Below, in pieces: positions 1-64,000 of a DNA stretch of 64,000 nt (positions within the stretch are counted from its first letter, which is position 1; every line of letters starts with the position of its first letter). The notes under the pieces are model-generated. The model made no database searches, was not told where the DNA came from, and saw only the letters and a list, made by a program, of their open reading frames with translations. Where the stretch lies: positions 1,929,156-1,993,155 of the forward strand of contig CP074573.1 in assembly GCA_018394295.1 (NCBI GenBank), given 5' to 3'. This DNA comes from Mycoplasmatota bacterium. Lineage in GTDB: Bacteria > Bacillota_I > Bacilli_A > Haloplasmatales > Haloplasmataceae. A program made the translations under genes and the position numbers.

Positions 1-180
1 ATTCCCTATTACCCATTGAGTAACATCATTTGCATGGTAAGCAAATTTTGCGGTTAAGACAAAGAATACCAACTGTAAAATGGGCATTAATGTTTTTACA
101 AAGATATAGTTTTCAAGAGTTAGCATTCCAAATAATGATTTATAAGACATAATTGCTTGATTAAAAAATCTTCTGACCAT
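1..180 (-). CDS. ABC-2 type permease, 5' part only (cut by window edge)
   Basis: Sixty codons of a minus-strand gene run off the left edge. The start ATG overlaps the TAA of the preceding permease gene by one base (TAATG), so translation is probably coupled. The visible N-terminus begins MVRRFFNQAIMSYKSLFG and continues into a hydrophobic stretch (PILQLVFFVLTA), as expected for the first membrane helix of a second ABC-2 permease subunit. It would complete an exporter with the two genes before it. The family call rests mainly on position and hydrophobicity because most of the protein is outside the window. Confidence 0.75.
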   Translation of the reverse strand, partial: MVRRFFNQAIMSYKSLFGMLTLENYIFVKTLMPILQLVFFVLTAKFAYHANDVTQWVIGN

Positions 181-962
181 TATACTACCTCCAATGTCGC
201 TTCTTTTCGTGTTTTCCGATCGATTAATTTAAAGAAAAAAATTGATATAATCAAATAAACACTCGTTAGTAATGATAATATTCCTAATTTTATATAGAAA
301 TCATGATAATTTGTTATTCCAGAGGTTGAAATACTCAGTAATTCTTTAGCCCAAGTTGGCGTTAGTAGATAAGAAAATACTTTTATATATTTTGGCAAGA
401 TATCAATAGGAAAAACCAATCCACATAATATATATATTGGATAATCTAAGGCGTTCATAAATACATTTGCTTGTCTTGATAATGTTAAAAGAGTTGCCAG
501 TAACATAGATATCGCAATAAAGGAAAGGATCGTAATGAGCATTGTAATAATGAAACATAAGACATTTTCTACATGGAATTTAACATTAAATACTAATATT
601 AAAAATAAAGTACTATATACCATAGAAAAAAGACCTAATAATACATTTCCAAATATCTTACCACTTATAATTACTATAAATTTTACTGGTGAACAACTAA
701 TTATAGATAACGTCCCCATCCATCTTTCCCTGGCAATATCGCTTGCTGAAGAATAAACAATAGTTCCCCATATTGTTATTAAGCCTGTTCCATAGATAAT
801 GTGGCCAATAATATTATCAACATTAGAATTTCTAAACATAAGATACATTATTGTACCAAATACAAGTGGTTGGACAAACATCATAAAACGAAACATATTT
901 CTTGAATAGGTTTGTCTGATATGCAGGGTTGAACTTGATAAAAATGCTTTTAAATTACCCAT
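180..962 (-). CDS. ABC-2 type transporter permease
   Basis: A 260-residue integral membrane protein with about six hydrophobic segments (roughly residues 25-45, 55-75, 100-125, 132-158, 170-190 and 225-247), the usual layout of an ABC-2 exporter permease. Its start lies inside the end of the ATPase gene (8-base overlap) and its stop overlaps the start of the next permease, so the three genes form one tightly coupled operon. The substrate cannot be read from sequence. The ATPase belongs to a branch common among drug and lipid exporters, so export of a toxic compound is a reasonable inference. Confidence 0.88.
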   Translation of the reverse strand: MGNLKAFLSSSTLHIRQTYSRNMFRFMMFVQPLVFGTIMYLMFRNSNVDNIIGHIIYGTGLITIWGTIVYSSASDIARERWMGTLSIISCSPVKFIVIISGKIFGNVLLGLFSMVYSTLFLILVFNVKFHVENVLCFIITMLITILSFIAISMLLATLLTLSRQANVFMNALDYPIYILCGLVFPIDILPKYIKVFSYLLTPTWAKELLSISTSGITNYHDFYIKLGILSLLTSVYLIISIFFFKLIDRKTRKEATLEVV

Positions 963-1923
963 TCACATCACCCAAAGTTTTAATATATGCATCCTCTAAC
1001 GTTAATTGTCTTGTATTCATATTCACTATTTGTTCCTCTTTAAATATTTCAGCAAACTTATTCATTATTGGGAAGATATTTTTGGTTTCAATACAAACAT
1101 TTGTAATATAATCCTTTTTCGTCACGTTTATATTTTTAAACATAGATTTAACTAATTCTTGTTGTTCAACACTTACTTCAATTAAATTAAAGGTTAGTTT
1201 CTTCATATCATCAATACTACTTTTAATATCATCAGGACTACCTATTCTAAGAATTTCACCATTATTTATGAAAGCAATTCTATCACACAAGTCATCTGCT
1301 TCTTGCATGTAATGGGTTGTGATTAATATCGTTTTCCCTTCATTTTTTAACTTCAATAATAATGCTCGTAAATCCTTTGCCGCTACTGGGTCAAGTCCAA
1401 TTGTTGGTTCGTCTAAAAAAAGAATTTCAGGATCATTTATTAAACCTCTTGCTATTTGTAAACGTTGCTTCATTCCTTTAGAATAGGTTTCTACTTTTTC
1501 ATCAGCTCTATCGCTAAGATTCACTAGTTTTAACAAGTTCTCAATTCTTTTTTCCTGTACACTTTTTTTGATTTTATGTAAATCTGAGAAATATCTTAAA
1601 TTATCTCTTGCACTTAAACGCCAATATAAACTTCTTTCTCCTCCAAAGATAAAGTTAATCTTTTTCCTTATTTTAGTTTCTTCACTATCTACATTAAATC
1701 CTAAAACATAACCTTCCCCACTGCTAGGTAATAACAGTGTTGTTAATATTTTTATTGTTGTGGTTTTTCCTGCCCCATTAGGGCCTAATAGTCCAAAAAT
1801 CTCGCCCTTTTTTATCTCAAAATTAATTCCTTTTAGTGCTTCAGTTATTACCTTTTTTCGTCTAAATATTCCCTTATGAGATTTAAAGTTTCTTGTTAAA
1901 TCCTTCACTTCAACTACATTCAT
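955..1923 (-). CDS. ABC transporter ATP-binding protein (DrrA/NatA-like)
   Basis: The cytoplasmic motor of the exporter, 322 residues. Walker A is GPNGAGKTT (about 47-55), the signature is YSKGMKQR (about 147-154) in place of LSGGQ, Walker B is ILFLDEPT (about 167-174) and the switch histidine is in TTHYMQEA. The Q-loop region reads FGGERSLYWRLSARDNL, typical of the daunorubicin/ABC-2 exporter branch. A C-terminal extension of about 90 residues follows the ATPase core, as in DrrA-type proteins. The ATG has a good AAAGGAGG site. Upstream lies an inverted TTAGATG motif shared with the neighbouring regulator gene, suggesting repression by that protein. Confidence 0.93.
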   Translation of the reverse strand: MNVVEVKDLTRNFKSHKGIFRRKKVITEALKGINFEIKKGEIFGLLGPNGAGKTTTIKILTTLLLPSSGEGYVLGFNVDSEETKIRKKINFIFGGERSLYWRLSARDNLRYFSDLHKIKKSVQEKRIENLLKLVNLSDRADEKVETYSKGMKQRLQIARGLINDPEILFLDEPTIGLDPVAAKDLRALLLKLKNEGKTILITTHYMQEADDLCDRIAFINNGEILRIGSPDDIKSSIDDMKKLTFNLIEVSVEQQELVKSMFKNINVTKKDYITNVCIETKNIFPIMNKFAEIFKEEQIVNMNTRQLTLEDAYIKTLGDVNG

Positions 1924-1942
1924 CTATTAGCCTCCTTTATAT

Positions 1943-1960
1943 ATTAGATGTATATCTAAT
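1943..1960. promoter_or_regulatory. Inverted-repeat operator candidate before the ABC operon
   Basis: The arms TTAGAT and ATCTAA are separated by GTAT, and the repeat extends by one A/T pair on each side (18 bases). It lies about 20 bases upstream of the ATPase start. Nearly the same element (TTAGAT GACT ACCTAA, 3099-3114) lies before the ArsR-type regulator gene. Two promoters sharing one motif around a helix-turn-helix gene suggest this is that regulator's binding site; binding itself is inferred. Confidence 0.55.
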
Positions 1961-2020
1961 TAGATGATTATATAATATATAATCTTTAGCTATAAGTCAA
2001 TATTTTTTATGTAAATATAT

Positions 2021-2047
2021 AAAAAAAACAAACTTTTTTCAAGTTTG
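2021..2047 (-). terminator. Terminator of the ArsR-type regulator gene
   Basis: On the minus strand a 7-bp stem (CAAACTT/AAGTTTG) with a five-base loop is followed by a run of eight T. It begins two bases past the regulator stop codon. Confidence 0.75.
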
Positions 2048-2048
2048 C

Positions 2049-3083
2049 TTAAATATTATTATTAATATAATCCTTTAATAAATCTAATACCTCATCAAAT
2101 TTTTGTTGATTTAAACTAAAATATTTAATATTTTTAATTTTTTCTTCCTTTATCATACCAATTGATTTTAATAAATCTAAATGATGCGAGATGGTAGCGG
2201 TTGTTAAATCTAGGCTATTAGCTAATAATTTACCATAGGTTGGACCAATACTTAACCTTCTCAATATTTCTAATCTAGTTCGATCTGAAATAACTTTTAA
2301 AGAGTTTGAAATTTCTTCACCAATTTTATTTGAATAGAAATTATCTCTTCTTAAATCATATATAACAAAATTTGTTTTATTATCATGAACTCTAAGTCGA
2401 TGTGGACTTATGAAGTAAGAAGGAGCAAATAAAAATTCTTGATAATCATGAACATTTTGAAATGTTTTTCCCATTAACTGTTGTCCGACCTCTAATGGGC
2501 TTTTATTATGTAGTTCTTTCTTTATTTTATCAATTGAATCTTGATAATTTAATTGATGCGCATTAATTAGGTTATGAAAAGCTATCGATTGATCAATTTC
2601 AATTAATAAATTACTAAGTCCCATCATAAAGGAATCTGTATGATATAAAACATCACTGATTTCATCAATTGTTTCCTTATACATCCAATTGAGATTTTTT
2701 TCTAATTCATCTATACTTATCTTGTTATTTCTTAATCTCTTAATCGCTTCAAACCCTAAACTTTTATCTGTAAATGCATAAATAAATTCTTCTTCAGAAT
2801 ATCTTAATAACTCATCAATAAAAGTGTTTATATCCTGATATTCATTGATAGAAAACATCACATCAAATAGTTCTATACCATGAAATTGAAATTTACCGAT
2901 AATTTTTAATGTATCTAAACTATTATTAGATAAACTTTTCATTAAATGATTCGTAAAGTCACTCATAAATTGATGATGATTGGGTTTAGCTAGTAATTGT
3001 ACAACAGATATTACTTCAACCACAGTAGAAAAAAAACAATTTGTTTTAGGTGTAATTGTATTAATATCAATATCATGTGCCAT
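2049..3083 (-). CDS. ArsR/SmtB-type winged-helix transcriptional regulator with long N-terminal domain
   Basis: A 344-residue protein. The last 80 or so residues form an ArsR-like winged helix: LKVISDRTRLEILRRL, then TTATISHHLDLLKSIGMI as the recognition region, then the wing. The first 260 residues have no motif I recognise; long ArsR-type proteins of this layout occur in Bacillota and the N-terminal part may sense a ligand. No metal-binding CxC pattern is visible in the helix-turn-helix part. It is transcribed in the same direction as the ABC exporter operon just downstream of it but has its own terminator. A shared inverted repeat in both promoters suggests it controls itself and the exporter. 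Confidence 0.85.
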   Translation of the reverse strand: MAHDIDINTITPKTNCFFSTVVEVISVVQLLAKPNHHQFMSDFTNHLMKSLSNNSLDTLKIIGKFQFHGIELFDVMFSINEYQDINTFIDELLRYSEEEFIYAFTDKSLGFEAIKRLRNNKISIDELEKNLNWMYKETIDEISDVLYHTDSFMMGLSNLLIEIDQSIAFHNLINAHQLNYQDSIDKIKKELHNKSPLEVGQQLMGKTFQNVHDYQEFLFAPSYFISPHRLRVHDNKTNFVIYDLRRDNFYSNKIGEEISNSLKVISDRTRLEILRRLSIGPTYGKLLANSLDLTTATISHHLDLLKSIGMIKEEKIKNIKYFSLNQQKFDEVLDLLKDYINNNI

Positions 3084-3098
3084 AAAAACATCTCCTAG

Positions 3099-3114
3099 TT
3101 AGATGACTACCTAA
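3099..3114. promoter_or_regulatory. Inverted-repeat operator candidate before the ArsR-type gene
   Basis: TTAGAT GACT ACCTAA has one mismatch between arms and matches the element at 1943-1960 in sequence, spacing and position relative to the start codon. This fits autoregulation by the adjacent ArsR-type protein. Confidence 0.5.
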
Positions 3115-3159
3115 TTTTCTTAATTATATAAAAAAGATATATATAAGTCAAGTTTAGAT

Positions 3160-3807
3160 TCATTTCATCCCATATTTTCTTTCAATAGGGTGTCTCAGGA
3201 CAGTTTTTAATTTTCCAGGCTGAACTCTTCTTGGGTCTGATATATATATTTCATGGTGTTTTCCACCTTTACCTAATGTATCAGTAAGTCCTTCATCTAA
3301 AATAAATTGATTAAGTTTTTTAACTGACTCTTCTTCTTCACTATAAGGTCCAATATGCATAAATTGAGCACATAAACCTTCATGAAATTCTTCTAATCTT
3401 GGGACTAATGTAATCTCTGGATGTTTTTTCTTAAATTCACCATAAGCCCAATTAAATAATTCATTATGAACAAATGATGGCTGACGAATCATAAGTGTCC
3501 ACTTCCAATTACTCCGTTCTTTAAATGAAAATTCTCCTTCATCAATCCACCAAAGTCCTTCTAATGGAGCAACGACATATTTATAGTAATCACCAGGTTG
3601 TTTATTTTTCTTATAACTCATTTTTATGGTATATGATAGTCCATATAATAGTTTAATTGCTTCTTCAAATTGGTCATTGTTATTAGGATCACCGATTCCA
3701 TTAACCATAATAAAATGCATAGATTCTACATCAATAAGCATTGGTTTTGTTTTCGGTAAATATAAATCTTTATATGCTTTTTTAAAATCAAATGTTTCTT
3801 CTTTCAC
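3160..3807 (-). CDS. GyrI-like small-molecule binding domain protein
   Basis: A 215-residue cytoplasmic protein of the stand-alone GyrI-like family (COG4832 type). Recognisable parts are FIMVNGIGDPNNNDQFEEAI near the N-terminus, the tryptophan-rich LEGLWWIDEG, and the C-terminal HEIYISDPRRVQPGKLKTVLRHPI. Family members share the ligand-binding fold of multidrug-sensing regulators such as BmrR and Rob, but this copy has no DNA-binding domain, so sequestration of a small molecule is the likely role. I chose the GTG at 3807 because GAGGTGAT is correctly spaced before it; the GTG nine bases upstream lies inside that ribosome site. Confidence 0.85.
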   Translation of the reverse strand: MKEETFDFKKAYKDLYLPKTKPMLIDVESMHFIMVNGIGDPNNNDQFEEAIKLLYGLSYTIKMSYKKNKQPGDYYKYVVAPLEGLWWIDEGEFSFKERSNWKWTLMIRQPSFVHNELFNWAYGEFKKKHPEITLVPRLEEFHEGLCAQFMHIGPYSEEEESVKKLNQFILDEGLTDTLGKGGKHHEIYISDPRRVQPGKLKTVLRHPIERKYGMK

Positions 3808-3913
3808 TATAATCACCTCATATATAAAATATCATATCATGTTATAAAATGTAAATCTTAATGAAAAAATAACTATAATTGTTTTTTCCCTTTTATACAA
3901 TTATAGATAATGA

Positions 3914-3919
3914 TATAAT
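3914..3919 (+). promoter_or_regulatory. Candidate -10 element of the leader transcript
   Basis: TATAAT lies in an AT-rich stretch about 30 bases before a short leader reading frame. No convincing -35 hexamer was found at normal spacing, so only the -10 is called. Confidence 0.4.
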
Positions 3920-3952
3920 ATAATTACTTACTAGTAGAGAGGGGCTGATGAA

Positions 3953-3985
3953 ATGATTAAATTACTAGGGTGGTTAGCTAATTAG
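3953..3985 (+). CDS. Leader peptide, 10 codons (MIKLLGWLAN)
   Basis: A short frame with its own ribosome site (AGAGGGG about nine bases upstream). Its last codons and stop lie in GTGGTTAGCTAA (3970-3981), which can pair with downstream TTAGCTTAACCAC. A ribosome translating or stalled on this frame would block that pairing and free a competing hairpin. It is too short for homology support, so coding status is inferred from the ribosome site and the overlap with the alternative stems. Confidence 0.4.
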   Translation: MIKLLGWLAN

Positions 3986-4015
3986 CTAATTAAAGTGGTT
4001 ATTTAGCTTAACCAC
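3970..4015 (+). promoter_or_regulatory. Attenuator-like alternative RNA stems
   Basis: Segment 1 GTGGTTAGCTAA (3970-3981, inside the leader frame) and segment 2 GTGGTTA (3995-4001) can each pair with segment 3 TTAGCTTAACCAC (4003-4015), but not together. Between them lies a 16-base palindrome made of two TTAGCTAA units. Mutually exclusive stems overlapping a leader peptide are the usual layout of a translational or transcriptional attenuator. Confidence 0.5.
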
Positions 4016-4034
4016 AATCAAGTTTCTTATTTAG

Positions 4035-4068
4035 CTCTAGTATTATCAATTAATTGATAATACTAGAG
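4035..4068 (+). promoter_or_regulatory. Perfect 34-base palindrome in the leader
   Basis: The arms start CTCTAGTATTATCAATT and are exactly complementary, giving up to 15 base pairs with a four-base loop. It is followed by TCTATTTACATTT, a poor U-run. It may be a weak attenuating terminator or a dyad operator; it lies between the leader peptide and the next ribosome site. Confidence 0.5.
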
Positions 4069-4101
4069 TCTATTTACATTTACTAGATAGGAGGTGAATT
4101 G

Positions 4102-4194
4102 ATGAAAACAGCAATTTTAGATAATACTCATTCTGATATCAAGGAGGTTTTCATCATTGTCATACAAAAATGGGGGAGATATTTTACCACCTAA
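4102..4194 (+). CDS. Small 30-residue reading frame overlapping the Mor-like gene
   Basis: It starts MKTAILDNTHSDIKEVF and ends with WGRYFTT. A good GGAGGTG site precedes the ATG at 4102. The frame covers the ribosome site (AAGGAGG, 4141-4147) and TTG start (4157) of the next gene and ends 38 bases inside it in another frame, so its translation should affect access to that start. I do not recognise the peptide. It may be a coupling frame or part of the leader control. Confidence 0.45.
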   Translation: MKTAILDNTHSDIKEVFIIVIQKWGRYFTT

Positions 4195-4441
4195 ATTATT
4201 ACGTGAATTACAAAAACATATTCAAGGTGAGTTAATTTACATCCCCAAAGAAAAAAATTCCAGAGCTGCTTGGGGTGAACATAGCGGTTCAAAAAAATTA
4301 ATGGATAATCGTAATTTAGACATCTTTAATTCTTATATACAAGGTGAAAGTATTAAAGATTTAGCATCAAAATTTTGTTTAAGTGAAGATAGTATTAAAA
4401 AGATTATTTCAAAAAACAAAAAGAAAATACATGAAAATTAA
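4157..4441 (+). CDS. Mor-like / CD3324-family small DNA-binding protein
   Basis: A 94-residue protein starting MSYKNGGDILPPKLLREL, with an IYIPK segment and a C-terminal helix-turn-helix (ESIKDLASKFCLSEDSIKKI, about 64-83). This is the pattern of the CD3324 family of small Bacillota proteins related to the Mor activator of phage Mu. It is probably a cytoplasmic transcription regulator; its targets are unknown. The TTG start is supported by AAGGAGG nine bases upstream. An elaborate leader (3914-4156) with two small frames and competing stems precedes it. A bidirectional terminator follows. Confidence 0.8.
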   Translation: MSYKNGGDILPPKLLRELQKHIQGELIYIPKEKNSRAAWGEHSGSKKLMDNRNLDIFNSYIQGESIKDLASKFCLSEDSIKKIISKNKKKIHEN

Positions 4442-4460
4442 TTTAATAATAACAAAACAT

Positions 4461-4506
4461 AAAAAAGGAATATTTTCAATGGAGAATGTTCCTTTTCTAT
4501 TTTAAC
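4461..4506. terminator. Bidirectional terminator between convergent genes
   Basis: GGAATATTTTC and GAGAATGTTCC form an 11-bp stem with G-U pairs and the loop AATG. T-rich sequence follows on the plus strand, and the A-run on the other side serves the minus-strand P-loop gene. Confidence 0.7.
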
Positions 4507-4517
4507 TAATTAAACAA

Positions 4518-5453
4518 TTAAATAACCTTTTCCCATAAAGTTTTAGATATTTCCCATTCAAAATCACAATGAACAAAGAAACTATTAACATTACCTTCAT
4601 TATCACGTTTAAATTCTAATTCAATACTCTCCCCTTGAATATAGAAAAAATCTCCTTCTTTTTGTATTAGTTCAACTTCATCAAAAATTAGTTTTTGTAG
4701 ATAAAATTTTTGTTCTTTATAAACTACACAACATTCTTTTTTTAGTTTTGTATTTTTATATTTTCCTATATATTGATTATTGATTAAATTTTCACGTTTT
4801 AAAGGTGGTAAATTTAATTTTTTTGTTATGATATTATATTTTTCTTCTCTATTTACTGATGAAACGTCTATTGATATACAAGGCATATGATATTGTGTAA
4901 TGAGATAATCAGATATAGTTCTAAATTTTTTAATGATACTTGAAAACAAATCAAAATCTTTAACATCATGCTTTTTCGCATACTCTGTTTCCTCTAAATT
5001 AGAGGCAATATACTTAACCCATTCTTCTCCTCGTTCTTCACAAATTTCTTTCAATGATTTTACAACATCCTTTTTATAAATATATATTAAAACTGGATTA
5101 AGCTCTTCAATGATATTCTCCACGTCAAAAGCATATTGATAAATAATATCATCGCTAGCATTCATTTCTATCAGTATTCTTACAGTACTTTGTAATAATG
5201 ATGTTTCTAAAATGATTACTTCTTGTGATTCTTTTTGCTTAGAAACAAACTTACGCCAATTATTTAACGTTGTATCGATAAATTCATCTATATTGTTAAT
5301 ATCCCATTCATGTATTGGGTGATTTGCTTGTTCTTCATGATATAATCGCACCTCGTATCCACATCTTTTAATATGTCCTCTAAGAATTTGTGCGGTAGTT
5401 GATTTACCTGTTCCGGTTATACCTTCAACCAATATTAATTTTGTCTCTAACAT
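4518..5453 (-). CDS. P-loop kinase-like protein of unknown substrate
   Basis: A 311-residue protein with a clear N-terminal nucleotide-binding loop, GITGTGKST (about 11-19), in a fold like thymidylate or shikimate-type kinases. The N-terminal 200 residues include VIILETSLLQSTVRIL as a possible substrate-binding strand and an LIYIYKKD strand. The C-terminal third (about 215-311) is rich in aromatic and charged residues and may be a separate domain. I cannot name a substrate. The start has AGAGGAA seven bases upstream. It stands alone between a terminator and the glycosylase gene. Confidence 0.75.
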   Translation of the reverse strand: MLETKLILVEGITGTGKSTTAQILRGHIKRCGYEVRLYHEEQANHPIHEWDINNIDEFIDTTLNNWRKFVSKQKESQEVIILETSLLQSTVRILIEMNASDDIIYQYAFDVENIIEELNPVLIYIYKKDVVKSLKEICEERGEEWVKYIASNLEETEYAKKHDVKDFDLFSSIIKKFRTISDYLITQYHMPCISIDVSSVNREEKYNIITKKLNLPPLKRENLINNQYIGKYKNTKLKKECCVVYKEQKFYLQKLIFDEVELIQKEGDFFYIQGESIELEFKRDNEGNVNSFFVHCDFEWEISKTLWEKVI

Positions 5454-5511
5454 ACTAATTCCTCTTCCCTAAATACTATAATCTAAATATAAATAATTTG
5501 TATCACAAATA

Positions 5512-6108
5512 CTAATGTGATAATTCCCATAAATAAAGTGATGCTACAGAACCATATGGTGAATACCTATTTTTATATTGTTGAAACTGCTCCTTTGTTA
5601 GAGTTTTTAAACCATATAAATTCATCATTCCTCTACGAATCGCTAAATCATTATAACTGACAATATCAGGTCGATTTAGCGAAAATATCAATAACATTTC
5701 AGCTGTCCAAACACCTACTCCATGTAGTTTTGTTAATTTATTAATTATCTCTTGATCTGAAAGGGTGTTAAGTTTCGTAAAATCTATTTCTCCTTTTATT
5801 GCTGCGGTCGCTATTTCTTTTATATAGTAGACTTTTCTATTTGTCATGCCACATTTTTGAATATCTTCATCATTCGCTTTAATAATGTTTTCAGGTGTTA
5901 TTTTTGTAATTAATTCAGCAAACCGATTCCACACTGTTTTTGCTGCTTTCTTTGATATTTGTTGACTTATAATACTTCCAATAAGTCCTTCAAAAGGATC
6001 TTTAGTTACTTCTCGGTCAATCTTTCCGATTCTTTCAATTGCCGCTCCAAGCAATTGATCTTTCTTCTTCAGATAGTTAATTTCTTTATTACTGTATTTA
6101 AAATACAT
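5512..6108 (-). CDS. DNA-3-methyladenine glycosylase, HhH-GPD family
   Basis: A base-excision repair enzyme (198 residues) that removes alkylated bases from DNA. The helix-hairpin-helix reads LHGVGVWTAEMLL, followed by the catalytic aspartate in VSYNDLAIRRG, the pattern of AlkA-like enzymes; no iron-sulfur cysteine cluster is present. EGLIGSIISQQIS at the N-terminus matches the family's first core helix. The ATG at 6108 is preferred because AAAGGAAAAAAG precedes it; the TTG 15 bases upstream lies inside that site. The next gene upstream on the same strand is a phosphotransferase 26 bases away. Confidence 0.9.
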   Translation of the reverse strand: MYFKYSNKEINYLKKKDQLLGAAIERIGKIDREVTKDPFEGLIGSIISQQISKKAAKTVWNRFAELITKITPENIIKANDEDIQKCGMTNRKVYYIKEIATAAIKGEIDFTKLNTLSDQEIINKLTKLHGVGVWTAEMLLIFSLNRPDIVSYNDLAIRRGMMNLYGLKTLTKEQFQQYKNRYSPYGSVASLYLWELSH

Positions 6109-6134
6109 CTTTTTTCCTTTCAAAAATGTATAGT

Positions 6135-6932
6135 TTATTTTAATCTTTTATCAATAATATCTAGTAACCACTTTTCTTCACCAGGTACTTTTTCATTAAG
6201 TCTCATTACTGCCATTGGGAGTAACCATTCATCAATATCTTTTGATTTAAGTTTCTCTAGTTTCATGTATTCCTTTATATAAGCAGAATACAAGCGCCAT
6301 TTCAATAATTTTATTAGAATAACTATGAATCCAGGAATATTTTCTGGTATAAATGGTGTTTTAATTAATAAATATGTTCTTACAACATCACTTAATTTAT
6401 TACCTAAATAAGCATTAGACCAATCAATTGTGATGAAATCTCCATTTTGAACCATAATGTTATCAGGATGAAAATCACCGTGACAAACAGATAAATTATT
6501 AGGTAAAGTCTTCAAATAATCTAAAACTTTTTGTTTTTTATCATCACTTAATTGAGTGTTTCTGTTAATTTCTTTTGTGAATTTTTCTGTTTGAAAGGGT
6601 AAACCATTAAGTACATGCTGATGTATTTTATGATGAATTCTAGCCATTTTCCTCCCATAAAAAGCTGCTTTCCATGGTTTATTTTCAAGAATTTCAAGGA
6701 TTGTTTTACCATCAATGCGATCATATATGATTCCTTTACGTTTATTTTTATCTATTATTTCATATACACAAGGAGATGATATTCCCGCTTCATTTATTTC
6801 TTTACCAATTTCTGCTTCATAGGTAATATTATCTGTTGGTACCCAATCAAAGAATAGTTTCAATATTTTATCATCATCATGAGTATATACTTCAGCTGTT
6901 CTTCCTTTACCAATTAATAATTCTGTATCCAT
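6135..6932 (-). CDS. APH-family phosphotransferase
   Basis: A 265-residue kinase of the aminoglycoside/choline phosphotransferase fold. The catalytic loop is VCHGDFHPDN and the metal-binding segment is ITIDWSNA. The N-terminal nucleotide-binding part begins LLIGKGRTAEVY, and an ATP-binding lysine is likely in ILKLFFD. Family members phosphorylate small hydroxylated compounds; nothing here identifies the substrate, and resistance to an antibiotic should not be assumed. It has a clear TAGGAGC ribosome site and lies 17 bases downstream of the cutC stop. Confidence 0.88.
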   Translation of the reverse strand: MDTELLIGKGRTAEVYTHDDDKILKLFFDWVPTDNITYEAEIGKEINEAGISSPCVYEIIDKNKRKGIIYDRIDGKTILEILENKPWKAAFYGRKMARIHHKIHQHVLNGLPFQTEKFTKEINRNTQLSDDKKQKVLDYLKTLPNNLSVCHGDFHPDNIMVQNGDFITIDWSNAYLGNKLSDVVRTYLLIKTPFIPENIPGFIVILIKLLKWRLYSAYIKEYMKLEKLKSKDIDEWLLPMAVMRLNEKVPGEEKWLLDIIDKRLK

Positions 6933-6949
6933 AATTTAGCTCCTATAAC

Positions 6950-7714
6950 TTATTTAGTAATTTTCTTATGAATCGTATTTATAAATGATGTTGAAATGAT
7001 ATCATAAGTACTTTCTTCTGGTCTTAGCGATGATCCAAAATAGACATGTGGTTTCATTAAAACTGATTTATCGAGTCTAGTTTCATGAGAATTAATATGT
7101 ATTTGATCAATCGCAAGTTCATTTACCACTCTTTCTACATTATGGATTTTACATCCAGCTGGAAGAATTTCTATTCTCCCATTAGCATACTCTATTAATT
7201 CTTTTAATAAATCCATTCCTGCTTCAATTGTATTTTCTTGTCCCTTGGTTAAAACTCTTTTTACTCCTAAGTTAACTAAGGTATCAATTGCCTGAAATGG
7301 GTCAGGTACAACATCGATTGCTCGATGAAATATGACTTCTTTTTCTCCTGATAATTTAATTATTTTTTCACATCTATCTACATCTATTGTTCCATCTTCA
7401 TTTAATATTCCAAATACTATTCCATCTGCCCCATGTTTAACTGCCATTTTCGTATCCTGTATCATGACATTGAATTCACTATCCGTATAACAAAAACCAC
7501 CTCTTCTAGGTCTTATCATAACAGCGACAGGAATCTGTAAAACCCTCTTTGCTTCTATGATTTCTCCAATTGATGGGGTAAGCCCCCCTAAGAAGAGTGC
7601 TGAATTTAGTTCAACTCGGTTTGCTCCGGCTTTTTCTGATTCTATAGCATCATCAACTGAACCACAACAAACTTCAATTAGGATATCTCTTTTCAATTTT
7701 ATCCCCCATTTCAT
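6950..7714 (-). CDS. cutC: CutC family protein
   Basis: A 254-residue TIM-barrel protein. Typical CutC segments are LIEVCCGSVDDAIESEKAGA, RVELNSALFLGGLTPS, VMIRPRRGGFCYTD, TFHRAID-like IFHRAIDVV, and GVKRVLTKGQE. The family is called copper homeostasis protein, but its true chemistry is poorly settled, so only the family is asserted. The ATG at 7714 overlaps the asparaginase stop (ATGA), suggesting coupling; a TTG at 7696 with GGGGGAT before it is an alternative start giving a more usual N-terminus. Confidence 0.9.
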   Translation of the reverse strand: MKWGIKLKRDILIEVCCGSVDDAIESEKAGANRVELNSALFLGGLTPSIGEIIEAKRVLQIPVAVMIRPRRGGFCYTDSEFNVMIQDTKMAVKHGADGIVFGILNEDGTIDVDRCEKIIKLSGEKEVIFHRAIDVVPDPFQAIDTLVNLGVKRVLTKGQENTIEAGMDLLKELIEYANGRIEILPAGCKIHNVERVVNELAIDQIHINSHETRLDKSVLMKPHVYFGSSLRPEESTYDIISTSFINTIHKKITK

Positions 7715-8718
7715 TTTATTAATTTTAAATCAAAAGCTACTTTACTGCACCCAACAATCTTATTGTTATCATTTTTAATACTTTTTGGAAATGCTTTGTA
7801 TAATCTATCAATTGTTTCTTTATTATCATAATGAATGTCTTCTAATATTTTCGCTACGATAAATGGCCAACTTTCTTCTGAACCATCCATAACTTTAATC
7901 GCAAATCCTAAGCGTTCCCTTTTTAAACCAAAACAATAAACGCCTTTTGCACCACCTTTGGCAACGATATTTTCATCTTGATTAAGTAATGAACAGATAA
8001 GATTTGATCCCGATACCATGTCATGATGTTTATTCATTAGTTTAGTTATTTTAATGACTGCATTTCTTATTTTACTGTCTTCTATTATATCTGGGCAAGC
8101 AAGTTTAAAATATATATTAGCTAAATTTTTTAAAGGTAACGCAAATACCGGTACACCACATCCATCTACACCAATTTTGATTTCATTTTTGGGATAATCT
8201 GAAAGAATAGAAATATGTTCTACTATTTCTTGCTGCACTTGATTACTTATATCCCAGTAATTATCACTGGGGTAACCTAACGCCTTGCATAGTGTGATGA
8301 TATTAAAATGTTTACCCGAGCAATTATGATATATTCTACGCTTAGGCATATTTTTTCTTAAAAGATTCTCTTTACTTTCGTTGTTTAGTGGATAAGTAGG
8401 AAGACAAATAAGTTCTCTTTCCTCTATTCCAACCTTTTTCATTATTCCTTCTAAAGCTTCTACATGCATCGATTGAGCCCTATGCGATGCTACTAATACT
8501 ACTATTTCTTTTTCTGTAAATTGACACTTCTTTTCTATTCCTCGTTTTATTAACGGAATCGCTTGAACTGTCTTAGCTGATGATCTTAAATATGATAAAA
8601 AATTAATATCACCAACTGCGTACTTTATTTCTCCCCTATCTGTAACACCACATATATGTCCCCAATGCTCACATTCTAAAATGTCACCTCGATAGTCTTC
8701 TACTAATAATGCTTGCAT
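7711..8718 (-). CDS. Asparaginase, Rhizobium etli type (PF06089)
   Basis: A 335-residue cytoplasmic enzyme expected to hydrolyse L-asparagine to aspartate and ammonia. The family motifs are present: LRSSAKTVQA with the serine-lysine pair, VLVASHRAQSMHVEAL, YHNCSGKHFNI, and GVDGCGVPVFALPL. This serine-based class is unrelated to the bacterial type I/II threonine asparaginases. It starts directly after the stop of the GNAT gene (TAAATG) and its own stop overlaps the cutC start, so the three genes form one transcription unit. Confidence 0.9.
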   Translation of the reverse strand: MQALLVEDYRGDILECEHWGHICGVTDRGEIKYAVGDINFLSYLRSSAKTVQAIPLIKRGIEKKCQFTEKEIVVLVASHRAQSMHVEALEGIMKKVGIEERELICLPTYPLNNESKENLLRKNMPKRRIYHNCSGKHFNIITLCKALGYPSDNYWDISNQVQQEIVEHISILSDYPKNEIKIGVDGCGVPVFALPLKNLANIYFKLACPDIIEDSKIRNAVIKITKLMNKHHDMVSGSNLICSLLNQDENIVAKGGAKGVYCFGLKRERLGFAIKVMDGSEESWPFIVAKILEDIHYDNKETIDRLYKAFPKSIKNDNNKIVGCSKVAFDLKLIK

Positions 8719-9699
8719 TTAATTATTCAACCCTTTATTTAAATGAATACGCTCATCTACTCGTCTTATCATTGCGTAAGAATAGGGGATAAAATGTTTC
8801 AACCAGAAATTTCTTCCTTCATAATTTGCTGATTCAAAATCAGTTGAACACCTTTTAAGTCCTTTAGAAATCGCCCAATCAGTTGCTTCATTTAATAATC
8901 TTGCCATAATATGATTTCCACGATATTTAGGAATTACATACGCACCATTAATTGCCATTGTATCTCCATCATCTAATTCATCCATATTTATTTCAGAAGT
9001 ATTTGTCTTTAAATAACCTAAAATTTGATCATCTTGTTCTGCTATCCATAAATGATTGTTTTCTATCTCTAACCAATCATAGTATTCTTGATAACTATCT
9101 TCTTCGTCATCATATAAAAAAATTGGAGCTTTCGCTAGATGCTCATTTATTCCTTTAAAAAGAAGGTTCATCTTTGGTAAATCTATTTTCTTAGCTTTTC
9201 TTATCACTATATCATCAGTTTTTTCAGGGATATTCACCTTTTCAAGTTTACGCACTGCATCAATCACATACATTCCAAAACCATTGTAAACCCAAGTATC
9301 TAAGATTTCTTCTTCATTAGCATACATTAAAATACTATGGGTATAACAACCATCTTCAACCCATATATCTGATATTTTTTGATACAGTAAATTATAGATT
9401 CTACTTTTATCATAACCTTTTAAAACACCTGTTAGAAATGGTAATACTAAAGCCCCTTTTACTGTCCCCTTATAATCATCAATATAAAATCCCTTCATAA
9501 AACCAACTACTTTATTATCTTCAATCGCAACTAGAAAACGATTATCGTCTACAAATTTACTTAATCTTTCCACATGTTTATCATAATTTACATACTTATC
9601 TGATAAAATAGGTAGTTTAACCAAGGCATCTTTATATTTTTCTGTTAAAATGCTTGCTATTTCATTAATATATTCTTTTTTAAGATAGGTATATTCCAT
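8719..9699 (-). CDS. Tandem GNAT acetyltransferase
   Basis: A 326-residue protein with two GNAT folds. The N-terminal one (about 1-150) includes VAIEDNKVVGFMKGFYI; the C-terminal one (about 165-305) has the acetyl-CoA loop AYVIPKYRGNHIMARLL and the following WLKHFIPYSYAMIRR. The second loop (YRGNHIM) matches the RxxGxG/A acetyl-CoA site loosely; the first domain looks degenerate at that site. I chose the ATG at 9699 because GGGAGGGAAA lies 7 bases upstream; an earlier ATG at 9744 would overlap the previous gene. The substrate is unknown. Confidence 0.85.
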   Translation of the reverse strand: MEYTYLKKEYINEIASILTEKYKDALVKLPILSDKYVNYDKHVERLSKFVDDNRFLVAIEDNKVVGFMKGFYIDDYKGTVKGALVLPFLTGVLKGYDKSRIYNLLYQKISDIWVEDGCYTHSILMYANEEEILDTWVYNGFGMYVIDAVRKLEKVNIPEKTDDIVIRKAKKIDLPKMNLLFKGINEHLAKAPIFLYDDEEDSYQEYYDWLEIENNHLWIAEQDDQILGYLKTNTSEINMDELDDGDTMAINGAYVIPKYRGNHIMARLLNEATDWAISKGLKRCSTDFESANYEGRNFWLKHFIPYSYAMIRRVDERIHLNKGLNN

Positions 9700-9718
9700 C
9701 TCAACTTTCCCTCCCAAT

Positions 9719-10708
9719 TTATATATTTTCATAAAATCTTTCATTATTTAATAATGGTAAAATATAATCTCTACAAATCTCTTTCGTACGTCTTAAATAC
9801 CATTCTTTTGTATCAGGGTTATATAGTTGTGTTGCCATAAATAATAATATTGACATGATAAAGAAACCCTCAATATATTTCATATCATTCTCTGGTATAT
9901 CACGTATACACCTATAACCCTTTAATACCTCTTTTCTTATTGATAAAGGACTAAAATCAGCTATTATCCCTCCTAAATCCATATAAAAATAACCATGTCC
10001 ACTAAGACAAAAATCAATTGGGGATATGATTTCATTCTGTATGATTAGATTAGATTTATGTAAATCAGCATGAATAACGCCAAAAGAATCGTAAACTTTA
10101 CCAAGTTCTTCCATAAAACTAATTATTTTCTCCCCACCTTTTTTAATTAGCTCATATTCCTCATCTTTAATAAGGTTTAGATTAATTCCTTTTTTAATTT
10201 GTTTTATTACTGATATCATCTTCTCTTTATCATAACGGTGTCGTTTAAGTTCTTTTCCTTCAGACCAACTAGATGAAAAATTATGAAGTTTAGCTGTTAA
10301 AACTCCAGTAAGGTAGGCTTGTTTACTAAAATCAGCATCTTCTTTACTCAATGTTTTTCCCTTTATCCAATTTAATATGGTAGCATATATCGTTCTATCC
10401 TTAACTAAAATTTTTGAAACATAATCTCCTTTTATATTTTTCACTGGTCTTTGAACTAGGATATCCGTATTCTCATCTATTGCACTAATAAACTCTATTT
10501 CAGAACACAAATTATCATATGAATGTTGAACGGTTGATAGTGAAAATCCTTCTTTAGGTATATGAATACGCAATACAAATTCTTTACTTGTTGATCCATC
10601 AATTACTTTATAGGTCATATTTTCATTATGTCTAATAAAAGTAACTTGTGGATTAGATATTTTATATTGCCTTAATACACTTTCTACTAATTGATCAATA
10701 ATTACCAC
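9719..10708 (-). CDS. APH/homoserine kinase-like phosphotransferase
   Basis: A 329-residue protein with the APH fold: the catalytic loop is FGVIHADLHKSNLII and the metal site is SPIDFCLSGHG, followed by YMDLGGIIADF. The N-terminal half contains a nucleotide-binding lobe (EFVLRIHIPKEGF). The HADLHKSN/DFxxxGxG pattern places it with the YcbJ/SrkA/homoserine kinase II branch rather than true aminoglycoside kinases. The start is uncertain: the GTG at 10708 is the first in-frame start, but its ribosome site is weak. It heads the cluster with the tandem GNAT, asparaginase and cutC genes. Confidence 0.82.
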   Translation of the reverse strand: MVIIDQLVESVLRQYKISNPQVTFIRHNENMTYKVIDGSTSKEFVLRIHIPKEGFSLSTVQHSYDNLCSEIEFISAIDENTDILVQRPVKNIKGDYVSKILVKDRTIYATILNWIKGKTLSKEDADFSKQAYLTGVLTAKLHNFSSSWSEGKELKRHRYDKEKMISVIKQIKKGINLNLIKDEEYELIKKGGEKIISFMEELGKVYDSFGVIHADLHKSNLIIQNEIISPIDFCLSGHGYFYMDLGGIIADFSPLSIRKEVLKGYRCIRDIPENDMKYIEGFFIMSILLFMATQLYNPDTKEWYLRRTKEICRDYILPLLNNERFYENI

Positions 10709-10777
10709 CCCATTAATAATGAATATATATAATTATAGCAAACAAATGTAAAATATTGTCAATATTTTTGAAATAAA

Positions 10778-10804
10778 TACAAAAAGTGCTGATTATTCAG
10801 CACT
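10778..10804 (-). terminator. Terminator overlapping the stop of the reductase gene
   Basis: AGTGCTGA and TCAGCACT form an 8-bp stem with a four-base loop, followed by TTTTTG on the minus strand. The reductase stop codon is at the loop, an economical overlap. Confidence 0.85.
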
Positions 10805-11440
10805 AAATGGTCTATCAAACCTTTTATCAAACGCATTATTATTACGTAAGAACTTATTCCAAAATATATCCATTAAACCTATTTTTTTGATTAATCGAAC
10901 TAGTTTAAGTTTTAATCCAACTATTTTGTAAGGTTTTTTCAAATCATTTATAATCTGCTTATCAAAGCAACTAGATTCTTCATAAACTCTTCCAAACTCT
11001 TTAAGTTTATTAAAGAGCTTTTTTGTCAAAAATGAAGGCATGGTATAGATCGCTGCTGCTTCTGGTTTTACTAAAGTCCCAAGAAATTTCATATTTAATT
11101 CCTCTGCTAGAGATTCAAAATACCTTTCAATATATTCACCTTGAAATCCTTCAGGAAAACCATATTGTAGTATAAATCCTATTGACTTATTGTTTGTTAT
11201 TTCTCTATTAAGATGCTCTATAAAACGCATAAGACATCCAGGCATCCCATGAACGTATAAAGGTAAGGCGATGATAATAGAATCAAAATCTTTAATTAGA
11301 TTTGCAAGAACTTCATTATCTTCTTCTATAATCCTTTTAATAACTACTTCTTCTTTTATATCCTTGATAAAATTTTGAATAAATATTTCTGTATTACCTT
11401 TTTTTCCTTTTGGAGAACCATTAATAATTAGTGTTTTCAT
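10793..11440 (-). CDS. NAD(P)H-dependent flavodoxin-fold oxidoreductase
   Basis: A 215-residue flavoprotein. The N-terminus MKTLIINGSPKGKKGNTEIF is the FMN-phosphate loop of the flavodoxin/NADPH-dependent FMN reductase fold, and IIIALPLYVHGMPGCLMRF is the second flavin-contacting loop. The C-terminal 70 residues include a basic helix. The ATG at 11440 has AGAGGTGA eight bases upstream; the GTG at 11449 is part of that site. Its start lies inside the previous flavodoxin-fold gene (20-base overlap), so the two products are made together and may act as a pair. Confidence 0.86.
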   Translation of the reverse strand: MKTLIINGSPKGKKGNTEIFIQNFIKDIKEEVVIKRIIEEDNEVLANLIKDFDSIIIALPLYVHGMPGCLMRFIEHLNREITNNKSIGFILQYGFPEGFQGEYIERYFESLAEELNMKFLGTLVKPEAAAIYTMPSFLTKKLFNKLKEFGRVYEESSCFDKQIINDLKKPYKIVGLKLKLVRLIKKIGLMDIFWNKFLRNNNAFDKRFDRPFSAE

Positions 11441-11909
11441 ATTTTTCACCTCTATAATCTTTTATTTTTTTAAAACTTACTTTTTTTGAACGAAACTGAG
11501 TAAATGTCCTAATTATATAATCTTTAAGGATTTCTCTTCCTTTTTCTGAATGAAAATCACCTTGATAATAAAATTCAATATCAGGATATTTATCATATCG
11601 TGGTTGATGATTAAAACCATCTCCTGAAACATCCATATAGGGAAGAAAATGGGGGATTAGTCTGTCTAATAATGTTTTTATTTTCCCACTAATAAATCCA
11701 TTCTTAACTTCAGAAAATATGATTACCTTATCTGCTTCTAAATAGAATCGGTAAAAATCATTTAAATCTTTATGAACACATTTACCAGGTGTTTTTATCC
11801 AACAATTCCAACACCCTTTACAATCTTTTGGATTAAAATTACGTAAGTCCATTTCATAAATTGAATTAACTTCTAAATCACTACACTCTCTAATAACTAT
11901 TGTTTTCAT
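11421..11909 (-). CDS. Flavodoxin-fold protein with CxxCW motif
   Basis: A 162-residue protein of the NAD(P)H-dependent oxidoreductase/flavodoxin family. It carries the motif DCKGCWNCWIKTPGKCVHKD, seen in small iron-sulfur-like or redox flavoproteins of Clostridia and Bacilli, followed by ADKVIIFSEVKNGFISGKIK, the flavin loop. The N-terminal loop is short, so the fold begins late. It overlaps the next reductase gene, which has the full flavodoxin loop. The electron partner and substrate are unknown. Confidence 0.8.
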   Translation of the reverse strand: MKTIVIRECSDLEVNSIYEMDLRNFNPKDCKGCWNCWIKTPGKCVHKDLNDFYRFYLEADKVIIFSEVKNGFISGKIKTLLDRLIPHFLPYMDVSGDGFNHQPRYDKYPDIEFYYQGDFHSEKGREILKDYIIRTFTQFRSKKVSFKKIKDYRGEKYENTNY

Positions 11910-12002
11910 TCTTTCACCTCAAATATTTTATTTTTTTTATTACATGTCTATTTTATGTTGAGGAGTTTACTCAACTGCAACAGATAAATTTAAATTTTTT
12001 CA

Positions 12003-12046
12003 TATAAAAAAAGCAATAGTATAGAGTATACTCCAAACTATTGCTT
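12003..12046 (-). terminator. Terminator after the methyltransferase frame
   Basis: AAGCAATAGT (12011-12020) and ACTATTGCTT (12037-12046) form a 10-bp stem; on the minus strand it is followed by TTTTTT. An inner GAGTATACTC palindrome lies in the loop. Confidence 0.8.
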
Positions 12047-12051
12047 CTAAT

Positions 12052-12954
12052 TTAAATAGATTTTCTATCAAAAATCATTATTTTCGCATGCACTTTATCT
12101 TCTTCTTTAAAAAAGTCATTTATATTGCTACCTTCCTGTAATATAGCTTCCTCATAGTCACTTGTTTCAATATAATTTAAATTTTTTATTTTTTGTTTAA
12201 TTGCCCGATTGTCGAAAAACGCCCACTTTTTTCTATCAAGTCTTGAAAACATATCTGCTTTTTTGAAATATAAATATAGTCCGATAATACTACTTTTATC
12301 TTTAATGTATTGATTGAGGCTTTGATAAATATCGATATCTGAACGAAAAGCATTTTTGAAGGTAGCTAAGAAATCAATCACAATATCAATCGTATTAGTT
12401 TTGATTGGAAGTGCGTCTAATTCACAACATATATACAAAACATTTATATTTGAAAAATTACCTTCGATTGATTTTTTAGTGATTTTTAATTTCTCAATAT
12501 CTTCATCAACTAGTATCATTAATTTAATATCCGTTGTTTTTTCTAATAAGTTCAGTTCAACAGGTCCAACTCCAGTTTTCATAAATAAAAGGATTTTATC
12601 AGATAAATTTCTATCAACTAATACTCGTGCAATTTCTTCATTACGCTTAATCATAATATCAATAAAAGATTTTGGTGTCTCATTCATTAATTCATCAATG
12701 TAATTTTGTCTACCATCATATGGTTCAATAATATCTAATTGATTTGAATTACTGAGAATAATTCCATCTTTAATGAACAAGGTATAGCCACACCTACATT
12801 CTCCTTTAGCATTATAAATACTATTATGCTTAAGGACCCCTTCACTAAATTCGATCGTTTCACCACATTTAGGACAACTAATAAAATCTAACAGGTTAAA
12901 CCCTATTCCATAGGCTTTAACTAATTTTTTATCTCTACTTTTAATTTTATTTAA
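12052..12954 (-). CDS. Zinc-ribbon plus methyltransferase half of a split MerR-methyltransferase fusion
   Basis: The open frame runs from 12954, just after a stop codon, to 12052. It encodes a zinc ribbon (FISCPKCGE and then CRCGY) followed by an IKDGIIL linker and a Rossmann-like methyltransferase-type domain (LLFMKTGVGPVEL, then KLMILVDED). No ATG, GTG or TTG precedes the zinc ribbon in frame: an ATT at 12945 or a TTG at 12780 (which would drop the zinc ribbon) are the only options. In Bacillota the same order, MerR then zinc ribbon then methyltransferase, occurs as one protein, and here the MerR part sits directly upstream in another frame. The canonical GxGxG loop is weak (KTGVG), so activity is doubtful. 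This is probably a broken gene. Confidence 0.65.
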   Translation of the reverse strand, partial: LNKIKSRDKKLVKAYGIGFNLLDFISCPKCGETIEFSEGVLKHNSIYNAKGECRCGYTLFIKDGIILSNSNQLDIIEPYDGRQNYIDELMNETPKSFIDIMIKRNEEIARVLVDRNLSDKILLFMKTGVGPVELNLLEKTTDIKLMILVDEDIEKLKITKKSIEGNFSNINVLYICCELDALPIKTNTIDIVIDFLATFKNAFRSDIDIYQSLNQYIKDKSSIIGLYLYFKKADMFSRLDRKKWAFFDNRAIKQKIKNLNYIETSDYEEAILQEGSNINDFFKEEDKVHAKIMIFDRKSI

Positions 12955-12971
12955 TTAAATTTTTATAAGGT

Positions 12972-13283
12972 CTAATGCTTTAGATAAATGGATAATTTCT
13001 TTTTTACACTTCTTTGTTTCTCAAGTAATATCTGTTCATATAAATTACTTTCAATAATTGTTTCGATTTTATTTAGTTTGTCAATTGAAATTATTTTCTT
13101 TATTTCATCTAACGTGAAGTTAAGATTCTTTAAATATAATACTCTATCTAATTGATCTTGTTGTTCATTTTCAAAGTAAAAATACTTTCCTTTTCTTATT
13201 GGATGAGTTAAATTTAAATCAATATAATATCTAACAGTATCCACACTTATCTTATTTTTTTGAGCGAAAATTCCAATTCTCAC
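12972..13283 (-). CDS. MerR-type DNA-binding part of the split fusion
   Basis: A 103-residue protein with the MerR helix-turn-helix (MRIGIFAQKNKISVDTVRYY) and a following coiled helix ending KKKLSIYLKH. GTG start with GAGGTGATTTT upstream. It is shorter than normal MerR regulators and lacks an effector domain. The zinc-ribbon/methyltransferase frame begins 17 bases after its stop in a different phase, so the two are probably remnants of a single fusion gene. A stand-alone short MerR protein remains possible. Confidence 0.7.
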   Translation of the reverse strand: MRIGIFAQKNKISVDTVRYYIDLNLTHPIRKGKYFYFENEQQDQLDRVLYLKNLNFTLDEIKKIISIDKLNKIETIIESNLYEQILLEKQRSVKKKLSIYLKH

Positions 13284-13331
13284 AAAATCACCTCAATTAC
13301 TATATATTATATTTTAATATGGATTTATTTT

Positions 13332-14420
13332 TCAGCTTTTTAATCTATTTTGAATTTCTATAAATTCTTTCTTTTCATGCAAACATGCAAATACTGAATT
13401 TGTCGTTCGCTCATAAAGCAATTCACTATCAGTACTCTCAAAATTCTTAATTAAATCGCTTTTATTGTAACTACATTGATTAACAAATAAGGAGGTATAC
13501 TTTGTTGATTCTTTTAAATTATCAAATTTTTTAGCGTTCTCCTCAGCCAATTTAAGATATTTTATTCCATTATCACATTTCCCAATAGCACATGATAATT
13601 CTGCGAGTCTACAATAAATTCTTCTTAACCGACAACTATAAAATAACGTATTATCATCATAAAAAATTACATTATATAAATTTTTAGCAGCTTCTACACA
13701 CTGAATTTTTTCTTCTAACGATAAATTTTTCCCATAACTAAATGTCAAAAGATTACTAGACATGAAATTAAGAAAAGAAAGTATGTTTTCCTGTATTTGT
13801 TTTATCCTATCATCACCAGAATATATATGTTCAAGCAACTTTTCCTTTGATATACATAGATTAGGCATTAAGTTAGCTAGCTCAATCGCCCTTTCTTTTT
13901 TGTCAAATTCTGGATAAGAATAACATAAAATTTGTATCGCTCCTTGCCTTATTTCATCATTTGTACAATCTTCAAGTATTCTTTCACATAAAGCTATCGC
14001 TTCTTCAATATATCCCTTTTCTTTACTCTCTTTTTCTTGCTCATCAGTTGCATTATAACTTCTTAAAGAATTAGCTAATCCAAGGGTTAATTGATAATTT
14101 TTTGGATATTCTTTTAAAGCTTCTCGCATTAATTGAATACTACCTTTCATATCACCAATATTCCTAAGTCTTTTGTTTTCATTCTCATATTCTTTAATTT
14201 TCTCATCCTTATTTTGTTCATCTTGTGTAAATAATTCATCAATAGAAACATCAAAAAAATTGGCGATTGTTGGAACTAATGTAATATCTGGTAAAGCCAC
14301 TCCATTTTCCCATTTACTTATTGCCTGATAACTTATCCCTAAATATTCAGCAAGTTTTTCTTGTGTTACATCTTGTTTCTTTCTAAGTCTCTTAATTACT
14401 TCACCTATTTTTATATTCAT
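13332..14420 (-). CDS. XRE-family regulator with C-terminal helical repeats
   Basis: A 362-residue protein with an N-terminal Cro/C1 helix-turn-helix (IGEVIKRLRKKQDVTQEKLA, then LGISYQAISKWENGVALPDI). A short acidic linker (QNKDEKIKEYENENKR) leads to about 270 residues of alpha-helical, TPR-like repeats (LREALKEYPKNYQLTLGLANS and similar). The layout matches regulators that sense a peptide or partner through helical repeats, but no partner peptide gene is visible beside it. The ribosome site is AGTAGGTG. It lies upstream of the MerR fragment on the same strand. Confidence 0.87.
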   Translation of the reverse strand: MNIKIGEVIKRLRKKQDVTQEKLAEYLGISYQAISKWENGVALPDITLVPTIANFFDVSIDELFTQDEQNKDEKIKEYENENKRLRNIGDMKGSIQLMREALKEYPKNYQLTLGLANSLRSYNATDEQEKESKEKGYIEEAIALCERILEDCTNDEIRQGAIQILCYSYPEFDKKERAIELANLMPNLCISKEKLLEHIYSGDDRIKQIQENILSFLNFMSSNLLTFSYGKNLSLEEKIQCVEAAKNLYNVIFYDDNTLFYSCRLRRIYCRLAELSCAIGKCDNGIKYLKLAEENAKKFDNLKESTKYTSLFVNQCSYNKSDLIKNFESTDSELLYERTTNSVFACLHEKKEFIEIQNRLKS

Positions 14421-14546
14421 ATATACACCTACTTCAATTATTTAACAGTACTGTTATGATATAAGTATATTGGTTATTTAAAATATATACAATAACTAAT
14501 TATTTTAGTTTTATACAACCATGGGTTGAGTTTAAAGATGTAGTAG

Positions 14547-16154
14547 TTACTTAAAATCAATTGAGGTACTCATTTCTTCAAAAAATACACTATAAGCAAA
14601 TACTTCTGATTCTTTATCTAAACTTAAATACTGGTGTTTAATTCCATATAAAATGATACTAGATCTAAACCACCCCAGCATTGAAATAGCTACATGCTCC
14701 ACATTGTCGAAAACCGCAATATTTTCTATTATCCATTTTTTAAATAAAGTATAATGATTAATTACTTTATCAAGTTTAGGACTTTTACTAATTGTTTCAT
14801 AGATTTTTTCTCTTTCACCATCTTGTAAATAAACCGTATTTACCTTGATTTTGTTTTCAATTACCTTAATTAAATTTTTCTCACACAATCTTTTAATTGA
14901 CTTATCATATTTCTTTAAAACATCTTCAACTACTAGTTCATCTTTTGAAGTCATGCAAATCATTCTTAAGACATCAACAAGATCATCCTCAAGTAATGTA
15001 ATTCTACGATTTCTTAGTTCAAGATGTGTAATATCATGTTCAAGATAAAATACAATTCTTTTAGAGTCAAAATGACCATTTAATCCTACAAAAAATAATT
15101 CTGGATCATACTCACGGTTTTCATAAGCTAGTGCATCCCACTTCCCACCAAATGGACGTTCACTTACTTTAAAATCACACACTTCATCTTCTAATAAAAC
15201 CCAAATCAACGATAGAAGTTGCCAGTAAAGATATTCTTTCGATAAATCACTTCCTACAAAACCAATCTCTCTAACATCTTCTATTACATCATCTAACCAA
15301 TCAAATACAGCTTTACCAAGTGACTCTTTTTCTCTAGTGATATATTCTTTCACTTCTCTTTGTTCTTTTTTTGATACAATTGTAAAATTGGTAACATATT
15401 TGTTTCTTTCTACTTCTTTTAGAACAGTCCCTAGTTTTAATTGATACACTATTTCTTCAATATAAGGCATGGAGATACCTAGTTCTAAAGCGAAGTCTTT
15501 TAGTGATGATGGATTTTTATAGGCATGTAATAAAATATTTTTTTGAATCAGATTAGAGAACAAATTCCATGGACTCCCTTCAGTACCTTCTTTATTTACA
15601 TGAAATAATGGGCTTAAGTCTTCTGGAGAATAAGTTTTTTTTCCATTTAATTGATTCAATTGGATAACCTCCTTTAATTTTTGACGTAAACTGTATAACT
15701 TATATTTTACAGTTCCTAGAGGAAGATTAGTGTTTTTAGAAATTTCTTTAATAGATAAGTCATCAATATAATAAGCAACAAGAATGTTTAAATAGTCTTT
15801 AGATAATAACTTTAATGCACATCTAACACTTTCACTCTGTTCTTTTAGAACAAGATTATCAAATGCATTAATTTGGTTATTAGGGAGTCTATCTAGATCA
15901 TATTCATTTATTAAATTTTTGCGTTCTTTCACTCTATATTTTATAAATTTAGCATATTGATTTTTGACTATTTTCCAAACATAATTATCAAAATTTTCTG
16001 GAATAATACCTTTTTTAAAATTAATGATTATATCCATTAAAATAGTTTGCGAAAGGTCCTCTGCATCATTTACACAACTTATTCTTTTAATAGAGTAAAA
16101 GTAAATCTTATCAAGATACTCTGTTAGTAACTTATCAATTAATCGTTCTTCCAT
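14547..16154 (-). CDS. ECF-type sigma factor with a long C-terminal extension
   Basis: A 535-residue protein. Residues about 5-75 form sigma region 2 (DAEDLSQTILMDIIINFKKG, with YVWKIVKNQYAKFIKYR) and about 110-165 region 4 (LSIKEISKNTNLPLGTVKYK). Ordinary ECF factors end here at about 165-190 residues. The remaining 350 residues hold a second helix-turn-helix-like part (LKDFALELGISMPYIEEIVY) and then a domain with WKxD-like aromatic motifs (PFGGKWDALAYENREYDPEL) that I do not recognise. No anti-sigma gene follows. The extension probably controls the sigma part in cis. Confidence 0.85.
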   Translation of the reverse strand: MEERLIDKLLTEYLDKIYFYSIKRISCVNDAEDLSQTILMDIIINFKKGIIPENFDNYVWKIVKNQYAKFIKYRVKERKNLINEYDLDRLPNNQINAFDNLVLKEQSESVRCALKLLSKDYLNILVAYYIDDLSIKEISKNTNLPLGTVKYKLYSLRQKLKEVIQLNQLNGKKTYSPEDLSPLFHVNKEGTEGSPWNLFSNLIQKNILLHAYKNPSSLKDFALELGISMPYIEEIVYQLKLGTVLKEVERNKYVTNFTIVSKKEQREVKEYITREKESLGKAVFDWLDDVIEDVREIGFVGSDLSKEYLYWQLLSLIWVLLEDEVCDFKVSERPFGGKWDALAYENREYDPELFFVGLNGHFDSKRIVFYLEHDITHLELRNRRITLLEDDLVDVLRMICMTSKDELVVEDVLKKYDKSIKRLCEKNLIKVIENKIKVNTVYLQDGEREKIYETISKSPKLDKVINHYTLFKKWIIENIAVFDNVEHVAISMLGWFRSSIILYGIKHQYLSLDKESEVFAYSVFFEEMSTSIDFK

Positions 16155-16331
16155 ATATTCACCTACTTCACTTATATAGTGTCAGAAGATTGAAATTGGT
16201 TTGAAAAAATATTTATTTTTTTATAAATTTTTACTTTCAATTATTCACTCTATATTTAAAATTATATCATAAATCATTTCAAGATTTAATACTTAGTCCA
16301 GTTCTGATCTTTTTGATATTATTAAAATGTA

Positions 16332-16367
16332 AAAGAGGATGAACTAGTATGTCAGTTCATCCTCTTT
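16332..16367. terminator. Terminator hairpin next to the ruined MerR copy
   Basis: AAAGAGGATGAAC and GTTCATCCTCTTT form a 13-bp stem with a ten-base loop. It lies about 9 bases downstream of the remnant MerR stop position on the minus strand. Confidence 0.7.
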
Positions 16368-16375
16368 ATTAATGA

Positions 16376-16762
16376 TTACTTTTTAGCAACGGGTGCTTGA
16401 ATCTCAGTTAAATAATTAGCAGAGTCTTCGTTTTCGTAAATTTCTGAAGTTCCTCCTATAATTACCTTCAGCATTATAAGCAAGAATAATATCTCTTAAT
16501 GGTAATACTTTATAAGATGGAATAGTTTTTATTGTGATGTCATAAAACAATAGAAATAATTACCCTTTTCAATTTTCCCTTTTAAGAAATCGTAAATGTT
16601 TAGAATCTAAATTACGTGCCATTAGTTAAACTATTTCAGAAAGTGAGAATCCCATTTCTTTCAAAGCTTGAATACGATTGACCTTTGTCAATAGAGTAGA
16701 ACCGATAACCATTAAACTTATCAATCTGTTCTGATTTTAGTAGTCCGTTTTACAATAATATT
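16376..16762 (-). pseudogene. Remnant of a MerR/GyrI regulator gene
   Basis: The sequence aligns with the intact MerR-GyrI gene at 18117-18932 over its C-terminal end (GTGCTTGAATCTCAGTT is shared) and again over the middle and N-terminal helix-turn-helix part. About 300 bases are missing between the shared TCTTC and the shared AAATTTCTGAAG segment, and several frameshifts and a damaged start are present. No open frame remains. It is the decayed partner of the downstream duplicate. Confidence 0.85.
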
Positions 16763-16946
16763 AGTTTAATCACCATATAATTTATAATCGATAATTATTA
16801 ATAAATAACTATATAATTTGCATTTCTATATGTTAACGTGTATTATTAAAGTAAATAAACAATTTATGGAAAAACTGATTTATAAGCGCATTTATAATCA
16901 AGTTTTTTTCGATAAAACATATATAATTGAGGTAGGAGATGACTTT

Positions 16947-17810
16947 ATGAACTGGGTAAAAATACTTTCAAACTCGATTGATTATATTGAAGAAAATTTA
17001 ACAGAACCAATAACCATTAAAGAGATAGCCAAAGTAGCTATGTCCTCACCCTATTATTATCAACGGATGTTTTACATATTGACAGGAATTACTGTATTTG
17101 AGTATATAAGGAATAGAAGACTATCCCTAGCTGCTAGTGAACTCATAATGAATAATATAAAAGTAATTGATGTCGCTATCAAATATGGTTATGAATCTTC
17201 CGAGGCTTTTTCTAGAGCATTTAAGAAAATGCATGGAGTTAATCCTTCAGAGGTTAGAAAGAAAAAAGTGACTATTAAAGCATTTCCGAAATTAATAATT
17301 CAAATAATGTTAAAAGGAGATGTCCCTATGGATTACAAAATTGAAAAGAAACCTGAATTTAGTTTTTGTGGGATGACTAAGAATGTTTCTACAGAAAATG
17401 GTGAAAATTATATCAACGTCCCTAAGTTTTGGGGAGAAGTAATGCAGAATGGTCAATTTGAAGAAATGATGAAAAAATCAAGGGATGGTAAATGTATCGG
17501 AGCTTGTATGCCCATGGACCCTGAGGTTGACAATAATTTTGATTACGTTATTGGGATCTTTACAGAAGAAAAATTATCTGAATATGATAATCATATGGTT
17601 CCAAGTGCTAATTGGGCAATCTTTGAAGTGAGAGGCCCAATAGGAGAAAAACTTCAAAATACATGGAAACGAATTTTTTCTGAATGGTTTCCATCAACCG
17701 GCTATAAACATGCTGATTTACCTGAATTAGAAGTTTATTATGATGGTGATACACAGAGCCCTAATTATCTTACAGAAATTTGGATTCCTATCATAAAAGA
17801 AGAAAAATAA
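16947..17810 (+). CDS. AraC-family regulator with GyrI-like effector domain, copy 1
   Basis: A 287-residue transcription regulator. The N-terminal AraC double helix-turn-helix (about 1-108) includes ITIKEIAKVAMSSPYYYQRM and VIDVAIKYGYESSEAFSRAF. The C-terminal GyrI-like domain (about 130-287) starts DYKIEKKPEFSFCGM and ends YLTEIWIPII, the small-molecule binding fold of Rob-type regulators. The ATG at 16947 follows AGGAGATGACTTT, exactly as in copy 2 (20714), so the longer in-frame extension back to 16818 is rejected. The first 120 residues are almost identical to copy 2, while the effector domain differs at about two dozen positions. Confidence 0.9.
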   Translation: MNWVKILSNSIDYIEENLTEPITIKEIAKVAMSSPYYYQRMFYILTGITVFEYIRNRRLSLAASELIMNNIKVIDVAIKYGYESSEAFSRAFKKMHGVNPSEVRKKKVTIKAFPKLIIQIMLKGDVPMDYKIEKKPEFSFCGMTKNVSTENGENYINVPKFWGEVMQNGQFEEMMKKSRDGKCIGACMPMDPEVDNNFDYVIGIFTEEKLSEYDNHMVPSANWAIFEVRGPIGEKLQNTWKRIFSEWFPSTGYKHADLPELEVYYDGDTQSPNYLTEIWIPIIKEEK

Positions 17811-17811
17811 A

Positions 17812-17923
17812 ACTATCGATCATGTTGTATATTTAAATACAAATGCAAAAGAATTTGATAAAAAACTAAGTCCTGTATTATAAGAGACGCAGCTGGGAGA
17901 AATATGCCCTATGGTTAGTGTTT
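17812..17923 (+). pseudogene. Remnant of the PUA-like gene after AraC copy 1
   Basis: About 110 bases match the start of the intact gene at 21582-22007 (shared GATCATGTTGTATATTTAAA), at the same position relative to its AraC gene. The start codon has become ATC, a stop codon and small deletions are present, and the rest of the gene is missing. Confidence 0.82.
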
Positions 17924-18027
17924 AATCCAATTTCATGTAAATTAATTTAAAAAAACTGTTGTTCTTTTTTGAAAAATTATTTATACCAATTATTGGTTAT
18001 CATAGTCATATTTTAACAGATATAACG

Positions 18028-18060
18028 CAAAAAGAGCAACTCCAAGGAGTTGCCTTTTTT
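18028..18060 (+). terminator. Terminator after the copy 1 block
   Basis: GCAACTCC and GGAGTTGC with a short loop, followed by CTTTTTT on the plus strand and preceded by AAAAAG, so it may also serve the minus-strand MerR gene. Confidence 0.8.
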
Positions 18061-18116
18061 GTATTCATGGGGCTACAGTAAATATCTAATTAACCGACAG
18101 CTCATTTAATAAACGA

Positions 18117-18932
18117 TTACTTTTTAACAACTGGTGCTTGAATCTCAGTTAAATAATTAGCAGAGTCTTCTTCACACCAAGGTCCTTTATGATAAATTGC
18201 TCTTGTAGGACCATTCATTTCATAGCCATTAGATTCCATCCATTCTCCTAAAGCTTGATAAGCTGAAGTCATTTCTTCAAAAGGTCCATGGTGAAAAACA
18301 ACTGCCATTTCTAAAACTTCTTCTAGTTCCCTAATTTTTATACGATTATTTTCAGGAACTTCATCATTTATGCACATGGTTACTTCAACATCAACATCAC
18401 TTTCTTTAAATTCTGTGTCATGATAGATGGCATAACAAGGTGTATTTCCTTTTATATTATTATTTTTCGCAAATTTCTGAAGTTCCTCCCATAATTTACC
18501 TTCAGCATTATAAGCAGGAATAATATCTCTTAATGATAATACTTTATAAGATGGAATAGTTTTTATTGTAATGTCATAATTCATATTTAAATTCTCCTTT
18601 TCAATAGATTTAATTAGGGTTTTTACCCTTATCAATTTTCCCTTTTCATGATCAATCGCTGTAAGAATTTCTCTTTTTCTATTTTCCAAAAGAATACGTA
18701 ATTGTTTAGAATCTAAATTTCGTGCCATCAGTTCGTATATTTCAGAAAGCGAGAATCCCATTTCTTTCAAAGCTTGTATGCGATTAACCTTTGGAATTTG
18801 TTCAATTGAGTAGAATCGATAACCAGTAAATTTATCAATTCGTTCTGGTTTTAATAGTCCTTTTTCATCATAATGTCTAAGCATTCTTATTGATACACGT
18901 GTAAGCTTTGAAAAATCTCCAATTTTTAACAT
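18117..18932 (-). CDS. MerR-family regulator with GyrI-like effector domain
   Basis: A 271-residue regulator. The MerR helix-turn-helix is MLKIGDFSKLTRVSIRMLRH with the wing YYDEKGLLKPERID-type segment, followed by the dimer coil (about 80-115) and a GyrI-like effector domain (about 120-271) ending SANYLTEIQAPVVKK. This is the BmrR-type layout: such proteins bind lipophilic cations or similar compounds and activate by DNA distortion. The ATG at 18932 follows GGGAGG; the TTG 12 bases before lies inside that site. It is the intact relative of the remnant at 16376-16762. A CAATCCGGATTG palindrome lies just upstream. Confidence 0.9.
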   Translation of the reverse strand: MLKIGDFSKLTRVSIRMLRHYDEKGLLKPERIDKFTGYRFYSIEQIPKVNRIQALKEMGFSLSEIYELMARNLDSKQLRILLENRKREILTAIDHEKGKLIRVKTLIKSIEKENLNMNYDITIKTIPSYKVLSLRDIIPAYNAEGKLWEELQKFAKNNNIKGNTPCYAIYHDTEFKESDVDVEVTMCINDEVPENNRIKIRELEEVLEMAVVFHHGPFEEMTSAYQALGEWMESNGYEMNGPTRAIYHKGPWCEEDSANYLTEIQAPVVKK

Positions 18933-18948
18933 ACTACCTCCCAATAAT

Positions 18949-18960
18949 CAATCCGGATTG
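18949..18960. promoter_or_regulatory. Palindrome at the MerR gene promoter
   Basis: CAATCCGGATTG is a perfect 12-base palindrome, GC-richer than its surroundings, 16 bases upstream of the MerR start. A TATAAT on the minus strand lies next to it. It is a candidate operator for autoregulation; MerR proteins usually bind between -35 and -10, so the position is slightly unusual. Confidence 0.45.
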
Positions 18961-19072
18961 TAATTATATTCTAAACCCTCACACACTGTTAGAGTCAATA
19001 GATATTTAAAAACTTTTTTATGACATTTCAAGTTAGTTTTCCTTTAATCTATTTCTGAACATAAACTAATAG

Positions 19073-19825
19073 TTATTTCTTTAACAATTTATACATCTTT
19101 ACCATCATACGGTTTTTCAATCCAGGAATAAATACTACTTTTTTCCCTAAATTTTTAAGAGACTGGAACACAACTTCCTCTACACTCATCCAAACAGATT
19201 CGGGATATTTTTGCTTTTCTAATTTATTAAATAATTCAGTACTATGAAAATTTGAATGTGTTAAACCTGGGTTTAACGCTTGAATAATAATTCCCTTATC
19301 TTTGGATTCATAATTTACTACTTCAGAAAAAGAATTTATAAAAGCCTTAGATGCACAATAAATACTGTTTTTTTCCATTGGCATATATGCTAATGTTGAA
19401 GCAACATTTATAATAATTCCTTTATTCTTTTTAAACATATATTTTATTGAAGCATGTGTTAATCGTACACAAGCAATATTGTGTACATAAATCATTGAAA
19501 GTTGTTTATCAATTTCACTCTCTGAAAAAATTTCTGGCACAGCAAATCCTGCATTGTTAATTAATATTGATATATCAGAATTTTGATTTATATACTTCTC
19601 TACCCTAATAACATCATTTTCCAAAGATAAATCTGCTTGTATAATATCTATTTGTACACCATAATTGCTTTCTAACTCTTTTGCTAATGTATCTAATTTT
19701 TCTTTTCTTCTTGCCACAAGAACCAAATCATTATTTAATGATGCCATCTTTCTAGCATATTGTTCTCCTATACCACTCGACGCTCCTGTAATTAAAGCCT
19801 TTCCATATTTTTTTAAATTAATCAA
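19073..19825 (-). CDS. SDR-family short-chain dehydrogenase
   Basis: A 250-residue NAD(P)-dependent oxidoreductase. The cofactor loop is LITGASSGIGEQYA (TGxxxGxG), the NNAG motif is ILINNAGFA, and the catalytic tyrosine and lysine are in YCASKAF. The C-terminal region continues as in YqjQ/DltE-like reductases. The likely start is TTG at 19825, with GAGAGGG upstream. It lies just downstream of a MarR gene on the same strand and may be part of its regulon. The two genes sit inside a duplicated regulator block and have no copy on the other side. Confidence 0.9.
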   Translation of the reverse strand: MINLKKYGKALITGASSGIGEQYARKMASLNNDLVLVARRKEKLDTLAKELESNYGVQIDIIQADLSLENDVIRVEKYINQNSDISILINNAGFAVPEIFSESEIDKQLSMIYVHNIACVRLTHASIKYMFKKNKGIIINVASTLAYMPMEKNSIYCASKAFINSFSEVVNYESKDKGIIIQALNPGLTHSNFHSTELFNKLEKQKYPESVWMSVEEVVFQSLKNLGKKVVFIPGLKNRMMVKMYKLLKK

Positions 19826-19935
19826 TTTCCCTCTCTCTTTCTTAGTAATATTTTATTGACAACTTAAAACTACTCTTTCTTTCAAAGCAATTCCCCACAT
19901 TTTTAACAACCTATTAAAGTAATTATGTTATTCAC

Positions 19936-20379
19936 TTAAAATTTATCCGTAAGCTTTCCAAGTAATCTAATTAGTTCTAGTCGCTCTTCTTTTGAATCAT
20001 AAATACTTAATATTTTGTGACACATTAATTTTTCTGCTTTTTTATGCTCAAGTTGAGCAATTCTTCCATCTTCTGTTAACTCAAGTGCAAAAGATCTTCT
20101 ATCTCTTTTACTGATAGCTCTTTTGATAAGTCCTCGTTTTTCAAGGCGGTCTACCGCATTAGTCAATGTACTATTTGGTATACCTAGCATTTTTGTTATA
20201 TCTTTAAGTATTACCTCTGGTTGTCTATAAACAATATTTAGAATGCTAATTTCAATTGTTGTTACACCCTCAAGCTTTTCTTTCCCCAATTCATTACTTG
20301 TCCTTTGATATATATGAATCAGTTTATGCCAGGTTTCATCTAAAGCTTGAATTTCATTTTTACTAATATTGTCTTTCAT
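19936..20379 (-). CDS. MarR-family transcriptional regulator
   Basis: A 147-residue winged-helix regulator. The recognition helix and wing are IPNSTLTNAVDRLEKRGLIK followed by RDRRSFALELTEDG (the conserved D-x-R wing). It should act as a dimeric repressor controlled by a small ligand. The ribosome site AAAGGAG precedes the ATG. An inverted repeat with arms TACGAAA/TTTCGTA lies 31-60 bases upstream, a probable operator. The SDR gene follows about 110 bases downstream on the same strand. Confidence 0.9.
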   Translation of the reverse strand: MKDNISKNEIQALDETWHKLIHIYQRTSNELGKEKLEGVTTIEISILNIVYRQPEVILKDITKMLGIPNSTLTNAVDRLEKRGLIKRAISKRDRRSFALELTEDGRIAQLEHKKAEKLMCHKILSIYDSKEERLELIRLLGKLTDKF

Positions 20380-20410
20380 TTCTTAATCTCCTTTCCACAA
20401 TATAATTTAT

Positions 20411-20439
20411 TACGAAAATGGTAATTTATCTATTTCGTA
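20411..20439. promoter_or_regulatory. Inverted repeat upstream of the MarR gene
   Basis: TACGAAA (20411-20417) and TTTCGTA (20433-20439) with a 15-base spacer. Two half-sites of this kind in front of a MarR gene fit an autoregulatory operator. Binding is inferred. Confidence 0.45.
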
Positions 20440-20713
20440 TTATATTATTTTTTAAATGTTATGTCAATGGTGAATTTAATAAATATATAGTTAATTTTAA
20501 AATTTTTCAAAAATCAACTAAAATTTATAAATTCCAATTGCATTACTACATATTAAAGTGTAAGATTAAAACAAGTCATAAATTAAAAACCAAATAGATA
20601 AAAATATATAAGATATATCTTATATATCAATTTTTAACAACTGATAGACAAGGGCATTTAAAGTCAAGTTTTTTTAAGATTAATCACATATACTTATGTT
20701 AGGAGATGACTTT
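20440..20713 (+). promoter_or_regulatory. AraC copy 2 upstream region with a 24-base palindrome
   Basis: The stretch between the divergent MarR and AraC genes holds no reading frame of interest. It contains a perfect AT-rich palindrome at 20604-20627 (ATATATAAGATA repeated in reverse complement), about 90 bases before the AraC start. It could be an operator or a cruciform; AT-rich composition makes chance more likely than usual. Confidence 0.4.
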
Positions 20714-21577
20714 ATGAACTGGGTAAAAATACTTTCAAACTCGATCGATTATATTGAAGAAAACTTAACAGAACCAATAACCATTAAAGAGATAGCCAAA
20801 GTAGCTATGTCCTCACCCTATTATTATCAACGGATGTTTTACATATTGACAGGAATTACTGTATTTGAGTATATAAGGAATAGAAGACTATCCCTAGCTG
20901 CTAGTGAACTCATAATGAATAATATAAAAGTAATTGATGTCGCTATCAAATATGGTTATGAATCTTCAGAGGCTTTTTCTAGAGCGTTTAAGAAAATGCA
21001 CGGAGTTAATCCTTCAGAAGTTAGAAAGAAAAAAGTGACGATTAAAGCATTTCCGAAATTATTAATTCAAATAATGTTAAAAGGAGATGTCCCTATGGAT
21101 TACAAAATTGAAAAAAAACCTGAATTTAGTTTTTGTGGTATGACTAGAAATTTTTCTATTGAAAACGGTGAAAATTTTATTAACATCCCGAAATTTTGGG
21201 ATGAAGTAATGAAGAATGGTCAATTTGAGGAAATGATGAAAAAATCAAGCGATGGTAACTGCATCGGAGCTTGCATACCAATGGCCCCTGAGGTTGACAA
21301 TAATTTTGATTATGTTATTGGGATCTTTACAGAAGAAAAGTTATCTGAATATGATAATTATTTCGTTCCAAGTGCTAGTTGGGCAATTTTTGAAGTAAGA
21401 GGCCCAATAGGAGAAAATATTCAAAGTACTACAAAACGAATTTTTTCTGAATGGTTTCCATCAACCGGCTATAAACATGCTAATTTACCTGAATTAGAAG
21501 TTTATTATGAAGGCGATACACAGAGCCCTAATTATCTTACAGAAATTTGGATTCCTATTATAAAAGAAGTAGAATAA
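20714..21577 (+). CDS. AraC-family regulator with GyrI-like effector domain, copy 2
   Basis: A 287-residue paralog of the gene at 16947-17810, same length. The DNA-binding half differs from copy 1 by a single residue in the first 150 or so (LLIQ for LIIQ), while the GyrI-like half has changed at many positions (for example GMTRNFSIENGENFI). The conserved DNA-binding half implies the same target sites, the divergent half a different ligand. The ribosome site and spacing (AGGAGATGACTTT) are the same as in copy 1. The PUA-like gene follows four bases downstream and is probably co-translated. Confidence 0.9.
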   Translation: MNWVKILSNSIDYIEENLTEPITIKEIAKVAMSSPYYYQRMFYILTGITVFEYIRNRRLSLAASELIMNNIKVIDVAIKYGYESSEAFSRAFKKMHGVNPSEVRKKKVTIKAFPKLLIQIMLKGDVPMDYKIEKKPEFSFCGMTRNFSIENGENFINIPKFWDEVMKNGQFEEMMKKSSDGNCIGACIPMAPEVDNNFDYVIGIFTEEKLSEYDNYFVPSASWAIFEVRGPIGENIQSTTKRIFSEWFPSTGYKHANLPELEVYYEGDTQSPNYLTEIWIPIIKEVE

Positions 21578-21581
21578 GACT

Positions 21582-22007
21582 ATGGATCATGTTGTATATT
21601 TAAATACAAAAGCAAAAGAATTTGATAAACTAATTACTAAAACCAAATCCTGTATTATTAGAGGCGGAGCAGGGAGAAAGATGCCTTATGGTAGAGTATT
21701 TAAGGATGATGTATTATATTTTATTAGTAATAATGGTGAGGGTTTAGTGAAAGCAAAAGCGATGGTAACTGATGTTTATAATTCTACTAAAATGACAACA
21801 GAAGAATCAATTAAGCTTGTTGATGATAACTCAGATAAATTACAGTTAAGTGCGCTTCAGCATAAAAGATGGGCAGGAAAAAAATATTTAGTATTAATCA
21901 GCATTGATAATTTTAAAGAAATAGAACCCTTTAAAATTGATAAAAGTAATTATGGAAGTATGGAAGATTGGTTACCTGTTGAAGATATTGAGCGAGTTAA
22001 AACCTAA
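21582..22007 (+). CDS. PUA/ASCH-like protein of unknown function
   Basis: A 141-residue protein with the pattern of a small PUA-like fold: SCIIRGGAGRKMPYGRVFKD, then VLYFISNNGEGLVKAKAMVT, and a C-terminal WAGKKYLVLISIDNFKEIEP strand. Such folds bind RNA or modified nucleotides, but this subfamily's role is unknown to me, and the fold call is inference from the strand pattern. It starts four bases after the AraC copy 2 stop without a strong ribosome site, so it depends on coupling. A decayed copy follows AraC copy 1. Confidence 0.7.
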   Translation: MDHVVYLNTKAKEFDKLITKTKSCIIRGGAGRKMPYGRVFKDDVLYFISNNGEGLVKAKAMVTDVYNSTKMTTEESIKLVDDNSDKLQLSALQHKRWAGKKYLVLISIDNFKEIEPFKIDKSNYGSMEDWLPVEDIERVKT

Positions 22008-22029
22008 CTAAATTATAATAATAATATTT

Positions 22030-22063
22030 AAAACACCTGAAAATTTATAATTTCAGGTGTTTT
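22030..22063. terminator. Bidirectional terminator between the PUA-like and GDPD genes
   Basis: AAAACACCTGAAA and TTTCAGGTGTTTT form a 13-bp stem with an eight-base loop, T-rich on both outer sides. Confidence 0.88.
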
Positions 22064-22076
22064 AGTTATTTTTTAT

Positions 22077-22811
22077 TTAATTTAATACATCCGTTGTAAT
22101 CATATCTACTCCCCATGAAGAAAACTGTTTTGCTTGATTAATTTCATTTACAACCCATACATTTACAAGTAATTTATTTGCATGTATAAAATCAATAATT
22201 TCTTTAGTTAATACATTCTTTTCTATATCGACTGATAATCTATTTAAAACAGCAAACTTTAAAATTTCATCACTAATTTTTGAATTTCCACCAATTAATA
22301 ATTGTAAGGATATATCTTGATAATGATCTCTTATATATTTTATAGTGTTTTTCATTGACGTTAGTATAACACAGTTATTATACATTCCTTCATCCTTAAT
22401 TAATTGAATTAAATTTGAAACATTACTATTATCATTGTCATTTATTCCAGTTGACCATTTAAGTTCAATGACTGGTATTATATTATTTTGTTTACATAAT
22501 TTTAAATACTCTTTTAATAATGGTATTTTACCAGTTAGTATTCTTCCCTGATAAGTTTGTGTTAAGGTTACCTGTTTTAACTGTTCATAAGTTAGTTCAG
22601 TAATTTGAAATGAATTTAAAGGATCATTTGGTGCTAATCTTTCTAAGGTCTCATCATGAATTACAACGAATTGATTATCTTTAGTTACTCTAATATCACA
22701 TTCTAGAGCAAAATACCCTCGTTTAATTCCTTCTTGAAATGCTTCAATCGTATTCTCTACTCCAACGCCTCTACTCCCACGATGACCAACATATTTAATA
22801 TTTTTTAACAT
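22077..22811 (-). CDS. Glycerophosphodiester phosphodiesterase
   Basis: A 244-residue TIM-barrel enzyme that hydrolyses glycerophosphodiesters to glycerol 3-phosphate and an alcohol. Catalytic motifs: YVGHRGSRGVGVENTIEAF, FALECDIRVTKDNQFVVIHD (metal-binding E and D, second catalytic histidine) and VIELKW. The last strand NVWVVNEINQAKQFSSWGVD is also typical. No signal peptide, so it acts in the cytoplasm. The ATG at 22811 has GGAGGTAA upstream; the ATG 15 bases earlier would lie in front of that site. Confidence 0.93.
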   Translation of the reverse strand: MLKNIKYVGHRGSRGVGVENTIEAFQEGIKRGYFALECDIRVTKDNQFVVIHDETLERLAPNDPLNSFQITELTYEQLKQVTLTQTYQGRILTGKIPLLKEYLKLCKQNNIIPVIELKWSTGINDNDNSNVSNLIQLIKDEGMYNNCVILTSMKNTIKYIRDHYQDISLQLLIGGNSKISDEILKFAVLNRLSVDIEKNVLTKEIIDFIHANKLLVNVWVVNEINQAKQFSSWGVDMITTDVLN

Positions 22812-23044
22812 ATTTATTACCTCCATTTGATTAGATATTAAATTTTCTGATTTACAAAATGTTTAACCTTATCACAACCGAACCAACTACTTATCCTCTT
22901 AATTATACCAAAATTAATCTTTATTTCAGCAAAAATTTTATTTTTGTATTCTTTTTTTAAGATAAATGACTATGAATGAATAATAGACATACTATTACGG
23001 GTTAGAATCTATTTTAGTATCCCAGTTATAATTAGACTTTTCTA
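22812..23044. other. Intergenic stretch, no gene seen
   Basis: About 230 bases of AT-rich DNA between the GDPD gene and the GNAT terminator. It probably holds the GDPD promoter; no clear -35/-10 pair, repeat or frame stands out. Confidence 0.5.
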
Positions 23045-23083
23045 AAAAAAGACTTCCGACAATTAAATGTCAGAAGTCTTTAT
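23045..23083 (-). terminator. Terminator after the GNAT gene
   Basis: AAAGACTTC-GACA and TGTC-GAAGTCTTT arms with a loop around ATTAAA. On the minus strand the stem is followed by TTTTTTT. Its right half (TCAGAAGTCTTTATG) recurs at 24931-24945. Confidence 0.75.
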
Positions 23084-23140
23084 GTGTAATAATATATTTT
23101 ATTTTTCAATAATAAGAATATCATTTAACATTTCATTGAA

Positions 23141-23707
23141 TTATCTACTCTTAAAGTCTGTATTTACCAACCCATACACATACATATCTTTACATTCACC
23201 CGTTACATAATGACATTCATATTTTCTTAAATATCCTTCCTCTTTGAAATTGAATTTTTTTAGAAGCTCTTTTGAAGCAGTATTTTCTTCACATACAAAT
23301 GCTTGTATTCTCACTAAACCTAATTGTTTAAATCCAAGGGATAATACTTCATACATAGCTTCAGACATAATACCATTACGCCAGTAATCTTCAGATAACT
23401 CATATCCTATTTCAGCCCTTTTTCCTTCAAACTCATTTAATAAAATAGTTCCTATTATCTTATCAGTTACTTTATCAGCAATGGCAAAGCGAATAATCCA
23501 ACCATCAATAAAACCTTGGTTCCATATTTTTATGACATCATAACTTTTCTCTAAGGTTTCAGGGCCATTCCAGTCAAGGTAACGATATACTTTTTCATTG
23601 GAGTAGTATTTAAATAACTCCGGTCCATCATCTAACCTTAATTTTCTCAATCTAATTTTTTCCGTTTCTATTTCTGGAAACTCTTTCAATATTTTTCGAT
23701 AATCCAT
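23141..23707 (-). CDS. GNAT acetyltransferase, RimJ/RimL-like
   Basis: A 188-residue acetyltransferase. Typical segments: IETEKIRLRKLRLDDGPELF, then DKIIGTILLNEFEGKRAEIG, the acetyl-CoA region YWRNGIMSEAMYEVLSLGF and the ARVCEENTASKELL-like AFVCEENTASKELLKKFNF. It probably acetylates a protein N-terminus or a small amine. It lies just downstream of the truncated AbiE toxin on the same strand; the ribosome site GAGGAGAT is good. Confidence 0.9.
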   Translation of the reverse strand: MDYRKILKEFPEIETEKIRLRKLRLDDGPELFKYYSNEKVYRYLDWNGPETLEKSYDVIKIWNQGFIDGWIIRFAIADKVTDKIIGTILLNEFEGKRAEIGYELSEDYWRNGIMSEAMYEVLSLGFKQLGLVRIQAFVCEENTASKELLKKFNFKEEGYLRKYECHYVTGECKDMYVYGLVNTDFKSR

Positions 23708-23767
23708 TTTTATCTCCTCATCTTTCTTTTAATAACTTATTTCCCTTATCATTCAAGATTAAACTTC

Positions 23768-24139
23768 CTATATTTTTTTTGCTATGCCCATGTTAAGTAG
23801 CACATGAATATTTTTTATGCATTTTAATTTAAATGTTACATTATCTTCAATATCTATTGATAAAATATTACTAATGATCTTTTTGATAGTATCCTCATTA
23901 ACTGATATTCCTTTTATTGTTGTATCCATATCAATAGTACTTCTCATATCGATATCCACCATAGCTGCGATTAGGAATCCACCTTTAAGAATAACATTGT
24001 CTTTGTACTGAGAGACAGAAATTCTTTCTAACAACCTTTCCATCATAAAATTTTGTAGAACAGTATTGGCTACAAGATTATTTTGCTTTGACATATTATT
24101 AATCCAATCCTTTAATTGTCTTGGACTACTTATACTCAT
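23768..24139 (-). pseudogene. abiEii: Truncated AbiEii nucleotidyltransferase toxin
   Basis: A 123-residue N-terminal part of an AbiEii/AbiGii-type toxin (normal length near 300). It retains the nucleotidyltransferase motif region NVILKGGFLIAAMVDIDMRS and the metal-binding STIDMDTTI, then stops at GIAKKI. The later catalytic and helical C-terminal part is missing and no remnant is seen before the GNAT gene. Such a fragment should be inactive. Its ATG overlaps the antitoxin stop (ATGA), the usual arrangement for abiE. Confidence 0.8.
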
Positions 24140-24732
24140 GATAACACCTCCATATACTGACGAACTAATTCTCTGACGTTAAAAATTTCTGCATACGTTA
24201 GTAATCTTGAATAATCTGCTCCTAGTTCATTCATATATTGTTTCACTGCAGTAATTACCAAATCCGAATCTAGCTTATCTTTTTTTCTAAGACAATCGCA
24301 AATAGTTCGTTCTTTGTTATATACGATAATCTCATTGCCATGAGGTGATTTTAAATTCATTTTACCAATTTCATATAGTTTTTTATTACTATAGAAAAAC
24401 TTATATTTATATTTATCTTTTAAGAGTCTAGTATTATATCCAGAAGGAATAGTTAACATTAGCTGAAATGGTATTCTATCACATAAATCATGAATAAATA
24501 ATGCAGTTTCATGAGAATAAATTCCTTTTTTACATCTATACTGTGTCACCAGATATTCGTCTTGTATGTAATTTGCATCAATATAGATTCCTCTTCCAAC
24601 TCTCTCAATTTCTCCAGTCTGAGTTAATCGTTGTAATACTTTATTATCTATCCCTGCTTCTTTAGCTTCTTTTGATTCTATAATTCCATTATTCTTTTTC
24701 ATCAACTTAAAAACTAATTCTTTTACAGACAT
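24136..24732 (-). CDS. abiEi: AbiEi-type antitoxin
   Basis: A 198-residue protein with the N-terminal winged helix of AbiEi antitoxins (MKKNNGIIESKEAKEAGIDN, then LTQTGEIERVGRGIYI) and the DUF-type C-terminal part including SHETALFIHDL and NKERTICDCLRKKDKLD. In the known type IV AbiE systems the antitoxin represses its own promoter by binding inverted repeats and counters the GTP-using toxin indirectly. A large inverted repeat lies right before this gene. The toxin beside it is truncated, so this is a surviving half of the module. Confidence 0.87.
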   Translation of the reverse strand: MSVKELVFKLMKKNNGIIESKEAKEAGIDNKVLQRLTQTGEIERVGRGIYIDANYIQDEYLVTQYRCKKGIYSHETALFIHDLCDRIPFQLMLTIPSGYNTRLLKDKYKYKFFYSNKKLYEIGKMNLKSPHGNEIIVYNKERTICDCLRKKDKLDSDLVITAVKQYMNELGADYSRLLTYAEIFNVRELVRQYMEVLS

Positions 24733-24743
24733 AAAACCACCTC

Positions 24744-24795
24744 TTTGTCTTTTGTGTTCGTATATATATTATCATATACGAACATAAAAGACAAA
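24744..24795. promoter_or_regulatory. Large inverted repeat at the abiE promoter
   Basis: The left arm begins TTTGTCTTTTGTGTTCGTAT and the right arm is its near-perfect reverse complement, with about 22 bases per arm and a short spacer. It lies 12-63 bases upstream of the antitoxin start. AbiEi proteins are known to bind inverted repeats in their own promoter, so this is a strong operator candidate. Confidence 0.7.
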
Positions 24796-24908
24796 TTCTT
24801 TTTATAATAGAATATTTTTTTACATATATCATCACTACTGACAGTCGTAACTCTGTAGGTTAAAACTTAAATACATAAGATAATATAGCAGTTTTTGCTG
24901 GCGTACAT

Positions 24909-24945
24909 AAAAACTCCTGATATTTAAATATCAGAAGTCTTTATG
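24909..24945 (-). terminator. Terminator after the CPBP protease gene
   Basis: It contains the perfect palindrome CTGATATTTAAATATCAG (24917-24934) flanked by AAAACTC and GAAGTCTTT. On the minus strand it ends in an AT-rich run. Confidence 0.65.
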
Positions 24946-24999
24946 ATGTGTTAGTTTGTTTAATAGTATATTTCTTCTTAAAATAAGCAGGAATCCTAT

Positions 25000-25899
25000 T
25001 TATAATGTTATTTTATTCTTTTTTTTAATAGTTAATAGTAATATTGCTAGACTAAATATCATAATAATAGTGGTTATAATACCAGCTTCTGGTCCATACA
25101 TTCCACCATTAATTAAACTTTTAGATTCATTTACTGAAAAGTTAAAAATTGATGGATGTGTTTCTCCACCACTAACACAAATTCCATAGACTACACCCAA
25201 TACATAATTCCATGAACTATGAATTGCACTTACCAACCATATATTTCTTCCTTTTACCATAAATAGAGAAACTAAAAAAGAAAACAGCATTGTATTAATT
25301 AAACCAATAATACCAAATTGAGCTTCACTTGCAAACAATGATTGTAGATGTGGATATGTAAATGCTAATGAACTGAGAAGAATTGCCCAAAATAGGGATG
25401 TTTTTTTAGATAGTGAAGTCATTAGATAGCCTCTACACATGACTTCTTCTGCCATCCCTTGAATTATATATGCAAATAGAAACAATAAGATAGGGAGTAT
25501 ATTAATATTTTCACTTACACCTTCATAGGTTAAAGCACCAGTAGCAAGTGAAATTAATATTACTATTGATATGAGTAGTATACCAATAACAAATCCTTTT
25601 AAGTAATTTTTAATAAATCCTTTTTTAATGAAGCCTATTGATTGTTGTGATCTTTTTTCAATAAATTTACAATATAGAATAGTTGTAATAGTAAAAACTA
25701 TAAAACCAAAAAATGGTAAAGTCTGTGTTAATATATTGTTAGGTATATCATTACTAAAAATATTAATACCCATACATGTTAAAATGATAATGATACATAC
25801 TTCTCCGATTATTTCTGAAACGATGTAAATTCCTATAAATCCCAATAATGATTTCAGAATATTTACAATATGTGACGATTTTATTTCTGATTGTTTCAT
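25000..25899 (-). CDS. CPBP family intramembrane metalloprotease
   Basis: A 299-residue membrane protein with about eight hydrophobic segments. The conserved glutamates and arginine are in AEEVMCRGYLMTSL (EExxxR), followed by YPHLQSLFAS and the final HSSWNYVLGV motif. These are the active-site motifs of the Abi/CAAX-like (Rce1) membrane proteases. In bacteria such proteins often process or give immunity to peptides. It is 41 bases downstream of an XRE gene on the same strand and is probably controlled by it. No bacteriocin gene was recognised nearby. Confidence 0.88.
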   Translation of the reverse strand: MKQSEIKSSHIVNILKSLLGFIGIYIVSEIIGEVCIIIILTCMGINIFSNDIPNNILTQTLPFFGFIVFTITTILYCKFIEKRSQQSIGFIKKGFIKNYLKGFVIGILLISIVILISLATGALTYEGVSENINILPILLFLFAYIIQGMAEEVMCRGYLMTSLSKKTSLFWAILLSSLAFTYPHLQSLFASEAQFGIIGLINTMLFSFLVSLFMVKGRNIWLVSAIHSSWNYVLGVVYGICVSGGETHPSIFNFSVNESKSLINGGMYGPEAGIITTIIMIFSLAILLLTIKKKNKITL

Positions 25900-25940
25900 C
25901 TTTTTCTCCTTAATATTTATTGGAGTAAGATGTATGAATA

Positions 25941-26309
25941 TTAGGTAGGAAACCCGTTTACAATGAAATAGATAATCATAACTAAAAAGTCAATCAAAAG
26001 TAAGATACCAAATATTTTTACTAACAGAATAATAATATGGTAAATTCCTTTTTTTTGTATAGACAGTTTACTTTCAGATGTCCCTATATTTTTTATATTT
26101 AAATTTGAAGTATCCGAACCTTTTACTAATTCATCAAGTGAAATATCAAAGAACTCACTGATTAGTATTAATTTATCCATTTCAGGTGTTGAATCTCCTA
26201 ATTCCCATTTTGATACTGTTTGCCTTGATACCATTAATTGACCACCTAACTCTTCTTGAGATAGTCCTTTTTCTTTTCTCAAAGACAATAACTTTTGACC
26301 AAATTCCAT
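25941..26309 (-). CDS. XRE-family regulator with C-terminal membrane segment
   Basis: A 122-residue protein: N-terminal helix-turn-helix (FGQKLLSLRKEKGLSQEELG, then LMVSRQTVSKWELGDSTPEM) and a hydrophobic C-terminus (about 92-116, IIILLVKIFGILLLIDFLVM), so it may be tethered to the membrane. The ATG follows a GGAGGAGAAGAG site. It is the first gene of a pair with the CPBP protease. Such membrane-linked regulators with protease partners occur in many Bacillota; the signal is unknown. Confidence 0.85.
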   Translation of the reverse strand: MEFGQKLLSLRKEKGLSQEELGGQLMVSRQTVSKWELGDSTPEMDKLILISEFFDISLDELVKGSDTSNLNIKNIGTSESKLSIQKKGIYHIIILLVKIFGILLLIDFLVMIIYFIVNGFPT

Positions 26310-26612
26310 CTCTTCTCCTCCATTTCATTGTACAATTTAAACATTATTAACTCTACCAACTATGCTTGGAAATCTGTCAACTAAAATTAACATTTACCGC
26401 AATTAAATTAACTCTAATAAAAACCGTTTATATACTTATCAAATGTATGTTTATCTTGAATTTTACTGAAATTTTATTATAAACCAGATCAAACATTTTC
26501 GTCACAAATTCACATCATGATTCATTCAAGGTTTTATATATACTGAAATATTTTAGCATATTGAAACGCTTTTTTCAATTGACCATGTCTAATATCCTTT
26601 AGAGGATTTAAA
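26310..26612. promoter_or_regulatory. Promoter region of the XRE-CPBP pair
   Basis: No gene lies here. On the minus strand TTGACA (26375-26380 on the plus strand as TGTCAA) is followed about 19-25 bases later by AT-rich -10-like sequence (TAATAAT). The remaining sequence shows no repeat or frame worth calling. Confidence 0.4.
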
Positions 26613-26663
26613 CATCAAATATTAAAAGACTGAGATTTTTTATACTCAGTCTTCAAAATATTT
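26613..26663 (-). terminator. Terminator after the lysine-rich protein gene
   Basis: AAGACTGAG and CTCAGTCTT with outer AAATATT/AATATTT arms, T-rich on the minus strand. It is about 45 bases downstream of the stop at 26708. Confidence 0.75.
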
Positions 26664-26707
26664 GATTAATTAAGATATCTAGTTATTTTACAAAAAGAAT
26701 CGAATTA

Positions 26708-26989
26708 CTAATTTAAATCCTTCCTTTTTTCAAGCTCTTTTAATCTTTTCTTGTGTCCTTTAGCATTCCTCTTTTCTTGCTCTGCTTCGTTGATATATTC
26801 TTCATACATTTCAAGAATAGAATCATCTAGGTCCTCATAATTTTTGACTATTCTTTTACCTAATTTTTTAATCTTATTATTATATTTTTTATAAGATTCT
26901 GTCTCTTTCTTTATTTTGCCTTTCTCAATATCAGATGGGTTTGAATATTTATGAATACGATTATAACTTTTATATTTTTTTCCTGACAT
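26708..26989 (-). CDS. Small lysine-rich protein, unknown function
   Basis: A 93-residue, strongly basic, helical and probably coiled protein (for example IKKETESYKKYNNKIKKLGK and KGHKKRLKELEKRK). No cysteine, signal peptide or membrane segment is present. The ribosome site GAGGTGATATCAA is good, so I take it as a real gene. I do not recognise a family; nucleic-acid binding would suit its charge but is a guess. Confidence 0.6.
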   Translation of the reverse strand: MSGKKYKSYNRIHKYSNPSDIEKGKIKKETESYKKYNNKIKKLGKRIVKNYEDLDDSILEMYEEYINEAEQEKRNAKGHKKRLKELEKRKDLN

Positions 26990-27035
26990 TTGATATCACC
27001 TCAACTAATAAATAGAATACATAATCCACAAAAAC

Positions 27036-27587
27036 TTAAAAATATTTTAATGAATGGTATTGTGTATAAAAAAAGGCTGATTTAACATTTGTTATGAAAG
27101 TAATTTTATTTGCTAAAACTAAAAAAATAGTATTACGAATAGTAAGTCTATTTGATTTTTTATTCTGTATATTGACAACCAATAGTGCCAAAATAGCAAT
27201 GAATAACAAGGAACTTAATATGATGTATAGTGTTATACCACTCATAAAAACTATTAACAAAGGTAGTATACTTAAGTTAGCAAATATCAAAAGAATTTTA
27301 ATATTTTGTTTTCTATTCAAAACAGAATATAAAACAAAAAATAAATTTCCCAATAATCCTAATGTAAACAATATGAATAATAACAACGCTTGGAAAGAAG
27401 TAGAAGACCTGAAAATATAAACAGTAATCCACCGATAATAAACAGCAGCATAACTTTTTTTACCTGAACCATCCATAGGTAATTTTTCCACTAAAAAAAT
27501 AAAAACAAAAAGAGCCAAATAAAAAATTGATAAAATTAAATTTACTAATTTTACATGACTCATAATAAAAGAATTTAATTTTTTCAT
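27036..27587 (-). CDS. Membrane protein of unknown function
   Basis: A 183-residue protein with about five hydrophobic segments (N-terminal LILSIFYLALFVFIFLV, then around residues 63-92, 95-120 and 120-137). The ATG at 27587 has GGGGAGAAAG upstream; earlier starts lie within or before that site. It follows the larger membrane protein gene at 27627-28619 on the same strand and may be made with it. I do not recognise it. A frame on the opposite strand in this region is judged a shadow. Confidence 0.6.
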   Translation of the reverse strand: MKKLNSFIMSHVKLVNLILSIFYLALFVFIFLVEKLPMDGSGKKSYAAVYYRWITVYIFRSSTSFQALLLFILFTLGLLGNLFFVLYSVLNRKQNIKILLIFANLSILPLLIVFMSGITLYIILSSLLFIAILALLVVNIQNKKSNRLTIRNTIFLVLANKITFITNVKSAFFYTQYHSLKYF

Positions 27588-27626
27588 ATTCTTTCTCCCC
27601 AAAGCATTATTCAATTAAACTAATAA

Positions 27627-28619
27627 TTATTTTATCACATCTCTACTGCCTGCAAATCCCATTAAAAAAGTAAATACAATTATCAATCCTAGAATACTAA
27701 AATTAATAGGAAGTTCTTTTTTACTTAAATAATAAACATAAATAAAAGGTGCTATAACAGATACGCTAAACAATAAGCAATATATTCTATAACCTATAAA
27801 ACGATTGCGAAACTGACTAATATTTCCGCCTAATAATTTATATATAGAATAATACAATTCATTTCTCACTAGAATACGGAAATAGAGTTTTGATTTTTTA
27901 AAGTAAACATCTCCATTTGATAAATTAATACCTAAAGGAACTATATAATCAGTTACCCCATTATTCTCATTATATAAATATTCTAAATATTCAATCACTT
28001 CTTCAGTATACTCATTTGACAAAAAACATACATAAGTAATAGTTGTCTTTGGAAAAAATTTATTATTATTAGATTTTCTATAGTTATACTGTATTTTTCG
28101 TTTAATATCTTCGATTGTTAATTTTTTGTAAGAATATACTTTTATATTTTTAACCAGTAAAAATAGTACACTAATACTAAACTTGTTTTTCTTTGCGTTT
28201 AAAATTAAATTATTTTCTATTAAATTTGATTCTTTTACACAATATCTTAGTTTTACTAAACGTGAATTTAATTCAGACAAGAATAATTCTTTACTAGAAG
28301 GTTTGAGATTAATAGTGACTTTACTATTTATTTTTTTATATTCTGCAAATATACTTGCTTTTTTTATTGTGTCATCAATATCTCTTCCTTTATACACTAG
28401 TGTAGCAATAACTAAACACAAATCCAGTATCGTCAAAATTAGAAAAACTAATTTAGTTTCATCAACAAGAGTATTTTTATTCACAAGATAATAAACTATT
28501 AGAAAAAATATTAATCCTATAAATATTGTAAGAAAAATGATACACAAGACAGCCTTGTATTGGATTTGCTTAAAGTGTCTAATGTTCTCTTTAACTTTTT
28601 CATATTCAATTTTATTCAT
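27627..28619 (-). CDS. Membrane protein with paired helices at both ends, unknown function
   Basis: A 330-residue protein with two N-terminal membrane helices (about 22-46 and 53-72), a soluble middle of about 200 residues (with TTITYVCFLSNEYTEEVIEY) and two C-terminal helices (about 280-325, ending GFAGSRDVIK). It has a good AGAGGGAG ribosome site. It lies directly beyond the outermost dacA tail copy. I do not recognise the family. Confidence 0.65.
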   Translation of the reverse strand: MNKIEYEKVKENIRHFKQIQYKAVLCIIFLTIFIGLIFFLIVYYLVNKNTLVDETKLVFLILTILDLCLVIATLVYKGRDIDDTIKKASIFAEYKKINSKVTINLKPSSKELFLSELNSRLVKLRYCVKESNLIENNLILNAKKNKFSISVLFLLVKNIKVYSYKKLTIEDIKRKIQYNYRKSNNNKFFPKTTITYVCFLSNEYTEEVIEYLEYLYNENNGVTDYIVPLGINLSNGDVYFKKSKLYFRILVRNELYYSIYKLLGGNISQFRNRFIGYRIYCLLFSVSVIAPFIYVYYLSKKELPINFSILGLIIVFTFLMGFAGSRDVIK

Positions 28620-28771
28620 TATTATCTCCCTCTATTATAGATGCTACCTTAATTCTACCATATTAGTCAACTATATTTGCAATATCACTTTGTATAATTC
28701 TAATTCAAAAGTATCGATTTACATCATCATGATTATACATTATTTTTTTTGTTTTATCAGGGGATACAACA

Positions 28772-28806
28772 CAAAAAACGATTAAACTTTCATCTAATCG
28801 CTTTTT
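28772..28806 (-). terminator. dacA-type terminator, copy D
   Basis: CGATTA and TAATCG arms with A and T runs outside (loop around AACTTTCATC). The same stem, almost base for base, follows each of the four dacA ends. The flanking TTTTATCAGGGG is shared with copy A only. Confidence 0.8.
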
Positions 28807-28816
28807 ATATTATTTA

Positions 28817-29055
28817 TCAATCAAACAACATCGATTAAAACGTTCTTCCTAATACTTCAAAGCAGGATGCTTTCTTAGCATCTTGTTCTACAGTTAATGG
28901 GACTGTATAGATATCCTTTCCATCTTTTAGGATTTCTAGTTCTCCAATTTATTCTCCTGCTTTACACCATTTATATAAATTGTAAAGTTGAATTGTTCTT
29001 CTAAACCTGTTGGTTTATCCTTTTTTTGTCACAAAATAAATTGGATCATTTATAT
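28817..29055 (-). pseudogene. dacA 3'-tail copy D (most decayed)
   Basis: Matches about the last 79 codons of the full dacA gene (residues 314-392), from the region encoding TNDPIYFVTKKG to the stop. Small deletions and frameshifts leave no useful frame. It is the tail copy farthest downstream of dacA. Confidence 0.85.
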
Positions 29056-29148
29056 AGCATATTACAGGTGTTTACTTAAACTATCATGCAAATAATATAA
29101 GAATAACGTATGGTCTAATCAATACATATAGATTATATTTCCCTTAGG

Positions 29149-29853
29149 TTATACCCAAAATTGTCCTAGTGCATTCATAGGTTGTACTTGTTGTACAGTT
29201 TGGTATTCAAGTTTATTCCCTTGTTGTTTAGCATGAATCCTATTAAAACCTACCATTGGTGTTGGTAAATGAAAATTATCCCCTATTAATTGATAATGCA
29301 TATGGGTACAACCAAAAATCCTTCTATTATCGTCTGTACTTAAAGAATAATGTGAGTAAAGTTCCACATTTCCAGGACATACTGGATGGATGGTAAAGCT
29401 ATAATGATCTATGCTTGTTAAATCGGGGAGATAATTACCTTCAACAGTTTGAGTAGTTACGGAAATATCAAACTCAAGATGTTTGTCGTATTTCTCATAT
29501 CGTCCTATTGCCTTAACAGATGCAACAATTTTCCCTGTATCATCGTACAAAGTAGCTAACCGATAAGTACCCGGTGCTGTTCTATATCCTCTTTTTGAAA
29601 TACTCATAAGACCAATCATTCTATCAGTATGATTTTCCAACTTTTCAGACTGAGTATCATCTGGATCTGTTGGATCCGGACCAGGACCAGAGCATATACA
29701 AGGAACAATCATTCCTGACCACCACTTAGGGACTTCTGATAATGTTAAATCTAGCTTCATACCAGAATAATCAAGAGTACCATTTCCAGAAATATCAATA
29801 GATGTTCCATTTATTTTATTAACCATGTGATATTTAATTTTTTTTTGATGCAT
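29149..29853 (-). CDS. Beta-rich protein of unknown function, cargo between tails C and D
   Basis: A 234-residue protein. Its predicted strands are split by a proline/aspartate linker (CICSGPGPDPTDPDD, about 52-66). No signal peptide, membrane helix or known catalytic motif is visible; some cysteines and WWSG are present. Codon choice looks more GC-rich than its neighbours, suggesting transfer. It has a good GAAAGGTGG ribosome site and no operon partner, and lies alone between two dacA tail copies. I do not recognise it. Confidence 0.65.
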   Translation of the reverse strand: MHQKKIKYHMVNKINGTSIDISGNGTLDYSGMKLDLTLSEVPKWWSGMIVPCICSGPGPDPTDPDDTQSEKLENHTDRMIGLMSISKRGYRTAPGTYRLATLYDDTGKIVASVKAIGRYEKYDKHLEFDISVTTQTVEGNYLPDLTSIDHYSFTIHPVCPGNVELYSHYSLSTDDNRRIFGCTHMHYQLIGDNFHLPTPMVGFNRIHAKQQGNKLEYQTVQQVQPMNALGQFWV

Positions 29854-30129
29854 TTATATACCACCTTTCAATTATTCTATGTTTATTATCTGTCTTTTTA
29901 TTTTTTTTATTAATTTATAAATATTATCAGTTTCAAAAACATTAATAGAATAATACTTATAAAAATTAATCTAACCATAATAAAAGTTTGACTTACATAT
30001 TTTAAATTTATCTTTTAATTATTGTTTTGCCATTTTAGATGTTTCATTATATATTCCCATTACTCTTATTTGAAAAAGAATAAAAAATAATAGATAGTAA
30101 AAATGAATAAAGTAATGTATACTAATATC
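29854..30129. other. AT-rich stretch, no gene seen
   Basis: About 275 bases between the beta-rich cargo gene and the copy C terminator. It should hold the cargo promoter, but AT richness gives many TATAAT-like matches and none is convincing. No repeat was seen. Confidence 0.4.
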
Positions 30130-30162
30130 AAAAAAGCGATTAAACTTTCATCTAATCGCTTT
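30130..30162 (-). terminator. dacA-type terminator, copy C
   Basis: The stem AAAGCGATTA/TAATCGCTTT has a compensated base pair relative to copies A, B and D, so it has stayed functional. Preceded by AATATCAAAAAA, a boundary shared with copy B. Confidence 0.8.
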
Positions 30163-30171
30163 AACTATTTA

Positions 30172-30700
30172 TCAATCAAAGAACATTGATTTAAACGTTC
30201 TTCTTAATACTTCAAAGTAGGATGCTTTCTTAACATCTTGTTCTACGGTTAATGGAACTGTATAAATTACTTTTCCATCTTTTAGGATTTCTAGTTCTCC
30301 AATTTGTTCTCCTGCTTTTACACCATTTTTATCAATTGTAAAATTAAATTGTTCTTCTAAACCTGTTGGTTTCTCACCTTTTTTTGTCACAAAATAAATT
30401 GGATCATTTGTCACAATCTTAATCTTTTGTGGTGTAAGTAAGATGTTTTTATATTCATCTACTTTGTAGTTTTTACTTCGATATTCCACTGCTTCATATT
30501 GACAGAAACCATATTTTAATAGATTTACTGTATCATAAATTCTTTGTGTTGGCGATGCTTCTCCCATAATAACACTAATTAAACGCATAGTGTCTTTTTT
30601 CATTGTTGCGGTTAAATTATATCCTGATTATGATGTCCTAATCCATCAATACCAGGTACGTTTTTGACAAGTTCAGCTGTGTTTAAATAAAACACAAAAT
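30172..30700 (-). pseudogene. dacA 3'-tail copy C
   Basis: Aligns with dacA from about residue 205-220 (FYLNTAELVKNVPGIDG resembles NTNKLVKHVPGIDG) to the stop. A frameshift and stops near NLTATM break the frame; the longest open part starts MKKDTMRLISVIMGEASPTQ and runs 143 residues to FKSMFFD. The upstream part is more diverged than the downstream part. It lacks the SxxK and SAN active-site motifs and cannot be an enzyme. Confidence 0.85.
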
Positions 30701-30924
30701 TATTGTTGAGGTTTCTCGTATATGATAATAATCCTGCTGCTTTGGATTAATTACTACCATGGTCAGATAAACTACTAGAAACATAATTAAAAGGATATCT
30801 CACCTTACATTTTAATTTAGCCGAGTATTTTTTTTTTCAAAGCACTCTATATTTTATGTTTTCATTATAATAATATTTTTTCTTTAATACATCCTTTTAT
30901 TTCTTTACAATGGAGATTTCTATT

Positions 30925-31707
30925 TCACAACCCTACTTTCGTATATGTCCAATCTAAAGGATTAACCTTAGTTAATTTTTTATTTTTATACATAAATAAC
31001 AACTCATTAAATTTTAATAACAAGACAAAATCTTGACAGAACATATAAGTATAAATAATAAGACAGAACTGAAATAGGATGATTGAAATGAAATAACAAC
31101 CTTGAGTGATACTAATTATTAGCGAGATAACAATTAAAGCATGGATGATATAATATTTGTAGGTACTATAAGTGGAATATAATTTAACACCACTTGAAAC
31201 ACTGTAACTTTTTAGAAGTTCGTTGATTTTAATTACATATAATTCAGAGTCTGATTTATTACTAGAAATAAATGTGTAATAGACAATATATAATGAACAA
31301 AGAATTGAAAATTCTAGAAAATAAACATCTTTTTGAAGAAACACATGATATAAATAAGTCAGTATGCAAGCTATAAACGTTGTCAATTGAAAAAAGTGCA
31401 TCCGTCCATTTTTTAATTCTCTATCTGTAACAATATTCATAACTAATAATATAAAAAGCAACCCAATAAATAAGTAATTTGTATATTGATGGAGAATAGA
31501 ATATTTAATAATTAAATTAAAGAGAAACACCATCATAATACCTAGTGTACAATAATGAACAAACTTCTTATTTTCTTTATTACATTTCTTTGTTATTTCA
31601 AAAATAACAGGAAATAAAATTAAAAGTAATCCAATAAAACAACCCTTAATTATAACAATTAATGAGAAAATTATATAACCAATAATATATAAAAAATATT
31701 TTTTCAT
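30925..31707 (-). CDS. Multi-pass membrane protein, unknown, array cargo
   Basis: A 260-residue protein with about seven hydrophobic segments and few charged residues except lysine clusters at the end (MYKNKKLTKVNPLDWTYTKVG). Ribosome site ATAAGGATGG. It follows the 111-residue gene on the same strand within the block between tails B and C. I do not recognise it; a role in immunity or toxin handling is possible only by location. Confidence 0.6.
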   Translation of the reverse strand: MKKYFLYIIGYIIFSLIVIIKGCFIGLLLILFPVIFEITKKCNKENKKFVHYCTLGIMMVFLFNLIIKYSILHQYTNYLFIGLLFILLVMNIVTDRELKNGRMHFFQLTTFIACILTYLYHVFLQKDVYFLEFSILCSLYIVYYTFISSNKSDSELYVIKINELLKSYSVSSGVKLYSTYSTYKYYIIHALIVISLIISITQGCYFISIILFQFCLIIYTYMFCQDFVLLLKFNELLFMYKNKKLTKVNPLDWTYTKVGL

Positions 31708-31799
31708 TTACACCATCCTTATCTTAACTACAATCATCCAAGAGGGGACTCCCTATCAAGTACACATGAGAAAACCTTTCTTCAAATATATTATAAATT

Positions 31800-32135
31800 T
31801 TATAGAATTTTTTTAAAATTAGCTTTTGATGTACTAAGCAATAACAGCTTTGTTAACCTTTTTAAGCTAACTTGAAAGCTTTCTCGAGACAATATATACA
31901 CATTTTTAGCATTTATCACTGGTTCAACTAGATCTTTAAAAGTATTAATGAAATTGAAAAAGTCTATATAAAATTCATCCTGACAATCACAATTTTCATG
32001 ATATTTAAGTATCAAAATATACTCACAAAGAGGGACAACTAGTTCATTTTCATGATTGACATTCCACAAAATACATGTATAAATTTGTTTTGTCTGTATA
32101 TTTTGTATCTTAAAAGGTTCATGAAGACTGTTCAT
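31800..32135 (-). CDS. Small unknown protein, array cargo
   Basis: A 111-residue protein (MNSLHEPFKIQNIQTKQIYT at the start) with four cysteines, two in HENCDCQDEF. No strong ribosome site is seen before the ATG. It lies 26 bases after the lipoprotein stop on the same strand, so it may belong to the RHS-lipoprotein operon. I do not recognise it. Confidence 0.45.
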   Translation of the reverse strand: MNSLHEPFKIQNIQTKQIYTCILWNVNHENELVVPLCEYILILKYHENCDCQDEFYIDFFNFINTFKDLVEPVINAKNVYILSRESFQVSLKRLTKLLLLSTSKANFKKIL

Positions 32136-32161
32136 ACTAATTATTAATAGTTAAGAAAAAA

Positions 32162-32659
32162 TCAATATACTTCAAAATATTCTTCTAATAATTTTTCAAA
32201 TTTCGGTCTATCTGCAACTTCAGCTATGTGTTTTACAAAATTACCCCTATCATCAAACTCGGCTACAAAACTATAACCTCTTTCTTTTGTAAGTGTACAA
32301 GATATTATTACAAAATTTCCGTTTTTATAATTTAATTTTATTCCTTTTCCAATTGGTGCTTCTGCACTTTTATTAGATTCATGAAAAGTGATTTCCGAAA
32401 TTCTACGAATGAAACTGTCAATACTTTGACTAGGTAATTCCTCTAAAACCTCCAATTTTTGAAAATCAATATTTGATATACTAGTTTCATTCACATTTAT
32501 AATTCTTGGATTGCTGTTTTCATAATTAATAAGTTCTATTGAAATAACATTAGATGATAGTTCCTCATAATTAAAGAAATAAGTGTTTGGATCACTAACA
32601 CAGCCACTTATAAAAATAATAATTAGTAATGATAAAATCAATGAGAATCTTTTCTTCAT
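32162..32659 (-). CDS. Lipoprotein, candidate immunity protein of the RHS tip
   Basis: A 165-residue lipoprotein with a typical signal: MKKRFSLILSLLIIIFISGC, where the cysteine at residue 20 is the lipidation site (lipobox ISGC). The mature part (about 145 residues) is of alpha/beta type and unknown. The ATG at 32659 has AGGAAAGGTGA upstream and lies 13 bases after the RHS stop, a spacing expected for a toxin-immunity pair; a longer frame from 32749 is rejected. Immunity is inferred from position; display outside the membrane would suit a toxin acting there. Confidence 0.75.
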   Translation of the reverse strand: MKKRFSLILSLLIIIFISGCVSDPNTYFFNYEELSSNVISIELINYENSNPRIINVNETSISNIDFQKLEVLEELPSQSIDSFIRRISEITFHESNKSAEAPIGKGIKLNYKNGNFVIISCTLTKERGYSFVAEFDDRGNFVKHIAEVADRPKFEKLLEEYFEVY

Positions 32660-32672
32660 ATATTCACCTTTC

Positions 32673-33746
32673 CTAAAACCAATATAAAGCAGTTGCTGGA
32701 AAAAATACGGTACTAATTGCATAATAGTGCCAAGCATTTGCCATTTCACGTCTACTATGAGTTCGATTTTTTACTCCACCAAGTATATCCGCCATAGTCT
32801 CCCACGGTGCACCATAATAATTTCCATTCTTATCCCACGAACCTAATTTTAATGGAGACGGAATTCCAACAGTAAATCCATATGTTCCAATACCCATCAT
32901 CATTAGTTGTGAGTTATGACCTCTCTCGTGCCTTAATGTATCAGCATCACTTCCTCGTGACAAGAATATAGCACCAAATGATCCTGACCTTCCTCCATTA
33001 GTACTAAAAACTGGTGCTCCCTTGTAAAATGATACATTAGATGAGTTTAGTACTTTATCCTCACTTTTATTAAAAGGATTCCAGCCAATCGCATTCACAT
33101 CAACCCTAACTTCATCATCCCAAATTGATGTAATTGCCATCCAAACATAACTTCCTACAGATGTGGCAACATGTGCAACTGTGCCTCCCACTGGTGTAAA
33201 TAATAGTATTGCTGCAAGTACAAGCCATGGAAACTCACCATCTGGATCCACCACCATTACTGGATTATTCTTTGCATAAGCATACATATTATGGCCAAGA
33301 ATATCACCTTGTTCACCCAAAAACCCGTCAGCATTTACAAATCTACCAAGCTCAGGATTATAATATCTACTGTTTAAGTAATAGTAGCCTGTCTCCTCAT
33401 CATAGCGATAGCCACGATAACGATATGGATTTATTTTTGCTATATCAAGTTCAGTTTTCTCTGTTCCATCAGCATTATATTCTTTAGTACTTATAATATT
33501 ACCCCAAGCGTCATAACTATATTCTACAACAATATCACCATTTTCATCAACTATTATTGATATATTTCCTTGTAAATCTTTTATGTAGAAATATTCATTT
33601 CCATCTTTTTTCACTGTAATGTCATTGTCATAATAAAAACTAATCGATGTCCCGTCAACATCATAAGTGTATATTATTTCATATTCACCATTAGTTTCAT
33701 ATATAACCTTATCACCCGATTTTAATACAGAAGTATTCAGCATCAT
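32673..33746 (-). CDS. RHS core tip with HERGH (zincin-like) C-terminal domain
   Basis: A 357-residue protein made of the end of an RHS/YD-repeat shell: YD repeats in about 1-105, the conserved RHS core segment (about 109-142, from RYRGYRYDEETGYYY to GRFVNADGF) and the NPVMVVDPDG boundary (about 161-170). The variable C-terminus (171-357) has a hydrophobic stretch and then LRHERGHNSQ, whose H273-E274 and H277 fit the HExxH zinc motif; E317 in PWETMAD could be the third ligand. The N-terminal shell and secretion signal are absent and no ribosome site precedes the start, so this is a displaced tip rather than a complete toxin. Confidence 0.82.
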   Translation of the reverse strand: MMLNTSVLKSGDKVIYETNGEYEIIYTYDVDGTSISFYYDNDITVKKDGNEYFYIKDLQGNISIIVDENGDIVVEYSYDAWGNIISTKEYNADGTEKTELDIAKINPYRYRGYRYDEETGYYYLNSRYYNPELGRFVNADGFLGEQGDILGHNMYAYAKNNPVMVVDPDGEFPWLVLAAILLFTPVGGTVAHVATSVGSYVWMAITSIWDDEVRVDVNAIGWNPFNKSEDKVLNSSNVSFYKGAPVFSTNGGRSGSFGAIFLSRGSDADTLRHERGHNSQLMMMGIGTYGFTVGIPSPLKLGSWDKNGNYYGAPWETMADILGGVKNRTHSRREMANAWHYYAISTVFFPATALYWF

Positions 33747-33773
33747 TTTGATTAAACAGTAGTTTAAGATATC

Positions 33774-33808
33774 AAAAAAAACGATTAAACTTTCATCTAA
33801 TCGCTTTT
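33774..33808 (-). terminator. dacA-type terminator, copy B
   Basis: CGATTA/TAATCG stem with A and T runs, as in copy A. Preceded by GATATCAAAAAA, close to the copy C boundary. Confidence 0.8.
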
Positions 33809-33818
33809 AAATTATTTA

Positions 33819-34331
33819 TCAATCAAAGAACATCGATTTAAACGTTCTTCCTAATACATCAAAATAGGATGCTTTCTTAACATCTTGTTCTACGGTTAAT
33901 GGAACTGTATAGATTACTTTTCCATCTTTTAAGATTTTAAGTTCTCCAATTTGTTCTCCTGCTTTTACACCATTTTTATCTATTGTAAAGTTGAATTGTT
34001 CTTCTAAACCTGTTGGCTTTTCACCTTTTTTTGTCACAATCTTAATCTTTTGTGGTGTAAGTAAGATGTTTTTATATTCATCTACTTTGTAGTTTATACT
34101 TTGATATTCCACTGCTTCATATTGACTGAAACCATATTTTAATAGTTTTACTGTATCATAATTTCTTTGCGTTGGAGATGCTTCTCCCATAATAACACTA
34201 ATTAAACGCATATTGTCTTTTTTCATTGTTGCGGTTAAGTTATAACCAGATTGTGATGTCCACCCTGTTTTTAGGCCATCAATACCAGGAACATGTTTGA
34301 CAAGTTTATTGGTATATACAAAAGACGCCAA
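33819..34331 (-). pseudogene. dacA 3'-tail copy B
   Basis: Matches dacA from residue T221 (TNKLVKHVPGIDGLKTGWTS) to the stop, keeping the KTG motif and the C-terminal domain, with an in-frame loss of seven codons (NDPIYFV). The first six codons are unrelated. The frame is open for 170 residues but lacks the catalytic SxxK and SAN parts and has no ribosome site. Its identity to copy A is very high, so it is recent or kept homogeneous by gene conversion. Confidence 0.85.
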
Positions 34332-34485
34332 AAATATTATTTAATGTTCTTATTATATAATCTATTAATTAATTATGTATACATATATTATTTTAAAATA
34401 TAATTAACTATCATTTTTTGAAAATTTCTATTTCAATATTTCTATCTATAAGATTATTATTTATTTTAATAATTTTCAGATTTTT

Positions 34486-35136
34486 TTAATATTCAATTAT
34501 TAACCAAGATAACCAAAATACTGGTTCTCCTAGTTCATTTTCATTAGTATAATTCGCTAACATTTCGGATTCTTCTAAAGAACTTATAAATCCATTACTA
34601 TTTAATTTTAAATTAAATTCTTTATAGTAATCATCTTCTAAACCATTACAAATATAAGAATGAAAGTCACCTAATATTTCATAACCTAATATCTTACCAG
34701 TTGAATCAGCAGGTCTTTTTGGTTTTATTACTTCGGCAACCCCATATGAGTGGTTATTTTCTTCTTCAATTATTATATCAAAATACTTTTTATGAATATT
34801 CAGTCCTATAATTTTTATTTGATTTAAATTAGTAAAGAACAAATTATAAAATTCTTTAATATCTGATAGATCAATAAATAAACTATTACAAAATATTTTT
34901 CCCTCATTAATTTTAACTTGAACCCATTTTTTCATAACTTTAAAAGTCTTATTATCTATATGTAAACTTTCTCGCGCCTTCTTGACCTCAAATGGAAATT
35001 GATCGCAAATACAAGCACTTACTGATAATATTTTTTGCGGTAAAACATTATCATTCATACATGATGCTCTATCTGTGATTTTTACTAACATATATCCAGC
35101 ATTATAATAATCACTTAAATCAATATCTACCAACAT
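34486..35136 (-). CDS. Immunity-like cytosolic protein, cargo next to dacA
   Basis: A 216-residue protein without signal or membrane helix. The C-terminal region (ILGYEILGDFHSYICNGLED, then LNSNGFISSLEESEMLANYT and a final FWLSWLIIEY) resembles the pattern of immunity proteins found beside polymorphic toxins; this is my judgement from similar proteins and no toxin gene lies beside it. The ribosome site GGAGGGATT is good. It is the first cargo gene after the dacA terminator and is followed by tail copy B. Confidence 0.6.
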   Translation of the reverse strand: MLVDIDLSDYYNAGYMLVKITDRASCMNDNVLPQKILSVSACICDQFPFEVKKARESLHIDNKTFKVMKKWVQVKINEGKIFCNSLFIDLSDIKEFYNLFFTNLNQIKIIGLNIHKKYFDIIIEEENNHSYGVAEVIKPKRPADSTGKILGYEILGDFHSYICNGLEDDYYKEFNLKLNSNGFISSLEESEMLANYTNENELGEPVFWLSWLIIEY

Positions 35137-35337
35137 AATCCCTCCACATATTTATTTAATTCATTATAACATTAAGATAAATTAATTTAAATATAAATTA
35201 AAAAAGTCAATCATATATACAGATTAACTTTTATGTACATTTGTATGAGATCTTATATGTGATTTTTGGATTTTTTACGGTGTTTCGTCCAATAAACTAA
35301 ACGATTTTTTTAATATTTTATCAGGGGTATACAACAT
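35137..35337. other. Stretch between cargo and dacA terminator
   Basis: About 200 AT-rich bases with no frame. At 35316-35335 it carries TTTTATCAGGGG and ATACAACA, which recur next to tail copy D (28751-28772). Confidence 0.45.
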
Positions 35338-35371
35338 AAAAAACGATTAAACTTTCATCTAATCGCTTTTT
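35338..35371 (-). terminator. Terminator of the full dacA gene (copy A)
   Basis: AAAAAACGATTA and the matching TAATCGCTTTTT arms with a loop around AACTTTCATC. It begins 11 bases past the dacA stop and is the parent of the four-fold repeated terminator. Confidence 0.85.
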
Positions 35372-35381
35372 ATATAATCTA

Positions 35382-36560
35382 TCAATCAAAGAACATCGAT
35401 TTAAACGTTCTTCCTAATACATCAAAATAGGATGCTTTCTTAACCTCTTGTTCTACGGTTAATGGAACTGTATAGATAACTTTTCCATCTTTTAAGATTT
35501 CTAGTTCTCCAATTTGTTCTCCTGCTTTTACACCATTTTTATCTATTGTAAATTTAAATTGTTCTTCTAAACCGGTTGGTTTCTCACCTTTTTTGGTCAC
35601 AAAATAAATTGGATCGTTTGTTACTATCTTAATCTTTTGTGGTGTAAGTAAGATGTTTTTATACTCATCTACTTTGTAGTTTTTACTTCTATATTCCACT
35701 GCTTCATATTGACTGAAACCATATTTTAATAGTTTTACTGTATCATAATTTCTTTGTGTAGGAGATGCTTCTCCCATAATTACACTAATTAAACGCATAT
35801 TATCTTTTTTCATTGTAGCCGTTAAATTATATCCTGATTGTGATGTCCAACCTGTTTTTAAGCCATCAATACCAGGTACATGCTTAACTAATTTATTGGT
35901 ATTTACGAGCCAGAAACGCTCATTTGTATCTTCTCTGATATAATCCTCATACATACTGGTGTATTTTACTGTAACCTCTTCATACTTTAGTAATAGATCA
36001 CGTGCCATTTGTGCCATATCATAAGCAGTAGAAAAGTGACCTTCATCAAAATCTGATAATCCAGTTGGATCAGCAAATTTTGTGTTTTTTAAGCCCAATT
36101 CTTTTACTCTTTCATTCATACGTTGTACAAATAACTCTTCACTACCCGCTACTTGTTCAGCAAGAGCAACTGTAGCGTCATTCGCGCTAGAAATTACCAT
36201 ACATTTAAATAAATCTTCAACAGACATTTGTTCCCCTGGTTCTAAGTAAACTTGAGAACCACCATAACTCGCAGCATGTTCAGAAACTGTGACGATTTCA
36301 TCCCATTTAATCTGTCCCTTATCTAGTGCTTCTAATACTAAATAAATAGCCATTATTTTCGTCATTGAAGCAGGAGATCTTTTTTCATTTTCATTTTTCT
36401 GAAACAAAATATCTCCAGTATTTATTTCAATTAATATAGCTGATTTTGCTTCCTTCACAAAAGTATCACTTGTATCTACTGCTTTTACATTAGCTTTCGT
36501 ATAACCAACTAAAAACGCCATAAAAATTAATGAAATTATTAATAAACTCTTATTTTTCAT
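35382..36560 (-). CDS. dacA: D-alanyl-D-alanine carboxypeptidase (PBP5 type), full copy
   Basis: A 392-residue secreted or membrane-anchored penicillin-binding protein that trims the terminal D-Ala of peptidoglycan stems. It has an N-terminal signal segment (about 1-25), the active serine in SMTK (S65, K68), SAN (125-127), KTG (235-237) and a C-terminal beta domain (about 300-385). The ATG at 36560 follows TGAGGTGTGG; an upstream start at 36596 would lie before that site. Its 3' end from about codon 220 (35382-35903) is repeated three more times downstream. The pdp gene next to it upstream is unrelated. Confidence 0.93.
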   Translation of the reverse strand: MKNKSLLIISLIFMAFLVGYTKANVKAVDTSDTFVKEAKSAILIEINTGDILFQKNENEKRSPASMTKIMAIYLVLEALDKGQIKWDEIVTVSEHAASYGGSQVYLEPGEQMSVEDLFKCMVISSANDATVALAEQVAGSEELFVQRMNERVKELGLKNTKFADPTGLSDFDEGHFSTAYDMAQMARDLLLKYEEVTVKYTSMYEDYIREDTNERFWLVNTNKLVKHVPGIDGLKTGWTSQSGYNLTATMKKDNMRLISVIMGEASPTQRNYDTVKLLKYGFSQYEAVEYRSKNYKVDEYKNILLTPQKIKIVTNDPIYFVTKKGEKPTGLEEQFKFTIDKNGVKAGEQIGELEILKDGKVIYTVPLTVEQEVKKASYFDVLGRTFKSMFFD

Positions 36561-36711
36561 AAACCACACCTCATAAAATAATATGTGATTTTTCATTTTA
36601 TATAACTAATAATTGACATATTTTGTGTTTTTAATATAAAAAAATATAGAATTTGACGTTTTTATAGATTAAACTTCATATAATTGTTCAAGATTTTTTT
36701 ATTTAATTAAT

Positions 36712-36738
36712 AGAAAAACTACACACAAGGTGTAGTTT
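36712..36738 (-). terminator. Terminator overlapping the pdp stop
   Basis: AAACTACAC and GTGTAGTTT form a 9-bp stem with a five-base loop; the minus-strand side is followed by TTCTATTAATT. The stop codon of pdp lies at the edge of the stem. Confidence 0.75.
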
Positions 36739-38038
36739 ATTTAATCACATCTAATATTAATTTTCTTTTTTCTATCTTATCATCTGTAAAAGTAAACAAG
36801 TTTCTAAACTCATTAAAACTATCATCATTTAATTCTGAATTACTATATATAACACCAATGATTGAATCATTGTCAACTAAATCACCAATTTTTTTCTTGA
36901 TTTTTAATCCTACTGCTAAATCAATTTCTGATACCTTCGTTTCTCTACCTGCTCCTAATTTCATTGCGAAATTACCTACTGCTAAAGCATTAATTGCTTT
37001 TACATATCCTTTATTTTCTGCTTTTACTTCATAAATATATTTCGCTTGTGGCAAACGAGAATAATCATCTACAACTAATTCATCTCCACCTTGTGCTTTA
37101 ATAAACTGTTTAAACTTGTTTAATGCATGGTGATTGTCAATTTGTGTTTTTAAAATTCCCATTGCTTCATTTATGGACTCTGCTTCACCAGCATTAACCA
37201 ATATATGAGCACCTAAATTTAAAACCAGTTCTTCGAAATCTTTAGGACCATTTCCTTTTAGTGTCTCAATTGCTTCAATTACTTCTAAACTATTTCCTAC
37301 TGCTTCGCCTAATGGTTCATCCATATTCGTAATTAACGCAGAAACATTTCGTTCAAATTTTTTACCAATTTGAACCATGGCTTTTGATAATGTTCTTGCA
37401 TGTTCAATATCTTTCATAAATGCACCAGAACCTACTTTAACATCTAAAACAATGGTTTCAGCACCAGCAGCTATCTTTTTACCCATAATAGATGATGCGA
37501 TTAAAGGTATCGATTCTATAGTTCCCGTCACATCACGTAAAGCATATAATTTCTTATCTGCAGGGCACATTTCCTTGGTTTGCCCGATAATTGATATACC
37601 AATTTCATTTACTTGATTAATGAAATCTTCTTCACTTAATTCTATATTAAAACCTGCAATTGATTCTAATTTATCCAACGTTCCACCCGTATGACCCAAG
37701 CCACGACCACTCATCTTTGCTAGTTTTACATTGCAACTAGCAATTAATGGTCCTAAAGCCAATGATGTCTTATCGCCTACGCCTCCTGTTGAATGTTTAT
37801 CTACTGTTTTACCATTGACATTAGACAAATCTAATACTTCTCCACTATCAACCACAGCTTTTGTTAGAAAATAACGTTCTTCATCGTTCATATCTTGAAA
37901 ACATATCGCCATTAATAAACTTGACATCTGATAATCTGGTATATCACCTTTTGTATACCCCTCAATTATCCAATTGATTTCCTCTTCAGTTAATGGTTTT
38001 TGTTCCCTTTTTTTAATAATCAAGTCAGTCATTCTCAT
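36737..38038 (-). CDS. pdp: Pyrimidine-nucleoside phosphorylase
   Basis: A 433-residue cytoplasmic enzyme that cleaves uridine, thymidine and deoxyuridine with phosphate. Family signatures: DKHSTGGVGDKTSLALGPLI (phosphate site), AKMSGRGLGHTGGTLDKLES and LDVKVGSGAFMKD. Length and order are as in Bacillus Pdp. The ATG follows AAAGGAGATG with ten bases of spacing. It is transcribed alone; the divergent histidine phosphatase starts about 110 bases upstream. Confidence 0.96.
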   Translation of the reverse strand: MRMTDLIIKKREQKPLTEEEINWIIEGYTKGDIPDYQMSSLLMAICFQDMNDEERYFLTKAVVDSGEVLDLSNVNGKTVDKHSTGGVGDKTSLALGPLIASCNVKLAKMSGRGLGHTGGTLDKLESIAGFNIELSEEDFINQVNEIGISIIGQTKEMCPADKKLYALRDVTGTIESIPLIASSIMGKKIAAGAETIVLDVKVGSGAFMKDIEHARTLSKAMVQIGKKFERNVSALITNMDEPLGEAVGNSLEVIEAIETLKGNGPKDFEELVLNLGAHILVNAGEAESINEAMGILKTQIDNHHALNKFKQFIKAQGGDELVVDDYSRLPQAKYIYEVKAENKGYVKAINALAVGNFAMKLGAGRETKVSEIDLAVGLKIKKKIGDLVDNDSIIGVIYSNSELNDDSFNEFRNLFTFTDDKIEKRKLILDVIK

Positions 38039-38148
38039 ATAAATAACATCTCCTTTAAAATGAATGCGTTATTATTATATCATGTTTTTCACAAAACATA
38101 AAAGACTATGTTATAATAATGACAGAAATTCTAAAAGAGGTGAAAAAA

Positions 38149-38718
38149 TTGACAAAAATCACATTAGTAAGACACGGTCAAACCGATTATAATAAAAATC
38201 GTATTATCCAAGGACAAATTGATATCCCTTTAAATTCATTAGGGAAAGAACAAGCAGTTAAAACTTCGAATCACTTTAAAAATGAATCAATCGATTTAAT
38301 CATTTCTTCGCCACTCATAAGAGCATATGAAACCGCACAAATCATCGCAAATGAAATAAATTATACAAATGATATCCTTATAGATAAAGCATTTATTGAA
38401 AGAAATTTTGGACAAGCAGATGGTAAAGAAATTTCTTTATGTATAGAGAAGGTCCATCAAGAAGAAATAACTGGTTTAGAACTAAGTAGTCAACTTAAGA
38501 AACGAATGATCGATGGCATTTTAAAAGTTGTTAAAGAAAATGAAAATAAAAATATTGTAATTGTTTGTCATTCACATTCAATAAAAGCTGTTCTTTCTGC
38601 ATTAAATCCCGATCAATATAATTTTAAAACCCCTTTAACTAATTGTGGAATTACCTTATTAGAACATAGGGATAATCAATTAACTATATTAAAAGCAAGT
38701 TATAACGATTATATTTAA
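38149..38718 (+). CDS. Histidine phosphatase (phosphoglycerate mutase-like)
   Basis: A 189-residue phosphatase. The catalytic motif is LVRHGQTDYNKNRIIQGQID, with the second histidine in IVIVCHSHSIKAV and the arginine in ISSPLIRAYETA. Members act on varied phosphate esters, so the substrate is open. I place the start at the TTG 38149 because AGAGGTGA lies nine bases upstream; an ATG at 38119 sits in a promoter-like TATAATAATG and lacks a ribosome site. A terminator follows after the stop. Confidence 0.88.
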   Translation: MTKITLVRHGQTDYNKNRIIQGQIDIPLNSLGKEQAVKTSNHFKNESIDLIISSPLIRAYETAQIIANEINYTNDILIDKAFIERNFGQADGKEISLCIEKVHQEEITGLELSSQLKKRMIDGILKVVKENENKNIVIVCHSHSIKAVLSALNPDQYNFKTPLTNCGITLLEHRDNQLTILKASYNDYI

Positions 38719-38725
38719 CTCATTG

Positions 38726-38752
38726 GCAATGTGTAAAAACATTGCTTTTTTT
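38726..38752 (+). terminator. Terminator after the histidine phosphatase gene
   Basis: GCAATGT and ACATTGC with a six-base loop followed by seven T. Confidence 0.88.
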
Positions 38753-38839
38753 ATGTCTTTCTCTAATTATTATCATCATTTAATATTAATAAGTATTAAA
38801 TATAGGTTCAGTCAAAAAATAAAATTAAAGGTGATTATC

Positions 38840-40270
38840 ATGAAAAAATATTTTTATATTATCTTTCTATGGGGCTTTTTTATCTTCTACTCTATTTCTG
38901 TAAGCGCAACTTCTGATTTTCATCATGTTTATTTTCCCGATAACAATTTTAATACTGCGATAAGAGAGTTGATAAAAAAACCACATGGTGAGATTAAAAT
39001 AGAAGATTTAGACCACATAAGAGAATTAAAGATAAATCAGAATCAAATTAAAAATATCGATGGAATACAGTATCTGACAAATCTAAAAAAATTAGATTTA
39101 AGTTTTAATAAAATTGAGGACATCTCTTATCTCAGTGAACTACATCATTTAACCCATTTAAAATTAAATTACAACAAAATTTCAAATATCAAACCTTTAA
39201 GTAAACTTAGTCATTTACAATTATTAAGTTTAGATAAAAATAACCTAACTAACATTTCGCCTTTAGAAAATTTAAATAAACTCAAATCATTAAGTTTATC
39301 TTCTAATCATATTAAAGAATTATCACCACTTCGCAATTTAACGAATTTAATCAATCTTGATTTACATGGGAATGATATTAATAAAATTACTTCACTAGAA
39401 AATTTAACTCATCTTGTTAAATTATCAGTAGGCAGAAATAAAATAAAAAATATAGCTGCGTTAAATCAATTAAGGAATCTATCAACACTTGAACTATCAG
39501 AAAATAAAATTAGTGATGTAACCCCTATACAAAGCCTAATAAAATTGAAACATCTTTATTTACACAATAATGAGGTCAGAAATTTTGATTTTACATCTCT
39601 AAAGAAATTAATCTACTTAAATTTATCAAATAATAAAATTGAAAGTTTACATGGTTTATCAAAACTAAAGTCTTTAAAACACTTAACTTTGAGTCATAAT
39701 AAAATACAAGTTATTACACCTCTTCAAAAGTTAAATCAGTTAGTAATTTTGAGTATAAGTAATAATGACATAAAAGAGATTACACCACTTAAAGATTTAA
39801 TGAAATTAGAAAAACTATGGTTAAACCATAATAAAATACAAGATGTATCGGCACTAAAAACACTTAGAAGATTACGCTATATCGATATATCCTATAATGA
39901 TATTAAAGATTTAGGTTCTTTAAGATATATAAAAAATTTAACTTTAACTTCTATAATGATTCATAATAATCCACTACCAGATTATATTTTTACCGATTAT
40001 AATACACATTTATATGTCTTAAAACAATTACGAGTTGCAATTCTAAAAGCAATCCGTGATTATTATGGGGAAAGTAGACTATATACGAATGAAGGAATAT
40101 TAAGCCTTAAAAAGATAAAATCTGGGTATCAAATTGTGGTTAAAATAGAAACATTTAATGGACCACATAATCCACCTTATGGTATAGACACAATTACTTT
40201 CATTCAAAAAGATAAAGATATTAGGTTAAAAAATTATAATCATCAAGATATCAAACCTATTATTAATTAA
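38840..40270 (+). CDS. Secreted leucine-rich repeat protein (internalin-like)
   Basis: A 476-residue protein with an N-terminal signal segment (MKKYFYIIFLWGFFIFYSIS, cleavage probably after VSATS) and about 14 leucine-rich repeats of 22 residues (pattern LTNLKKLDLSFNKIEDISYL) from about 55 to 375. The last 100 residues form a non-repeat cap. No LPxTG anchor, cell-wall binding repeat or lipobox is seen, so retention at the surface is uncertain. Binding of a protein partner is the usual job of such domains. The ATG at 38840 has AAAGGTGAT upstream. The FAD/Rieske gene starts 14 bases after it. Confidence 0.87.
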   Translation: MKKYFYIIFLWGFFIFYSISVSATSDFHHVYFPDNNFNTAIRELIKKPHGEIKIEDLDHIRELKINQNQIKNIDGIQYLTNLKKLDLSFNKIEDISYLSELHHLTHLKLNYNKISNIKPLSKLSHLQLLSLDKNNLTNISPLENLNKLKSLSLSSNHIKELSPLRNLTNLINLDLHGNDINKITSLENLTHLVKLSVGRNKIKNIAALNQLRNLSTLELSENKISDVTPIQSLIKLKHLYLHNNEVRNFDFTSLKKLIYLNLSNNKIESLHGLSKLKSLKHLTLSHNKIQVITPLQKLNQLVILSISNNDIKEITPLKDLMKLEKLWLNHNKIQDVSALKTLRRLRYIDISYNDIKDLGSLRYIKNLTLTSIMIHNNPLPDYIFTDYNTHLYVLKQLRVAILKAIRDYYGESRLYTNEGILSLKKIKSGYQIVVKIETFNGPHNPPYGIDTITFIQKDKDIRLKNYNHQDIKPIIN

Positions 40271-40284
40271 CAAGGAGGAAGAAA

Positions 40285-41796
40285 ATGCATCATTCATTAT
40301 GGTTAGATCAATCTAAATTAAAAAGGTTCCCTACATTAAAAAATGATTTGGAAACAGATGTGTTAGTTATTGGTGGAGGTATTACTGGAATTACAACAGC
40401 CCTATTATTAGTTGAAGAGGGTTATAATGTATCGGTTGTCGATAAAAATAAACTACTGTATGGGACTACTGGCCATACAACGGCTAAAGTAACCATTCAA
40501 CATGGGCTTATTTATCATAATTTAATAAAAAAATTAGGAATTGATAAATCACAACTTTATGTTGATTCAAATCAAAAAGCACTTGAACTTATTAAATACA
40601 ACATTAAATCATTAGATATATTTTGTGATTTTGAAGATGTCCCAAGTTATGTGTATACTCAACGAGAAGATAAGATTAAATTAATTGAAAAAGAATTTGA
40701 AGCTGTACAGCGATTAAAAATAGATAGTTTCATAACAGATGAATTAACATTACCATTTGAAATTAAAGGCGCAATAGGCTTTAAAAACCAAGGGCATTTT
40801 AATATCACTAAATATTTACAGGATTTAGTAGAAGCATTTACTCAAAACGATGATAGTTACATATTTGAACAGTCAAAAGTCATTAAGGTTAAAGAAGACA
40901 ATAATATGTGTCACACCTATTTAGATAGTGGCATTAAAATAAAATCAAGACATGTCGTATTAGCCTCTCATTATCCTTGTAATGATACTTATAATCTATA
41001 TTTTACTAAACTAGAACCCACAACCTCTTATGTGATTGCGGCTAAATATCATGCCAAGTTTGATAATGCAGATTATATTAATATTGAAAAACCAATACGA
41101 TCTATAAGAACGCAACAAGTAGATAATGACAATTTAATATTAATTGGTGGTGAGAGTCATCAAACAGGTAATTTAGAAAATAAAAGATCACATTTTGATA
41201 ATTTAGAAACATTTGGTAAAGAATACTTTAATATTGAAGAACCGCTTTACAAATGGTCAAATCAAGACTATAAGACTTTTGATAACCTACCATATATTGG
41301 TCGATTAAATAAAAAATCTCCTCATATTATTGTCGCTACTGGTTTTAAAAAATGGGGGATGACAACAAGTCATGTAGCAGCAATGTTAGCTAGAGATTTA
41401 ATTACCAATAAAAAAACTGATTATGAAGACTTATATGATCCAAGACGTTTCAGTGATAAATTAAATTGTCAGTACTTCAGATACAACCTAAAAAGCGCTA
41501 AAAACTTTATTAAAGATAGACTAAAGAAAACTCCAAAAGACTTCAATGTTGAGGTAGGAAAAGGTAAAATCGTCTCTTATAAAGGTAAAAAATATGGTGT
41601 CTATAAAAATGAAAATGAAGAATTATTTATTGTTGATGCAACTTGTCCACATTTAAAATGCATTCTAACATTTAACAATGATCAAAAAACTTACGATTGC
41701 CCTTGTCATGGTTCACGTTTTACTTTTAAAGGAAAATATATTGATGGACCCTCTATTAAAGACTTAAAGAGAATTAATTTTAAAGACATTAAGTAA
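40285..41796 (+). CDS. FAD-dependent oxidoreductase with C-terminal Rieske domain
   Basis: A 503-residue protein of the DadA/glycine oxidase-like class fused to a [2Fe-2S] Rieske domain. The FAD loop is VLVIGGGITGITTALLLVEE and the TTGHTTAKVT segment is family typical. The Rieske ligands are in CPHLKC (Cys, His) and CPCHGSRFTF (Cys, His), about 450-475. Such proteins occur in Bacilli (YhfW type) and are thought to oxidise an amine or similar substrate with electron transfer through the cluster. The ribosome site AAGGAGGAAG is strong. It forms an operon with the LRR protein gene. Confidence 0.9.
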   Translation: MHHSLWLDQSKLKRFPTLKNDLETDVLVIGGGITGITTALLLVEEGYNVSVVDKNKLLYGTTGHTTAKVTIQHGLIYHNLIKKLGIDKSQLYVDSNQKALELIKYNIKSLDIFCDFEDVPSYVYTQREDKIKLIEKEFEAVQRLKIDSFITDELTLPFEIKGAIGFKNQGHFNITKYLQDLVEAFTQNDDSYIFEQSKVIKVKEDNNMCHTYLDSGIKIKSRHVVLASHYPCNDTYNLYFTKLEPTTSYVIAAKYHAKFDNADYINIEKPIRSIRTQQVDNDNLILIGGESHQTGNLENKRSHFDNLETFGKEYFNIEEPLYKWSNQDYKTFDNLPYIGRLNKKSPHIIVATGFKKWGMTTSHVAAMLARDLITNKKTDYEDLYDPRRFSDKLNCQYFRYNLKSAKNFIKDRLKKTPKDFNVEVGKGKIVSYKGKKYGVYKNENEELFIVDATCPHLKCILTFNNDQKTYDCPCHGSRFTFKGKYIDGPSIKDLKRINFKDIK

Positions 41797-41834
41797 ACTT
41801 TTATTTTGATTTATTTAATCTTTCTTCCCTTTAT

Positions 41835-41868
41835 AAAACACGCTATACAAAACGTATAGCGTGTTTTT
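41835..41868. terminator. Bidirectional terminator between the oxidoreductase and cysE
   Basis: AAAACACGCTATAC and GTATAGCGTGTTTT form a 14-bp stem with a five-base loop and T-runs on both sides. Confidence 0.92.
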
Positions 41869-41870
41869 TA

Positions 41871-42389
41871 TTAATATTTAATTTCTTTTATGACAGCAGG
41901 AATTCCTACAGCTGTTGCGTGAGGGGGAACATCACGTAATACAACAGCATTAGCACCTACTTTACTATTTTCTCCTATAACGATTGGTCCTAATATTTTG
42001 GAACCTGCCCCTAATGTTACCATATCTTTTATCGTTGGATGTCTCTTCCCTTGATGTTTACCTGTTCCACCTAATGTAACACCATGATAAATAAGAACAT
42101 CATTCCCTATTTCTACTGTTTCACCAATCACTACCCCTGTACCATGATCAATAAATAAACGTTTACCAATTTTAGCTGCTGGATGTATTTCAATATTTAA
42201 AATATTTCTTACACAATACATTAAGAAAAAGGAAATATACTTTAGTTTATGATTATATAAAAAATGGGCAATTCGATACCAAAAGACAGCTTGAACACCA
42301 GGATAAAAAAGAATAATTTGTAAGAAATATCTAGCAGCAGGATCACGTTCTTTTATCGATTTAATGAATGACTTCTCCTTTTTAGACAT
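41871..42389 (-). CDS. cysE: Serine O-acetyltransferase
   Basis: A 172-residue acetyltransferase that makes O-acetylserine for cysteine synthesis. The left-handed beta-helix hexapeptides are clear ([51 protein letters not shown]), with the catalytic histidine in DHGTG. It is the short form lacking part of the N-terminal helical domain. It follows cysK directly (seven-base gap), so the two steps of the pathway are co-expressed, and the products form the cysteine synthase complex in known systems. Confidence 0.94.
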
Positions 42390-42396
42390 CTTTATC

Positions 42397-43314
42397 TTAC
42401 TCTCCTACTTCATACAAAGTTGTACTTAAATATCTTTCACCATTATCAGGTGCTATGACAACGACTTTTTTTCCATTACCTAGTTTTTTAGCAATTTCTA
42501 AAGCAGCATATATACTAGCACCAGATGAAACACCGATTAAAATACCATAATCTTTAGCTAACTGTCTAGCAGTTTGAAAGGCATTTTCTGATGAAACTTG
42601 GATAACTTCATCATAAATCGATACATTTAATATTTTAGGAATAAACCCTGCCCCAATCCCTTGAATTTTATGTGGCCCTGGTTTACCACCTGATAAAACA
42701 GGTGAATTTAATGGTTCTACTGCAACCAAATGGACATTTGGTATTTGATTTTTAATAATATTACCAATCCCTGTAATCGTACCGCCTGTCCCAACTCCAG
42801 CAACGAGTGCATCAAATCCTTCTTTAAAATCTTTTAATAATTCCTTTGCGGTTGTTTCTTCATGGGCTTTAATGTTATTTTCGTTTTCAAATTGTTTTAA
42901 CATATAATAACCTTTTTCTTTAACCAATTGTTCTGCTTTTTCAATTGCCCCATTCATTCCTTTAGCACCTTCAGTTAAAACAATGGTTGCTCCATAAGCT
43001 CCCATAATTTTACGACGCTCTATACTCATTGTTTCTGGCATCACAACAACAATTTTATAACCTCTAGCTGCAGCAACCATTGAAGCCCCAATCCCTGTAT
43101 TTCCACTGGTTGGTTCAATAATTGTATCCCCTGGCTTTAATTCACCATTTTTTTCAGCAGCATCAATCATTTTGTAGGCGATTCTATCTTTTATAGAACC
43201 CCCTGGGTTAAAGAATTCGAGTTTTATATATACATCAGCATAATTTTCTGGTAATTTATTCAATTTTACAATGGGAGTATTCCCAATTAATTCATCAATT
43301 CTATTAACAATCAT
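42397..43314 (-). CDS. cysK: Cysteine synthase A
   Basis: A 305-residue PLP enzyme that converts O-acetylserine and sulfide to cysteine. The PLP lysine is in [14 protein letters not shown], followed by [14 protein letters not shown], the glycine loop GTGGTITG and [13 protein letters not shown]. The ATG at 43314 has AAAGGAG about ten bases upstream; GTG and ATG codons just before it lie within the site. The promoter (TTGAAA, 16 bases, TATAAT) is at 43337-43364 and has a palindrome upstream of it, so the cysK-cysE operon is probably regulated. Confidence 0.95.
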
Positions 43315-43336
43315 TTTAATCATCACTCCTTTTATT

Positions 43337-43384
43337 ATTATATAGAAATCTTAATTTTTTTCAAATAAAACGACTCGTCGTTTT
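43337..43384 (-). promoter_or_regulatory. cysK promoter with upstream palindrome
   Basis: On the minus strand TTGAAA (-35, plus 43359-43364) and TATAAT (-10, 43337-43342) are 16 bases apart. AAAACGAC and GTCGTTTT (43367-43384) form a palindrome directly upstream of the -35 site. The GC-bearing dyad stands out from its AT-rich surroundings and is a candidate operator. Confidence 0.55.
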
Positions 43385-43630
43385 TAAAATGATGTATTTT
43401 ATTATATGTCAATTTTTAAAGCTTGATTAGAGCATTTATTTATTAATATCACATTTATACCTTTGAATAGAATTTGTCCAACTCTTCTAGCAACAATTGT
43501 CAAAGGGTAAAATTATTGTGTTATATCTATAAAAAATTATATTGGATAATCTTAACTGTATTATGAATGAATAGAATATGTTATGCTTTTTATGTATAAA
43601 TAAGTATTTATGGATTAGGGAGGAATTCAT
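43385..43630. other. Intergenic stretch between cysK and the amidase gene
   Basis: About 245 AT-rich bases. It should carry the amidase promoter. No repeat, structure or small frame was convincing. Confidence 0.4.
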
Positions 43631-44557
43631 ATGGGAAAAAAGTACCAATTTACATTTACCATTTTATTTATTATATTAACAATTTTAACAATTCAAATAA
43701 CTCTAAAAACAAATTCAACACTTGTTGAAAAAGCCAGTTCATCAAATATTTCTCAAGAAACTACTGAAAATACAATCACAGAAGCTGTTTGGATTGATAA
43801 TATAACCTTTGATGCTGGTATTAAGATTAATGAAATTATGCCCTATAAAAGTGACTATATCGCGATTGGACAAGAGGATAACACGCCTTTTATGCAGTTA
43901 ATTCATGTTGAGAATGATGAAGTTATTAATAAAGGTTTCCCTTATTTATTCACTGAAGGGACTGGAGAAGTAGTTGATATTACGATTCATGATTATTTTA
44001 TTACAACTACAATTGATAATAATGATTCCATAATTACGCAAGACTTTATCGAATATAATGATCATTTTATTCCTTTTTATAAAAAACAAATTCAATATAA
44101 TTATGATAAAGATTTAACTATTAATCCTAAATATCTTGTGATTCATGAAACTGCGAATACAGGTATTGGTGCTGATGCTGATGCACATTATCGCTATTGG
44201 AATAGTAATCCAACGGCGAATGCATCAACTCACTTTGTTGTTGATAGCACGCAAATTTATCAGATGCTAGAACTAAATCAAGCTGCTTGGCATGTTGGTG
44301 ATAATCACAATCATTCTGATATAACCAATTTAAATTCAATTGGTATTGAAGTAGCAGTAAATGAGGATGGAGATTTTTCAGAAGCACGTCAAAATGCGAT
44401 AGAATTAACGATTCACTTAATGAAAACACTCAATATGGATATATCTCAATTGAAACGGCATTATGATGCCAGTGGAAAAAATTGTCCAACTAATATGCTT
44501 CAACAACCAGAATTATGGAATGATTTTGTTCAACAAGTAGAACAAGCTCTAAATTAA
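43631..44557 (+). CDS. Secreted N-acetylmuramoyl-L-alanine amidase (Amidase_2)
   Basis: A 308-residue cell-wall enzyme with an N-terminal membrane or signal segment (FTFTILFIILTILTIQITL, about 7-25). After an extracytoplasmic domain of about 130 residues comes the amidase_2 fold: KYLVIHETANTGIGADADAH (zinc histidine), STHFVVDSTQIYQM, AAWHVGD and the second zinc histidine and cysteine in KRHYDASGKNCPTNM. It cleaves the amide between MurNAc and L-Ala. The ribosome site is TTAGGGAGGAATTC. A strong terminator follows. Confidence 0.93.
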   Translation: MGKKYQFTFTILFIILTILTIQITLKTNSTLVEKASSSNISQETTENTITEAVWIDNITFDAGIKINEIMPYKSDYIAIGQEDNTPFMQLIHVENDEVINKGFPYLFTEGTGEVVDITIHDYFITTTIDNNDSIITQDFIEYNDHFIPFYKKQIQYNYDKDLTINPKYLVIHETANTGIGADADAHYRYWNSNPTANASTHFVVDSTQIYQMLELNQAAWHVGDNHNHSDITNLNSIGIEVAVNEDGDFSEARQNAIELTIHLMKTLNMDISQLKRHYDASGKNCPTNMLQQPELWNDFVQQVEQALN

Positions 44558-44564
44558 TATAATA

Positions 44565-44600
44565 AAGAAGACTTACTAGTTTAAGGTAAGTCTTCTTTTT
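44565..44600 (+). terminator. Terminator after the amidase gene
   Basis: GAAGACTTAC and GTAAGTCTTC with a nine-base loop, followed by a T-run. Confidence 0.88.
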
Positions 44601-44678
44601 ATTATATAAACACTAATAAGAATGCATATAAATTTATATTTTTTCTTCAATTATTTCCAATTTAATGAAGAAAAAGCA

Positions 44679-44694
44679 ATACCCTATACGGTAT
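44679..44694 (+). promoter_or_regulatory. CstR/CsoR-like operator candidate
   Basis: ATACCCTATACGGTAT is a palindrome with one mismatched pair. It has the TACC/GGTA pattern known for CsoR-family repressors such as the persulfide sensor CstR. A TATAAT at 44708-44713 places the -35 region within it, as expected for a repressor site. The gene it precedes encodes persulfide-handling domains. No csoR/cstR gene is in the window. Confidence 0.55.
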
Positions 44695-44862
44695 CTAAAT
44701 TATGTGATATAATGAAAATGTTGGTGTTATACTATAATACAAAACATTCATCCTAACATGTGAATATATTATTTTTCACAAGTGTATTTGGTAAATCATC
44801 ATTTTGATAAAAATAGGTTAACTGTAAAAAATAAAATATATATAAATGCTAAGGAGGATATC

Positions 44863-47361
44863 ATGAAAAAAATTCTCATTGTTGGTGGTGTTGCTGGTGG
44901 AGCGACTGCTGCCGCAAGATTACGTCGCTTATCTGAAGAGGATCAAATTATTTTATTCGAAAGGGATGAGTACATTTCTTTCGCCAATTGTGGTTTACCT
45001 TATTATATCGGTAACGTTATAAAAGAACGAGGTAAATTGCTTGTTCAAACGATTCCAGGAATGAAAAAAAGGTTTAACTTAGATATTAGAAATTTTTCTG
45101 AAGTAATTAAAATAGATAAAGAAAATAAATCAGTTATGGTTAAAAATGTAAAAACAAATGAAACCTATGAAGAAAGCTATGATCGATTAATCTTATCTCC
45201 TGGAGCTAATGCGATTAATCTACCAATACCTGGAATTGAAGAAGCAGAAAATGTTTTTACACTACGTAATATTCCTGATACTGATAAAATTAAATCATTC
45301 GTTGATGATTTAGCACCAAAACATACTGTTGTTGTTGGTGGCGGTTTTATCGGTATTGAAATGGCAGAAAACTTAGTTGAAAGAGGTGTTTCTGTTACCC
45401 TTATTGATTTAGCGAATCAAGTTATGGCACCACTTGATTTTGAAATGGCGCAAATTGTTCATGAAAGATTAGTAAACCATGGCGTAAATCTAATATTAGA
45501 AGATGCTATTGATGAAATCAAAGATAAAGGTAGAACCCTTATCTTAAAAAGTGGTAAAACATTACATACCGATTTAGTGGTGATGGGAATTGGTGTTAAG
45601 CCTGAAAATGAGCTCGCTAAAAGTTCTGGTTTAAAAATAGGAAAAAGAGGACATATTGTTACAACTAAACAACTTCAAGTAATGGTTGAAAAAACAGATG
45701 AAGTCATTTCTGATATCTATGCTATAGGTGATGCAATTGAGGTATATGATTATATAGACCAAAGTAAAACAGCGATTGCTCTTGCGTGGCCTGCTAATAG
45801 ACAAGGTCGATTAGTAGCAGACCACATCAATGGATTTGATATAGAATATACAGGTTCATTAGGAACTGCAGTTGCTAAAATATTTGATTTAACTGTAGCA
45901 ACAACAGGAAATAATGAAAAACAATTAAAAAGAAAACAATTAGATTATAAAACAGTTATTGTTCATCGTGGTAATCATGCAGGATATTACCCTGGAGCTG
46001 AAAATATAGCGATTAAACTACTCTTTGATCCAAAAAATGGTAAAATACTTGGTGCTCAAGCCGTAGGTGGCGAAGGAACTGAAAAAAGAATCGATGTTAT
46101 CGCAACAGCGATTAAAGGTAAGTTATCAGTAAATGATTTACCTGATTTAGAATTAAGTTATGCACCACCTTTCTCTTCAGCGAAAGACCCTGTCAATATT
46201 GCTGGTTATGTTGCTAGTAATGTATATAGTCATGTTTATGATATGGTTACTTACGATGAAATAGATGAAATTGTTAAAAATGGTGGTTATTTACTTGATG
46301 TTAGAACTGAAGTTGAATTTAACTTAGGCCATATTGAAGGAGCAGTCAATATCCCAGTCGATGACCTTAGAAATCAATTAGATAAAATTACTGTTTCAAA
46401 AGAAACACCAATTTATGTAAATTGTCAAGTAGGATTAAGAGCCTATATTGGTGTCCGTATTTTACAGGAAAATGGCTTTAAAAATGTTTATAATTTATCT
46501 GGTGGTTATAAAACATATTCTACCGCAACACGTGTACATAAACTAAACAATCAAAAACCACATGTTGATAAAGATATCGACACACAAAATTTAGAAAATC
46601 AAAAAAATAATCAAATTGATGTAAATACTATCAATCCAAAACTATCAATAGATGCTTGTGGTTTACAATGTCCTGGTCCGATTATGCAGACTTATAAGGC
46701 AATGGAACAGGTTAATGCAGGCGATGTTATCCGTATTCAATCAACTGATAGCGGCTATGCTAGAGATATTGAAAAGTGGTGTGAAAAGACAGGTAATACA
46801 TTAATAAAAGTTGATAAAGAAAACAAAACTTATCAAGCATATATTCAAAAAGGATGTTCTACTTGTGCAACCCCACAATCACAAACATCAAATGAAAACA
46901 CGACAATCGTTTTATTCAGTGGTGAAATGGATAAAGCAATGGCATCTATGATTATTGCTCAGGGTTCAGCAGCAATGGGAAAAAATGTTACCGTATTCTG
47001 TACTTTCTGGGGATTAAATTTACTTAGAAAAGATCAAAAAATAAAACTTAAGAAACCATTTATTGAAAAAATGTTTTCTAAAATGATGCCACGAGGACCA
47101 AAAGCCATGGGAATTTCTAAAATGAACTTCGGTGGTCTTGGTGCTAAAATGATGAAACGTGTTATGCGTAAGAAAAATGTTGATAGTTTAGAAGATCTTA
47201 TTAAAAGTGCTCAAGAAGCAGGTGTTAATTTCATTGCTTGTAACATGAGTATGGATGTTATGGGAATAAGAAAAGAAGAATTAATCGATGGTATTGATTA
47301 TGCAGGTGTTGCTACTTATTTAGCTGAAAGTGATACAGCTGGTGTAACTTTATTTATCTAA
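44863..47361 (+). CDS. CoA-disulfide reductase/rhodanese/TusA/DsrE fusion
   Basis: An 832-residue four-part protein. Residues 1-440 are a FAD pyridine-disulfide reductase with KKILIVGGVAGGATAAARLR and the active cysteine C43 in SFANCGLPYYIG, as in CoA-disulfide reductases. About 455-550 is a rhodanese domain with the active cysteine in YVNCQVGLRAY. About 570-650 is TusA-like (DACGLQCPGPIMQTY). About 665-832 is a DsrE-like domain. All four move sulfane sulfur, so the protein probably reduces and relays persulfide. The ATG at 44863 has AAGGAGG upstream. A CstR-like operator precedes it and a terminator follows. Confidence 0.93.
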   Translation: MKKILIVGGVAGGATAAARLRRLSEEDQIILFERDEYISFANCGLPYYIGNVIKERGKLLVQTIPGMKKRFNLDIRNFSEVIKIDKENKSVMVKNVKTNETYEESYDRLILSPGANAINLPIPGIEEAENVFTLRNIPDTDKIKSFVDDLAPKHTVVVGGGFIGIEMAENLVERGVSVTLIDLANQVMAPLDFEMAQIVHERLVNHGVNLILEDAIDEIKDKGRTLILKSGKTLHTDLVVMGIGVKPENELAKSSGLKIGKRGHIVTTKQLQVMVEKTDEVISDIYAIGDAIEVYDYIDQSKTAIALAWPANRQGRLVADHINGFDIEYTGSLGTAVAKIFDLTVATTGNNEKQLKRKQLDYKTVIVHRGNHAGYYPGAENIAIKLLFDPKNGKILGAQAVGGEGTEKRIDVIATAIKGKLSVNDLPDLELSYAPPFSSAKDPVNIAGYVASNVYSHVYDMVTYDEIDEIVKNGGYLLDVRTEVEFNLGHIEGAVNIPVDDLRNQLDKITVSKETPIYVNCQVGLRAYIGVRILQENGFKNVYNLSGGYKTYSTATRVHKLNNQKPHVDKDIDTQNLENQKNNQIDVNTINPKLSIDACGLQCPGPIMQTYKAMEQVNAGDVIRIQSTDSGYARDIEKWCEKTGNTLIKVDKENKTYQAYIQKGCSTCATPQSQTSNENTTIVLFSGEMDKAMASMIIAQGSAAMGKNVTVFCTFWGLNLLRKDQKIKLKKPFIEKMFSKMMPRGPKAMGISKMNFGGLGAKMMKRVMRKKNVDSLEDLIKSAQEAGVNFIACNMSMDVMGIRKEELIDGIDYAGVATYLAESDTAGVTLFI

Positions 47362-47364
47362 AAC

Positions 47365-47401
47365 AAAAAGCCTTAATCTTAATTAGATTAGGGCTTTTTT
47401 T
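47365..47401. terminator. Terminator between the sulfur fusion and PAP2 genes
   Basis: AAAGCCTTAATCT and AGATTAGGGCTTT form a stem with one G-T pair and T-rich ends on both strands. Confidence 0.85.
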
Positions 47402-47414
47402 CATGTTTTTAATT

Positions 47415-47978
47415 TCATTTATTATTTGTTTTTTTTAATAACTTTCTTTCTTGATAAACTTTATATTGATTAAATAATAAAATAGCTAAGAAACTACAAA
47501 TGAATCCCATTAAACAACCAACAATTACATCACTTGGAAAATGGACATAAAGGTAAAGTCTTGAAAAAGCAATAAGTGATGCTAATATATAAGTGATAAT
47601 TGAATAAGGTTTTTTAAAATATTTTCCAAAAACAAATGCTGCCGCAAATGATGAACAGGTATGTCCTGATGGAAATGAATATGAACTAGGTGCTTTTATT
47701 AATAACTGAATATCTTCAAGACCAACAAATGGACGATCTCTTTGAATAATATTTTTTAAAATTTGATCATTAAAAATCAAACTAAAGAGTAATGCTACTA
47801 ATGCGACTAAACTAATATATCTGGTCTTAGGACTTATTAATAAGATTGCACAAATAATCACCCAAACCATCCCATGATCCCCAAGGATTGTAAAAAATTC
47901 CATCACTTTATCCATAAATGGTGATGCTAATATTTTTTGAATAAAATCTAATATTGAATAATCTAAGTTTGTTATCAA
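47415..47978 (-). CDS. PAP2-family membrane phosphatase
   Basis: A 187-residue membrane protein with about five helices. The three phosphatase motifs are KNIIQRDRPF, SFPSGHTCSS and SRLYLYVHFPSDVIVG. Family members remove phosphate from undecaprenyl pyrophosphate, phosphatidic acid or similar lipids outside the membrane. I chose the TTG at 47978 because GGAGGGAT precedes it; a longer start at 48029 lacks a ribosome site and would add a helix over that region. Confidence 0.9.
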   Translation of the reverse strand: MITNLDYSILDFIQKILASPFMDKVMEFFTILGDHGMVWVIICAILLISPKTRYISLVALVALLFSLIFNDQILKNIIQRDRPFVGLEDIQLLIKAPSSYSFPSGHTCSSFAAAFVFGKYFKKPYSIITYILASLIAFSRLYLYVHFPSDVIVGCLMGFICSFLAILLFNQYKVYQERKLLKKTNNK

Positions 47979-48127
47979 AATTATCCCTCCAATTATTACT
48001 ATTGCTATTATAATATAAAATGAAATCATTTTCTAGATAAATCAGTGAAGATACTGATATTATTAGGATTTTTAGATTGTTTTGAATACTTACAATATTT
48101 TAGAAGTACACTAAAAGAGGTGATAAA

Positions 48128-48607
48128 ATGAAAAAAAGAGAGCTCTATGAAAAGCCAATACATATCAATGATTCTTATTGGATACAAATTTCAAAAGAAA
48201 ACGAAGAAATTGTTAATATTTATAAAGATAACTGTTTACTAGAATCATTCAAATTAAATCGAAAGATTTACACTTTATTTAAAGTTTTACAAGATTATAT
48301 TCAAGATGATGATTATATCACCATAGAAGATAATCAAGTGAACATTTATGGAAAAGAAATAAAATTATACGAAGATATTTATATGAAAATCAATGCTGAT
48401 AGAGCTTGTTTGACACTAGATATATATCAAAAAATTAGTCAAACAGAGATAAAATTGATATATCTAACAAAATTAATCTATACTTGTCAAAAATTATTTC
48501 ATATGTTACTTATTCCAAAAAAACTAGAAAATAAACCCAATTATTATGTTACGAATATTTTTAAATTTCTAGACATGATCGAAATATTAGGTTATGAAAA
48601 TAGTTAA
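48128..48607 (+). CDS. Unknown 159-residue protein, tandem paralog 1
   Basis: A 159-residue soluble protein beginning MKKRELYEKPIHINDSYWIQ. It shares length and pattern with the next gene (NIYKD, F-K-L-x-R-K/R-IYTLFKVLQ, IYGKEI, IPKK). No signal, helix or catalytic motif is seen. Good AGAGGTGAT ribosome site. The family is unknown to me. Confidence 0.7.
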   Translation: MKKRELYEKPIHINDSYWIQISKENEEIVNIYKDNCLLESFKLNRKIYTLFKVLQDYIQDDDYITIEDNQVNIYGKEIKLYEDIYMKINADRACLTLDIYQKISQTEIKLIYLTKLIYTCQKLFHMLLIPKKLENKPNYYVTNIFKFLDMIEILGYENS

Positions 48608-48660
48608 TCTAACATTGAATAATAATTTAAAAGCGAAAAACAATAAGAATGGTGATTAAA

Positions 48661-49140
48661 ATGAAAAAAAGAGAATTATTTTTAGATAGAATTCAAATTG
48701 ATGACACCTATTCTATACAAGTAGATTCAGATACAGAAGAATTCGTTAATATTTATAAAAATGATGTAATCGTCGAACAATTTTCTTTAAAAAGAAGAAT
48801 CTACACCTTTTTTAAAGTTTTACAGACCTACACAAATAGTGATGAAGCAATCATTGATCCTAATAAGAATATTAAACTCTATGGTAAAGAAATTCACATA
48901 AAAGATCAAATTTATATGCAAGCGATTGATGAGCATAAAGATTTAGTAATTGAATTTTATAAAAAGGAAGAAGATACTGAAGATAATTTATTGTATTTAA
49001 CTAAAATGAATTACATGACACAAAAATTATTTAATATGATGTTTATTCCTAAAAAAGTTATAGATATTCCTAACTATCAAATTATGAATCCAAAAGAATT
49101 TAAAGATTTAATGGACATCCTTAGCGTCATTAAATTTTAA
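48661..49140 (+). CDS. Unknown 159-residue protein, tandem paralog 2
   Basis: It has exactly the length of paralog 1 and aligns without long gaps (MKKRELFLDRIQIDDTYSIQ at the start, then FVNIYKNDVIVEQFSLKRRI and IYTFFKVLQTY). Identity is roughly one third by eye. The ATG at 48661 follows GGTGATTAAA; an earlier start at 48649 is inside the site. The pair arose by old tandem duplication. Function unknown. Confidence 0.7.
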   Translation: MKKRELFLDRIQIDDTYSIQVDSDTEEFVNIYKNDVIVEQFSLKRRIYTFFKVLQTYTNSDEAIIDPNKNIKLYGKEIHIKDQIYMQAIDEHKDLVIEFYKKEEDTEDNLLYLTKMNYMTQKLFNMMFIPKKVIDIPNYQIMNPKEFKDLMDILSVIKF

Positions 49141-49142
49141 AT

Positions 49143-49175
49143 AAAAAAAGCACATTCTAACAAGATTGTGCTTTT
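49143..49175. terminator. Terminator after the tandem paralogs
   Basis: AAAAGCACA-TCT and AGA-TGTGCTTTT with one mismatch and a short loop, A/T-runs on both sides. Confidence 0.8.
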
Positions 49176-49180
49176 AATTA

Positions 49181-49585
49181 TTAATTATTGGATGCTTCAG
49201 TTAAGATTTCATAAGCTTTTTTTGAATGCATATAATATTTAGCTGTAAACGATAAATCTTCTTTATCTAAATCCACCTGTAAATTGTCAATATTTATTTT
49301 ACGAACCCTTAATAACTCTAGACATGTATCTTGTTCTGTTTGGTAATTATTTAATATCCAATAAAATCGTTTGTGTAAATAATAACCATATAAAAACTCT
49401 GATAAAAATAAGAGAATCATCAAAACATTAAATATTATTAAACCAAAATAATTCTTCTGTACTTCAAAAAGTAAAAATATAACAAATAATAGGATAAAGA
49501 AAATAGTTAAATATAGTCCATAACGATATAATTTTTTAGTTAATTTTAGTAATTCTTTAATATGTGATTCAAAAATTTCGTTCAT
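49181..49585 (-). CDS. Small membrane protein of unknown function
   Basis: A 134-residue protein with two hydrophobic helices (about 25-45, LYLTIFFILLFVIFLLF, and 52-75) and a charged C-terminus with DLDKEDLSFTAKYYMHSKKA. The ATG at 49585 has AGGAGGACAAG upstream. It starts just past the nrnA stop and is probably co-transcribed with it. I do not recognise the family. Confidence 0.7.
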   Translation of the reverse strand: MNEIFESHIKELLKLTKKLYRYGLYLTIFFILLFVIFLLFEVQKNYFGLIIFNVLMILLFLSEFLYGYYLHKRFYWILNNYQTEQDTCLELLRVRKINIDNLQVDLDKEDLSFTAKYYMHSKKAYEILTEASNN

Positions 49586-49595
49586 TCTTGTCCTC

Positions 49596-50537
49596 CTAAG
49601 CATTTTCCTTTAAGTAGATATCTAAATCAGAAATTAATTGATTAACTATGTAAAAGTCTTTGACTATAATCCCACTTGCGTTTTTATGACCACCACCACC
49701 ATATTTTTCGGCAAATTGATTGATTGGTAGTGATTTTGAACGTAAACTAATGCGAATATAATTCGTTTTTGCATCAAATATAGCGACAAACCAAATTTTT
49801 ACAAGGGCTGTATTTGCTAGTGTATTAACTAAAACATTGGAGATATTAGCATCTACTAAATATTGATTACAGATTTTCTTATCAATATTAATATACCCCA
49901 ATCCATTTCTTGTACAAATAAAGTTTGAGGCTACAAATCCTCTTAATCTAGTTATATTTAGTGCTTCATCATAAATCCATTGATAAATTTCACTAATATT
50001 TAAGTTATATTCAAGTAATCCTGAAGCTAGGCGCATTGTTCGACTATTTACTGCTGGTGTTGAAAACCGGTTTGTATCTGTAATAATCCCAAAATACAAA
50101 GCTTTGGCTCCATCGATTGATAATTTTAATTCTGACTTGTTTTGTTCATAGAAATCAACAATCATCTCACAACAAGAGGCGTAACTAGGATCAATCCATT
50201 CTAATTCACAAATGGTCTCCCTTTTAGGATGATGATCAATTTTTATACACTCTTTTCCTTTTCGATAACGATTGTCTGATATTCTTTCAATATTCGCTAC
50301 ATCAAGTATAAATACTAATGCATTTTGATATAGTTCATCACGAATATGATCCATTTTACCTAAATGGATAAATCCTAAAGATTCTTCACCTACTGCGTAT
50401 ACTTTTTTTTCAGGAAAAGTTTGTTCAATTATATTCTTTAAGCCCAATTGACTACCAATACAATCACCATCGGGTCGAATATGTCGATGAATAATGATTG
50501 TATCATATGACTTTATCTTATCAAAAATGAAATCCAT
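49596..50537 (-). CDS. nrnA: DHH-family nanoRNase / pAp phosphatase
   Basis: A 313-residue enzyme that degrades short RNA and dephosphorylates 3'-phosphoadenosine 5'-phosphate in known homologues. Motifs: IHRHIRPDGDCIGSQ, LDVANIERISDNRY, CIKIDHHPKR (the DHH) and the DHHA1 end GGGHKNASG. Ribosome site GGAGGATCAG fixes the ATG at 50537 over a TTG 12 bases earlier. It lies downstream of ftsZ but beyond a terminator. Confidence 0.93.
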   Translation of the reverse strand: MDFIFDKIKSYDTIIIHRHIRPDGDCIGSQLGLKNIIEQTFPEKKVYAVGEESLGFIHLGKMDHIRDELYQNALVFILDVANIERISDNRYRKGKECIKIDHHPKRETICELEWIDPSYASCCEMIVDFYEQNKSELKLSIDGAKALYFGIITDTNRFSTPAVNSRTMRLASGLLEYNLNISEIYQWIYDEALNITRLRGFVASNFICTRNGLGYINIDKKICNQYLVDANISNVLVNTLANTALVKIWFVAIFDAKTNYIRISLRSKSLPINQFAEKYGGGGHKNASGIIVKDFYIVNQLISDLDIYLKENA

Positions 50538-50621
50538 CTGATCCTCCAATAATCTTATTATTTTATATTAGATGTATTATCATATAACTAACTTATTTTT
50601 AGAGTTATAATTATAATTATG

Positions 50622-50650
50622 AAAAAAGCACTTATCAAAAAGTGCTTTTT
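50622..50650 (-). terminator. Terminator after ftsZ
   Basis: AAAAAGCACTT and AAGTGCTTTTT with a short loop; it ends three bases before the ftsZ stop codon side and carries T on the minus strand. Confidence 0.9.
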
Positions 50651-50652
50651 AA

Positions 50653-51765
50653 TTATTTAAATCGACGTCTAAAGAATGCTGGCACTTCAATATCATCGTC
50701 ATTATCATCTTGCGAGTCATCCTCTTCTTTATCAAGATTAATTTCAATTGGTTTTGTATCTTTAAGGCTTGTATTTGCTTTTAAAGATTTTAAATCAGTA
50801 GTTTTTGTGCTACTGTAATCAAAACCTGTTGCAATTACTGTCACGATAATTTCATCATCTAAATCAGTATTTATCGCTGCTCCATGAATAACGTTAATAT
50901 CCGAATTAGCCGCATTTTGTATAGCGTTAACAGCATCATTTATTTCATATAGGGTTAGAGACGTTCCACCAGTAATATTAATAATTGCATCAGATGCCCC
51001 ATCAATATCTGTTTCTAATAATGGACTATTAATCGCTCTCATTGCAGCTTCAACAGCTCGGTTTTCACCACTAGCAATACCAATTCCCATTAACGCTGTT
51101 CCTTTGTTAGCCATTACAGTTTTAATATCAGCGAAGTCAAGATTGATTAATCCTGGTATTGCCACAATTTCAGCAATTCCTTGTACCCCTTGACGTAACA
51201 CATTATCTGCTTCTCTAAAAGCTTCTAACATAGGGGTATTTCTTTCAACAATTTGTAGTAACCGATCATTCGGTATAACAATCATTGTATCAACATTTTT
51301 TCGTAATTCTTCTAATCCTGTATTGGCGTGAGATAAACGCTTTTTCCCTTCAAATGTGAATGGTTTAGTGACAATTCCGACAGTCAATGCCCCAGAATCT
51401 TTCGCAATTTTAGCTATGATTGGTCCTGCACCTGTACCTGTCCCACCGCCTAATCCAGCGGTAATAAAAACCATATCTGCTCCTTTTATCATTTCTTGAA
51501 GTTCTTCATAACTTTCCTCAGCAGCCTTTTTTCCAATTTCAGGATTAGCCCCTGCTCCAAGTCCTCTTGTTAATTCTTTCCCCAATTGAATTCTCAATTC
51601 TGCTTTTGATAAGCGTAAAACTTGTGCATCTGTATTACAAACAATAAATTCTACACCTTGAACTTCATTTTCTATCATACGATCAACAGCGTTTGAACCA
51701 CCGCCACCAACACCGATTACTTTTATTTTAGGCATTTGATCAAATTCATTATCAAAACCAAACAT
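50653..51765 (-). CDS. ftsZ: Cell division protein FtsZ
   Basis: The tubulin-like GTPase that builds the Z ring, 370 residues. It has [18 protein letters not shown] at the N-terminus, the GTP loop [12 protein letters not shown] and IPNDRLLQI. The C-terminal tail after an acidic linker ([13 protein letters not shown]) ends PAFFRRRFK, close to the conserved peptide that binds FtsA and other partners. The ATG at 51765 has AAGGAGGAAGG upstream. It follows ftsA with about 85 bases in between and ends in a strong terminator. Confidence 0.98.
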
Positions 51766-51849
51766 CGTACCTTCCTCCTTCAACAACAGTACTAAATATA
51801 ATTATAAAATAAAAACAAATTTTTTTCATCTATTATTTATAAATAGTTG

Positions 51850-53028
51850 TTAAATTTTACTATTATCAAAAACAAACATGTTGTATTGTTCTTCAAAAAG
51901 TTGTTCTAAATGTAATATGTTGTATTGTCCACTAATGATAGAAGAATACTTAGGATGTCTTGTACCGACTAAATTTGGTGATCTAACGGTAACCTTCTCT
52001 CCAAAGTTATTTTTAAAGAGCTTTTCAAAATTCTCTATTGCTACTCCTCCACCAATTAGGATGAATTGATTAATTTTATTTTTTAATCCCATTTCTAGTA
52101 AATATCTTCTTATCACACGGATTATTTCTAAATATTTCTCTTCAACTATTTTTGCGATAAACTCATTGGTTACATAAGTAATTGATCCATCTGAAAACCG
52201 TTTCTCAAAAATGATTTCTTCGGTCGATTCTTTTACTAAACAATTTCCATGGGTGATTTTAAAATCTTCTGCATCTTCAATAGATAATCCAAGTTCATCT
52301 TTTATCGCTTCTGTAACAATATGTGAGCCAATCTTAAACGTTTCACTGCGGTTAATTAATTGATTGGCAAATATTGTAATCGTTGTTGTATGAGCTCCTA
52401 TATCAATCACACAAGTGAAATTTTGTGACTCTTCTTTTGTTAATAAGGATTTTTTATATCCAACAACATTTGGCATTATTTCAATAACTTCAATTCCTAA
52501 CTGTTCAACAATTGAAATATAATCAATAATCATTTGTTGATTTTCATATACAATTTCTAAACTCGCAAAAAGTTCTCTTGTAATTTCTCCCACTGGATTA
52601 TCAATCGTTCGTTTCATTTTTAATGAGGTAAAACTATTAGGATAAATATAAGCAATTTCTCCCTTCTTCTCTGGTGATTTCATTTCTTCTGTATATACTT
52701 TATTGAATAAATTTTTAATATGTTTTCCTTTTACTTTATTATCTGGAATAGTTATATCATAACTGACTTCTTTGGTAAATAAATTAACGCTTGGAAACAT
52801 TAAAACAACGGATTTAATTTTAGCAGAAAGAAAGTCTTCACATTTTGAAATTAATTTCTTCACATCATTATAAACCGTTGATTTATCGATAATATTACCA
52901 ATTTTAATTCCAGATGTCAGTTGTTCATCAATAAATAATATATTTTGCTTTTCTTCATAAAATTCTGAAACTAATAATTTAATCGAATGTGTTCCAAATT
53001 CAATTGATGCATAAATATTTCGTTTCAT
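51850..53028 (-). CDS. ftsA: Cell division protein FtsA
   Basis: A 392-residue actin-like membrane tether for FtsZ. The phosphate loops read YASIEFGTHSIKLLV and CVIDIGAHTTTITIFAN, and the third is FILIGGGVAIENFEKLF. It is diverged from typical FtsA (first loop lacks the usual DIGT), and its C-terminus (QYNMFVFDNSKI) does not look like a strong amphipathic membrane helix, so membrane attachment is unclear. GGTGAAAAA precedes the ATG at 53028. Gene order before ftsZ supports the name. Confidence 0.85.
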   Translation of the reverse strand: MKRNIYASIEFGTHSIKLLVSEFYEEKQNILFIDEQLTSGIKIGNIIDKSTVYNDVKKLISKCEDFLSAKIKSVVLMFPSVNLFTKEVSYDITIPDNKVKGKHIKNLFNKVYTEEMKSPEKKGEIAYIYPNSFTSLKMKRTIDNPVGEITRELFASLEIVYENQQMIIDYISIVEQLGIEVIEIMPNVVGYKKSLLTKEESQNFTCVIDIGAHTTTITIFANQLINRSETFKIGSHIVTEAIKDELGLSIEDAEDFKITHGNCLVKESTEEIIFEKRFSDGSITYVTNEFIAKIVEEKYLEIIRVIRRYLLEMGLKNKINQFILIGGGVAIENFEKLFKNNFGEKVTVRSPNLVGTRHPKYSSIISGQYNILHLEQLFEEQYNMFVFDNSKI

Positions 53029-53158
53029 TTTTTCACCATCTTTCAATAAGCACATTTTAAATTAATTTTACACTATTTTTGATTATAAAAAAAGTGGTTT
53101 TTAGATAATATTGTAAATTATATATTTATTATATCATAGATTATTTATACATAAAAAT

Positions 53159-53217
53159 AATTCTCATATTTTTTAGAATAAATTCTTTATAATTTATTCT
53201 TTAATCATATGAGAATT
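53159..53217 (-). terminator. Nested double stem between ftsA and murB
   Basis: Outer arms AATTCTCATAT (53159-53169) and ATATGAGAATT (53207-53217) enclose inner arms AGAATAAATT (53175-53184) and AATTTATTCT (53191-53200). On the minus strand it is followed by an AT-rich tail. It probably ends the ftsI-murB transcript and separates it from ftsA. Confidence 0.65.
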
Positions 53218-53233
53218 ATTAAAGAAACTTATT

Positions 53234-54139
53234 TTACCAATTGAAAAATTCAATTTCTGGTTTTAACCTTTTTCCGGTTGTTTGATAGACATTATTAATG
53301 ACATAGTCAACTAAATCTTTCACATCTTTGCTTTTAGCTTTATCATAATTAATAATAAAGTTACAATGTTTTTCACTGACCTTAGCTCCACCAATTACAT
53401 AACCTCGTAGACCTGCACGATCTATTAATAAATAGGCATTGATTCCATTTGGATTTCTAAATGTCGATCCACCACTTGGATATTCGAGTGGTTGAGTCTG
53501 TTGTCTCCTTACTTTTCGTTGTTTCAATATATCTGTAATATTGTCTTTGTTCCCTTTTTTTAGTTTTAGTTTTGCTTCTATTATTAACAATGGTTGTTCC
53601 TTTTGTAAAATTGATTTTCGGTAAGAATATTTCAAATCCTTATTAGTATAAATGACTAACTCTCCTTGATTATTGATTAATAATACCTCTAAAACAACAT
53701 CCTTTGTTTCTTTATTATAAGCACCTGCATTCATATAAATGGCACCACCCATTGTCCCAGGAATACCGCCAAAAAATTCTAATCCTTCTAATTCATATTC
53801 AATGATATCATGAGCTAATTTTACCAAAGAATATCCAGCACCAACAACCACTTCTTCATCTTTTACTTTCATATATTTCAAAGCTTGGTTTGTTTTTATC
53901 ACAACCCCTTCATAATCTTTATCTGATGGTAATATATTAGACCCATTACCGAATACTTTAAATGGAATTTCTTTCTTTTTTAAAAATAAAATAAGGTTAA
54001 TAATCTTTCTTTTTGATCTTGGTGTAACTACAATTCTTGCTTTTCCTCCTACTCTAAAAGTGGTATGTTTTGATAGTGGTTCATCATATTTAACATTTTT
54101 ATAATTATTTTCACTAAGAAACTTCTCCACTTCAATCAT
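53234..54139 (-). CDS. murB: UDP-N-acetylenolpyruvoylglucosamine reductase
   Basis: A 301-residue FAD enzyme of peptidoglycan precursor synthesis. Motifs: HTTFRVGGKARIVVTP, FGNGSNILPSD, GGIPGTMGGAIYMNAGAYN and SGGSTFRNPNG with the catalytic serine. FAD and NADPH reduce the enolpyruvyl group to give UDP-MurNAc. It follows murG after about 15 bases and is the last gene before the double-stem terminator. In Bacillus murB is also near the division genes. Confidence 0.96.
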   Translation of the reverse strand: MIEVEKFLSENNYKNVKYDEPLSKHTTFRVGGKARIVVTPRSKRKIINLILFLKKKEIPFKVFGNGSNILPSDKDYEGVVIKTNQALKYMKVKDEEVVVGAGYSLVKLAHDIIEYELEGLEFFGGIPGTMGGAIYMNAGAYNKETKDVVLEVLLINNQGELVIYTNKDLKYSYRKSILQKEQPLLIIEAKLKLKKGNKDNITDILKQRKVRRQQTQPLEYPSGGSTFRNPNGINAYLLIDRAGLRGYVIGGAKVSEKHCNFIINYDKAKSKDVKDLVDYVINNVYQTTGKRLKPEIEFFNW

Positions 54140-54153
54140 ATAATCACCTATAC

Positions 54154-55242
54154 TTAAGTTAAATGTTCAATCAACTCAATGAACTTGTCACAAGCATTAG
54201 GTATTCCCAATTTCTTATTATTAATTCTCAACACCTGTAATTGATAGGGATCATCTATTATTTTTAAAATTTGATTCGTTAAAATTTCTTCACTTAAATC
54301 TTTTTCTTTTATCATAACTGCTCCACCTATTTGAACTAAGTCTAAGGCATTTTTTTCTTGATGATTGTTTGTCACATAAGGTGAAGGAATTAAAATTGAT
54401 GGAATTCCAATCGCACTAATTTCGGCTAAAGTGGTCGCTCCTGCCCGACAAATCACTAAGTCTGCATGTTGATATAACTGTGGCATATTCTCAACATAAT
54501 CTTTAATAAACACATTTTGCTTTAATTTAAAATCTTTTACTTCACTAATTATAGTATCGTAATGACTCTTTCCTGTGACAAAAATAACTTCAATATCCTC
54601 TCTTTTTGATAAGATGGGTAATGATTTTACAATTGACTGATTGACATATTTTGCTCCTAAAGACCCCATAAATATAAGGATTAGTTTTTTATTCTCTTGT
54701 AATTTTAATTGGTTTTTAGGTATTTTCTTTGACATGACTACTTCTTGAGCACGTGGATTTCCTGTCAACACGGTCTTTTGATGATTAAAATATTGTTCAC
54801 TAGAACTAAAACTAATAGCGATTTTATCAGCATAATGAGATAAGAATTTATTTGTTAAACCAGGTATACTATTTTGTTCATGAATTATCGTCTTAATCTT
54901 TTTTCTAGCACCTGCATAAACAACTGGTGCACAGACATAACCACCTGTACCAATTATTATGTCTGGTTTAAATTGTTTGATTATTTTTTTTACCTCACAG
55001 TAAGATTTAATAAATTCAATAATCGTCAATATATTTTTAAACGTTAACTTGCGATAAAAGTATCTTACTTTAATTCCAATAAAAGAAATTGACTCATTCT
55101 TACATATTTTTTCTTCTTGAGCTAATTTTTTGCCGATATATAAGATTTCTGTAGTTGGTTCTTTCTTCTTCAGGGCTTTAATTAACGCTATAGCTGGATA
55201 AATATGGCCACCTGTACCGCCACCACTAAAAATTATTTTCAT
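54154..55242 (-). CDS. murG: UDP-GlcNAc:lipid I transferase
   Basis: A 362-residue GT-B glycosyltransferase on the inner membrane face that makes lipid II from lipid I. It has MKIIFSGGGTGGHIYPAIAL, IGTGGYVCAPVV, IHEQNSIPGLTNK and, in the donor site, ADLVICRAGATTLAEISAIG. It starts with AAGAGGTGATAAT. The arrangement ftsW-murG-murB fits the dcw order of Bacillota. Confidence 0.97.
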   Translation of the reverse strand: MKIIFSGGGTGGHIYPAIALIKALKKKEPTTEILYIGKKLAQEEKICKNESISFIGIKVRYFYRKLTFKNILTIIEFIKSYCEVKKIIKQFKPDIIIGTGGYVCAPVVYAGARKKIKTIIHEQNSIPGLTNKFLSHYADKIAISFSSSEQYFNHQKTVLTGNPRAQEVVMSKKIPKNQLKLQENKKLILIFMGSLGAKYVNQSIVKSLPILSKREDIEVIFVTGKSHYDTIISEVKDFKLKQNVFIKDYVENMPQLYQHADLVICRAGATTLAEISAIGIPSILIPSPYVTNNHQEKNALDLVQIGGAVMIKEKDLSEEILTNQILKIIDDPYQLQVLRINNKKLGIPNACDKFIELIEHLT

Positions 55243-55286
55243 ATTATCACCTCTTCATATATTGGACTTTTTTTAGAATATGATAC

Positions 55287-56384
55287 TTAATTATCTATTT
55301 GATGTTTACTGATATTTAAGATAATTCCAACCCCTAATAAGGTAACGGTTAAACTCGACCCACCATAACTTAAAAAAGGTAATGTCACACCAGTAACTGG
55401 TAGTAATCCTATGACAACCCCTATATTTATAAAAAATTGAATAAAGATGATTAAAGTGATTCCTAAAGCGAGAAATTTACCAAAAAGGTCTTTGGCATGA
55501 TAACTAATTTTTAAACTTGTAATTAAAAAAGTAGCATATAGTAATAAAATAGTAACCCCACCAATAAATCCTAGTTCTTCAATAATAATCGCAAAGATAA
55601 AGTCTGTTTGTGGTTCTGGTAAATAAAAGTACTTTTGAATACTATTTCCATACCCTACCCCAAATAATCCACCAGGTGCAATTGCATAAAGCGATTGAAT
55701 AATCTGAAAACCAGCTCCTAAAGGATCACTCCAAGGGTCTAAATAAGCAAAAATACGTTTTAGTCTATATGGTGCTGAAATAATTAGTAAGGTAACCCCA
55801 CCAAGTCCCGCTAATATTAAATACAAAAAGTAGGACAAATTAACACCTGATACAAACAGCATAATAACAACTGTCGCAATAATTACCATTCCAGTACCGA
55901 AATCAGGTTGAAGCATAATTAAACCAAAAACAAGAATAATAACCCCTAATAACAATAATACATATTTAGGCTTTTTCATATCAGCATAATAATCAGATAG
56001 ATATTTGCTGATGATTATAATACAACCAATTTTCATAAATTCAGAAGGTTGTATTGAAAAAGTTCCAATACCAATCCAACTTCTTGCCCCACCTCGTACG
56101 ATTCCAACACCAGGTAATAAAACAATAATTAATAAAATTAAAACAAATAGAAAAATCTTAGTTGAATTCATTTTATAAATTTGATAATTTATTTTCGATA
56201 TCACATACATTCCAAGGATTCCAATTGACGCAAAAATTAATTGTCTCCATAAATAATAAGCTTTGTCATTAAATTTATATTCTGCCCATATTTGACTTGC
56301 ACTATAAACCATGACTACACCAATTAAAGTTAAAAGTAATGTTGTGACAAATAATAAGATATTCATTTGATTTTCTTGTTTCAT
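55287..56384 (-). CDS. ftsW: SEDS peptidoglycan polymerase FtsW
   Basis: A 365-residue integral membrane glycosyltransferase with about ten helices (for example MNILLFVTTLLLTLIGVVMV). Conserved parts are GGARSWIGIGTFSIQPSEFM, LQPDFGTGMVI and the active-site loop LPEPQTDFIFAIIIEELGF, with the aspartate shared by SEDS proteins. It polymerises lipid II at the septum together with a class B PBP. The ATG at 56384 follows TTGAGGTG; an extension to 56444 lacks a ribosome site. Confidence 0.95.
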   Translation of the reverse strand: MKQENQMNILLFVTTLLLTLIGVVMVYSASQIWAEYKFNDKAYYLWRQLIFASIGILGMYVISKINYQIYKMNSTKIFLFVLILLIIVLLPGVGIVRGGARSWIGIGTFSIQPSEFMKIGCIIIISKYLSDYYADMKKPKYVLLLLGVIILVFGLIMLQPDFGTGMVIIATVVIMLFVSGVNLSYFLYLILAGLGGVTLLIISAPYRLKRIFAYLDPWSDPLGAGFQIIQSLYAIAPGGLFGVGYGNSIQKYFYLPEPQTDFIFAIIIEELGFIGGVTILLLYATFLITSLKISYHAKDLFGKFLALGITLIIFIQFFINIGVVIGLLPVTGVTLPFLSYGGSSLTVTLLGVGIILNISKHQIDN

Positions 56385-56476
56385 ATAAAACACCTCAATA
56401 TAAATATATTGAGGATTTTGTTTAATTATTATTAATCTTTTCATATAAATAAATTAAATATACCTTTAATGAAAGA

Positions 56477-57805
56477 TTATTCCTTGTCAATGCGATTAAC
56501 GTGTTCAATAAACTTATCTCCACGTTCTTCATAATCTTGAAATTGATCCCAACTAGCACTTGCAGGAGAAAATAAAACGATCATTTCATCATTCTTAATC
56601 TTTTGTGTTAAGTTAATTATGTCTAATAAATCATCACTTACATAACAAGTTTTATTTAAAGCGGTTGAACTTTTAACTATCTTATCTTTTGTTTGTCCAT
56701 AGGTAATGATTGTTTGTGTATTTTTGTGATTTATTATTTCTGAAAAATCTTGACCACGGTCTAAACCACCTAAAATTAATATAACAGGTTGATTAAAAGA
56801 ATTTAAAGCACATAGGGTTGAATTAACATTGGTGGACTTAGAATCATTATAGTAAGTTACACCATTTATCTTTTTTACGAATTGAATACGATGTGGTAAA
56901 CTCTCAAATGTTTTAATAGTGTTTTTAATAATATCGTTCTCAATATAAAACACTTTGGCGGTTGTAATCGCAGCTAATACATTATATAGATTATGTTTTC
57001 CTAGTAATTTAACTTCATCTTTACATACAATACTTCTTCCATTATATTTAATCACATCATTTTCTATATAAGTTTCTACATCAATTTCACTTAATGAAAA
57101 AGCATATTTACTACATTTAATCTTTTTAACTTTTTTTCTCACAATTTTATCATCAGCATTATAAATGAGATAACAATCTTCCTTCATTTGTTTGACTAAA
57201 TTCATTTTCGCATCAACATAATGATCAAATGTATGGTGATAATCTAAGTGCGCTTCTGCTAGGTTTAATATGACGCCAATATGGGGTTTGAAATGGATAA
57301 TATCTAATAATTGAAAAGAAGATAACTCTAATATAAACACATCACAAGAAACCTCATCTACAATCGCATCTGATAAAGTGTAACCGATGTTACCAACACT
57401 TACAGCCTCTATATTAGAATCTAATAATATTTGTGTGATTAACGCAGTGGTTGTTGTTTTTCCATTGGTACCAGTAATAGCAACAATCACTTTTGATTTA
57501 TCAATAAAGTGATAAGCTAATTCAATCTCAGATATTATTAAGACCTTTTTATGTTTTGCTTTCTTTAAAATATCAATATCATGAGGAATTCCTGGACTTT
57601 TTATGATGATATCGATTGATGGTAAATGATGAATGACTTCATCATAGGGAATAAATTGTGTTCCCTCCAAAAATTCTTCTTCTACCTGAGTTTTTTCATC
57701 TGATACGAAAATTTCAACATTTAAAGTTTTTAGTAATCTGATGGCTCCTTTGCCACTTTTTTTTAACCCTAAAACTAAAATCTTTTTATTATTGAACTCA
57801 ATCAT
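56477..57805 (-). CDS. murD: UDP-MurNAc-L-Ala:D-Glu ligase
   Basis: A 442-residue cytoplasmic ligase adding D-glutamate to UDP-MurNAc-L-alanine. It has an N-terminal dinucleotide-like domain (KILVLGLKKSGKGAI), the ATP loop AITGTNGKTTTTALI and the HRIQFVKKINGVTYYNDSKS region. The ATG at 57805 follows AAGGGGAG. It lies between mraY and ftsW, as in many Bacillota. Confidence 0.96.
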   Translation of the reverse strand: MIEFNNKKILVLGLKKSGKGAIRLLKTLNVEIFVSDEKTQVEEEFLEGTQFIPYDEVIHHLPSIDIIIKSPGIPHDIDILKKAKHKKVLIISEIELAYHFIDKSKVIVAITGTNGKTTTTALITQILLDSNIEAVSVGNIGYTLSDAIVDEVSCDVFILELSSFQLLDIIHFKPHIGVILNLAEAHLDYHHTFDHYVDAKMNLVKQMKEDCYLIYNADDKIVRKKVKKIKCSKYAFSLSEIDVETYIENDVIKYNGRSIVCKDEVKLLGKHNLYNVLAAITTAKVFYIENDIIKNTIKTFESLPHRIQFVKKINGVTYYNDSKSTNVNSTLCALNSFNQPVILILGGLDRGQDFSEIINHKNTQTIITYGQTKDKIVKSSTALNKTCYVSDDLLDIINLTQKIKNDEMIVLFSPASASWDQFQDYEERGDKFIEHVNRIDKE

Positions 57806-57856
57806 AGCACTCCCCTTTGTCATATGACATCAGTCATTTAAAAAGAACTTAAATGA

Positions 57857-58849
57857 TTAGGTTGTTACTATCACAATAGCAACACTAATTAAACTAAAAA
57901 TTAAACCAAAAATATAAAATATTAAAACAACTGTTGACTCTTTATAACCACACAATTCAAAGTGGTGATGAAGTGGAGCCATTTTAAATATACGTTTCCC
58001 CTTTGTTTTCTTAAAATATGCTACTTGTAGAATATCAGATAGTGTTTCAATCACAAAAACACCACCAACTAATATAAGTAATAGTTCATATTTGGTTAAG
58101 ATAGCCATAGTAGCAATTGCTGCCCCTAGTGTTAAGGAGCCTGTATCTCCCATAAATATCTTGGCAGGATGAGAATTGAAAATGAGAAATCCTAAAACGG
58201 TACCTAAAATAACAGCACCAAATAGCATTACATCATATTGACCATTACGACATGCGATAAAAGTAAAAGTTGAGAGAGCAAAACTTGAAAGACCCGCCGC
58301 TAATCCATCTAATCCATCGGTTAAATTAACAGCATTTGTTCCACCAACTAGCATTAAGAAGGTTAAAATTCCATAAAACCATTTTAAATCAAAAGAGATC
58401 TTGCTTGTAAGATGAATTTCAGTTGAATAGCCTTGTATTAAGTAAATATAAAAGAATACAGCCGCAATTGTGATTTGTAGGAAAAATTTCACAATAGGTC
58501 TTAATCCAATATTATTTTTACGAACGACTATCAGGTAATCATCTATAAATCCAATGATTCCATAACCAAATAAAGGTACAAAGATTAATATCCAGGTTTT
58601 CATATTTACGCCTATTAAACCTTTATTATATATGCTATAAAATATGATAACTGTTATGAGTGTGACAATACTAAAAACAATCCCACCCATCGTTGGTGTT
58701 CCTGATTTAATATGATGTGAAACAGGTCCTTCAATACGAATCGATTGTCCAAATTTTAATCGTTTCATATAAGGTATAATGATGGGGATGATGAGTACCG
58801 TTAACAATAACGATACAAACATACCAAAATAAATGATTTTAAGTATCAT
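57857..58849 (-). CDS. mraY: Phospho-MurNAc-pentapeptide transferase
   Basis: A 330-residue membrane enzyme with about ten helices that joins phospho-MurNAc-pentapeptide to undecaprenyl phosphate to make lipid I. Motifs: GTPTMGGIVF, GFIDDYLIV, NLTDGLDGLAAG, KIFMGDTGSLTLG and PLHHHFELCG. The ribosome site is AAAGGAGAT. It follows murE after 12 bases. Confidence 0.97.
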   Translation of the reverse strand: MILKIIYFGMFVSLLLTVLIIPIIIPYMKRLKFGQSIRIEGPVSHHIKSGTPTMGGIVFSIVTLITVIIFYSIYNKGLIGVNMKTWILIFVPLFGYGIIGFIDDYLIVVRKNNIGLRPIVKFFLQITIAAVFFYIYLIQGYSTEIHLTSKISFDLKWFYGILTFLMLVGGTNAVNLTDGLDGLAAGLSSFALSTFTFIACRNGQYDVMLFGAVILGTVLGFLIFNSHPAKIFMGDTGSLTLGAAIATMAILTKYELLLILVGGVFVIETLSDILQVAYFKKTKGKRIFKMAPLHHHFELCGYKESTVVLIFYIFGLIFSLISVAIVIVTT

Positions 58850-58861
58850 ATTATATCTCCT

Positions 58862-60352
58862 TTACTCATCTTTGTTAAGTCGTAATTTTATAAACTTTAT
58901 TACTTCATCGTAATCATTAAAGTATTCTTTTTTATCTTTAATGATTTGATAATGTTCATGTCCTTTCCCTAAAATGACAACAACATCATTTTCACTAATT
59001 ATCTCTAGTGCATACTTGATCGCGTTTCTTCTATTTTCAATCACAATATAATTGGTATCACATACCCCTTGAACCATATCGTTAATAATACTAGATGGTT
59101 CTTCAAATCTTGGATTATCTGTTGTAAAAATGACATAATCCGCTAAATTAGTCGTTATTTTACCAATTAATGGCCTTTTTAAAGCATCTCTATCCCCACC
59201 ACACCCTATGACGCAGATAATGTTTTTCCTTGAAATCATTTTAATTTCATTTAAGACACGAAATACACTGTCAGGCGTATGAGCATAATCGATAAATACA
59301 TTTAAATGATAGGGATTTAGAACCTTTTGCATTCTACCAGTTACGCTTTTTAAAAGTGGCAATTTATCTAATATTTCATCCATATTATAATGATTGATAT
59401 AAAAATATGAGATAATAGCGAGTAAATTATACACGTTAAAAAAACCAAAGATATTATTAGTATTTACAGTCCCAATAAATTCATTAAAACAATAGTACTT
59501 AAAAGAAATTTTATCGACATCGCAACTAATATCTCGCGCTTGAAAATCATTTTCTTCACCCAACCCATATGTATAGGCTTCTACATTTGTTAAGCGTATA
59601 AATTTTTTAAAATATTTATCGTCTCCATTAAATAATACTTTTTTTTCATTGAAAAAATTACCTAAATATGCAAAAAGTAACCCTTTAGAATAAAAATAAT
59701 CATCAAATGTCTTATGATAGTCTAAATGATCATGAGAAAAATTAGTATAAATTACTGTATTAAAATCAATTTGTGATACTCTTTCTTGCTTAATTGCATG
59801 ACTAGATACTTCCATTACAATATCTTTGATACCCTCATCAATAGAATTCGCAATTGTTTTTTGTATTATTAAATTAGAAGGGGTTGTATTAGGACTTTCA
59901 ATGGCTTCATTTCCTAGTTTAATGCCATTTGTCCCAATCAATGTACAATTTCTTTTTAAGAATGAAAATATTTGATAAATCATGGTAGATACAGTTGTTT
60001 TACCATTCGTTCCTGTAACTCCAATAATATTGACTTTACGTGAAGGCTTATCAAAAAAAACATGGGATAATATCGCTAAAGCTTTTTTTGAATCATGGAC
60101 TTTAATCATATTAGTATTTTCGAACTGAATATAATCATAATACTTATCCTCATAAATAATTGTTTTTATATTTTGATTGGCTACATCAATAATATAATCA
60201 TGCCCATCATTTTCTTCACCTTTTATAGCGATAAACACACTATTTATTTCTGCTTTTTGTGAATTTTCTACTATCTTTCTAACTTCATGATTAAATATCT
60301 TATCTTTATCAAAATGTATCTTACATTTAGTTAATAAGGTATATAAATCCAT
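58862..60352 (-). CDS. murE: UDP-MurNAc-tripeptide synthetase (meso-DAP type)
   Basis: A 496-residue ligase adding the third stem residue. The ATP loop is VTGTNGKTTVSTMI and the carbamylated lysine region is ISC-type. The specificity loop reads TTDNPRFEEP; DNPR is the motif for meso-diaminopimelate users, in contrast to lysine enzymes. The ATG at 60352 follows AAGGGAGTGATC; an earlier start at 60391 would overlap ftsI. It begins four bases after the ftsI stop. Confidence 0.95.
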   Translation of the reverse strand: MDLYTLLTKCKIHFDKDKIFNHEVRKIVENSQKAEINSVFIAIKGEENDGHDYIIDVANQNIKTIIYEDKYYDYIQFENTNMIKVHDSKKALAILSHVFFDKPSRKVNIIGVTGTNGKTTVSTMIYQIFSFLKRNCTLIGTNGIKLGNEAIESPNTTPSNLIIQKTIANSIDEGIKDIVMEVSSHAIKQERVSQIDFNTVIYTNFSHDHLDYHKTFDDYFYSKGLLFAYLGNFFNEKKVLFNGDDKYFKKFIRLTNVEAYTYGLGEENDFQARDISCDVDKISFKYYCFNEFIGTVNTNNIFGFFNVYNLLAIISYFYINHYNMDEILDKLPLLKSVTGRMQKVLNPYHLNVFIDYAHTPDSVFRVLNEIKMISRKNIICVIGCGGDRDALKRPLIGKITTNLADYVIFTTDNPRFEEPSSIINDMVQGVCDTNYIVIENRRNAIKYALEIISENDVVVILGKGHEHYQIIKDKKEYFNDYDEVIKFIKLRLNKDE

Positions 60353-60356
60353 ACGA

Positions 60357-62273
60357 TCACTCCCTTGATAAATAGATAAGTACTGTTCCACCCTCTGCTA
60401 CTTTCTCACCTGGACTAGGAGATTGAAATTGCACAATGTCTCCATCCCCCCAAAATTCATAATTATAATAATAGATTGGTGGGATTTCACTTCGCTTCAT
60501 TCCAATTAGGTTGGGTACTGTATAATATTTTTTATCCCACCCCCAACGTAATTCTTTTTCGATTTGATCTGGTTGTTTTGGAATTCCTAAAATTGGTAAA
60601 GCTTCTTGTAAGATTTCTTTAACAATAGGCGCTGCGACAACCCCACCATATTGAATGGTATTCTTAGGATTATCGATTGCAACATAGACAACAAGTTGAG
60701 GATCATTCATTGGTGCAGCACCAACAAACGAAACAATATAATTATTGTCTAAATAGACACCATCAACCGCTTTTTGCGCTGTCCCAGTTTTTCCGCCCAC
60801 ACGATAGCCATCAATAAAGGCATTTCTTCCTGTTCCTTTAGCGACAACACTTTCAAGTGCGAAACGCACTTTACTTGAGGTTTCTTCACTGATAACACGT
60901 CTTACTTCCTTTGGTTTGACTTCATATAGTAACTCATTTGAAAGGGGCATTCTAACTTCTTGTAATACATGGGGTTGATATAAAACACCACCATTTATTG
61001 CCGCACTCACTGCCGTTACTAATTGAATTGGGGTCACTGAATTTCCTTGACCAAAAGATGATGTTGCAAGTTCCACAGGTCCAACATTATCAACATTAAA
61101 AACAATTCCTGAGGATTCACCTAACAAGTCAACTCCTGTCTTTTTACCAAATCCATAGGCATCAATATATTCAAATAATTTTTCTTTCCCTAAACGTCTT
61201 CCAATTTCCATAAACCCTGGGTTACATGAATTTTGAATCACTTCAAGAAAAGTCTGGTCCCCATGCCCCCCTGCTTTCCAATCTTTAATCCGTGTTCCAT
61301 CAACAATGGTATAACCCGGATCATAAAAATGGTCTGTCATTTTAAATACCCCTTCTTCTAATCCAGCTGAATAAGTCACTACCTTAAATGTTGATCCTGG
61401 TTCATAACTCATCCAAATAGGTAAATTACGATTGTATATTTCTTGGTCATAGTTTTGATAATTAGTAGGATTATATGAAGGATAGCTTGCCATGGCATAT
61501 ATCTCACCATTATTTGGGTTCATTGCTAGACCTAAAATTTGGTCCGGTTGATACCTTGCATTGGTATTTTCTAATACTCGCTCTAATAGAATTTGAATGT
61601 CCATATCAATCGTTAAATAAATATCCATTCCTTTTGATGGTGCTTCATATAACCCATATAATTGCTTAAGAGATTGTCCTTTGGCATCTGTATAATATTT
61701 ACTACTCCCACTATTTCCCATTAAATAATCATCATAAATATACTCAATTCCTGTTATTCCTTGATTGTCAATACCTACAAAACCTAATACATGTGCTAAA
61801 TACTCATTGTATAAATAATTTCTCTCAGTATCCCCTACTAAATAAACACCCTTATAATTTTTATCAATAATTTTTTTGGCTTGGTCTAATGATATTTTTC
61901 TTCCTTCTGGTTTAATAAGTTCAATTGATACATTCTTTGAAACATGTCGATAAGCTTCATCGTAACTCACTTCAAGCACTTTACTTAAAAAAGATGCTAC
62001 TTCTTCTTGGTTCTCGATTTGTCTTGGTATTAAAGCAACACTTGGCGCTAACTTATTATTAACAATGGGTTTACCATTTCTATCATAAATTATTCCTCTT
62101 TGTCCCTCAACGGGGATATTACGACTCCACAAATCATAAGCCATATCTGTTATTTTATTACCATTTACAAATTGAACAAACGCTAGTCTAAATATTAATA
62201 CTAAAACTAATAAAGAAAATAAGACCATTAAAAACTTAAGTCTTTTTTGCATAACTAATATAAAATCATTCAT
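60357..62273 (-). CDS. ftsI: Class B penicillin-binding protein with PASTA domain (FtsI/SpoVD-like)
   Basis: A 638-residue transpeptidase: a membrane anchor (about 14-36), the dimerisation region (RGIIYDRNGKPIV), a transpeptidase with the active serine in EPGSTFK (S294, K297), SCN region NSCNPGFM and the KTG motif in VGGKTGTAQKA. A single PASTA domain closes the protein (about 575-638). This is the layout of SpoVD or PBP2B-type enzymes. It works with FtsW at the septum. It heads the operon; ftsL and rsmH, expected upstream, are missing. Confidence 0.95.
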   Translation of the reverse strand: MNDFILVMQKRLKFLMVLFSLLVLVLIFRLAFVQFVNGNKITDMAYDLWSRNIPVEGQRGIIYDRNGKPIVNNKLAPSVALIPRQIENQEEVASFLSKVLEVSYDEAYRHVSKNVSIELIKPEGRKISLDQAKKIIDKNYKGVYLVGDTERNYLYNEYLAHVLGFVGIDNQGITGIEYIYDDYLMGNSGSSKYYTDAKGQSLKQLYGLYEAPSKGMDIYLTIDMDIQILLERVLENTNARYQPDQILGLAMNPNNGEIYAMASYPSYNPTNYQNYDQEIYNRNLPIWMSYEPGSTFKVVTYSAGLEEGVFKMTDHFYDPGYTIVDGTRIKDWKAGGHGDQTFLEVIQNSCNPGFMEIGRRLGKEKLFEYIDAYGFGKKTGVDLLGESSGIVFNVDNVGPVELATSSFGQGNSVTPIQLVTAVSAAINGGVLYQPHVLQEVRMPLSNELLYEVKPKEVRRVISEETSSKVRFALESVVAKGTGRNAFIDGYRVGGKTGTAQKAVDGVYLDNNYIVSFVGAAPMNDPQLVVYVAIDNPKNTIQYGGVVAAPIVKEILQEALPILGIPKQPDQIEKELRWGWDKKYYTVPNLIGMKRSEIPPIYYYNYEFWGDGDIVQFQSPSPGEKVAEGGTVLIYLSRE

Positions 62274-62505
62274 CTTTAAAAATCACCAAATTTCTCTTCT
62301 ATCTCTTCTATAAATATTCAAATCAAACATAAATTATTATTGTTTAACATAAGATAAGTAAAAAGTTACAAAAATTTCATTATTCAGCAAAAATTGCTAG
62401 TAAATGGAATTCGATTGGTTTATAATATAATTATGATTTTATTTACTAGTCGTAAGTATATTCAAATAAAATAAATTAGATAATATAGATAAAGTAGGGA
62501 TTATA
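62274..62505. promoter_or_regulatory. Divergent promoter region of ftsI and dgkB
   Basis: About 230 AT-rich bases. A TATAAT at 62421-62426 is plausible for dgkB, without a good -35. The minus-strand side should drive the cell-wall operon. No repeat or other feature was seen. Confidence 0.4.
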
Positions 62506-63405
62506 ATGAAACGAGCAAGAATTATATACAATCCAACATCTGGAAGAGAATTAATTAGAAAACAACTGCCTTATATTTTAGAAAGACTTGAAAAAGCAGG
62601 TTATGAAGCAAGTGCACATGCAACAACTGGAGAAGGGTGTGCAAAAAAAGCAGCTAAAGTAGCGATTGAGCGAAAATATGACCTTGTAATAGCTGCTGGG
62701 GGTGATGGGACAGTATTTGAGGTAATCAATGGTTTAGCCGATCAAGATTATCGTCCCACTTTTGGAATTATTCCTTGTGGTACCACAAATGACTTTGCCA
62801 CAGCGCTAGGTATACCACGAGATATTATATCTGTATGTAATATTTTGTGCAGTAATGAAACTAGACCTATCGATATAGGAAAAGCTGGAGATAAATACTT
62901 TATTAATGTAGCTGCAGGTGGTACTTTAACTGAAATAACATATGAGGTACCAAGCAAATTAAAGACTTTTTTCGGTCGCTTAGCCTATTATATTAAAGGA
63001 ATAGAAAAACTTCCCTTTATGACCACTAAAAAAGTACGTATAGAATATGATGATAATGTATTTGAAGGAGATATCTTATTCTTCTTAGTATGTAACACAA
63101 ATTCAGTTGGTGGATTTGAAAACTTGGCAGTTAAATCTAGAATAGATGATGGATTATTTGATTTAATCATAGTTGAAAAAATGAATTTTCCAAAACTCGT
63201 TGGTGCTGGTATTCAAACATTAAGTGGTAAACAATTAAAACATGCTAAAATTAAGTATTTCCGTGCTAAAAGAATTAAAATTGATATTGAAAAAGATACA
63301 CCTTTAAATTTAGATGGAGAATATGGTGGAATGCTTCCTTGTGAATTTATTAACTTGACTCATCACTTTAATTTATTAGCACCTAAACCAATAGAAAAAA
63401 GATAA
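62506..63405 (+). CDS. dgkB: Diacylglycerol kinase (DgkB/YegS family)
   Basis: A 299-residue lipid kinase that returns diacylglycerol to phosphatidic acid. It begins MKRARIIYNPTSGRELIRK, has the nucleotide loop VIAAGGDGTVFEVINGL and CGTTNDFATALGIPRD, and ends with NLDGEYGGMLPCEF. It closely resembles Bacillus DgkB over its whole length. Ribosome site TAGGGATT. A terminator follows. Confidence 0.95.
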   Translation: MKRARIIYNPTSGRELIRKQLPYILERLEKAGYEASAHATTGEGCAKKAAKVAIERKYDLVIAAGGDGTVFEVINGLADQDYRPTFGIIPCGTTNDFATALGIPRDIISVCNILCSNETRPIDIGKAGDKYFINVAAGGTLTEITYEVPSKLKTFFGRLAYYIKGIEKLPFMTTKKVRIEYDDNVFEGDILFFLVCNTNSVGGFENLAVKSRIDDGLFDLIIVEKMNFPKLVGAGIQTLSGKQLKHAKIKYFRAKRIKIDIEKDTPLNLDGEYGGMLPCEFINLTHHFNLLAPKPIEKR

Positions 63406-63423
63406 ATCCTAAACTATAGTAAT

Positions 63424-63450
63424 AAACGTAAGAGACCTTACGTTTTTTTA
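63424..63450 (+). terminator. Terminator after dgkB
   Basis: AAACGTAAG and CTTACGTTT with loop AGAC, followed by TTTTATT. Confidence 0.88.
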
Positions 63451-63499
63451 TTTTATAACATGTAAATATAGTCTAAATACAAAATAAGGAGAGAATGAA

Positions 63500-63865
63500 G
63501 TGAAAAAAGATACAATTAATTTATATGTAGATGATTTGAGGGATTGTCCAGAAGGATTTATTTGTGTAAGGAATTTTGAACAAGCAGTTGAATATTTAAA
63601 GAACTATAAAATTCACATTCTATCCTTAGACCATGATTTAGGCGAAGATGAGAATGGTATAATACGTAAATCAGGTTATGATTTTGTTAAATACTTTTGT
63701 GAACATGGTTTTAGGGCAGACAAAATATATATACACACTGATAATCCCGTAGGACGAGACAATATGTATTTTACTTTGTTGGCTTCACAAAAAAGAGGAT
63801 TCATAGACAAAGATATTGAAATATATTATTATCCAATAGTTAAGAATAAATATCAATCTGAATAA
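63500..63865 (+). CDS. Cyclic-phosphate processing receiver-domain protein (cREC)
   Basis: A 121-residue single-domain protein of the cREC family. It has LYVDDLRDCPEGF (acidic pair), the receiver aspartates in LSLDHDLGEDENG and the family signature IYIHTDNPVGRDNM. cREC domains have been proposed, from computational analysis, to act on cyclic phosphate ends of RNA or nucleotides rather than as signalling receivers. No RNA-repair partner lies beside it in this window. The GTG start follows AAGGAGAG. A terminator follows directly. Confidence 0.85.
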   Translation: MKKDTINLYVDDLRDCPEGFICVRNFEQAVEYLKNYKIHILSLDHDLGEDENGIIRKSGYDFVKYFCEHGFRADKIYIHTDNPVGRDNMYFTLLASQKRGFIDKDIEIYYYPIVKNKYQSE

Positions 63866-63866
63866 A

Positions 63867-63900
63867 AAAATAGGATATCCATCAATGATATCCTATTTTA
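63867..63900 (+). terminator. Terminator after the cREC gene
   Basis: AAAATAGGATATC and GATATCCTATTTT with a seven-base loop and A/T-runs on both sides. The last 100 bases of the window after it show nothing. Confidence 0.85.
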
Positions 63901-64000
63901 TTTATGATATTATGTTAAATTTATTAGAATCGAGAATTATTCTGCGATTTATGCCACGATTTAGGGTTAAATTATTAATAGAACACTTAAACTGAACATA

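Follow-up and report, generated by a model that had tools for sequence, protein, structure and literature searches.

A putative uORF-controlled attenuator in front of a small Mor/CD3324-type regulator gene of a Mycoplasmatota bacterium

We describe a leader region that precedes the gene for a small DNA-binding regulator of the Mor/CD3324 type. Our results suggest, with a probability of roughly two in three, that this region is an attenuator controlled by an upstream open reading frame (uORF), for which a ribosome-targeting drug or another translation stress is the likely signal. The region lies in a 64-kb stretch of DNA (64,000 nucleotides; the window). As a preliminary description of the letters had proposed, a leader frame, a switch, a palindrome and an overlapping frame follow one another within ~250 bases 5' of the gene for a 94-residue regulator. 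Coordinates refer to the + strand of the window unless indicated otherwise.

Results

The regulator gene (4157-4441) encodes 94 amino acids from a TTG start codon, with a Shine-Dalgarno sequence (SD) at 4142-4148. Its product matches the NCBIfam family CD3324 (NF040785) over positions 1-82 of 82, with 108.6 bits against a cut-off of 65, and the Pfam family Mor (PF08765) with 34.9 bits against a gathering cut-off of 24.9. In a search of the PDB with a CD3324 profile (A3), the match to the Mor structure 1rr7 was weak (E 0.18); the top match, ranked above 1rr7, was 8vd6_A ('CAP repeat'), with an E value of 5.7e-10 over its full length and no individual stretch that passed. The gene is a single-gene unit with its own terminator (4463-4496, from a terminator scan) and is flanked by genes on the opposite strand. 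No CD3324 relative was found in the viral contigs or phages searched, and no publication about the CD3324 family came up in text searches of the literature library used. Elsewhere in the window, around 24732 (- strand), the region 5' of a gene for a 198-residue protein is well folded (z -3.6). By eye, the protein resembles an AbiEi-type antitoxin; the hairpin may be only the terminator of the preceding gene.

Eight genomes of the same order were compared. The host, probably a Haloplasma-like bacterium, has a genome of 3.3 Mb, and its nearest named relative is Inordinaticella fortuita (L002). The leader-bearing gene occurs in four of the eight (G000, G007 with the same locus as L002, G006 with L004 and G003 with L005), and the leader peptides are MIKLLGWLAN, MIKLLGWLVK, MNKMLGWFLV and MINLLGWFTE, all of 10 codons with Gly-Trp at codons 6-7 and free variation at codons 9-10. 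In all three sister genomes with the regulator gene, the leader, the promoter element and the overlapping frame are kept, and so are the hairpins, in which compensatory changes occur. No related leader without the stems or frames, the observation that the preliminary description had named as contrary to its proposal, was seen in these genomes.

A covariance model built from the four leaders was searched over 390 genomes. It recovered the leaders of the four CD3324 genes plus one more (L102), with no leader in the four genomes of the family that lack the regulator gene. Two further matches were judged to be due to chance: one, in G330, lies inside a ribonucleotide-reductase-like reading frame, and the other, in G012, is an AT-rich hairpin only. 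L102 (G003 C8:122177-122308; 51 bits, E 6.8e-6) lies at 1501-1632 of its locus (- strand), ahead of the gene for a GNAT acetyltransferase (reverse complement, 1696-2145). It encodes a 10-codon peptide, MTILKGWLTT*, carries the A:C stem described below, and has its own SD closed by AATCAAGTTTTTCTT. In an alignment of the five leaders, 93% of cells pair, and the covariation check that had been called for shows two-sided changes at 12 of 36 pairs; shuffles averaged 5.4 such pairs, and slid controls never exceeded 4. As the alignment was fitted to the covariance model, this count leans towards structure. The changes in the palindrome stem of L005 and L102 are, however, plain from the sequence itself. 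There was no Rfam match at the gathering threshold in the window or in 13 related loci; the best sub-threshold match, Plasmid_RNAIII (31.7 of 60 bits), is below the cut-off and was treated as chance. Comparison of the leader with plasmid sequences gave no convincing similarity.

The leader frame itself (ORF1, 3953-3985) encodes MIKLLGWLAN* over 10 codons, with GAGAGGGG upstream and an SD at 3937-3943, and Gly-Trp occupies codons 6-7 in all five leaders. All other elements of the preliminary description were likewise found in place, including two GTGGTTA segments (3970-3976 and 3995-4001) and their one partner, TTAACCAC (4008-4015). Folding defines a strand A inside ORF1 (GTGGTTAGCTAA, 3970-3981), a strand B that is the second GTGGTTA (3995-4001), a strand C (TTAGCTTAACCAC, 4003-4015) and an anti-SD segment (ATCAAGTTTCTT, 4017-4028) that pairs with the ORF1 SD when the leader is ribosome-free, a topology shared with L102. 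All five leaders keep the pairing of A with C, and compensatory changes are seen in it. The leader as a whole gave folding z values of -5.9 to -6.4, with none of 200 shuffles as stable, and its structure is therefore beyond chance.

ORF1 is thus a translatable short leader ORF with an SD that is kept in relatives, as expected of a ribosome-mediated attenuator, and folding of the window leader with a blocked ribosome footprint gave alternative structures that depend on ribosome position. A:C formed at P ~1 if ORF1 was free (P ~1.0 without a ribosome) or if the ribosome stood at the start, and B:C formed instead when the footprint reached codon 4 or later. We propose that transcription starts just after position 3919 and that ribosomes translate ORF1. 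While ORF1 is free, A would pair with C and the ORF1 SD would be closed by 4017-4028; a ribosome held at codon 4 or later would free C, which would then pair with B where B exists. This predicted switch from A:C to B:C preserves the idea, put forward from the letters, that the two GTGGTTA segments compete. However, two of the five leaders (L004 and L102) lack B, which is present in the window, L002 and L005, and B:C is hence not essential. The competing stems alone were borderline in the window in a generic test, with 10 of 200 shuffles as good; only L040 and L042 were clearly above shuffles.

The conserved Gly-Trp codons raise the question of whether the leader could sense charged tRNA as an attenuator for Trp or Gly supply. 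Their presence at codons 6-7 of every leader is what such a sensor would predict, but there is a single Trp codon, and GGGTGGTT is under a second constraint, its pairing with AACCAC. Neither the regulator gene nor the GNAT gene serves amino acid synthesis, and the leaders of relatives have no Trp pattern yet adjoin drug-resistance genes. We therefore consider a sensor of Trp or Gly supply to be very improbable.

The palindrome noted earlier was confirmed as a perfect hairpin of 34 nt with 17-bp arms (hairpin T, 4035-4068). No other perfect hairpin in the window is as long; the next have 14-bp arms (16332-16367, 22029-22064 and 41835-41867). The U tail that follows it (4069-4081) is weak, and the hairpin was not among the + strand terminators reported by a scan of the window. 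In L102, GACCTTGCTACT...AGTAGCGAGGTC followed by TTTTTATTTTTT forms a canonical intrinsic terminator in the place of the palindrome. This suggests that hairpin T of the CD3324 leaders is most likely derived from, or acts as, a terminator, and we regard it as a probable attenuator terminator.

A perfect palindrome of 17-bp arms could also serve at the DNA level, as an operator bound by a dimeric regulator, with the short frames being incidental; Mor proteins bind dyads. The way in which the element has changed argues for an RNA stem: L005 retains the stem through G-U pairs and a double change from A-U to G-C, L004 has a stem of 7 bp, and in L102 an RNA stem still stands although its letters are different. 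The leader frame, moreover, is kept in all five leaders. An operator role for the palindrome is accordingly hard to credit.

In thermodynamic folding, hairpin T formed at P ~1 as soon as its 3' arm had been transcribed, at all of the ribosome positions tested, and hairpin T and the S stem described below were kept in all ORF1 states; no antiterminator was found in this way. One candidate (3963-3970 with 4035-4042) is complementary by eye in all four species, but reached P ~0.01 or less in folding of truncated transcripts and was rejected. As hairpin T is thus predicted to fold wherever the ribosome stands, this model does not account for the logic of terminator and antiterminator. In our proposal, hairpin T would act as an early terminator, with read-through set by the behaviour of the ribosome on ORF1.

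The preliminary description had also noted a 30-codon frame, and this second ORF (ORF2, 4102-4194; SD 4089-4095) does overlap, in a different reading frame, both the SD and the TTG of the regulator gene. It is open in the window, L002, L004 and L005, and ends in all four species at the same ACC-ACC-TAA/TAG. Its residues drift, and are not conserved even between the two closest species, while the frame stays open, which suggests that it is the open frame and its overlap that count, and not the peptide sequence. In an S stem (4100-4156), the ORF2 start (4100-4109) pairs with the spacer between the SD and the start codon of the regulator (4147-4156). This stem was predicted in all four species (accessibility of 0.00 for the ORF2 AUG and of 0.00-0.23 for the regulator spacer) and was opened in part when the ORF2 start was occupied. 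The folding predictions point to translational coupling: full-length mRNA would still be gated by the pairing of the ORF2 start with the regulator spacer, and translation of ORF2 would allow the regulator to be made.

It is conceivable that control is purely translational, with ribosomes on ORF1 and ORF2 only opening the regulator start and hairpin T serving as a spacer or stabiliser in the absence of transcription attenuation. The S stem in all four species, the independence of hairpin T from ribosome position, its weak U tail in the window, and the ability of the SD region to pair in the wider family (in L044, TGGCTTT with GAAGCCG) are all consistent with this alternative. We judge it to be rather unlikely, as the homologous L102 leader has a canonical U-tailed terminator at the same place, and we favor transcription attenuation followed by a gated regulator start.

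The promoter has an extended -10 (TGATATAAT, 3914-3919) without a good -35. Exactly 21 nt 5' of the -10 lies the element TTTTCCCTT (3884-3892; consensus CTTTCYCTT), a candidate operator that recurs with the same spacing in all five leaders; in L102 it reads CTTTCCCTT and stands 21 nt before TATAAT. Through this element, the regulator would probably also act at its own promoter. A longer promoter pattern, itself derived from the four CD3324 promoters, matched exactly at these four and nowhere else in the eight genomes. A regulon search with the promoter pattern gave counts that, in most genomes, were about those of a reversed-pattern control, and we claim no regulon. A one-mismatch copy of the element was seen 5' of a gene for a protein that resembles, by eye, the RidA family (L075, 1501-1535, - strand).

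The family at large, of which there was also a signal in laboratory Bacillus subtilis, shows a similar plan. An SD-preceded short leader ORF was present roughly 100-240 nt upstream of 20 of 22 CD3324 genes, whereas control genes at these loci had one in 4 of 21 cases; the 22 genes include close relatives and are hence not independent. Upstream regions of nearly all CD3324 genes had fold z values of -1.6 to -7 (control median, -0.2). In other orders and on plasmids the leader sequences are unrelated while the plan is similar, and many of the leaders have in common a ...HAK... peptide, the codons of which are able to pair with segments further on. One of the two leaderless genes (L006) takes second place in an operon, after a gene for an ANT(4')-like nucleotidyltransferase, and the other (L049) is degenerate. 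In L062 (46-1494, - strand), a CD3324 gene without a leader of its own lies directly 3' of an ANT(4')-like nucleotidyltransferase gene.

Some of the neighbors of CD3324 genes resemble resistance genes. A gene for a Vat-like streptogramin acetyltransferase (235-249 bits to the Vat model, under its cut-off of 300 bits) lies 3' of the CD3324 gene in L050, L051 and L055 and 5' of it in L053. Genes of the FusB/FusC family of EF-G-binding proteins follow the CD3324 gene in L042 and in L057-L060 (four loci of one genus); they score 64-124 bits with the FusD model, under the NCBIfam exception cut-offs, and Pfam EF-G-binding_N is above its cut-off for L057 and L059, while L058 and L060 were assigned by their near-identical sequence alone. 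A leader peptide is known for fusB in staphylococci (PMC12561750). No resistance gene adjoins the regulator in the window or in the other Haloplasma-like genomes. The neighbors of CD3324 genes hint at a family-wide link to ribosome-targeting drugs.

Discussion

The preliminary description suggested that the regulator is under ribosome-dependent control. Attenuation is well supported by the conserved length and Gly-Trp codons of ORF1, the covarying stems, the terminator of L102, the leader ORFs of the family and the resistance-gene neighbors, whereas the second GTGGTTA is not essential to the design and folding gave no antiterminator. A ribosome-targeting drug or other translation stress would be the likely signal read by ribosomes on ORF1. 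The window leader would thus represent a compact new attenuator that combines two short ORFs, a hairpin switch and a coupled start, and the presence of a homologous leader before a different gene means that its logic can be dissected with reporters. As the CD3324 family occurs in many Bacillota, with leader ORFs before most of the members examined and Vat-like or FusB-like genes beside several, a role as a translation-stress regulator is testable.

The kind of control is already known, and the leader itself is without an Rfam match at the gathering threshold. The protein resembles the Mor/C transcription activators of phage Mu in its Pfam Mor match and CD3324 membership, and the promoter resembles theirs in having no good -35 and a candidate element just upstream; it differs in that the protein is shorter and there is no phage context, and an activator role here is a prediction. 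The toiL uORF of Escherichia coli topAI is a single short uORF on which ribosomes stall in response to several drug classes, so that an occluded ribosome site becomes accessible (PMC12121999), but it works through Rho-dependent termination and its target is a toxin-antitoxin operon. In anatomy, the erm(B) leader is an analogue with two short ORFs in series, the second of which is also needed (PMC8274638); erm(B) encodes a methyltransferase, and the overlap of the second frame with the regulator start is a feature of the leader described here. The vmlR leader of Bacillus subtilis has a uORF in stem-loop 1, a terminator hairpin and then a hairpin over the SD of the gene (PMC9226507), and is an anatomical analogue in all three elements. 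Unlike the window leader, it controls an ABC-F resistance gene and has a tripeptide uORF; it also has a defined antiterminator, whereas none was found for the window leader. The nearest analogue in logic is the WblC/WhiB7 leader of actinobacteria, in which ribosome-mediated attenuation governs a DNA-binding regulator that responds to drugs aimed at the ribosome (PMC12421871); both the protein family and the leader are unrelated to those of the window. Tentatively, CD3324 proteins may be a Bacillota counterpart of WhiB7/WblC, that is, small Mor-type activators whose own mRNA would sense stalled ribosomes and which would activate their own promoter through CTTTCYCTT and switch on genes for ribosome protection or drug modification, for example vat, fusB and acetyltransferase genes.
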